IMG/VR virus record: IMGVR_UViG_3300031857_000888
Coordinates: 1 to 31,184 of that record
Length of the DNA stretch: 31,184 nucleotides
Strand: one strand, 5' to 3'
From: a virus
In this document: positions 1 through 31,184 of the stretch, in pieces
How positions within the stretch are numbered: position 1 is the stretch's first letter
Layout: each line of letters opens with the position of its first letter
Position numbers and translations under genes: made by a program
The notes under the pieces: model-generated
Told to the model about the DNA's origin: nothing
The model's database searches: none
What the model saw: only the letters and a program-made list of their open reading frames with translations

Positions 1-87
1 TTTTCACATTGTGAAATCTGGAGGTCAAAGACACACGATTCACAAAAGTTCACAAGTTGAGTGTGAATCGGAAAATGGGAGTCGGTA

Positions 88-116
88 ATGACATAAGTTA
101 TTGATTTATATAGATA
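88..116 (+). promoter_or_regulatory. Possible promoter in AT-rich stretch
   Basis: The only strongly AT-rich stretch of the leader holds ATGACA at 88-93 (one mismatch to the sigma70 -35 box) and TATAGA/TAGATA-like hexamers at 109-116 that could act as a -10 box, with sub-optimal spacing. It would read toward the nuclease gene at 479. The match is weak and the assignment is tentative. Confidence 0.22.
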
Positions 117-144
117 TTTCTCTCTCTCTCTCTTCTCTCTCCCC
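117..144. repeat. Pyrimidine (TC)n tract
   Basis: A 28-base run contains only T and C, starting with seven TC dinucleotides at 119-132. It lies between the AT-rich stretch and the next pair of TTCACA hexamers. A pure homopyrimidine strand in a leader full of short repeats may be slippage-prone or easily melted. No function can be assigned. Confidence 0.7.
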
Positions 145-220
145 TACAAGTTCACAAGTTCACCCATACCCATACCCTTTTGCTTCCCTACTTGCTGCCG
201 CCCAGCCCAGGCGGGTGGGT

Positions 221-230
221 GGGTATACCC
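221..230. repeat. Perfect 10-bp palindrome GGGTATACCC
   Basis: GGGTATACCC is its own reverse complement. It follows two further GGGT units and stands just before a group of three TGTGAA-like hexamers (232-254). It could be a dimeric protein site, but a single 10-bp palindrome is weak evidence on its own. Confidence 0.35.
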
Positions 231-478
231 CCGTGAAATCGTGTGAATCGTGAACCGGGGCCGGAAAAGCCTTGTGCGACAAGCACTTAGGCAGGGTTGG
301 CCAGTTCACACGGTTTTGTGAACTGTGAATCGGGCACGGTCTGGTTGAATCACCCGGATTCATGCACCAACGTGGGGCGATCGTCGGTCGGGCTTGCTTC
401 GGGGTGCCGTCGAGCGTGGCTTGACTTCGGCTGGGCCCGTTGAGGTAGACTCGCGGCACGCAACAAGCCCCGAGGAAC

Positions 479-859
479 ATGCAGCAGATCGAGACACGCG
501 AGCAGGCACGGGTGGTCCGGTGGTCGCATCTGGCCCAGGTTCGAGCCATCGCGCCTGCCCTGGCTTGGTTGCACCACTCGCCCAACGGTGGCCTTCGCTC
601 CGGCTTCACGGGCGCACAAATGAAGGCCTTGGGCACCAAGGCGGGATTCCCGGACTTGATCCTGCCCGTCGCCTCGCCGCCCCTGGCGATCGAAATGAAG
701 ACGGACACGGGCCGCACCAGCCCAGAACAGGATGGCTGGATCGACGCACTCACCCAGGCCGGGTGGACGACTGCCGTGTGCCGCAGCGCCGCCCAGGCTC
801 GGGAAGTGCTCTGCCACCATCTCGGCCTGGACCCGGACACAGCGCCCCCGCTGCCCTGA
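479..859 (+). CDS. VRR-NUC domain nuclease
   Basis: This 126-residue protein is a small stand-alone VRR-NUC nuclease of the PD-(D/E)XK superfamily, a group of phage and host enzymes acting on branched or recombining DNA. The visible core is GFPDL with the catalytic Asp at about residue 59, IEMK with Glu72 and Lys74, and a following Gln84 (SPEQ), then a hydrophobic strand and helix (about 93-112). The N-terminal HHSPNGG segment also fits the family. The length is typical for single-domain phage members. It is the first gene after the hexamer-rich leader and is followed after two bases by the next gene, so the two are probably co-transcribed. A role in replication, recombination or DNA maturation is inference. 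A start further upstream in this frame is less likely. Confidence 0.85.
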   Translation: MQQIETREQARVVRWSHLAQVRAIAPALAWLHHSPNGGLRSGFTGAQMKALGTKAGFPDLILPVASPPLAIEMKTDTGRTSPEQDGWIDALTQAGWTTAVCRSAAQAREVLCHHLGLDPDTAPPLP

Positions 860-861
860 CC

Positions 862-1164
862 ATGGTTGGCATCCGCGCCCGCTCCAGGTCGGCCCAGGCT
901 GGCCGCACCACCAACCGACAGCGGGTGTTGTCCGTTGTCACCGATGCCCAGGCCAGCATGACAGGCCACGAGATCGCCACCCGAGCCGGATTGACCTACC
1001 GACAGACCATCGACGCACTGAACGACTTGTTGAACCAGGGACGCATCGCCCGCACAGGACGCAAGTTCTCGGCCCGCTGGGCCGCTCTCGCACCCCTCGA
1101 CGACCCATCGGCCGCGCTCCAGGTGGCCATCTTCAACATGTCCAGGCCACGGAGGCACCCATGA
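862..1164 (+). CDS. Winged-helix/HTH-like small protein
   Basis: This 100-residue protein has a basic N-terminus (MVGIRARSRSAQAGR) and a segment patterned like a winged helix: a helix around residues 19-29, TGHEIATRAGLTYRQTIDAL as the helix-turn-helix (about 34-53), and LLNQGRIARTG as the wing. This suggests DNA binding. The ATG lies two bases after the nuclease stop, and its stop overlaps the next start by four bases (ATGA), so the three genes look like one operon. A longer reading of the same frame back to 394 would overlap the nuclease extensively and is not favoured. The target is unknown; regulation of phage genes or help to the nuclease are both possible. Confidence 0.65.
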   Translation: MVGIRARSRSAQAGRTTNRQRVLSVVTDAQASMTGHEIATRAGLTYRQTIDALNDLLNQGRIARTGRKFSARWAALAPLDDPSAALQVAIFNMSRPRRHP

Positions 1165-1535
1165 ACGCACCCACGAATGCACCCAACGGCCCCTCGATCC
1201 TCGCCCAGGCTGCCCACATCGTCGATTCAGACCGTGAACGCACCTACGGAGACCCCGGACGCAACCTGCGAACGATCGCCAACCTCTGGGATTCGTGGCT
1301 CTTGGCCCGTGGATGGTCCGGTCCAGGCCTCAACACCGACGACGTAGCAATGATGATGGTCCTCCTCAAGGTCGCCAGACTCGCCCTCAACCCCCTGCAC
1401 CACGACTCCCAGGTGGACGCAGCCGGCTACCTCCGGCTCCTGCAGCGCACACAGCAGGCCGCGGCGGCCGTGGCGCCTGGGCTCGACGGCCCCACCCCCG
1501 GGGGGCAGGGCCCCGCGACGGGGGGCGGGGGGTGA
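1161..1535 (+). CDS. RTYGDP-motif phage protein (DUF6378-like)
   Basis: This 124-residue protein contains the signature RTYGDP (about residues 27-32), then NLRTIANLWDSWL, a DDVAMMMVLLKVAR helix and a DAAGYL motif near 87-92. This order matches a widespread small phage protein family I recognise as DUF6378, usually found among DNA-metabolism genes; its biochemical function is unknown. GGAGG lies five bases before the ATG, and the start overlaps the previous stop as ATGA. The C-terminal tail is glycine/proline-rich and encoded by very G-rich DNA that runs into the stop codon, so the last 20 or so residues may be unconserved. Confidence 0.75.
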   Translation: MNAPTNAPNGPSILAQAAHIVDSDRERTYGDPGRNLRTIANLWDSWLLARGWSGPGLNTDDVAMMMVLLKVARLALNPLHHDSQVDAAGYLRLLQRTQQAAAAVAPGLDGPTPGGQGPATGGGG

Positions 1536-1542
1536 TTTTTTT
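1488..1542 (+). terminator. Possible terminator: GC hairpin, G-runs and T tract
   Basis: A GGCCC/GGGCC-armed hairpin (1488-1512) with an inner CCC/GGG helix is followed by dense G-runs and then seven T residues at 1536-1542, just after the stop of the preceding gene. The T tract is about 23 bases from the strongest stem, so this is not a textbook intrinsic terminator. It nevertheless sits at the break between the nuclease operon and the lysis genes. Confidence 0.3.
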
Positions 1543-1590
1543 AGCCCATCCCACCGGCCGCGCAATTTTCCAACTTTTACCCTAAAAAAT

Positions 1591-2088
1591 ATGATCGAAC
1601 TTTTAGGCGGTGGAATCCTGGGCTCACTTCTCGGTGGAGCATTTCGCCTTGCTCCCGAAGTCCTCAAATTCTTCGACAGAAAAAACGAGCGCCAGCATGA
1701 ACTCAAGATGTTCGAGCAGCAGTGTGCTCTTGAGGCTCAGCGCGGCGCGCAGAGGTTCCAGGAGATCGGCGCCCAGCACGGCATGGCTGTCGATGTCGGA
1801 GTGCTTGACGCATTCAAGTCGGCAATCGACCAGCAGACCGAGATGGTCAAAGCGGCTGGTGGCTGGGTGGCCTCCCTGGCCGCATCGGTCAGGCCCATCG
1901 TCACGTACTGGATCCTCGGCCTCTGGTCGTTCATCCATGTCTGGTTCGCGTGGAATGCATGGCTGGCTGGCGATACGGCGAGCGAGGTGTTCAAGACCAT
2001 GATGACCGCCGACTTCGCGGCCCTGGTGGCCGGCACGCTGAACTACTGGTTCCTTGACCGGACTCTGAAGCAGCGGGGCCTCGCGTGA
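1591..2088 (+). CDS. Holin, 3-TM type (probable)
   Basis: This 165-residue protein would form the inner-membrane lesion that lets the lysozyme reach the cell wall. It has a glycine-rich hydrophobic N-terminus (about 3-25), a charged helical middle rich in Glu, Gln and Lys (30-90), then two clear membrane segments: about 101-127, rich in Trp and Phe, and about 137-156, ending NYWFLDRTLK. This layout, and the RPIVTYW and YWFLDRTL signatures, resemble the three-TM holins known from phages and gene transfer agents. The next gene is a lysozyme starting inside its stop codon (GTGA), which strongly supports a lysis role. No good Shine-Dalgarno precedes the ATG; the leader is instead AT-rich. Confidence 0.72.
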   Translation: MIELLGGGILGSLLGGAFRLAPEVLKFFDRKNERQHELKMFEQQCALEAQRGAQRFQEIGAQHGMAVDVGVLDAFKSAIDQQTEMVKAAGGWVASLAASVRPIVTYWILGLWSFIHVWFAWNAWLAGDTASEVFKTMMTADFAALVAGTLNYWFLDRTLKQRGLA

Positions 2089-2567
2089 ACCTCGCCGTAG
2101 CGGTCGCTCTGTGCAAGCACTTCGAGGGCCTGCACCGGTTGGGTAAGGATGGGTTGATCTACCCGTACCTGTGCCCAGCCAACGTCTGGACGATTGGCTA
2201 CGGCTCGACCTACTACGAAGACGGACGGCGCGTGTCGCCAGACGACCAGCCCATTACCCGGGAGCGCGCCGAGCAACTGCTGCTGTGGGAACTGACCAAG
2301 GTGTCGGCGCCTGCCGTTATCCGGCTGGTGCCTGAGTTGTTTGCCTGGAGCGTGCGCAACGGCGTGTGGCGAGCTTTCTGCGCCATCGTGGACTTCACCT
2401 TCAACCTGGGTTCCGGCCGGCTCCAGACCTCCACGCTGCGGCGCAAGCTGCGGGCCCTGGACTGGGAAGGATCCAAGGAGCAGTTGCGGCTGTGGGTGCG
2501 CGGCGGCGGCCGGGTGCTGCCCGGGCTGGTCAAGCGGCGGGACGCCGAGTGCGCGCTGTTCGACTGA
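2085..2567 (+). CDS. Endolysin, GH24 lysozyme
   Basis: This 160-residue muramidase would cleave the MurNAc-GlcNAc bond of peptidoglycan. The catalytic Glu is residue 14 in KHFEGLH. The second and third positions of the T4-type triad are Cys30 (YLCPANVW) and Thr36 (WTIGYGS); Cys in place of Asp is common in phage GH24 enzymes. Further family features are the ITRERAEQLL segment, AFCAIVDFTFNLGSG and a C-terminal GLVKRRDAECALF. Translation starts at a GTG overlapping the holin stop. There is no N-terminal signal-anchor or SAR segment, so export depends on the holin. Length is normal. No spanin gene was found beside it. Confidence 0.9.
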   Translation: MNLAVAVALCKHFEGLHRLGKDGLIYPYLCPANVWTIGYGSTYYEDGRRVSPDDQPITRERAEQLLLWELTKVSAPAVIRLVPELFAWSVRNGVWRAFCAIVDFTFNLGSGRLQTSTLRRKLRALDWEGSKEQLRLWVRGGGRVLPGLVKRRDAECALFD

Positions 2568-2581
2568 CTCTGAACGACCAC

Positions 2582-3502
2582 ATGATTCGATACGCACCAA
2601 TCGCTCCCACGGCCAAGCAGGAAAAACTCGCTGCCAAGGCCGCGGCGCGCACCAACCACGGCAACATCACCGCCGAGCAGGAAGCCTACTGCCGCGGCAG
2701 GGCCATGGGCATGAGTCCTGCCGAGGCCGTCGCTGCGGCGGGGCTGAAGTACAAGGAAGAAACCTGCAGGAAGTGGGAGTACAACAACGATCACGTCAAG
2801 GCGCGCATCGCCGAACTGTCGGAGATCGCCACCAAGAACGCCATCATCAAGACGGGGCTCGACCGCGAATGGGTCATCACCAAGCTGATGACCGTTGTCG
2901 ATCGCTGTATGCAGGAAGAGCAAGTCCTCGACAAGAAAGGCAAACCAACTGGCGAATACAAGTTCGACGCGGCAGGGGCCAACGCGGCATTGAAGATGCT
3001 CGGCGACACCATGGGCCTGTTCAAGCCAGCCGAAAAGAAGCCTGGGGATGAGTATGAAGAACTTTCCGACGACGACATTGCCCGAATCGCTGGCGAACTT
3101 GCCGCCCAAGTTGGTCTACTTGCGCCTTCTTCAGGAAATGAAGCGTCGGCAGGAGAAGAACAAGTTATCACGCTATCAGCCCTACCAGAAGCAGACGTTC
3201 TTTCACAACGCTGGAGCGCAGTACCGGGAGAGGCTGTTTCGAGCGGGAAACCAGTTGGGCAAGACCTGGAGCAGCGCCTACGAGGTGGCCTACCACCTGA
3301 CGGGGAAGTACCCGGACTGGTGGAAGGGCAAGATGTGGTCTCGTGGGGTGACGGGCTGGGCGCTGGGCGAGTCGATGGAATCGACCCGGGACACGATGCA
3401 GCGCCTCATCATGGGCCGGCCTGGGGAGTGGGGGACCGGGACAATTCCGGCCGACCTGATCCTGGACGTGAAGAGGGCGCAGGGGATCGCGGACTCGCTT
3501 GA
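2582..3502 (+). CDS. Terminase small subunit with long C-terminal extension
   Basis: The 306-residue reading has a typical phage small-terminase N-terminal part: ITAEQEAYCRGRAMGMSPAEAV (about 29-50) as a helix-turn-helix DNA-recognition region, then LSEIATKNAI and a helical oligomerisation region to about residue 154. It would recognise phage DNA for packaging and stimulate TerL. The ATG is 15 bases after the lysozyme stop. Oddly, no stop occurs until 3502, so residues 156-306 overlap the first 455 bases of TerL in another frame. In a sampled part of the overlap, third positions are far less G/C-rich in this frame (about 17 of 40) than in the TerL frame (about 35 of 41), so the extension is probably not under its own selection. 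The usual family length is about 150-200 residues. Confidence 0.75.
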   Translation: MIRYAPIAPTAKQEKLAAKAAARTNHGNITAEQEAYCRGRAMGMSPAEAVAAAGLKYKEETCRKWEYNNDHVKARIAELSEIATKNAIIKTGLDREWVITKLMTVVDRCMQEEQVLDKKGKPTGEYKFDAAGANAALKMLGDTMGLFKPAEKKPGDEYEELSDDDIARIAGELAAQVGLLAPSSGNEASAGEEQVITLSALPEADVLSQRWSAVPGEAVSSGKPVGQDLEQRLRGGLPPDGEVPGLVEGQDVVSWGDGLGAGRVDGIDPGHDAAPHHGPAWGVGDRDNSGRPDPGREEGAGDRGLA

Positions 3503-4520
3503 CTGCGTCTTCGTCAAGCACATTTCCAAGGGCGTCAGCCGCCTGTACTTCAAGTCCTACGAGAAGGGTCGCTCCAAGCTGCAGGGCGAGACCCTGGACT
3601 TCGCGGCTCTGGACGAAGAACCGCCGCTGGACATCTACACCGAGGTGCTGACCCGCACCAACGCCACCCGCGGCATCGTCTGGATCACCTTCACCCCGCT
3701 GCTGGGCATGAGCGAGGTGGTCCGACGCTTCCTGCAGGAGTCCAGCCCCGATCGCATCGACATCAACATGACGATCGACGACGTGGGCCACTACACGGCC
3801 GAGGACAAGGCCCGCATCATCGCTGGCTACCCGGCGCACGAGCGCGAAGCGCGGGCCAAGGGTATCCCCATCCTGGGTTCGGGGCGGGTGTTTCCCATCG
3901 CCGAGGCCGAGATTACCGTCGAGCCTTTCATCATCCCAGACCACTGGCCGCGAATCGTGGGCATCGACTTTGGCATCGACCACCCGAGCGCGGGGGCATG
4001 GCTGGCCTGGGACCGCGACACCGACACCATCTACATCTACGACACCTACCGCGTCTCCAACGAGACGCCCGTGGAAATCGTGCCTCGCATCACTCAACGA
4101 GGTCCGTGGATACCGGTGTCGTGGCCGGCCGACGGCCTGCAGCGCAGCAAGGGCGACGGCATCCAGTTGGCCGAGCAGTACCGCAACAACGGCGCGAACA
4201 TGCTGCACGAGTTCGCGCAGTTGCCCGAGACCGGCGACGAGGAAGGCAAGAAGATGAGCCGCACCAGCGTCGAGGCTGGCGTCATGGCCATGTTCGAGGA
4301 CATGAAAAAGGGCAAGTTCAAGGTCTTCTCCAACCTCAATGACTGGTTTTCCGAGTTCCGCATCTACCACCGCAAGGACGGCCAGATCGTCAAGCTCCAG
4401 GACGACATTCTCAGCGCCACCCGCTACGCTTACGTGATGCGCAGATACGCCCAAATTGTCCCCGACCCAGGCAAACTCGTGCTCAACCCAAGACGTGACT
4501 ACGACTGGCGAGCCGGTTGA
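3048..4520 (+). CDS. terL: Terminase large subunit
   Basis: This 490-residue motor packages DNA into the prohead using ATP and cuts the concatemer. The ATPase half has Walker A AGNQLGKT (about 66-73), Walker B DFAALDEE with Asp189 and catalytic Glu190, and the coupling motif ITFTPL (213-218). The nuclease half has IVGIDFG (Asp307), VSWPADGLQ (Asp362) and QDDILSATRYA (Asp452/453), as expected of an RNase H-fold nuclease with acidic metal ligands. The N-terminal PYQKQTFFHNAGAQYRERLF is also typical of the family. The start ATG at 3048 follows CCTGGGG and lies within the TerS frame; ATG codons at 3054 and 3138 are alternatives. Position, upstream of the portal, fits standard phage order. Confidence 0.95.
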   Translation: MSMKNFPTTTLPESLANLPPKLVYLRLLQEMKRRQEKNKLSRYQPYQKQTFFHNAGAQYRERLFRAGNQLGKTWSSAYEVAYHLTGKYPDWWKGKMWSRGVTGWALGESMESTRDTMQRLIMGRPGEWGTGTIPADLILDVKRAQGIADSLDCVFVKHISKGVSRLYFKSYEKGRSKLQGETLDFAALDEEPPLDIYTEVLTRTNATRGIVWITFTPLLGMSEVVRRFLQESSPDRIDINMTIDDVGHYTAEDKARIIAGYPAHEREARAKGIPILGSGRVFPIAEAEITVEPFIIPDHWPRIVGIDFGIDHPSAGAWLAWDRDTDTIYIYDTYRVSNETPVEIVPRITQRGPWIPVSWPADGLQRSKGDGIQLAEQYRNNGANMLHEFAQLPETGDEEGKKMSRTSVEAGVMAMFEDMKKGKFKVFSNLNDWFSEFRIYHRKDGQIVKLQDDILSATRYAYVMRRYAQIVPDPGKLVLNPRRDYDWRAG

Positions 4521-4604
4521 CACCCTACCGGAGCGCGAACTGAGGGCCAAATTGCCACTGGATGGCCAAAATGTGACGCAAGACCCCCTTTCTGGACCCA
4601 TTTC

Positions 4605-6695
4605 ATGCCCATTGGCGACATCCAGTTGACCGGCGCGGCCATTGAGGGCCCCGTACAAGTCGATGAGCGCCCCAGCGGCGACATTGTGATCGGCGAGCGT
4701 CCCACCGACGGCGCTCAGACCCCCGAAGACCTCGAAAATGGCGCCCTTCCGAGGGCCCAGGTCGAGCAATTCCTGATGGAAATTCGCCACCAGCCCAACT
4801 GGCGGCGCGAAGCGGACAAGGCGGCCGACTACTACGACGGCAACCAGCTATCTCCCGAGACCGTGGAGAAGCTGCAAGACCGCGGACAGCCTCCTCTGGT
4901 CACCAACCTCATCAAGCCCAGCATCGACACGGTCCTGGGCATGGAGGCCAAGACCAGAACCGACTGGAAGGTGCGCCCCGAGGACAACGACGAGTGCCCG
5001 GACGAGGTGTCCGAGGCCATGTCGATCAAACTCAAGCACGCCGAGAGCGAATCACGCGCCGACAGGGCTGTTTCTGACGCCTACGCCGCCCAGGTCAAGG
5101 CCGGCCTGGGGTGGGTGGAAGTCGCCCGCGAGTCCGACCCGTTCCGCTGCCCGTACCGGGTCAAGTACATCCACCGCCGCGAGATCTTCTGGGACTGGCG
5201 GGCCGAGCAGCCCGACCTGTCAGACGCCCGCTACCTCATCCGCAGGCGATGGCTTGACCTGGAGCACGCCATTGCGCTCATGCCCCAGTACGCCTCGCTG
5301 TTCAGGATGACCACCGGGGGCTGGGCCGGGTTCGATCCGCTGCTGGAGCAGGATTCCAGGCTCGTGCAGTCATGGGAGATCGAGCGCGACACCCGCATCG
5401 AGGCCGTAGACTGGCGCGACATCCAGCGTCTGCGCATCTGCCTGTACGAGATCTGGTATCGCAAGTGGGTGCGCGGCTACGTCATGCGCCTGCCGAACGG
5501 CACCATCATGGAAGCTGACTTCCGCAACCCGCGCCACAACGAGGCCATCGTCGCCGGAATTGCCCAGGTCAAGCAGGCCACGTTCCAGAAGGTCAGGCTG
5601 GCGTGGTACGTCGGCCCGCACTTCCTCTACGACGTGCCCAGCCCGTACAAGCACAACCACTTCCCCTACGTCCCGTTCTTCGGCCACCGCGAAGACCTGA
5701 CCAACGTCCCCTACGGCATCATCCGCACCATGATCTCGCCGCAAGACGAGATCAACGCCCGCAAGTCCAAGATGCTGTGGCTGCTCAACAGCCGGCGCGC
5801 AGTGGTGGACGCGGATGCCGTGCTCGATCACAACAAGGCCGCGTCAGAGATCAGCCGCCCCGACTCCTACATCATCCTCAACGCTAACCGCAAGCCAAAC
5901 TCAAAGTTCACGGTCGAGCCCGGTGGCGATCTGGCGCGGGATCAGTTCTCCGTCATGCAGGAGGCCAAGCAGGAGATCGCCGAGGCCAGCGGCATCCACA
6001 AGTCGATGATGGGGCAGCAGACCAACGCACGGTCGGGGCTGGCCATCAACTCGCTGGTCGAGCAGGGGATGAACACCATCGCCGAGATCAACGACAACTT
6101 CCGCTACTCCCGCCGACTGGTGGGCGAAATGCTGTTCGAGTTGGTGCGCCAGGAGATCGGTCAGGGCCCGACGCGGGTCACCATCGGCGAAGGAGCGCGC
6201 AAGCGCACCATCGTGCTCAACGGCCGCGGCATCGACCCTGAGACGGGTGAAGAGGTGTCCATCAACGACATCTCCCGCATCAAGACCAAGATCGTGCTGG
6301 ACGACGTGCAGAACACGCCGACCTACAAGATGCAGATGCTGACGATGCTGACCGAGATCGCCAAGAGTCTGCCGCCCCAGCAGCAGGGTCTGGTCATGGA
6401 CTTCGTGGTCGAAGCCACCGACCTGCCAAAGCGGTTCGAGATCGCCGATCGCCTGCGCGGCGCGCTGGGCATCTTGCCGCCCGAGCAGCAGGCGCAGGCC
6501 ATGCAGCAGCAGCAAGCCGAGATGGCCAAGGCCGCTGCGATGCAGGAAAAGATGTTCGTCCTGGAAGCCGCCGAGAAGGCTGCCAACATCCGCAAGATCA
6601 CCGCCGAGGCCGAGCGCGCCATGGGTCAGGCCGAGGCCGCCCGCAACCCGCCCGAGGTCGAGCCGGTTACCGTGAACGGCCCGACGGTCCAATAG
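4605..6695 (+). CDS. Portal protein, P22 type
   Basis: This 696-residue protein is the ring at the capsid vertex through which DNA is packaged and ejected. Its size is close to P22 gp1 (about 725 residues). Family-like stretches include AADYYDGNQLSPETVEKL near residue 71, PLVTNLIKPSIDTVLGMEAK, the stem/wing part around NVPYGIIRTMISPQDEINAR (about 367) and EIAEASGIHKSMMGQQTNAR (about 460). The C-terminal 90 residues are rich in Gln, Ala and Glu and look helical, as in the P22-type barrel. Eighty-four bases without a visible signal separate it from TerL. A strong terminator follows, closing the packaging transcription unit. Confidence 0.92.
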   Translation: MPIGDIQLTGAAIEGPVQVDERPSGDIVIGERPTDGAQTPEDLENGALPRAQVEQFLMEIRHQPNWRREADKAADYYDGNQLSPETVEKLQDRGQPPLVTNLIKPSIDTVLGMEAKTRTDWKVRPEDNDECPDEVSEAMSIKLKHAESESRADRAVSDAYAAQVKAGLGWVEVARESDPFRCPYRVKYIHRREIFWDWRAEQPDLSDARYLIRRRWLDLEHAIALMPQYASLFRMTTGGWAGFDPLLEQDSRLVQSWEIERDTRIEAVDWRDIQRLRICLYEIWYRKWVRGYVMRLPNGTIMEADFRNPRHNEAIVAGIAQVKQATFQKVRLAWYVGPHFLYDVPSPYKHNHFPYVPFFGHREDLTNVPYGIIRTMISPQDEINARKSKMLWLLNSRRAVVDADAVLDHNKAASEISRPDSYIILNANRKPNSKFTVEPGGDLARDQFSVMQEAKQEIAEASGIHKSMMGQQTNARSGLAINSLVEQGMNTIAEINDNFRYSRRLVGEMLFELVRQEIGQGPTRVTIGEGARKRTIVLNGRGIDPETGEEVSINDISRIKTKIVLDDVQNTPTYKMQMLTMLTEIAKSLPPQQQGLVMDFVVEATDLPKRFEIADRLRGALGILPPEQQAQAMQQQQAEMAKAAAMQEKMFVLEAAEKAANIRKITAEAERAMGQAEAARNPPEVEPVTVNGPTVQ

Positions 6696-6723
6696 TTGTC
6701 TCCCTCCTTGCAGTTGCAAGTTC

Positions 6724-6748
6724 GGCCCGCCTCGTGCGGGCCTTTTTT
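6724..6748 (+). terminator. Rho-independent terminator after portal gene
   Basis: A perfect 7-bp stem, GGCCCGC paired with GCGGGCC, with a five-base loop (CTCGT) is followed directly by six T residues. It stands 28 bases after the portal stop and should end or attenuate transcription before the scaffold gene. The remaining 127 bases to the scaffold start show no convincing sigma70 promoter. Confidence 0.92.
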
Positions 6749-6875
6749 CGACCAAGGTCAAATTGCTCTGGCCGCTTGATACTGATTACGCCTGTGAAAC
6801 CGTCACCCCCGCCATGGGTCATTGGCCGGTCAAAGCAGGATTTCCGCAACCAACGCGATACGTGGAGTGAAGTGA

Positions 6876-7877
6876 ATGGCAGATCTCAGCTTGGATGTAA
6901 ACACGACCGACCCCGAGGCCCTGGCCAAGGTGTTCGAGCAGATCGAAAGCGGGCAAGACCTGCAGACCTCTGACAACAAACCGGTCGAGAACCCCCAAGA
7001 CGAGACGGCAGGAACCTCGAACAAAGAGCAGCAGGCCGAGCAGGGCCAGACAGACCAAAGCAACGAGGCCGAAGAAGCGGCCGGAATTGCCACCAAGGAC
7101 GGGAAGCACGTCATTCCGTACTCGGTGCTCAAGAGCGAGCGAGAACGCGCCACCCGGGCCGAGCAGTTGGCCCAGGAGATGAAGGAGCGAGTCGAGGCGC
7201 TTGAGGCCATGGTCAAGTCTGGTAATCAAGGGGCGAAAGATGGTGAGAGCGCCCGCACCGACCAGCAAACGCCAGCAGCAGATCAGCTTTCCAAGGAGGA
7301 TCTGGAATCACTCAAGGAAGACTTCCCGACTGTCTACAAGGCGGTAATGGCGTCGATGGCGAAAGCCCAGGCGCTCGAAGCCAAGTTGCAGCCCGTCGAG
7401 GAAACTGTGCGCAACGCCCAGGAAGATCAAGCGCGGACGGCAGCCGACACGGTGCAGGACGCGATTGACTCGGTCCCGAAGCTGGCGCACATCCAGGCCA
7501 ACAATCCAGAAGCGTTCGAGCTTGCCAAGGAGTTCGACGCCAATCTGCGTGCCCTAAGCGCCTGGGCAGGTCGCAGCCTTGCAGAGCGATTTCAGAAGGT
7601 CTCCGAGATGGTGGAAGCCGCGATCGGTCCAATCGAGATTCCGGGAGCCAAGCCGACTTCACAACCGAGTGCCGAAGATCTACGGAAGGCGGCGATCGCC
7701 AGGGCCAGCAGCGCATCCAAGCGCGATGTCCCGACGTCGTTGTCCGAGTTCCCGGCCGGTCAGGCGCCAGCCACGGATGAACGGGCGGCAGTGGAGCAAC
7801 TCAGCGCGCTCCAGCTTGCCGAGAAGTTCTCCAAGATGTCGTCTGATGACATGGATGCGTATTTCCGCGCTTTGTAA
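6876..7877 (+). CDS. Capsid scaffolding protein (probable)
   Basis: This 333-residue acidic, helix-rich protein lies directly before the major capsid gene, where scaffold genes normally sit. Residues 35-75 are polar and Gln/Glu/Asn-rich. The segment GIATKDGKHVIPYSVLKSER (about 71-90) leads into a charged coiled-coil to about 117; I recognise this pattern from scaffold proteins of related short-tailed phages. Further helices follow, and the C-terminus (LSALQLAEKFSKMSSDDMDA) is helical and charged, like the capsid-binding end of other scaffolds. GGAG lies before the ATG. It would guide shell assembly and leave before maturation. No protease domain was seen. Confidence 0.78.
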   Translation: MADLSLDVNTTDPEALAKVFEQIESGQDLQTSDNKPVENPQDETAGTSNKEQQAEQGQTDQSNEAEEAAGIATKDGKHVIPYSVLKSERERATRAEQLAQEMKERVEALEAMVKSGNQGAKDGESARTDQQTPAADQLSKEDLESLKEDFPTVYKAVMASMAKAQALEAKLQPVEETVRNAQEDQARTAADTVQDAIDSVPKLAHIQANNPEAFELAKEFDANLRALSAWAGRSLAERFQKVSEMVEAAIGPIEIPGAKPTSQPSAEDLRKAAIARASSASKRDVPTSLSEFPAGQAPATDERAAVEQLSALQLAEKFSKMSSDDMDAYFRAL

Positions 7878-7898
7878 CCACTTTCATAGGAGCCAATC

Positions 7899-9167
7899 AT
7901 GGCAACCAATATCCCCGTCGGGTCTGCGCTTGCGCGCAAGATCTATTCGGTGGGCCTGTTCACTCGCGTGCAGCACGCCCCCGGCTTCATGAACCTGCTC
8001 TCCGGCGAGATGCCCAAGGAAGGCTCGTTCGCTGCCAAAACCAAGGGTCAGACCTCTCCGGACTACCCCATCGTCAAGGCTGGTGATCTGGCCAAGGGCG
8101 CTGGCGACACGGTCTCCATTGACCTGTTCAACATCCTGCAGGGCAAGCCTGTCATGGGTGACACCCGCATCGCCGGCCGCATGATGCAGTTGACCTTCTC
8201 GTCCATGGACGTGAAGATCGACCAAGTCCGCGGTGGCGCCGATTCCGGTGGCCGCATGACCCAGAAGCGCACGGTTCACAACCTGCGCAACATCTCCATG
8301 GCCGGCCTGCAGGCCTGGATGCAGCGTCTCGAAGACCAGACCGCCCTCGTGCATCTGGCCGGCGCCCGCGGCAGCCAGAACACCAGCGACTGGGTGGTGC
8401 CCCTGGCCAATGACAATGACTTCTCTACCATCATGGTCAACGCCGTGCGGGCTCCGACCAGGAACCGCCACTACTTCGCCAACGACGCGACCTCTCCGGC
8501 AACGATCGGCACCAACGATGCCCTGACCTTGCAGGACATCGACCGCATCGTCGCGCAGTTGCGCGAGTCCCCGGTGGTGATGCAGTCGGTTCGCATCAAG
8601 GGCGACGACCGTGCCTGGAACGATCCCCTGTGGGTCATGTTCGTCACCGAGCGCCAGTGGCTGTACCTGCAGTCCCGGACCTCGCAGACGACGTGGCGCC
8701 AGGCCGTCCAGTACGCCTTCGAGCGCAAGGCCTCTGGCGTCAAGCACCCGCTGTTCGACGCCTACGAGACGATCATGTGGAACGGCGTGCTCATCAAGCG
8801 CATGAACCGCTACGCGATCCGCTTCGATGCCGGCACCGCGGTGACCATCGACACGGGCGGCGGCGACGGCGTCACCTACACCGAGGGCACCTCGACCAAC
8901 ACCGAGCCGGTGGATCGCGCCATCATCGTCGGCGCCCAGGCGCTGGCCAAGGCCTACGGCAAGTCGGCGAGCGACTACTTCTACGACTGGAGCGAAGAAG
9001 AAGTCGATCACGGCAACTCGATCGAGACGGTCTGCGCGGCCATGTGCGGCACGAGCAAGATCCGCTTCAAGATCGACGGTGCCGACACCGACTTCGGTGT
9101 GGCGGTCCTCGACAGCTACGCGCCCGATCCCGCCTCGGCGGCCGGCCGCACGCTGCTCGGCTCCTGA
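7899..9167 (+). CDS. Major capsid protein, N4-gp56 family
   Basis: This 422-residue protein forms the icosahedral shell. The N-terminus (about residues 9-35) and the stretch SPDYPIVKAGDLAKGAGDTV, followed by DLFNILQGKPVMGD, match the N4-gp56-type (HK97-fold) capsid family. Also typical are MTQKRTVHNLRNISMAGLQAWMQRLED with variations, GDDRAWNDPLWVMFVTERQ and the late MWNGVLIKR. AGGAG precedes the ATG at good spacing. It lies directly after the scaffold and before a hairpin, and codon use is very strongly G/C-ending, consistent with high expression. No N-terminal prodomain is evident, so proteolytic maturation is not suggested. Confidence 0.92.
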   Translation: MATNIPVGSALARKIYSVGLFTRVQHAPGFMNLLSGEMPKEGSFAAKTKGQTSPDYPIVKAGDLAKGAGDTVSIDLFNILQGKPVMGDTRIAGRMMQLTFSSMDVKIDQVRGGADSGGRMTQKRTVHNLRNISMAGLQAWMQRLEDQTALVHLAGARGSQNTSDWVVPLANDNDFSTIMVNAVRAPTRNRHYFANDATSPATIGTNDALTLQDIDRIVAQLRESPVVMQSVRIKGDDRAWNDPLWVMFVTERQWLYLQSRTSQTTWRQAVQYAFERKASGVKHPLFDAYETIMWNGVLIKRMNRYAIRFDAGTAVTIDTGGGDGVTYTEGTSTNTEPVDRAIIVGAQALAKAYGKSASDYFYDWSEEEVDHGNSIETVCAAMCGTSKIRFKIDGADTDFGVAVLDSYAPDPASAAGRTLLGS

Positions 9168-9170
9168 TGA

Positions 9171-9190
9171 AGGGGGGCTTCGGCCCCCTT
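9171..9190 (+). terminator. UUCG-tetraloop hairpin after capsid gene
   Basis: A stem of G-rich and C-rich arms closes on a C(UUCG)G tetraloop (loop 9179-9182), a very stable RNA fold. It begins four bases after the capsid stop. No long T tract follows, so it may be a weak terminator, a mRNA 3' stabiliser for capsid messages, or both. Confidence 0.65.
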
Positions 9191-9216
9191 CCTGAACCCT
9201 CTTTCGGAGAACCCAC

Positions 9217-9621
9217 ATGGCAACCCTCAATGCCTCCACCTTGCAAGACACCCAGTACAGCGGCGATGCGCCGCTGGCAGCGGTCCACGGCGAATTTACC
9301 TTCGCCGCCACCCCGGCAAACGATGTGATTCGCTTGGCTCGGCTCTACGCCGGCACCAAGATCGTTGACATCAAGCTCATCAACGCCGCCCTTGGCGCCA
9401 GCACCCAGGTCTCGCTGGGATTCCAGTACGTCAACGGCGAAGCAGGCGGTGGCGCCGCGGCGCTGCTGGCAGCGACTGCGACCTCCTCGGCGGCCACCAC
9501 CCGCTCGCCCGTGGCCCCTGTCACGCTGCTGTTTGACGCCTTCCTTACGGCGACCCTGACTGGCGGCACAGCCACCGGCAAGATCGACGTGCTGGGGCTC
9601 TACAAGTTCGAGGGCAAGTGA
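9217..9621 (+). CDS. Putative capsid decoration/cement protein
   Basis: This 134-residue protein is Ala-, Thr- and Gly-rich with alternating hydrophobic residues suggesting a beta-sandwich. It has no cysteines, signal peptide or membrane segment. Stretches such as FTFAATPANDVIRLARLYAG and KIVDIKLINAAL look like the small beta-rich proteins that often follow capsid genes. It sits alone between the capsid hairpin and a strong terminator, with GGAG upstream, which fits a highly expressed capsid accessory. The decoration role is inferred from position, size and composition, not from a recognised domain. Confidence 0.55.
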   Translation: MATLNASTLQDTQYSGDAPLAAVHGEFTFAATPANDVIRLARLYAGTKIVDIKLINAALGASTQVSLGFQYVNGEAGGGAAALLAATATSSAATTRSPVAPVTLLFDAFLTATLTGGTATGKIDVLGLYKFEGK

Positions 9622-9649
9622 TCGCCCAAGGCTTGATGACTGAGTGACG

Positions 9650-9677
9650 CGGGGCGGCCGTTGGCTGCCCCGTTTTT
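9650..9677 (+). terminator. Rho-independent terminator after decoration gene
   Basis: A 10-bp stem (CGGGGCGGCC with GGCTGCCCCG, containing one G-U pair) with a three-base loop is followed by TTTTT. It begins 28 bases after the stop of the putative decoration gene and 15 bases before the next start, so the scaffold-capsid-decoration set is bounded by strong terminators on both sides. Confidence 0.9.
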
Positions 9678-9692
9678 CTTGGAAGGACTCTG

Positions 9693-10103
9693 ATGAACCT
9701 CGTATCAATCACCTACGTCGGCAACAAGGAAGTGGCCTTCGACAACGTGGCCCACAGCGGCAAGTCGTGGCAAGGCAACGGCGACGTGCAGTTCGTCACC
9801 CCGATGCAAGCCAAGATGCTGCTCAGGCACCCCAAGGCGTGGCAGTTGTCCGAGTCGAAAGACGCCGCCATCGTGAGCCAGCCCATCGAGGTCGAGGTGA
9901 AGGATGAAGACGGCCAGGACGTGGCCGTGGACACCGAGTCGCTGAGCCGCCCTCTGGAAAAGATGACCAAGCCCGAACTGGTGGCCTTTGCCTACAGCCG
10001 CTGGGGCAAGCACCTGGACCCGCGCAAGCCCACCAAGCTGCTGATCGACCAGATCGAGGAATGGCAGAACTCCGAGCCGGAGCTTCGCCACCGGGCCAAA
10101 TAG
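9693..10103 (+). CDS. Head-region protein with HeH/SAP-like C-terminus
   Basis: This 136-residue protein has an N-terminal beta-like part (VSITYVGNKEVAFDNV and QFVTPMQAKMLLRHP, residues 4-47) of a kind common in small phage genes placed just after capsid genes. Acidic residues follow, and then a C-terminal helical module, MTKPELVAFAYSRWG to LIDQIEEW (about 91-124), patterned like helix-extended-helix or SAP-type folds that bind nucleic acid or lie in connector proteins. GGAAGGA lies before the ATG. Function is unknown; a head-completion or connector role is suggested by position only. Confidence 0.6.
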   Translation: MNLVSITYVGNKEVAFDNVAHSGKSWQGNGDVQFVTPMQAKMLLRHPKAWQLSESKDAAIVSQPIEVEVKDEDGQDVAVDTESLSRPLEKMTKPELVAFAYSRWGKHLDPRKPTKLLIDQIEEWQNSEPELRHRAK

Positions 10104-10150
10104 CCGGCCGCGCTCCAAAATCCCGCAACCGTCCTTTCGGTGGATGACCC

Positions 10151-10789
10151 GTGTCAACCGTCAAGTATTCAGACCTGCTGCCGGATGTGTTGCCCAACCT
10201 CGCGGCCGACCCATCTGACCCGGTGACCGAGCGCGCCATCAGGCGTGCTGTCATCGAGTTCTGCGCTGGTTCGTGGGTATGGCAGCACTTCATGGACCCC
10301 ATCGACTTGGTGGCCGGTGAGTCGTTCTACGACCTGGAGCCACCGACGGGCGGCGACATCTCGGCCATCATGGACGTGAAGTGCAACGGCAGCCCGCTGG
10401 TGAACAAGTCGCTGGAGTGGCTGAACAAGGAGCACCCGTCCTGGCGCCTGGACCGCGAGACGCCCAAGTGGTTCACCCAGATGACCCCTGACCAGATCAT
10501 CCTGGCCAAGGTGCCCGACATCAGCGTGACGGGCGGCCTGTTGGTGACCATGGCCACGGAGCCTGCCAGAACGTCCACGAACTTTCCCAGGTGGATCTGC
10601 AACCAGTTCATCTACAACCTCGTGGACGGGGCCCTGGCCACGCTCATGCTGATGCCCGACAAGCCCTGGACCGACCTAAAGGACGGCCAGACGCGACTGG
10701 AGAGCTTCAACGCGGCCATCAACAACGCTCGCGCCAACGGCATCGCGGCCCTCTCACGCGCACCGCTGCGGACAAGCTCCCAGCACTGA
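10151..10789 (+). CDS. Head-tail adaptor-like protein
   Basis: This 212-residue protein opens SDLLPDVLPNLAADPSDPVT, followed by a helix RAIRRAVIEFCAGSWVWQH (about 29-47). This resembles phage connector proteins that attach below the portal in short-tailed phages. The middle is beta-rich with ITVTGGL-like strands, and residues 152-195 return to helices. It starts at GTG with GGTGGA upstream. A second adaptor-type gene follows after 13 bases, and portal-capsid-adaptor order is conserved. It would form a ring between portal and nozzle. The exact family cannot be fixed by reading alone. Confidence 0.6.
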   Translation: MSTVKYSDLLPDVLPNLAADPSDPVTERAIRRAVIEFCAGSWVWQHFMDPIDLVAGESFYDLEPPTGGDISAIMDVKCNGSPLVNKSLEWLNKEHPSWRLDRETPKWFTQMTPDQIILAKVPDISVTGGLLVTMATEPARTSTNFPRWICNQFIYNLVDGALATLMLMPDKPWTDLKDGQTRLESFNAAINNARANGIAALSRAPLRTSSQH

Positions 10790-10802
10790 CTAGGAACCCA
10801 CC

Positions 10803-11483
10803 ATGGCAACCGTCACCGCCGCCTCTGTCATCGACAAGGCCCAGGTCATCCTGCAGGACACGACCGGGATCCGCTGGCCTGACGACGAATTGCTCGGCTG
10901 GCTCAACGACGGCCAGCGCGAAATCGTCCTCTACAAGCCCAACGCCTTCGTTCGCAACACCTCGGTCCAAATGACCACCGGTACCAAGCAAGGGCTGCCG
11001 GCCGACGGGGTGCAGTTGCTCGACGTGGTGCGCAACATGGGCACCAACGGCTCGACGCCTGGGCGCGCTGTGCGTATCACCATCCGCGAGATCCTGGACT
11101 CGCAGATCCCGAACTGGCACACAGAAACGCCGGCCAACGAGGTCAAGCACTACATGTACTCGATGCTTGACCCCAAGAACTTTTACGTCTACCCGCCCAA
11201 CACGGGGCAGGGGCATGTGGAACTGATCTACGGCGCCGCGCCGACCGAGGCCACGCTGCAGAGCACGATCACGCTGGACGACATCTATCAGACCATCCTG
11301 ATGGACTACATCCTGTACCGCGCCTACAGCAAGGACACCGAGTTCGCGGCTGACGTCAATCGGGCGTCGTCGCACCAGCAAGCCTACCTGACCGCGTTGA
11401 CCGGGAAGGCCAAGGTGGAGATCGGGGCCAACCCGAACTCAACGGCTCCGGCCAACCCCAACGTCACGCCCAATCCTCGATAA
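10803..11483 (+). CDS. SU10-like adaptor protein (probable)
   Basis: This 226-residue protein has the pattern AQVILQDTTGIRWPDDELLGWLNDGQREIV in its first 40 residues, a signature I recognise from adaptor proteins of SU10-like and related short-tailed phages. A beta-rich middle contains FYVYPPNTGQGHVELIYGA, and a helical end contains LDDIYQTILMDYILYRAYSKD (about 160-180). The last 25 residues are Pro/Asn/Ala-rich and probably disordered. It likely joins portal and tail nozzle, alongside the preceding gene. AGGAA precedes the ATG. Confidence 0.75.
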   Translation: MATVTAASVIDKAQVILQDTTGIRWPDDELLGWLNDGQREIVLYKPNAFVRNTSVQMTTGTKQGLPADGVQLLDVVRNMGTNGSTPGRAVRITIREILDSQIPNWHTETPANEVKHYMYSMLDPKNFYVYPPNTGQGHVELIYGAAPTEATLQSTITLDDIYQTILMDYILYRAYSKDTEFAADVNRASSHQQAYLTALTGKAKVEIGANPNSTAPANPNVTPNPR

Positions 11484-11510
11484 CTCCTCGACACCTGAAA
11501 GGGGACTCCC

Positions 11511-11939
11511 ATGCCCGGTTTTTCGCAGCAAATCGCCCAGGAAATCTTCAACGCCACGCTTGCAGCCTCTCGCACCAGCCTCTCGGCCAAGCCCGGGGTC
11601 TGGATGAGCCTGCACACGGCAGCGCCATCGGACGCCAGCGCCGGCAACGAAGCCACCTTCACCGGCTACGGCCGGGTCAACATCGCTTCCGTGATGTCGT
11701 CTTCGGTGGTCGGCGCGGCGCCCGAGCAGTCTGTGCGCGCAACCAACACCGCGGACATCAACTTCCCGGCCTCCACCGGCGCGAACCAGACCGTCACGCA
11801 CTGGGCCATCTGGTCGGACCAGACGCTCAGCGGCGGCCTGTACCTGATGTACTCGGGAGAACTGTCGGCCAGCCGCGTCGTCCAGTCTGGTGACGTGGTG
11901 GTGATTCCGTCCGGGCAACTGCAGATCGACCTGACCTGA
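11511..11939 (+). CDS. Gp80-like small virion protein, copy 1
   Basis: This 142-residue beta-rich protein has the layout of a broad phage family sometimes named Gp80: a short helix (QQIAQEIFNATL), WMSLHTAAPSDAS, then NEATFTGYGRV, FPASTG, a VTHWAIWSD segment and GDVVVIPSG near the end. No biochemical role is known to me; members sit near fibre genes and are presumed structural. AAGGGGA precedes the ATG. It is closely related to the next gene: a stretch of about 50 bases near 11763-11813 is almost identical to one at 12205-12258. Confidence 0.7.
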   Translation: MPGFSQQIAQEIFNATLAASRTSLSAKPGVWMSLHTAAPSDASAGNEATFTGYGRVNIASVMSSSVVGAAPEQSVRATNTADINFPASTGANQTVTHWAIWSDQTLSGGLYLMYSGELSASRVVQSGDVVVIPSGQLQIDLT

Positions 11940-11949
11940 CGGGGGCTGC

Positions 11950-12381
11950 ATGGCTGGGTTGTCCAAGCACCTTGCCCTGGCCCTGTTCAACATGTCGTTG
12001 AACCCGGTGCGGGCGTCATACGCCCCACCGGAGGGGCTGTGGCTGGCGCTGCACACGCAGCCGCCCAGCGATGCCTCCTATGGCTACGAGGCGACCTTTG
12101 GCGCCTACGCCCGCCAGCCGATCAACAGCCTGACCTCCGAGGTCGGTACCGAGACGTTGACCGGCGACGTGCCGATTCTCATCACCAACGGCTCGGCCGT
12201 GGTGTTCCCGGCCTCCACCGGGCCAACACCGCAGACCGTCACGCACTGGGCCATCTGGGACAGCCAGACCCCCGGCGACGGCAACATCCTGTACTCGGGC
12301 TCCATGGCATCGTCACGCCTGATCGTGACAGGTGACAGTGTGGTGATCCCCGAAGGAAACCTGCAGCTTACGATCGTATGA
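11950..12381 (+). CDS. Gp80-like small virion protein, copy 2
   Basis: This 143-residue protein is a paralog of the gene ending ten bases upstream and has the same order of motifs: LALALFNMSL, LWLALHTQPPSDAS, YEATFGAYARQ, FPASTG, VTHWAIWDSQ and GDSVVIPEG. The two differ mainly in the first 20 residues and in the variable middle, so they may be two related parts of one assembly or give alternative specificities. Its stop overlaps the next start (ATGA at 12378). A more distant third relative lies at 29575. Confidence 0.7.
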   Translation: MAGLSKHLALALFNMSLNPVRASYAPPEGLWLALHTQPPSDASYGYEATFGAYARQPINSLTSEVGTETLTGDVPILITNGSAVVFPASTGPTPQTVTHWAIWDSQTPGDGNILYSGSMASSRLIVTGDSVVIPEGNLQLTIV

Positions 12382-13340
12382 GCCATACGACCGACAGCGG
12401 AGCGATCAACTCCGGCGCAATCAACCACACCTCCTTCCCAGGGTCGGAGGATGGTCTGTCGCTCGCGCAGATGGTCGGCTCGGTGTCGGTCACGGGCACG
12501 GTCACAGGGATCTTTGTACGGCTGACAGCGTTCGCCACCGCTGCACCAAGGGCCGCAACCGCAAAGCCGGTGGTGCGCATGAAGCGCACCTTCACCGCAG
12601 CTACCAGCGGATCGGCCACAGCAACCGCTAGGCAGATTGGCAAGAGCCGTCCCGGCGCCACCACTTTGGGGCGAGCAATCAGCGCGTCTGGCGTCGGCCG
12701 CCGAGTCCGATTGGCCATGACGCGGGCGGCATCTGCTGTTGTCACGACAAGGCCCGCATTGCGGCTGCGCATCCTGCGCTCTGCCGCCACCAAGCCGGTT
12801 GCTTTGGCGACGGTGTCTTCCAAAAAAAAGGCCTTCCTCGACCCAGTTGATCTGGCGGCACGAGCAACGGTCTCAGTCAACGCACTGCGCAAAGTTCGAT
12901 CGCCTGCAACAACAGTCGGCGATGTCAACTTCTCGGTGCCGATCACGCTCAAGAGACGGCTGACCATCACCCCGGTGGTTGCTCGCGCCTTGGCCGCCGC
13001 AACGCAGACAACGCGCAAGATGCGCCTTGCGGCCGTGCGCCTTGCTCAAGCGGCAAGCACGGCTGTGGTGCGAATCAAGGTCTTGCGCCGCGCAGTCGTT
13101 GCACCCCAGGCTGCGTGTTTTCCACTTGCGTCTGGAGCCAGGGTGTTCCGACAGGCCCCCATCCAGGCCCAGGCCGTCAGCGTGTCTGCTGTCGCGCTCA
13201 GAATCTCCGTCAGTGCAGCCACAACGGCGTCGTTCGCCAACTACGCCGTGGCCATTGACCTCAACATCAACCAGCGAGCAGCCGAGGAGCGCCGCATGAC
13301 CGTGCCGCTTGATGAGCGCCGCATGGAGGTCACAGCATGA
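12378..13340 (+). CDS. Basic protein of about twelve degenerate 21-residue repeats
   Basis: I do not recognise this 320-residue protein as a named family. After about 45 residues it consists of roughly twelve degenerate repeats of 19-22 residues, each beginning with two basic residues around a hydrophobic one, then alternating Ala, Thr and Val (for example RRVRLAMTRAASAVV, RLRILRSAATKPVALATV, RKMRLAAVRLAQAAS). Acidic residues are almost absent until the end, where AEERRMTVPLDERRMEVTA resembles the tail of short proteins often encoded beside fibre genes. Alternating small/hydrophobic residues suggest repeated beta strands. Codons are less strictly G/C-ending than in neighbours. ATGA overlaps join it to both adjacent genes, so it belongs to the tail operon and is probably virion-associated. 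Confidence 0.6.
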   Translation: MSHTTDSGAINSGAINHTSFPGSEDGLSLAQMVGSVSVTGTVTGIFVRLTAFATAAPRAATAKPVVRMKRTFTAATSGSATATARQIGKSRPGATTLGRAISASGVGRRVRLAMTRAASAVVTTRPALRLRILRSAATKPVALATVSSKKKAFLDPVDLAARATVSVNALRKVRSPATTVGDVNFSVPITLKRRLTITPVVARALAAATQTTRKMRLAAVRLAQAASTAVVRIKVLRRAVVAPQAACFPLASGARVFRQAPIQAQAVSVSAVALRISVSAATTASFANYAVAIDLNINQRAAEERRMTVPLDERRMEVTA

Positions 13341-13648
13341 TTCTTGGCACCTTCATCAAGCAGCCGGCCGAGTACCTGGACTACGACATCGACTTCTCGG
13401 AGTTCCTGGCCGACGGCGACACGCTGCAGTCCACGGGCAGCCCCGCGGTGCCCAGCCCGCTGAACGTGGTCGTTGCCCCGACTGGCATTACGATCGGCCC
13501 GACATACGTCATCAGCAACGGCCTTGGCATCAAGCAATGGCTTTCTGGTGGCGTCAACGGCGTGCGCTACAAGATCACCCTGACGGCCACCACCAACGGC
13601 GGGCGCATCAAGCAAGTCGAGTTTGTTGTGCGCGTGAAGGACGAATGA
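13337..13648 (+). CDS. Small fibre-associated protein
   Basis: This 103-residue protein contains YLDYDIDFSEFLADGDTLQS (about 14-33), a central VVVAPTGITIG strand pair, WLSGGVNGVRYKITLTATT and a basic/acidic end. The DYDIDF plus GDT plus SGG-G pattern is that of small beta-sandwich phage proteins commonly encoded just before tail-fibre genes. The start overlaps the previous stop (ATGA), and the fibre gene begins two bases after its stop. It is probably structural, possibly a fibre adaptor; that role is inference. Confidence 0.65.
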   Translation: MILGTFIKQPAEYLDYDIDFSEFLADGDTLQSTGSPAVPSPLNVVVAPTGITIGPTYVISNGLGIKQWLSGGVNGVRYKITLTATTNGGRIKQVEFVVRVKDE

Positions 13649-13649
13649 C

Positions 13650-16600
13650 ATGACCCTGCTTTTCAGGAACAACGCGAGCACGACCCTGTCCGGGTCGATC
13701 AACAACTCGCAAACTTCGATCACCGTCATCAGCGGATCCAGCTTCCCAAGTTCGTTGGGGTCGGATTACTTCTACGCCACGATGTACGAAGTTTCCGGCA
13801 ACCCGTCTGTTGAGATCAACATCGAGATCATCAAGGTGACGGCCGTTTCCGGCAACATCTGGACTGTCGTGCGCGCCCAAGACGGCACCTCGGCGCGCTC
13901 GCGTGACGGCGTCAGCACCTGCTACATCGAGTTGCGCATGACAGCGGCCTCGGCCGCCCTGATGCTGCAGTCGGAAAACAACCTGTCTGACCTGCAGAAC
14001 GTCTCCACGGCTCGCACTAACCTTGGCCTGGGCTCAATGGCGACTCAGAACGCAAGTGCGGTGGCCATCACTGGTGGCACCATCAGCGGTATCACCATCA
14101 CCAACATCGACTCGACGACCACGTTCCAGGACAACGCGGCTCCGACCAAGCAGTTCAGGTTCGAGGCCGCCAGCATCACAGCGGGCAATACCCGCGTTCT
14201 GACGGTCCCGGATGCCGACGGCACGATCGCTACCACGGCCGCGGTGGCCGCTGGTTACCAGCCTCTCGACGCCGATCTGACCGCTGTTGCGGGGCTGTCT
14301 ACCAACGGCCTGCTGGCCAGGACAGGGGCAGGCACTGCAGCCGTTCGCACACTGACCGCGCCTGCTGCCGGCATCACCGTTACCAACGGCGACGGTGTCG
14401 CGGGCAACCCGACGCTGGCCTTGGCCAACGATCTGGCTGCGGTCGAGTCCATCAACACCCTTGGCTTCGTCAGGCGCACCGCGGCCGACTCCTGGAGCGC
14501 GTCAGCCATCACCGATGGCGACCTGCCATCGGTCTTGACTGGCAAGACCTACAACGGCTTGACGCCCACGGCCAACGCGACGGGCTTCAGCTTGGCCGGG
14601 GGCACGACCAGCAAGACGCTGACGGTCAACAACTCGATCACCCTGGCCGGCACCGATGGCACGACCATCACCTTGCCGTCGACCAGCGGAACGCTGCCGC
14701 TGAACAACCAGACGTTCTTCATCGGCACCACGTCGGTGGCCATCAACCGGGCGTCGGCCAGCCTGTCCCTAACGGGCGTGAACATCGACGGCTCGGCCGG
14801 CTCTTCCACAACCGCAACGACCGCAACCAACCTCGCAGGCGGCGCGGCCAACCGCATCGCTTTCCAGACCGCAGCAGCTACGACAGGCTTCCTCAGTGCG
14901 CCCACCACCGCTGACACCTATCTGAGGTGGGACGGCACGGCCTTTGTGTGGAGCGCGGTGTCATCGTCTGGAGGCTCGGTCACAAGCGTCGGCATCAGTT
15001 CCTCGGACCTGACCGTCACCAACAGCCCTGTGACGGGCGCTGGGACGATTTCTTTGTCCCTGAACACCGTGGGCATCGCCAAGGGCGGCACGGGCGCCAC
15101 GACCAAAGCAGCCGCGTTCAACGCGCTTACCCCGAACACGACGCTGGGGGACTTCAGCTACTTCGACGGCTCGAACGAGGTGCGTCTGGCTGGTAACACC
15201 ACCACGACCCGGCAGTTCCTGCGCCAAACCGGCACAGGCACCGTGTCCGCGGCGCCGTCATGGGGCGCTCTGCTCGATGCCGACATCCCGGCCACGCTGA
15301 CCGGGAAGACCTACAACGGGTTGACGCTCACGTCTGCCGTGACAGGCTTCACGGTGGCGGGCGGCACGACCTCGAAGACCCTCACGGTCAGCAACACGCT
15401 GACGCTGGCAGGAACGGACTCCAGCACCCTGAACATCGGGGCAGGCGGCACCCTTGGCAGCGCGGCCTTTACGGCTTCGACAGCCTACGCTCCAGCGGCT
15501 GGCTCCAGCAGCATCACCACGGTCGGCACGGTCGGCGCTGGAACGTGGCAGGGCAGCGCCATCGGCATCAGCTACGGCGGCACCGGGGCGACGTCCAAGA
15601 CGGCGGGTTACAACGCGCTGACGCCAATTACCACGCTGGGAGATATCGTCTACGGCGATGGGGCCAACAGCGCCACTCGTCTGGCCGGAAACACGACCAC
15701 CAGCAAGCGGTTCCTAACCCAGACCGGCACGGGCGCCGTCTCAGCCGCGCCAGGGTGGAACGCCATCGTTGACGGCGACATCCCCTCGGCACTGACAGGC
15801 AAGACCTACAACGGGCTCAGCCTGACCACCAACGCGACCGGCTTCCAGGTCTCGGGCGGCACGACTGCCAAGACCCTGGTGGTTAGCAACAACCTGACGC
15901 TGGCCGGCACCGATGGATCGACGCTGAACATCGGGGGTGGCGGGACGCTGGGAAGTGCGGCATTCCTGACGTCTTTTACCGCCAACGGGGTTGTCTACGC
16001 ATCTTCAACGTCTGCCTTGGCCACGGGCAGCGGCCTGACTTTTAATGGCTCAACATTAACTGTCAACAGTATAAGTGTTGGCAGGGGCGGTGGAGGTGTT
16101 TCAAGTAATACTGCCGTTGGCAATGCTGCTTTGTCATCCAACACTACTGGCTCCAGCAACACCGCAGTTGGCCAAAGTGCGCTGACTGTAAACACAACCG
16201 CGAGCAACAACACCGCTGTTGGAGCGTATTCCCTTTACACGAATACCACTGGGCTTGCAAATACTGCCGTTGGGTATTACGCCCTTGGCGAAAATACTAC
16301 GGGTCAGCTTAATGTTGCGGTTGGGGGAATCGCCCTAAATTCCAACACCACTGGCGGCAACAACACTGCCGCCGGTTATGGTGCGATGGAGTTGAGCACA
16401 ACAGGCTCAAGCAACGCGGCTTTTGGCTATGAGGCTCTAAGGTCAAACACAAACGGCTCCAGCAACACAGCAATCGGCACCAACGCACTTCGCGCAGCCA
16501 CAGCAAGTTTTAATACAGCAGTTGGCAACAACGCGCTAACTGCAAACACGACTGGAACCTCAAACATTGCCGTTGGAAGTTCTGCGCTCTTAAATAACAC

Positions 16601-17102
16601 AACAGGCGCCAACAACACAGTTGTTGGTAGTTCTGGCGGTGGTATTACCACAGGCTCTGGCAACACCATTGTTGGGCCAAACGTCAACGGCCTTGCCGCT
16701 GCGCTCACGAACAACATCATCCTGGCAAGCGGGTCTGGAATTCAGGCCCAGCACGACGGATCGGTGTGGAAGATGAAGAACGCAATCGTCTTCGACTCTC
16801 AGTTCACTCACGCGACCACCAGCGGCTCAACAACGATTGCCTTCTCCAGCGGCCAAAACGGCAAGCTGACTCTGACCGGCAACGCAACCCTGGCGTTCAC
16901 GTTCCCGGGAGTCGGCCACTACCAGTTGTTCCTGGTGTCTGGAGCCAACACCGTGACGTGGCCGACCATCGGGGCCTCCTGGCAGTGGCTTAATGCCACC
17001 ACGGCTCCAACCCTCAACACCGGCACCTATGGCGGGCTGGTGAACATCTACTACGACGGCACCATCGCCATTGCGTCGTACAGCAAAGTGGGGGCTGTCT
17101 AA
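13650..17102 (+). CDS. Tail fibre with YadA-like repeat domain
   Basis: This 1150-residue protein likely binds the host surface. The N-terminal 110 residues form a virion-attachment-like beta domain. ENNLSDLQNVSTARTNLGLG (about 110-130) is a classic fibre repeat. Three TGKTYNG modules follow (starting near 14537, 15298 and 15796), each with GGTT-K-TL-V and LAGTD-ST-N segments, and two GG-TGAT-K modules lead into the later copies. Residues 820-1010 hold about eleven 17-residue NTAVG-AL-NTTG repeats like trimeric autotransporter heads. The last 110 residues form a beta-rich tip. No peptidase S74 chaperone domain is present. The repeat region is visibly poorer in G/C and uses different codons, suggesting acquisition. 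Confidence 0.88.
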   Translation: MTLLFRNNASTTLSGSINNSQTSITVISGSSFPSSLGSDYFYATMYEVSGNPSVEINIEIIKVTAVSGNIWTVVRAQDGTSARSRDGVSTCYIELRMTAASAALMLQSENNLSDLQNVSTARTNLGLGSMATQNASAVAITGGTISGITITNIDSTTTFQDNAAPTKQFRFEAASITAGNTRVLTVPDADGTIATTAAVAAGYQPLDADLTAVAGLSTNGLLARTGAGTAAVRTLTAPAAGITVTNGDGVAGNPTLALANDLAAVESINTLGFVRRTAADSWSASAITDGDLPSVLTGKTYNGLTPTANATGFSLAGGTTSKTLTVNNSITLAGTDGTTITLPSTSGTLPLNNQTFFIGTTSVAINRASASLSLTGVNIDGSAGSSTTATTATNLAGGAANRIAFQTAAATTGFLSAPTTADTYLRWDGTAFVWSAVSSSGGSVTSVGISSSDLTVTNSPVTGAGTISLSLNTVGIAKGGTGATTKAAAFNALTPNTTLGDFSYFDGSNEVRLAGNTTTTRQFLRQTGTGTVSAAPSWGALLDADIPATLTGKTYNGLTLTSAVTGFTVAGGTTSKTLTVSNTLTLAGTDSSTLNIGAGGTLGSAAFTASTAYAPAAGSSSITTVGTVGAGTWQGSAIGISYGGTGATSKTAGYNALTPITTLGDIVYGDGANSATRLAGNTTTSKRFLTQTGTGAVSAAPGWNAIVDGDIPSALTGKTYNGLSLTTNATGFQVSGGTTAKTLVVSNNLTLAGTDGSTLNIGGGGTLGSAAFLTSFTANGVVYASSTSALATGSGLTFNGSTLTVNSISVGRGGGGVSSNTAVGNAALSSNTTGSSNTAVGQSALTVNTTASNNTAVGAYSLYTNTTGLANTAVGYYALGENTTGQLNVAVGGIALNSNTTGGNNTAAGYGAMELSTTGSSNAAFGYEALRSNTNGSSNTAIGTNALRAATASFNTAVGNNALTANTTGTSNIAVGSSALLNNTTGANNTVVGSSGGGITTGSGNTIVGPNVNGLAAALTNNIILASGSGIQAQHDGSVWKMKNAIVFDSQFTHATTSGSTTIAFSSGQNGKLTLTGNATLAFTFPGVGHYQLFLVSGANTVTWPTIGASWQWLNATTAPTLNTGTYGGLVNIYYDGTIAIASYSKVGAV
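14510..15970 (+). repeat. Three TGKTYNG fibre modules
   Basis: Copies at roughly 14510-14705, 15265-15480 and 15763-15970 encode the same arrangement: (D)GDxPS-LTGKTYNGL, a variable TAN/TSA segment, G-GGTTxKTLxVxN, LTLAGTD and, in the last two, STLNIG-GGTLGSAAF. Copies two and three are each preceded by GG-TGAT-K, FNALTP/YNALTP and LAGNTTT modules. Such in-frame repeats form the shaft of fibres and can recombine to change fibre length. Confidence 0.8.
16107..16676 (+). repeat. Seventeen-residue NTAVG repeats (51-base units)
   Basis: About eleven consecutive units of 17 codons (two units have 16) encode N-T-A-V-G, two variable residues, A-L, two variable residues, N-T-T-G and two variable residues. 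Two shorter, divergent units end the array. Repeats of this type build left-handed beta-roll heads in YadA-like adhesins. The DNA is markedly richer in A/T at third positions than the rest of the window. Confidence 0.88.
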
Positions 17103-17115
17103 GCAGTTGCAGTGA

Positions 17116-17781
17116 ATGACAGTAACGTATGTCGGCGAAACCAATGCCTCTGACCTTGACTCTGGACAAAGCACCTCTGCGCTGTCGATCGCGGCGCCAG
17201 CGGGATCATCGACGGATGACCTGTTGATCGCGTTTGTCCACAGCAACAACACCAAGGGGCTCACTCTACCGTCTGGGTGGACGCAGCTTGTAAGGCTCAA
17301 TGGGTACTCTTTCTTTGATTTGCTTGTCGCTTACCGAGTCATGCAGTCTGGAGATACTTCGTGGACATGGACGCAGACCACTGCGGACTTGATTGCCGGC
17401 AAAATGGCCTCCGTGCGCGGCGGGCAACTGAACCACGGATCTTTGTCAGCCTCGGCGGCTCAGGATGCGGCAACTACATCCATATCTGTCGGGTCTCCGA
17501 TCACCGTTCCAACCGATGGCATGACACTTGTCGGATGCGCGCTCGACGCGACCACGGGCGGCGGATACGCCTGGTCGGCAGTCACCTCCGGCTTCACCGC
17601 TCACGCGGCCATCAACCGATCGTACCGAATCATGCAGGCCTTTCGCAAGGCCGGCAACGGCACGGCAGAGACCCAGCAGATGCAGATCAGCGCGACGGCA
17701 AGTGGGAGGCCGATGGGCATTGTGTCGGTTGGCATTCTGCCCAAACGCAATCCGGCGCTGTTTGCGGGTCGCAACTTCTAG
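17116..17781 (+). CDS. Beta-rich phage protein next to fibre gene
   Basis: This 221-residue protein begins MTVTYVGETNASDLDSGQST and has patterns typical of secreted or virion beta-sandwich proteins: AGSSTDDLLIAFVHSNN (about 29-45), LPSGWTQLVRL, YRVMQSGDTSWTWT and VPTDGMTLVGCALDA. The DDLLIA...LPSGWT order is frequent in phage virion genes beside fibres, though no function is established. It starts 14 bases after the fibre stop and may be a fibre accessory, tip or chaperone protein. There is no signal peptide or enzymatic motif. Confidence 0.6.
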   Translation: MTVTYVGETNASDLDSGQSTSALSIAAPAGSSTDDLLIAFVHSNNTKGLTLPSGWTQLVRLNGYSFFDLLVAYRVMQSGDTSWTWTQTTADLIAGKMASVRGGQLNHGSLSASAAQDAATTSISVGSPITVPTDGMTLVGCALDATTGGGYAWSAVTSGFTAHAAINRSYRIMQAFRKAGNGTAETQQMQISATASGRPMGIVSVGILPKRNPALFAGRNF

Positions 17782-17827
17782 CCCACCAACCACGGCGACA
17801 AGGACGCCACCAGCAACACAGGAGCAC

Positions 17828-18070
17828 ATGATGGACGAGCAGCAGATCGAGGCCCTTCTGGAGCGGGCCGCCAAGAAGGGCGCCAGAGAGGCCCTGGAAT
17901 CCATTGGCCTACACGACGATGGCGCCGTCCATGACGTCCAGGAGCTTCGCAGCCTGCTGGACGCCTGGAGAGGCGCCAAGAAAACGGTCTGGAAGACCAT
18001 CATGCAAGCCCTGACAATGGCCTTCCTTGGAGCCCTTGCGGCCGGCACGTTCATGCAACTGAAGAAGTGA
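17828..18070 (+). CDS. Small membrane-anchored protein (DUF6127-like)
   Basis: This 80-residue protein has a helical, charged N-terminal part (EQQIEALLERAAKKGAREAL), an acidic linker ending DVQELRSLLDAWRGAKKTVW, and one C-terminal membrane segment (about residues 58-77, LTMAFLGALAAGTFMQ). I recognise the arrangement as DUF6127, a small family found in phages and related elements. AGGAG at 17820-17824 is six bases from the second ATG (17831), so translation may start there rather than at 17828. It lies between fibre and nozzle genes; a role at the membrane, perhaps in lysis or DNA entry, is speculative. Confidence 0.75.
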   Translation: MMDEQQIEALLERAAKKGAREALESIGLHDDGAVHDVQELRSLLDAWRGAKKTVWKTIMQALTMAFLGALAAGTFMQLKK

Positions 18071-18096
18071 CGCGCACGTCGCGTTGAGGCCCACTC

Positions 18097-20067
18097 ATGG
18101 CGAGCTACAAACTGCAGTCGTTCTCCGGGATCTTCCCCAGGTTCCCAGACTCTCTCTTGCCCGAGCGGGCAGCCTCACAGGCAGAGAACTGCGACTTCGC
18201 CTACGGCGAGCTTCGCAACACGAAGGGCGGCTTCCTGTTGCAGACGCTGCAGAACGACGCGGCTTCGATCTATACCGACAACGGCCTGTCGTTCTACACC
18301 TGGACGACTGACGTCGATGCCGTGCGCTCGCCGCTGTCGCGTGACCAGTTCAACCGGCTGTATTACACCGGGGACGGTGGCTTCAAGGTTGCCGACCGCC
18401 TGGGCACGCGCACCAACGGCGGCACGCCGTCAACGTCCTACAACGTCGGCGTGCCCCGGCCCAGCGTTCCACCTGCGCTGACCGTCTCCCAAGTCTCACT
18501 CAGCACCGCGGAAACGGACTTCACCTACCAGTTCCACTGGGAGTACGGCGGGGTCAAGTACCAGGAGCAGGCCGTCACCACGGCGTCGGCCTCGTTCGGC
18601 ACGACCGTGACGTTGACCTTCGCCGCCCCCCCGGCTCGCGCCAGCACGACGCCGGAGCAGGCATTCCCGGTTTACCGGGCAACGGCCAAGAACAAGCAGT
18701 CCCTGGCCCAGGTGTTCGACGTCTACACCTCGAACTCGTCGCTGGCCGCCAAGGACATGCCCTACGCGGCCACCATCACCAGCGCCAACGACACCAACAC
18801 CGTCACCATCGCACCGGCCGAGTCGGAAGCCACAAAGGAGACTCGGGCCTACGTCTACACCTACGTCAACATCTACGGGGAAGAGGGCCCGCCCAGCGAC
18901 CCAGGCACCATCAACTGCAACCCATCGCAGATCGTGGGCGTCAGGGTGCAGCGCGATGCCACCGCGATCAACTACGCCCCGATCAAGGAAATCCGGGTCT
19001 ACCGCACCCCCACCGGCTCGACCCTGGCGCAGTATTTCTACGCCGGGACTATCGGTGCGCTGTCAGGCCCGGGCGTCTTCAACTTCGCCGACAACGTGCT
19101 CGGCGAGCAGTTGAACGAGCCTCTGACGTCGCTGAACTTCTACCCCCCAGACTCCGGCCTGCAGGGGCTGATGAGCCTGCCCAATGGCATCCTGGCGGCC
19201 TGGAAGGACAACGAGCTTCACTTCAGCGAAGCCTACAAGCCGTGGGCGTGGCCGCCGAGCTACGTGAAGACGCTGCCCAACGCCATCGTCGGCGGGATTG
19301 TCTACGGTGCGGGCGCGCTCATCACCACCCGGTCGCATCCCTACTTCGTCTCCGGCGTCTCACCGGACTCCATGACCACTAGCAAGATCAACGTCGATCA
19401 GGCAGGCGTTTCCAAGAAGTCGATGGCCGTGGTGGACGGCGCGGTGATCTACGCCAGCAACGACGGGCTGGTTGTGGTCTCCGGTGGCTCCGCAAGCCTC
19501 GCGCAAGGCCAGCGGTTCTTCACCCGCGACGTGTGGCGGCAGCGGTACTCGGCCGGCCTGTCGTCGATGCACTTCAGTTCGTGGGACGGCCGGCTGGTGG
19601 CGTTCTCTTCAACCGGTGCGTTCAAGCCCTTCATGATCCGGCTGGACGAGGCCGATGGCACCATGACCGAGTTGCCGGCGTTCCAGGCCAAGTGCGCGTT
19701 CGTCAGCCAGTTGTCGGACCAGATGTACTACGGCCACAACAGCGGCATCTTCCAGTTCAACGGCGGGCAAGAGCAGCAGGCGGTGTGGATGTCGCGGGAG
19801 ATGGCCATTGGCCGGCCGTGCAATTTCGGCATCGCCCAGGCGCTGGTGGATGGATCATGGACGCTGGAGTTCTGGTCTTGGGGCAAGACTGCGGGCACCG
19901 ACGGCGCCTGGACAAAGCGCCACACCGAGACCCTGACCACCGGCCAGCGCACCTTCAGGCTGCCGTCCGGGTACGAGTCCGATCGGTACAAGGTCAAGAT
20001 TTCCGGGCTCGGCAGCTTCCGTGAGTTGCGCGTGGCGCAGACTGCAAGGGAACTGGCGTCCGTATGA
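18097..20067 (+). CDS. Tail nozzle-like protein (probable)
   Basis: This 656-residue protein begins with YKLQSFSGIFPRFPDSLLPE and AENCDFAYGELRNTKGG, the N-terminal signature (completing lines of 'where to find / what to measure' strands) seen in large beta-propeller-like tail nozzle or stabilisation proteins of short-tailed phages. A fibronectin-like insert (about 130-310) carries paired strands such as FTYQFHWEYGGVKYQEQAV and YVYTYVNIYGEEGPPSDPG. Repeated GxxYG/W-D strand patterns continue to the C-terminus (WSWGKTAGTDGAW, RFRLPSGY-like). It would close the tail end below the adaptors. No peptidoglycan-cleaving motif was seen. The next start overlaps its stop (ATGA at 20064). Confidence 0.62.
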   Translation: MASYKLQSFSGIFPRFPDSLLPERAASQAENCDFAYGELRNTKGGFLLQTLQNDAASIYTDNGLSFYTWTTDVDAVRSPLSRDQFNRLYYTGDGGFKVADRLGTRTNGGTPSTSYNVGVPRPSVPPALTVSQVSLSTAETDFTYQFHWEYGGVKYQEQAVTTASASFGTTVTLTFAAPPARASTTPEQAFPVYRATAKNKQSLAQVFDVYTSNSSLAAKDMPYAATITSANDTNTVTIAPAESEATKETRAYVYTYVNIYGEEGPPSDPGTINCNPSQIVGVRVQRDATAINYAPIKEIRVYRTPTGSTLAQYFYAGTIGALSGPGVFNFADNVLGEQLNEPLTSLNFYPPDSGLQGLMSLPNGILAAWKDNELHFSEAYKPWAWPPSYVKTLPNAIVGGIVYGAGALITTRSHPYFVSGVSPDSMTTSKINVDQAGVSKKSMAVVDGAVIYASNDGLVVVSGGSASLAQGQRFFTRDVWRQRYSAGLSSMHFSSWDGRLVAFSSTGAFKPFMIRLDEADGTMTELPAFQAKCAFVSQLSDQMYYGHNSGIFQFNGGQEQQAVWMSREMAIGRPCNFGIAQALVDGSWTLEFWSWGKTAGTDGAWTKRHTETLTTGQRTFRLPSGYESDRYKVKISGLGSFRELRVAQTARELASV

Positions 20068-21038
20068 TCGAGTCAGTGCTTGGTGCAGTTGCCAAGACGG
20101 CCATGCCCATCAACAAGGGCGTGCCGGGGGTGCCTCTGCACGCGCTGGACGCGATCTCAGACGAGAACACCCGGCAAGTGCTGCGGGCCATCGTGGACGG
20201 CTGGCATGTCCGCAACGGGTCGAGCGGCGGCGGCGACAACCGCTTTGTCACCTCGCAGGAACTGGATGCCATCGCCGGCCGCGTGGGGGGTCTTGCCATC
20301 CAGGTGCAGGAGACCAAGGCGCTGGCGTCTTCGTTTGAGCCGTTCGGACCTGGGAAGATCAACGAACTCATCAGCGACCTGCAGGCCCAGGTCTTCGAGT
20401 CGCGGCTGTTCAAGGCCCTGGAGCAGCGGGTCGATCTGATCGACAAGCCGGGGGGCATCTTCGAGCGCCTGGGGACAGCCGAGGTGGTGCTGGCTGACGA
20501 GACCACGCAGCGCATTGCAGGCGACACGGCGCTGTCTACATCCTTGAGCGCGCTGGGCACTCGCATTGGCAACGCTGAGACGGCCCTGGTCACCGAGACG
20601 ACGCAGCGAGTCAACGCCGACAACGCCCTGCAGACCTCGATCACCACCCAGTTCTCGGCCGTCAACAACAGCCTGTCGCTGGTGCAGGGCGCGACCACAA
20701 CAAACGCCAACAACGTCTCGGCCCTGACCACGACGCTCAATCAGGTGCAGGCCAGCGTCGGCAGCCTGTCCAGCGCCATTGCCGCTGAGGCCACGGCCCG
20801 CGCTGACGCCGACGGCACCCTGTTCGCCCAGTACACGCTGCGCGTGGATGTGGGCGGCCGGGTGTCGGGGTTCGGGCTGGCCTCAAGTCAGAACGTCTCT
20901 GACTTCATCGTCCGCGCAGACCGCTTCTCCATCGTGAGCCCCACCGGCAACAAGGCCGCGCTCATCATGACCAACAACACGATCAACGTGTTCGACGAGA
21001 ACGGGAACCTGCGCGTCAAGATCGGGAAGCTGGCGTGA
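20064..21038 (+). CDS. Tail protein with coiled coil and DUF1983-like C-terminus
   Basis: This 324-residue protein has a short N-terminal domain with DENTRQVLRAIVDGWHVRNG (about 33-52), a long heptad-like region from about 149 to 265 (repeated AETALVTETTQRVNADNALQ-type segments) that should form a trimeric coiled coil, and a C-terminal module LRVDVGGRVSGFGLASSQ...DFIVRADRFSI. That module is the DUF1983-type domain found at the C-terminus of lambda J-like tail-tip proteins. Here it occurs in a much smaller protein, probably a fibre or tip component. Start and stop both overlap neighbours (ATGA and GTGA). Confidence 0.75.
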   Translation: MIESVLGAVAKTAMPINKGVPGVPLHALDAISDENTRQVLRAIVDGWHVRNGSSGGGDNRFVTSQELDAIAGRVGGLAIQVQETKALASSFEPFGPGKINELISDLQAQVFESRLFKALEQRVDLIDKPGGIFERLGTAEVVLADETTQRIAGDTALSTSLSALGTRIGNAETALVTETTQRVNADNALQTSITTQFSAVNNSLSLVQGATTTNANNVSALTTTLNQVQASVGSLSSAIAAEATARADADGTLFAQYTLRVDVGGRVSGFGLASSQNVSDFIVRADRFSIVSPTGNKAALIMTNNTINVFDENGNLRVKIGKLA

Positions 21039-21373
21039 GCGACCTCTACGTCGATGTCGTCGGCAACGTGACAGGCTTGCCCCCCGGCGCGGGCAAGTTC
21101 GGCATGGCCATCGCAAAGTCCAACCGGCGCGTCACCTACTCAACGCTCGACGTCACCTGGAATCAGGTGGACTTCTTTGACGTACCGGCCGGGGGGTCGG
21201 CCTACCGCGACTACCCGGTTCTCGCAGGCCGCGAGGTACTGGCCGCGCAAATCATGATTGACGCGCCTCCGCTTGACCGGCGCGCACTGGCCCACACCAT
21301 CGCCGTCAGCGGCACCACGGTGCAGGTCTACGGCGGTTCGGAGCGGGCCTACATCCTGGTGCTGATGCGATGA
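21035..21373 (+). CDS. Small tail-region protein, function unknown
   Basis: This 112-residue protein starts at GTG overlapping the previous stop and ends overlapping the next start (ATGA), so its translation is coupled to both tail genes. The sequence is beta-rich (VDVVGNVTGLPP, YSTLDVTWNQVDFFDVPAG, GTTVQVYGGSERAYILVLMR), without cysteines, membrane segments or catalytic motifs. It is probably a small virion or assembly protein; I do not recognise the family. Confidence 0.6.
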   Translation: MSDLYVDVVGNVTGLPPGAGKFGMAIAKSNRRVTYSTLDVTWNQVDFFDVPAGGSAYRDYPVLAGREVLAAQIMIDAPPLDRRALAHTIAVSGTTVQVYGGSERAYILVLMR

Positions 21374-22287
21374 GTTGGGGCTTCACCTCAACCAACGCCA
21401 GCGGGCAGGTGCTGGTGTCCAGCGAAACGCGCAACCTGCACTTCGTCGGCAAGGCCACGCTCTCGCGCACGATCAATTCTTTTGACGGCTACGGCGGCCT
21501 GCGTCACTGGGGATACCAGATCGCGTGCAACGTCACCCCGGTGCCGTTCTTCACGATGCCAAGCGGGGACCGCTATGCGGTGGCTGCGGTGCGCAACATC
21601 GGCGGCAACCTGTGGGAGATCGAGATCATTCGCAGCGGCACCACGGCCGGCTATCCCGAGGTCTACGTGTTCTCCGACCCTCGTGGCGCGACTGTGAGCC
21701 CGGACACCAACTACGGGATGCAGGTCTTCCGCGACGACGGGACGCTGGCTTTCGACAGCCGCCGTCAGCCCCTAGTGGTCTCGGGCGGCGGTGTTGTCAG
21801 CCCGCCCAGCAACCCGACCAGCGTCACCCCATCACTGAGCGGGCGCTACTGCGGCAGCGATGCCAGCGACTCGATCTTTCCGAACCAGCAGAACAACTAC
21901 GCCTTCAATGCCAACGCCGGCAAACCGATGTTCTTCTTCCCGTCGATTGCCCAGGCGCAGCGTGAGTATTCGTTTTCTGAAAAAGACCGTGAGTGCGCCG
22001 GCTTTAACGTCTATGGCATTTGCTTGGGCTTTGAGGACAGATACTTCTACGACAGCACCTACTGGGCGTTCTTTCGATCCGGCATCAGCTACATCACCGG
22101 CACGCTCAGTTGTGGGTGGACAACCATCCAGTTCGGGTGCAACTGGAAGTACCGCGAGAAGAGCAAGCTGCTGGGCATTGGCATCGGCAGCGGATCAGGG
22201 TCTGGCGGGGCGTGGCCCTACAGCAACGAGACGCTGAACCTAGCGCCGACTGCTGTCATCGTGGGGGATGCCTATGACTATGATTAA
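21370..22287 (+). CDS. Tail-tip/receptor-binding-like protein with Cys-rich C-terminal part
   Basis: This 305-residue protein has an N-terminal beta domain with NYGMQVFRDDGTLAFDSRRQP (about 114-134), a motif common in tail-tip and fibre proteins of phages. A Gly/Pro/Ser linker (139-155) leads to a C-terminal domain with cysteines at about 161, 209, 218, 248 and 257, many aromatic residues and a GIGSGSGSGG segment. That domain is unlike anything I recognise and could be the variable host-contact part. The gene overlaps its neighbours: ATGA at the start, and about 14 bases with the next small ORF. Confidence 0.6.
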   Translation: MSWGFTSTNASGQVLVSSETRNLHFVGKATLSRTINSFDGYGGLRHWGYQIACNVTPVPFFTMPSGDRYAVAAVRNIGGNLWEIEIIRSGTTAGYPEVYVFSDPRGATVSPDTNYGMQVFRDDGTLAFDSRRQPLVVSGGGVVSPPSNPTSVTPSLSGRYCGSDASDSIFPNQQNNYAFNANAGKPMFFFPSIAQAQREYSFSEKDRECAGFNVYGICLGFEDRYFYDSTYWAFFRSGISYITGTLSCGWTTIQFGCNWKYREKSKLLGIGIGSGSGSGGAWPYSNETLNLAPTAVIVGDAYDYD

Positions 22288-22477
22288 GCCGTTCGAGATC
22301 TTGTCCACACGACCGGAGCCCGAGGGTACTGGCGTCTTCTTCCGCGTGAGCAAACGCTATGTCTTTGACCGCATGGAGACGGTCAAGACGCTTGAGGGCT
22401 ATCTGCTGGTTTCGCGTGGCAAGGACATCGACCAAGAGACGTTCGATCATCTGAAGATCGCGGGGTGGATTCAGTGA
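22274..22477 (+). CDS. Small phage protein, function unknown
   Basis: This 67-residue protein (69 if started at 22268) overlaps the stop of the preceding gene. GGGGG at 22263-22267 fits an ATG at 22274; ATG codons at 22268 and 22280 are alternatives. It is a mix of beta strands and short helices (PEGTGVFFRVSKRYVFDRM, TLEGYLLVSRGKDID, FDHLKIAGWI). No known domain was recognised. Its stop overlaps the next start as GTGA (22474). Confidence 0.6.
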   Translation: MTMIKPFEILSTRPEPEGTGVFFRVSKRYVFDRMETVKTLEGYLLVSRGKDIDQETFDHLKIAGWIQ

Positions 22478-23121
22478 GCTACTACGAGCAGATGACGGCC
22501 GTCGGTGATGGCGATCGCTTTGCCTACCTCAACGGCACGCCGGAGTTCACTGAGGCCCTGGCCGCCCTGCAGGCGCAGTTCGGCGAACTCGATCCTACGG
22601 GCTGGTACTCGCTCACGACGCCGCAGTTCAACTCGGTCTTGGGCACCAGGGTGGTCTCTGCGGTCATGCGCTCCATGCCGGTGTACCTCGACTCCCTGGA
22701 TCCGGTGGTGGCGGCCCTCAAGTTCTTCGTGGACAGGGGGCAGATCTACAACAAGGTCTACACCTTCGTGAATCCGAACGAGCAGCCGCTGCCTTACCCG
22801 GCAGGCGCCCTGCCGATTGCGGTGGGTTTTCTGGTGCGGGTCTTTGGCCAGCCTACGGGAGACGATCTGTCTCGGTATCGGTGCCTGTACTTCAGCCATC
22901 CCGATCACGCTGCCGTTGAAACCTGGGCGCGGCAATCGCTGCCACGAGGGTTGTACTCGACCTACTACGCGGCGACCTTCGACACCCAAGACGGCAACCG
23001 GATGCTGCGGATGAAGGTCTACCGTTACGACGAGCAGAACCAGTCATCCGACTGGGAGGTGGCCTGGACGCAAGTGGCCAAGAACCGCGGTGTCTTTGAC
23101 GACTACCTGGGGCCAAATTGA
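22474..23121 (+). CDS. Conserved-looking phage protein, function unknown
   Basis: This 215-residue protein begins MSYYEQMTAVGDGDRFAYLN, starting at GTG overlapping the previous stop; an in-frame GTG at 22465 could add three residues. Compact alpha/beta features include LAALQAQFGELDPTGWYSLT, FNSVLGTRVVSAVMRSMPVY and WARQSLPRGLYSTYYAATFD. It has no membrane segment or obvious catalytic motif. It precedes the acetyltransferase and ejection genes by 22 bases, so it could belong to either the tail-tip or ejection group. Confidence 0.6.
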   Translation: MSYYEQMTAVGDGDRFAYLNGTPEFTEALAALQAQFGELDPTGWYSLTTPQFNSVLGTRVVSAVMRSMPVYLDSLDPVVAALKFFVDRGQIYNKVYTFVNPNEQPLPYPAGALPIAVGFLVRVFGQPTGDDLSRYRCLYFSHPDHAAVETWARQSLPRGLYSTYYAATFDTQDGNRMLRMKVYRYDEQNQSSDWEVAWTQVAKNRGVFDDYLGPN

Positions 23122-23143
23122 CCACGCGCCGGGAGAATGAGCC

Positions 23144-23629
23144 ATGCTTGCCGCTTCCACGCCTACCGTCGTCATTCGTCAGGCCGAGCCGGATGACCTG
23201 CCGGCGCTGATGCGTATGGCAGAGCAGTTCCACGCCGCCTCGCCGTGCGCGCCCTACATCCCGTTCTGCCCCGCCTCGATGGCCGAGACCTTCCACCGGC
23301 TGGCGGTCAACGACGAATCGTGCCTGCGGGTGGGTGAGGTCAATGGCGAGGTGCTTGGCATGATCGCCGGGGTGGCCTCGCCGCACTACGTCAACGCCGC
23401 GCACACCACCACCCAGGAACTGTTCTGGTGGGTCGATCCGGCTGCGCGCCATACGCGCCTGGGCGTGAGGCTTCTGCAGGCGTTCGAGGACTGGGCGCGG
23501 GAAGTCGGGTCGCGCACGCTGTTCATGGCCAGCACGGCCACGCTGACACCCGACAAGTTGGCGCGGTTCTACCAGCGCAAAGGCTACGGCGCGGTGGACG
23601 TCAACTACGCCAAGAACCTGGAGAACTGA
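23144..23629 (+). CDS. GNAT-family N-acetyltransferase
   Basis: This 161-residue protein shows the GNAT fold order: IRQAEPDDLPALMRMAEQF (about 11-29, strand 1 and helix 1), CLRVGEVNGEVLGMIAGV (60-77), ELFWWVDPAARHTRLGVRLL (92-111) with the acetyl-CoA pyrophosphate-binding loop, helix QAFEDWAREVG, and the final LARFYQRKGYGAVDVNYAK (139-157). The loop R-H-T-R-L-G replaces the first Gly of the usual R/Q-x-x-G-x-G/A with Arg. Members of this group are seen in other short-tailed phages between tail and ejection genes. The substrate is unknown; modification of a virion protein, host cell component or host protein is possible. Confidence 0.85.
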   Translation: MLAASTPTVVIRQAEPDDLPALMRMAEQFHAASPCAPYIPFCPASMAETFHRLAVNDESCLRVGEVNGEVLGMIAGVASPHYVNAAHTTTQELFWWVDPAARHTRLGVRLLQAFEDWAREVGSRTLFMASTATLTPDKLARFYQRKGYGAVDVNYAKNLEN

Positions 23630-23630
23630 C

Positions 23631-24332
23631 ATGGCCATCAGCACTGCCGCCGCCATCATCGGCTCGGCCGTCATCGGCGGGGTTGCATCCAACAAGGCCA
23701 GCAAGCGGGCCGCTGCCGCCCAGCAAGGCGCCTCCGACGCGGCTGCTCAGCAGGCCGAGATTGCCCGCGACCAGTGGGAGACCTACAAGTCCACCTACCA
23801 GCCCCTGGAAAAGGAACTGGTGGCCGACGCGCAGGAGTTCGACTCGCCCGAGCGATACCGGGAAGCCGCGGGGCAGGCCGCTGCCGATGTAAGCAGCCAG
23901 TTCGGTCTGGCCCGCGAGCGCCTGACGCGCCAGCCTGGGTTCGACCCTTCGTCGGCCGCCGCGCAGTCGGGCATGGTGGGCCTGGATCTCGCCCAGGCGG
24001 CCAGCGGAGCTACCTCCCAGAACGCGGCACGACGCAACGTGCGCGACATGGCCTGGGCGCGCAAGGTCGATGCACTCGGCCTGGGCAAAGGCCTACCGGC
24101 CAGCGCCTCGTCGATGCTGTCCAGTTCGGCGAACACGATGGGCAACATCGCTTCCAACCAGTACAGCCTCGCCGACTCGCAGTCGCGCACGGCCGGTCGG
24201 GTGATGGACCGAGTTTTCTCCAACCCTGCAACGAGCAACTGGCTGGGCAACGTCGGCACCTCCATGAGGTACGGCACCGACATCGGATCACAGCAGACCA
24301 GAATGCTGCAAGAGCAAGAACTCGGCATGTGA
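23631..24332 (+). CDS. Internal virion/DNA-ejection protein (first of three)
   Basis: This 233-residue protein has a hydrophobic, Ala/Gly-rich N-terminus (AAAIIGSAVIGGVAS, about 6-20), an Ala/Gln/Lys-rich helix (21-45), then ARDQWETYKSTYQPLEKELV (45-64), a stretch typical of internal virion proteins. The rest is Ala/Ser/Gln-rich and helical (AAAQSGMVGLDLAQAASGA, ASSMLSSSANTMGNIASNQ). Such proteins are stored inside the capsid and ejected to help DNA cross the envelope; P22 gp7/gp20 and T7 gp14 are functional analogues. The next two genes encode larger proteins of the same kind. It starts one base after the acetyltransferase stop. Confidence 0.7.
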   Translation: MAISTAAAIIGSAVIGGVASNKASKRAAAAQQGASDAAAQQAEIARDQWETYKSTYQPLEKELVADAQEFDSPERYREAAGQAAADVSSQFGLARERLTRQPGFDPSSAAAQSGMVGLDLAQAASGATSQNAARRNVRDMAWARKVDALGLGKGLPASASSMLSSSANTMGNIASNQYSLADSQSRTAGRVMDRVFSNPATSNWLGNVGTSMRYGTDIGSQQTRMLQEQELGM

Positions 24333-24342
24333 GGAACGCACC

Positions 24343-25569
24343 ATGAGCCTTGCCATGGGCCTGTCGGCCCTCGATGAATACTTCCGCGAAGGCGATCGCC
24401 GCGAACTGCGCGACCGCGACCGCAAGCGGTTCGGCTGGGAAAGCCAGCGTTCTGAGGCCGAGATGTCGGTGCTTGGCGACAAGACCGAGGCCGACCGCCT
24501 GGGCTATCAGGACCGGGCGGGGGAGTCTGGTGCGCGCATTGCCACCCGGCCGCAGCGCACGGCCAACGAGATCCAGCGTCTGGGCCAGGACGCCTACAGC
24601 CTGTCCCGCGCTAGGGCTCGTCAGCCGAAAACAGAAGACATCAATGATCTGAAGGTGGATTACGGCCTTGGCGATGCCAAGTTCAATCTGGCACAGCAGC
24701 CCACAATGCAGCAGACCACGGCCAACACCAACGAGGTCGGCCTGCAGAACTCGGCCAACGCCTTGCAAGACAACCCGGCTCGCCTGGAGACCGCGACCAA
24801 CAACACCCTCCTTGGGCTGAACCAGTCGCGTGCCGATCTCTCCACACAACCGGCCAAGATCGCCACCCAGGCGGCGCAGGGCGTCCTCACTCAGGCCCAG
24901 GCTCAAGGCCAGTTGGTCTCGGGCCTGTACGACACCCTGCAGTCTGGCAACCCGGACATGGTGCGTAACTACATCCAGGGCTCGATCAACACCGGCTTGT
25001 TCCCGTCGCTCAAGGGCAAGACGGTTGCCGAGGTCGGCTCGATGAGGGATGCCAGCGGCCAGCCTGTGCTGGTGGCCAAGGGCGCAGACGGCGCGGTGCT
25101 GTTCCAGATGTCCATGGCCGAGATGCAGCGCGTGCGCGACTCGATGGCCAAGCCAGAGACGGTCAAGCTCAACGACGGAGACACCATCGTCCAGGTCAGG
25201 GGCGGCAAGGCCACGCCGCTCTACACGGCGCCGACTTCACCGGGCAAGGCAGCCGAGCGCATGGGACCGCTGGAGCGCGACGTGAGCTACCTCATGCGCG
25301 CCCACGGCATGAATCAGCAGCAGGCGCTGTCCCACCTCAACTCATCGAAGACGATGAGCCGCGAGCAGTTCGTGCTCAAGAGTGTGCAGGACACGATGGC
25401 CATGACCGGCAAGCGCCCCACGGACGCCGACCTTGCCGAGTTCGGAGCCATGTTCGACCGCGCCACCAAGGGCGGGCCGCGGGTGGCGCCGGCACCGGCC
25501 GCGCCTGGAGCGCCAGCACGCCCGACCATGGATCCCGCACTCAGCCGTCTCCTGGGCATCCCGCAGTAA
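24343..25569 (+). CDS. Internal virion/DNA-ejection protein (second of three)
   Basis: This 408-residue protein has a charged helical N-terminus (LDEYFREGDRRELRDRDRKR, about 9-28), then Gln/Ala/Asn-rich helices typical of flexible internal virion proteins (residues 50-210), and a small beta module (DASGQPVLVAKGADGAVLFQ, about 232-251, followed by VKLNDGDTIVQVRGGKATPL). The tail is Pro/Ala-rich. Together with the preceding and following genes it likely forms the set ejected at infection. No lysozyme, transglycosylase or protease motif was identified. AGGAACG lies before the ATG. Confidence 0.65.
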   Translation: MSLAMGLSALDEYFREGDRRELRDRDRKRFGWESQRSEAEMSVLGDKTEADRLGYQDRAGESGARIATRPQRTANEIQRLGQDAYSLSRARARQPKTEDINDLKVDYGLGDAKFNLAQQPTMQQTTANTNEVGLQNSANALQDNPARLETATNNTLLGLNQSRADLSTQPAKIATQAAQGVLTQAQAQGQLVSGLYDTLQSGNPDMVRNYIQGSINTGLFPSLKGKTVAEVGSMRDASGQPVLVAKGADGAVLFQMSMAEMQRVRDSMAKPETVKLNDGDTIVQVRGGKATPLYTAPTSPGKAAERMGPLERDVSYLMRAHGMNQQQALSHLNSSKTMSREQFVLKSVQDTMAMTGKRPTDADLAEFGAMFDRATKGGPRVAPAPAAPGAPARPTMDPALSRLLGIPQ

Positions 25570-25572
25570 GCC

Positions 25573-28500
25573 ATGGCACTGAACCAGAACTTCTCGGACT
25601 TCTTCGCACCGCCCCCGGCCCCCGCGCCCAAGCGGCAGCCAGCCGCGCCCGCGCCGGCTCCGGCTCCGGCGCCCGTGCCCCAGGACACGTTCGCGGGCGT
25701 GCCGGCGTGGACCGACATCCAGGCCAAGCCCGAGTTCAAGGCGCTGCCCCCGGCCAAGCAGGCTGAGGCCAAGCAGGCGTACTTCGACTACTGGATCGCC
25801 CCGCGGGTGGGCCAGGACGCCGACGCGATCCGGCAGCAGTTCATCGGAGCGACCCCCGAGGCGCCGGCCGTGGACGAGCAGGCGGGGCAGGCGGCGTTCG
25901 GGATCTACCCCCAGGCCAAGAGCGCCAAGCCGGCCAAGCCGATCCTGGAGCAACCCGGTGCCGTGCCAGACCAGGAGTTCACCAGCCGGGTGCCCGCACG
26001 TCCCGAGGTGCGCCGCTCATTCGAGGCGGCCTGGAATGCGGCCACACCGGCCGAGCGCGCTCAGATGGAAGCCGCCCCAGGCTGGACCGGGCAGCTTGCA
26101 CGCGAGCGGGCAGGGTTCGCCAAGGCCGCCGACGCGGGCATGGCGCAGGCCGGCTCCGAGATGCGCGCCACGCTGGAGGGCATGGATCCCCGAGCCGAGT
26201 TCCGCGCCGCCCGCCTGCGCGTTCAGGGCGAAGATCCGCGCTTCGCCGAGGCTGCGGGGCGCCAGGGCGCCCGTCGAGGGGTGATGCCGGGGCAGGAGAT
26301 CAAGGCCCTGGACGGCACGGTGCAGGAGTCGAAGTTCGACTTCGAGACGGCCGACTTCTTCGACCCGAAGAACGACCCGAACGGGATGAACAACGCGCTG
26401 GTGCGCGGGGTGGCCAAGGGCGTTGCCGGGATCGGCAAGTCGTATGCCGGCCTGTTCCAGTTCCAGGCCGATCTGGTCGGGTTCGACAGCGCATCGCAGT
26501 CGGCGCGGCGCGGCGGCGAGTGGCTGCGCGGCCAGGAAGAGGCCATCGGCGAGCGCGGCGACTTCCTCACCCGCAACCTGGAAGGCGCGATCAGTTCGAT
26601 CTCGCAGCAGTTGCCGCTTCTCATCGCAGGGGTCGGGGCCGCCTCCCAGGCCATCCCGCTGGCAGGCATCGCCCTGCAGTCGTTCGGCCAGGAGTACAGC
26701 GACGGCAGGGCCAAGGGACAGAACACCGGGCAAGCGGCCACCCGCGCCGCGATGTTCTCTGCCTTCGAGGTGATCGGCGAGAAGTTCGGCCTGGGCCAGC
26801 AGATGGACGCGCTGCGCGCCGCTGCACGCGGGATGCCCACCAGCGAGATCGCCAACCTGCTGTTCTCGGCGCTGAAGAAGGAGATCCCCGGCGAACTGGT
26901 GACGACCACCGGCCAGTTCTCGGTGGACAAGTTCGCTGGCAACGGCATCGGCCTGAACCCGAACGCGACCTTCAACGACTACATGAAGCAGGTCGCCGAC
27001 ACGATCGCGCAGACCGTCATGCAGTCGGGCCTCATGGGCGCGGGCACCACTGGCGTGTCGGCCGGCGTGCGCTTCCTGCGCGACAGCGATGTCAGCCAGG
27101 GCGTGGCCGAGGCCGACGCCGAGGCGGCCAAGCGCACCGCGCTGGATCGGTGGTCAGGGTTCATGGGCCGCAGCCAACCGGCCGCGACCACGCCGACCGC
27201 CGTCGATGGCCGCATCGAGCCCAGCCTAGACACTGGCGCCGCCCCGCCGACGGACCCCACCAACCCCCTGGTACAGACCGCCGACGAAATCGTGCGCGGG
27301 CTCGCCACCGACGCCGGGATCCCCGAGGCGACGGTGCTGCCCGGGGCGACTGCGCCCGCCGCGGCAATCACCCAGGGCGACCAGGACATTCTCGACTTCG
27401 CGGGCGCCCGCTTCCAGCAGTTGCGCCAGAAGCGCGACGGCACGGATGAGGAACCCGGCCCAGGGCTGTCGCCCAGCGAAGAGCAAGAACTGCAGGCACT
27501 CGTGCAGGCACGCGGCAATCCGGTCGCGTTGCGTGCGTTCTATGGCATCCCCGACCAAGGAGCAGAAGATGTACGGCAAACCCAAGAACCACTCGATGGG
27601 CCTGCATCAGGCGCGGCCCCCGGCCAAGGCGCCCAAGGGCAAGCAGCCCCCGGCGCAGTACCAGAACAACCAGGGCAACAGCCCAATGAAGATGGCCAAG
27701 CGCAAGGGCTAGACCAAGCGATCGACGGCCTGGGCGCCTTGTTCGGTGAGACCGAGGCCCAGCGCGAGGCTCGCCTGGAGCGCGAGGCGATCCAGGGCGA
27801 GAGCGACTTCCAGGCCCAGGCGCCCACCAACGACGACGACATCCCGCTTGATCTCGGCCCGCCCAAGACCGAGAAGGAAGCACGCCAGCGAAAGGAGCAG
27901 CAAGCCAATGAGCAAGCCGGTCAAGCCCAGCAAGCAGAAGCGCCGCGAGAAGAAACCCTACGAGCCCCCGCCGCACCGCAGGGTGCTGCCGCCCCAGGGG
28001 TAGGGGCTGCCCCCAGAAACATCTTCACCAATCCCACTCCAAGACCGGCCCCGGAGCCCGCGTCCTGGGACCGGATGTCGGCGCCTGCCGCCCCAGGGGT
28101 AGGGCCCAAGACCGAGCGCGAAGCCAAGCAGCAACGGCAAGAAGCCGCCCCGCCAGTTCAGCAACCCGCTCCCCCTGGTGCGACACCGGAGGCAGGGGCC
28201 GGGAGTACCCAGCCGACGCAGGTTGCGCCCACCCCGGCTCCGAATCCCCCCCAAGGGCAAGGAGAGGCGGCCACCCTGCCGCAAGATCTCTCCGGCGCCA
28301 AGCCACGGTACAACTACGGCGCCAAGACCTTTGAACTGAACTTCTCAAGCGACATCGACCGGGCCGCCTACATCACAGCCCAAAACAAGACATCTTCGCG
28401 CGACGCCGACTACGTGGCCTTTGTGTCGCGGCAAACCGGGATGACAGAGGACGAGGTTCGAGCACATGGCAGAGCCGTGCGCGACGCCATCAAGGCCGTG

Positions 28501-28764
28501 GCAAAGGACGCGGCCCCTGGCGCGCTGAACGTCCCCACGGTGGCGCGTGCGACCAAACCATCTCGGCTGCCAGCCCCACCGCCCCCGCCCCCACCACCGC
28601 CGCCCCAGGCTCCCAGCCTCGAAGGCGTCAAGGTCAAATTCGACGTCATGGTCGAAGATACGGGGCAGACGGCGTCTATGACGGTTGACGCTGCCACCCA
28701 GATGAAGGAATACGACGAGCGTGAATCGGTGTTGCGCGAGTTGATTGCTTGCCTGCAAAAGTGA
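25573..28764 (+). CDS. Large internal virion/ejection protein (third of three)
   Basis: At 1063 residues this is the second largest product of the window. It has a Pro/Ala-rich N-terminus, a motif AKPEFKALPPAKQAEAKQAYF (about 50-70) common at the start of large phage internal proteins, charged helices, a hydrophobic membrane-interacting-like stretch (about 335-380: LPLLIAGVGAASQAIPLAGI), a helical core to about 530, then long disordered Gln/Pro/Ala-rich linkers. Near the end, YNYGAKTFELNFSSDIDRAA with AYITAQ and DADYVAFVSRQTGMTEDEV (about 911-965) looks like a small globular domain shared by large phage polyvalent-type proteins. A run of ten prolines (about 1002-1015) follows. Two small ORFs are nested in another frame within its linker region. 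Confidence 0.72.
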   Translation: MALNQNFSDFFAPPPAPAPKRQPAAPAPAPAPAPVPQDTFAGVPAWTDIQAKPEFKALPPAKQAEAKQAYFDYWIAPRVGQDADAIRQQFIGATPEAPAVDEQAGQAAFGIYPQAKSAKPAKPILEQPGAVPDQEFTSRVPARPEVRRSFEAAWNAATPAERAQMEAAPGWTGQLARERAGFAKAADAGMAQAGSEMRATLEGMDPRAEFRAARLRVQGEDPRFAEAAGRQGARRGVMPGQEIKALDGTVQESKFDFETADFFDPKNDPNGMNNALVRGVAKGVAGIGKSYAGLFQFQADLVGFDSASQSARRGGEWLRGQEEAIGERGDFLTRNLEGAISSISQQLPLLIAGVGAASQAIPLAGIALQSFGQEYSDGRAKGQNTGQAATRAAMFSAFEVIGEKFGLGQQMDALRAAARGMPTSEIANLLFSALKKEIPGELVTTTGQFSVDKFAGNGIGLNPNATFNDYMKQVADTIAQTVMQSGLMGAGTTGVSAGVRFLRDSDVSQGVAEADAEAAKRTALDRWSGFMGRSQPAATTPTAVDGRIEPSLDTGAAPPTDPTNPLVQTADEIVRGLATDAGIPEATVLPGATAPAAAITQGDQDILDFAGARFQQLRQKRDGTDEEPGPGLSPSEEQELQALVQARGNPVALRAFYGIPDQGAEDVRQTQEPLDGPASGAAPGQGAQGQAAPGAVPEQPGQQPNEDGQAQGLDQAIDGLGALFGETEAQREARLEREAIQGESDFQAQAPTNDDDIPLDLGPPKTEKEARQRKEQQANEQAGQAQQAEAPREETLRAPAAPQGAAAPGVGAAPRNIFTNPTPRPAPEPASWDRMSAPAAPGVGPKTEREAKQQRQEAAPPVQQPAPPGATPEAGAGSTQPTQVAPTPAPNPPQGQGEAATLPQDLSGAKPRYNYGAKTFELNFSSDIDRAAYITAQNKTSSRDADYVAFVSRQTGMTEDEVRAHGRAVRDAIKAVAKDAAPGALNVPTVARATKPSRLPAPPPPPPPPPPQAPSLEGVKVKFDVMVEDTGQTASMTVDAATQMKEYDERESVLRELIACLQK
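27569..27712 (+). CDS. Nested small basic ORF 1 (+1 frame inside ejection gene)
   Basis: This 47-residue reading lies wholly inside the ejection gene in another frame. It begins MYGKPKNHSMGLHQARPPAK and is rich in Lys, Pro, Gln, Asn and Met, with a basic end (KMAKRKG). AAGGAG at 27557-27562 lies six bases before its ATG, an ideal Shine-Dalgarno. By my count 44 of 47 third codon positions are G or C, matching the genome, whereas the overlapped frame has only about 21 of 47. This suggests it is expressed. No domain is recognised; a nucleic-acid-binding or disordered small protein is inference. Confidence 0.6.
   Translation: MYGKPKNHSMGLHQARPPAKAPKGKQPPAQYQNNQGNSPMKMAKRKG
27908..28003 (+). CDS. 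Nested small basic ORF 2 (+1 frame inside ejection gene)
   Basis: This 31-residue ORF lies in the same alternative frame as the previous nested ORF, 195 bases further on. Its product is Lys/Arg/Pro-rich (MSKPVKPSKQKRREKKPY, then PPPHRRVLPPQG). AAAGGAG at 27891-27897 precedes the ATG by ten bases. About 30 of 31 third positions are G or C in this frame, against about 15 of 31 in the ejection frame. The small size makes it less certain than ORF 1. Function is unknown; the strong positive charge is compatible with nucleic acid binding. Confidence 0.45.
   Translation: MSKPVKPSKQKRREKKPYEPPPHRRVLPPQG
27986..28104. repeat. Direct 20-bp repeat pair
   Basis: The same 20 bases occur at 27986-28005 and 28085-28104, beginning CTGCCGCCCC and ending AGGGGTAGGG, 99 bases apart and in the same ejection-protein frame (encoding the AAPGVG-like motif). 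The first copy contains the stop codon of nested ORF 2. Around them the protein also repeats GP-KTE-EA-Q-R, so this linker probably grew by duplication. Confidence 0.8.
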
Positions 28765-28774
28765 GCCTGCCTCA

Positions 28775-29113
28775 ATGAAGTCGGTCAAGTCGATCCAGGA
28801 TCTCAAGAAGATGGCCCTGCGGCACGGGGCCACCGTCGAGATCGGCGCCGAGCGATTCAACACGGCCGGGGTGCGCGCCCAGGTGGTGCCCAAGCCCGCG
28901 CCCAAGCCCGCGCCCGCACCGCCACCGACGCCAGCCGTGGCGGCCATCGACATGGCGCCGATGGCGCTTGCACAGGAGAAGCTGGGAGCCATGCTGGCGC
29001 ACGCGATCGCATCGCTTCCGCAGCCTCACGTCCCCGTTCGTGAGTGGCTGTTCACCGTCGAGCGGGACAAGGACGGTCTACTGACCAACATTCGCGCAAC
29101 TGCGCAAAGCTGA
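28775..29113 (+). CDS. Small Pro-rich phage protein, function unknown
   Basis: This 112-residue protein has an N-terminal alpha/beta part (KSIQDLKKMALRHGATVEIG, about 5-24), a KP-AP-rich spacer (about 39-55) and a C-terminal part with MALAQEKLGAMLAHAIASLP and VREWLFTVERDKDGLLTNIRA. That final module (a predicted strand with ERDKDG) recurs in small phage proteins. The start ATG at 28775 follows the ejection gene by 10 bases; an earlier TTG would overlap it. The Pro-rich linker resembles that of the preceding large protein. Probably virion-associated; the role is unknown. Confidence 0.6.
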   Translation: MKSVKSIQDLKKMALRHGATVEIGAERFNTAGVRAQVVPKPAPKPAPAPPPTPAVAAIDMAPMALAQEKLGAMLAHAIASLPQPHVPVREWLFTVERDKDGLLTNIRATAQS

Positions 29114-29136
29114 AACCATCGACACGGGACCAAGCA

Positions 29137-29562
29137 ATGCCAAAGAACACCCAACTGACCAACGCCACCGTCAACGGTCAAGCCGACGACCTCGCGACGC
29201 GGCTGAACAACGGCTACCTGCGCATCTATGACGGCACCCAGCCCGCCAACGCAGACACCGCCGTCAGCACGCAGACACTGCTGGCCGAGTTGCGCTTCAA
29301 CACCACGGCGGCGCCTGCGGCGGTCAACGGCGTGCTGACATTCAACGCGCTCACGGCCGACAGCAGCGCCAACGCCAGCGGCACCGCGTCCTGGTTCCGC
29401 GCCCTGTCGTCCAACGGCTCCACGGCGGTCATGGATGGCACCGTGGGCGAAACCGCCGACACGCCCAACCTCGTGCTCAACAGCAAGGCGATCTCGGCCG
29501 GCGCCAGCGTGTCAGTGTCGTCCTTCACCCACACCGTTCAGAAGGCCACCAGCGGCCTGTAA
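29137..29562 (+). CDS. Small beta-rich virion-like protein
   Basis: This 141-residue protein contains LATRLNNGYLRIYDGTQPAN (about 18-37), LLAELRFNTTAAPAAV and a repetitive GTASWFRALSSNGSTAVMDG segment, a pattern I know from small phage proteins near fibre genes (a beta-sandwich with RIYDGTQP). Start ATG at 29137 is favoured over the longer frame because it is preceded by an appropriate gap after the previous stop. It pairs with the next gene, a Gp80-like protein, just as similar genes do elsewhere. Confidence 0.65.
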   Translation: MPKNTQLTNATVNGQADDLATRLNNGYLRIYDGTQPANADTAVSTQTLLAELRFNTTAAPAAVNGVLTFNALTADSSANASGTASWFRALSSNGSTAVMDGTVGETADTPNLVLNSKAISAGASVSVSSFTHTVQKATSGL

Positions 29563-29574
29563 AGGAGTCACCCC

Positions 29575-29979
29575 ATGTCGATGTCCAACGCCACCGAAAA
29601 CGCTGCGCTCAAGATGTTCTTGCAGGGCACGGACCCTTCCTACCGGGCCGGCTCCACGCAGTACCTCGCGGCCTTCACCGCCGATCCGGGCGAGTCCGCA
29701 TCCCTCGCCAACGAGGCCACCTACACCGGCTATGGCCGACTGGCCATCACCAAGTCCAGCGCCTGGACCGACAACGGCTCGACGTTCAACAACGGCGTGC
29801 TGATGCAACTGCCGGTCTGCACGGGCGGCACCAGTGCGCTGACGCACTTTGCCATCGTGGACACCGCCAGCGGCGCGGTCAACATGATGATCTCGGGCGC
29901 CTTGGGCGGCACGCTCAACGTGTCCACCGGCATCCAGCCGCAGTTCGCCCCCGGCGATCTGTCGGTGACGGCTGACTGA
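29575..29979 (+). CDS. Gp80-like small virion protein, copy 3
   Basis: This 134-residue protein shares the Gp80-like layout with the pair at 11511 and 11950: YLAAFTADPGES, NEATYTGYGRLAI (compare NEATFTGYGRV), TSALTHFAIVDTASGAV in place of VTHWAIW, and a final FAPGDLSVT. It is more diverged from those two than they are from each other, so it is likely an older paralog or a separate acquisition. AAAGGAG stands 8 bases before the ATG. Function unknown; presumed structural. Confidence 0.68.
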   Translation: MSMSNATENAALKMFLQGTDPSYRAGSTQYLAAFTADPGESASLANEATYTGYGRLAITKSSAWTDNGSTFNNGVLMQLPVCTGGTSALTHFAIVDTASGAVNMMISGALGGTLNVSTGIQPQFAPGDLSVTAD

Positions 29980-30125
29980 TGATCTACCGCTGCGCCCACT
30001 GCCGGGAACTGCTGACGCTGACCGACACCGAGTTGTCGGCCTGCTCGGAGCATCCTGACGGGGGCGTGGAGTGGTCACCCGACGAGGTGGAATGGATACC
30101 GCTGGAGAACCCTGATGCCGTTTAG
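29979..30125 (+). CDS. Small zinc-knuckle-like protein
   Basis: This 48-residue ORF starts one base inside the previous stop (TGATG) and ends 11 bases inside the next gene. It begins MIYRCAHCRELLTL and contains CAHC near residue 5-8 and CSEH near 22-25, a CxxC...CxxH pattern that could bind zinc. Its tail is acidic (SPDEVEWIPLENPDAV). Codons are G/C-ending as in the neighbours. Such minute zinc-ribbon proteins are frequent in phage operons, with unknown function. Confidence 0.65.
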   Translation: MIYRCAHCRELLTLTDTELSACSEHPDGGVEWSPDEVEWIPLENPDAV

Positions 30126-30978
30126 GTCCGTTGCCGAGGTGGCAGATGCCGTCGAGCAAGGGCGGCATCACATCCAGCATTTCATCCGCACCAGCATCAA
30201 CGGCGGCTTCGGCACCAATCCGTTTTCGGATGCCAGCGTCGGCACCGGCCTGCCGTCCTACAACGCCTACCTGGGCGCGGCGCTGGAGGCTACGCAACTC
30301 ATCGGCCAGCGAAACAACAGCATCTATGTCGGCCCTGCGGGCGTGTCTGAGCGGTATCTGCTCAGCATGTCGATGACGCATGCTGGCACGGCTGGCTTTC
30401 TGGCGTCGGTGTACTTCCTTGACTACCTGCTGTTCTACAGCTACATCGACTTGGACAGCACCGACCAGCAAGACTTGACCAACGATGTGACGCTGCCCCG
30501 CTATGCCGACGGCGAAGGCGTGCGGATGATGATGCTGATGCAGACGCCTGGTGCCGGCACAGCTACAAACATCACCATCAACTACACCAACCAAGCCGGC
30601 GTTGCCAAGACCCTGACGACAGCGTATCGGTCATCTGGCGCTATTGGTGTCGTTGGGCCCAACATGGTCAACAACTCCGGAGGCTCTGCAGGGCCGTTCT
30701 TCCCGCTGGCTGATGGTGACCGAGGCGTGCGGTCTGTGCAGTCCGTCCAGCTTGCGTCCGGTGTGGGCGGCTTCGCTGCGATGGTGCTGGTCAAGCCGCT
30801 GTTTACGATGTCGGCCAACGAGTTCCCATCCACGGTGGAAAAGAACTTTCTCCGCGAGCAGGCCGCGCTGCCGCGCATCCTCGACGGCGCGTTCCTCAAC
30901 TACATCTTCAACTTGTCCACCAACACAAGCGCCGTGGTGCCGCTGGTTGGGCAGGCGCAATTCATCTGGACACCGTAA
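30115..30978 (+). CDS. Phage protein, probably virion-associated
   Basis: This 287-residue protein starts with a helical segment (RSVAEVADAVEQGRHHIQHF, about 4-23) and IRTSINGGFGTNPF, followed by beta-rich regions: NNSIYVGPAGVSERYLLSMS, FLASVYFLDYLLFYSYIDLD, NITINYTNQAGVAKTLT, and AMVLVKPLFTMSANEFPS. No domain is recognised. Its position after Gp80-like and small beta-rich genes and the beta-rich, cysteine-poor sequence suggest a structural protein. It overlaps the zinc-knuckle ORF by 11 bases, and the next gene starts after nine bases. Confidence 0.6.
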   Translation: MPFRSVAEVADAVEQGRHHIQHFIRTSINGGFGTNPFSDASVGTGLPSYNAYLGAALEATQLIGQRNNSIYVGPAGVSERYLLSMSMTHAGTAGFLASVYFLDYLLFYSYIDLDSTDQQDLTNDVTLPRYADGEGVRMMMLMQTPGAGTATNITINYTNQAGVAKTLTTAYRSSGAIGVVGPNMVNNSGGSAGPFFPLADGDRGVRSVQSVQLASGVGGFAAMVLVKPLFTMSANEFPSTVEKNFLREQAALPRILDGAFLNYIFNLSTNTSAVVPLVGQAQFIWTP

Positions 30979-30987
30979 GGAATCAGC

Positions 30988-31184
30988 ATGCCATTCTCAT
31001 CCATGGACGATCTGGTCAACGAGATCACAAGCGGCAAGTTCAACCGCGCCGACTGGAACAAACTCACGGGCGCTGCAGCCTACACGGCGGGACGGTGGTA
31101 TGACTTCAGCGGTTTGGCCGGCACGCCTGTGGCCAACGCCTGGGCCGGAACTGCGCTGGCGTGGCGCACTTGCGATGAGGCCAC
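30988..31184 (+). CDS. Partial virion-like protein, cut by window end
   Basis: The gene begins at an ATG preceded by AAGGAAT, and 65 codons are visible before the window ends. The protein starts MPFSSMDDLVNEITSGKFNR with ADWNKLTGAAAYTAGRWYDF and a beta-like GLAGTPVANAWAGTALAW. I recognise this type of start from phage proteins commonly encoded beside small virion genes. The rest, and therefore its size and domains, cannot be seen. Confidence 0.6.
   Translation, partial: MPFSSMDDLVNEITSGKFNRADWNKLTGAAAYTAGRWYDFSGLAGTPVANAWAGTALAWRTCDEA

Follow-up and report, generated by a model that had tools for sequence, protein, structure and literature searches.

Two putative basic protein genes nested in the +1 frame of a phage virion gene, and candidate nested families in giant DarB-like and polyvalent genes

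The viral record IMGVR_UViG_3300031857_000888 of IMG/VR, which we analysed over its whole length of 31,184 bases and call the window, very probably contains two real protein-coding genes inside a late virion (ejection) gene, both in its +1 frame and each probably translated by ribosomes that start internally. The host gene lies at 25573-28764 on the plus strand and is predicted to encode a protein of 1063 amino acids. Three properties of embedded genes were found: both nested ORFs are contained within the host gene on the same strand, both have a stop codon of their own as well as a conserved start codon and ribosome-binding site, and purifying selection is detected in the nested frame, as a low rate of amino acid change in ORF1 and as suppressed change at host third positions in both.

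The two nested frames and selection on them

ORF1 (27569-27712, plus strand) encodes a basic peptide of 47 amino acids, MYGKPKNHSMGLHQARPPAKAPKGKQPPAQYQNNQGNSPMKMAKRKG, and is preceded by a Shine-Dalgarno sequence, AAGGAG, at 27557-27562 with a 6-nt spacer to the ATG. The first-pass annotation had claimed a 47-codon ORF in this frame with AAGGAG six bases before its ATG, and both features were recovered by translation and by locating the motif. It had also estimated third-position G/C at about 94% in the nested frame and about 45% in the overlapped frame, the reverse of the rest of the gene. We computed 0.94 and 0.44, in agreement with this estimate; G/C by nested codon position is 0.56/0.44/0.94, and the host-frame GC3 of 0.44 across ORF1 compares with 0.89 upstream. 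That reading overlooked another nested ORF, and also that nesting of this kind is widespread in giant phage genes. ORF2 (27908-28003, plus strand) is in the same frame as ORF1 and encodes a very basic peptide of 31 amino acids, MSKPVKPSKQKRREKKPYEPPPHRRVLPPQG, that belongs to a family with the motif KPxKPSKQKR and a conserved start codon. Its Shine-Dalgarno sequence, AAAGGAG, is at 27891-27897 with a 10-nt spacer. Over ORF2 the host-frame G/C by position is 0.97/0.62/0.47, the same reversal of composition as at ORF1.

Rates of change were measured against one close relative, the contig IMGVR_UViG_3300045999_005102 (L001; the same contig also appears as L004, L005 and L043). The L001 host protein is 77% identical to that of the window in the best segment, and the nested peptides are identical at 46 of 47 residues (ORF1) and 30 of 31 (ORF2). 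AGGAG before ORF1 is kept in L001 and the ORF2 Shine-Dalgarno sequence is identical. Six substitutions separate the two copies of ORF1, five of them at nested third positions, all nested-synonymous. Using the Nei-Gojobori method, pN/pS over ORF1 was 0.05 in the nested frame and 1.75 in the host frame, while outside the nested ORFs it was 0.40 in the host frame and 1.26 in the +1 frame. The values for ORF2, 0.87 nested and 2.74 host, come from four substitutions only, too few for the ratio alone, and the raw nested value reflects a Ser codon change from AGC to TCC that counts as two of three nonsynonymous steps with the residue kept. Host third positions changed in 1 of 48 codons across ORF1 (p 3.4e-7) and in 1 of 32 across ORF2 (p 9.5e-5), versus 31% outside; the minimum in equal-sized stretches elsewhere in the aligned part was 7 changes for the ORF1 size and 3 for the ORF2 size. 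The overlapped stretch of the large protein is a loosely constrained linker of Gln, Pro, Ala, Gly and Glu.

Judged from these substitutions, purifying selection acts on the ORF1 protein in the nested frame at present, which sharpens the first-pass statement that this frame "is, or recently was" the selected one. The third-position comparison amounts to a simplified version of the synonymous-site constraint analysis suggested there. Two findings had been named that would speak against the claim, and we sought both. Homologs lacking the start, the Shine-Dalgarno sequence or the open frame were not encountered as such, the start and open frame being kept and the Shine-Dalgarno sequence usually so; rather than a lack of excess constraint at host synonymous sites, we observed strong suppression exactly at ORF1.

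Searches of Pfam and PHROGs with the ORF1 and ORF2 peptides gave no matches. A profile built from the two near-identical ORF1 copies matched only the L001 contig, and tblastn searches for relatives of either peptide in the phage collection gave no useful match, a result that the low-complexity filter makes uninformative for such basic peptides. The predicted structure of ORF1 is of low confidence (mean pLDDT 69, pTM 0.15) with no secondary structure assigned. Translation would begin internally at the nested starts on the late mRNA for the ejection protein and would yield two small, very basic, probably disordered proteins. The role that we favour for them, held more tentatively than the existence of the genes, is that they could be basic accessories of the ejected protein that bind nucleic acid or the virion.

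The host gene and its kinship

N-terminal homology links the host gene, as a shortened relative, to the giant DarB-like or polyvalent virion proteins (Iyer et al. 2017, PMC5512222; Bcep22-like phages), and we do not class it as a DarB. A profile of its N-terminal 660 residues matched 18 viral loci, most of them with a host frame that stays open for about 2400-3185 codons, and the homology extends to the giant ORFs of L006-L022. In the giant ORF of L006 we found SLT, methylase and SNF2-helicase domains and, across about 2000 residues, a match to PHROG 10089, "DarB-like antirestriction". Matches to L006 were found in 119 phage records, including Burkholderia phages BcepIL02, DC1, BcepMigl, JC1 and CSP3 and phages of Erwinia, Pseudomonas, Klebsiella, Agrobacterium, Ochrobactrum, Sinorhizobium, Vibrio and Microcystis. 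Homology places the host gene in this family, whereas the methylase-helicase dyad that marks a DarB-like or polyvalent protein does not: the 1063-residue window copy has no match in Pfam or PHROGs, and Pfam detects none of the SLT, methylase and helicase domains carried by its relatives. Scanning prokaryote genomes with the N-terminus of the host protein gave three weak partial matches.

Kinship with the giant family suggests that the host protein is an ejection protein. According to PMC9144972, the giant protein gp69 of JC1 was found in virions by mass spectrometry (51 unique peptides, 15.6% coverage), and the giant virion gene makes up 22.1% of the JC1 genome. We also observed repeated PKTE(K/R)EAK motifs in the host protein (25573-28764; L001:5001-9179) and in a giant relative, L002. 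Past position 28004 the window and L001 can barely be aligned until their common C-terminal end, as if a module had been swapped.

Nested genes across giant virion genes

Apart from the window, nine contigs contain a relative of ORF1. It always occupies the +1 frame of a host frame open for 1393-3185 codons, and in each contig ORF2 follows in the same frame 88-472 nt downstream. On the evidence of these records, the order and frame of the pair are kept in nine other phage contigs. Across the ten records that include the window, ORF1 starts with ATG in 8 and with GTG in 2, and AGGAG precedes the start in 8.

For ORF2 we used a DNA pattern for KPxxKPxxKQKxK, which we estimate at about 47 bits, so that far less than one chance match is expected in IMG/VR. 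It matched at least 120 stretches. Among the 80 matches listed, 79 lie inside a longer open frame, usually of more than 1000 amino acids, and are in its +1 frame; the exception, L075, is truncated at the edge of its locus. Because the pattern itself selects for nested residues, their conservation in this census is not independent evidence; the start codon and the Shine-Dalgarno sequence are. The codon three before KPxxKP falls outside the pattern, and in 69 distinct sequences listed it is GTG in 26, TTG in 21, ATG in 20 and AAA in 2 (67 of 69 are start codons). Such a mixture at one fixed codon points to a start codon and not an internal residue. A strict Shine-Dalgarno sequence was present at 75% of ORF2 relatives versus 5% of control positions in the same genes, with a spacing of mostly 6-7 nt. 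The two ORF2 hosts that we tested, L087 and L118, contain helicase domains of the strawberry-notch type, indicating that this family occurs in more than one polyvalent architecture. Codon usage fails to favour the nested frame at ORF2 in lower-GC relatives (40/73), and thus it is no universal detector: it works in GC-rich phages and fails in lower-GC relatives. At one locus (L021:9090-9170) the ORF2 start is ATA, with ATG in the near-identical L020, and in L103 the host frame is short and apparently broken. We considered whether ORF2 might resemble the basic N-terminal part of ribosomal protein bL32, and dropped the idea when Pfam gave no match even at E 10.

We scanned 26 giant host genes (305 kb) by codon usage, with 135 kb of other long ORFs from the same loci as a control. 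In the giant genes 39 nested ORFs were better supported than the overlapped frame; every one of them uses the +1 frame, and a strict Shine-Dalgarno sequence precedes 31. The control contained none. Besides the ORF1 and ORF2 families (a and b), the nested ORFs include a family of about 100-132 amino acids (c; MNLNNWV..HWKE or MTETQLLELL) in cultured phages of Burkholderia, Erwinia, Klebsiella, Agrobacterium and Microcystis, one of 90-94 amino acids with MQxLYxPSQYPKE (d), one of 76 amino acids in Pavtokvirus (e) and one of 119-134 amino acids (g). A 54-amino-acid ORF in Lessievirus (f) is unconserved in comparison with CSP3 and JC1 and is the least certain of these candidates. The last family (h) has 57 amino acids, MLxxLSxxQVExALxWL..EWFLLxRMLxxLLQEKxxSPLQ, and occurs in the same host genes as the ORF2 census (L047-L126), for example in L078, L047 and L103 (5531-5707). 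It is strongly conserved; of 38 distinct loci, 36 have it nested in the +1 frame, and its start is ATG in 36 of 37.

Family c is located in the DarB-like gene at L026:10472-10795, L029:11492-11809, L034:10916-11242, L035:10832-11140 and L042:11420-11818, where it is unannotated and shows purifying selection in the +1 frame. Its tblastn matches extend to Vibrio, Sinorhizobium and Pseudomonas phages, always within the giant gene: when we looked for standalone copies, all 19 phage records with a match had it inside the giant gene. In families c and e selection is reversed as at ORF1, with pN/pS of 0.23-0.50 in the nested frame and 0.63-2.78 in the host frame, compared with 0.17-0.36 for the host frame elsewhere. 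The pair BcepIL02/BcepMigl gave 0.23 nested and 2.78 host, and the pair Pavtok/PEp14 gave 0.27 and 1.03.

Taken with the scan, these comparisons make it likely that giant polyvalent or DarB-like ejection genes are a platform for about eight nested families of about 20-132 amino acids, which use the +1 frame throughout and lie mostly in linkers between domains. The linkers of some of the largest phage proteins would then be out-of-frame readings of small genes, with several unannotated proteins in each giant gene. The nested ORFs are unannotated in the GenBank records that we examined, except in Sinorhizobium phage PBC5, where one forms the C-terminus of an annotated ORF. In this phage (L037:10840-11148) orf33 combines the N-terminal half of the giant gene with the nested protein in one frame, and orf23 is the remaining half; this is a frameshift, either natural or introduced by sequencing error. 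The nested family at this locus also forms the end of PHROG 938, "endolysin".

Alternative readings and known embedded genes

Stop codons in alternative frames are rare in GC-rich genes, and many unrelated ORFs of 60 or more amino acids overlap in the window, so the +1 frame might be open by chance next to a coincidental Shine-Dalgarno sequence and ATG. Against this stand the selection in the nested frame, the suppressed host third positions, the conserved starts and the control ORFs of the same phages, which had no matches in 135 kb. On the pN/pS values, the control scan and the third-position test, we rejected this reading, to which we assign a negligible probability. It is scarcely more probable that the conserved stretches are RNA or DNA elements, such as structures, packaging signals or binding sites. 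High DNA identity over the nested ORFs is what such elements would produce, but the changes sit where nested codons stay synonymous, including the Ser change in ORF2, and the two 60-nt start regions fold no better than shuffled sequences (z 1.31 and 0.55). A search of Rfam for an RNA element at the nested ORFs gave no match.

Ribosomes translating the ejection gene could also shift into the +1 frame and terminate at the nested stop codons; the products would be truncated ejection proteins with new tails. In the window this frame is already open ahead of ORF1, from 27446, and the fusion in PBC5, by mutation or sequencing error, joins the host and nested frames. Such programmed frameshifting is nevertheless improbable, as similarity in the nested frame begins at the start codon with none upstream, and the Shine-Dalgarno sequences and start codons are conserved, with ATG, GTG and TTG exchanged at one fixed position. 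Somewhat less improbable, and still unlikely, is that the nested ORFs are translated for regulation, with initiation or slow translation of a polybasic peptide tuning the amount of full-length ejection protein. Both peptides are short and highly basic, and where they lie in the host gene, and in which order, is conserved. Conservation of residues across distant phages argues instead for protein products, and other nested ORFs, of 57-132 amino acids, are neither short nor basic. We therefore favour nested protein-coding genes with internal initiation over these four readings.

How the nested arrangement arose may be explained by the host linkers running through small genes. In the +1 phase, the G/C-rich third base of a nested codon would be the first base of a host codon. 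Because stop codons begin with T, a G/C-rich first base makes host stops rare and keeps the host frame open, and it makes the linker rich in Ala, Pro, Gly, Gln and Glu, as observed. The restriction to the +1 frame may follow from this codon phase, which alone is insufficient for the lower-GC phages.

Fully embedded genes are known in phages, such as lambda-type Rz1 inside Rz and phiX174 E inside D. As in those cases, the nested ORFs are complete genes on the same strand as the gene that contains them, in another frame and with their own start and ribosome-binding site. In contrast, Rz1/Rz and E/D are single pairs of small genes, whereas each giant gene appears to hold several unrelated nested families, all in the +1 frame and in linkers. 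Embedded Rz1 is also named in PMC9144972. A term search of this paper and of PMC5512222 found no discussion of nested genes in the giant genes, and a literature search for genes that lie within or overlap DarB-like or polyvalent genes gave no relevant result; the original Bcep22/BcepIL02 paper lies outside its coverage and could mention them. Overprinted genes of viruses and bacteria (reviewed in PMC8227390) likewise give two proteins from one stretch of DNA with a composition-biased host segment. Here, unlike in those genes, conservation is higher in the nested peptide than in the overlapped host segment, suggesting that the host linker may be the younger reading.

Giant virion genes are annotated as single proteins, although they can fill about a fifth of the genome in these phages. 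Should additional conserved proteins be encoded in their linkers as a rule, entire families have gone unnoticed, also in cultured phages of Burkholderia, Erwinia, Klebsiella, Agrobacterium and Microcystis, and codon-phase geometry would be a simple account of how giant genes read through small ones. Mutations made in polyvalent genes may strike nested genes too. Family c, present in cultured phages, is possibly the easiest for laboratory work. In Pseudomonas phage Itty13 (L031:7291-18549) the record places three opposite-strand ORFs in the giant-gene region, apparently a misannotation.
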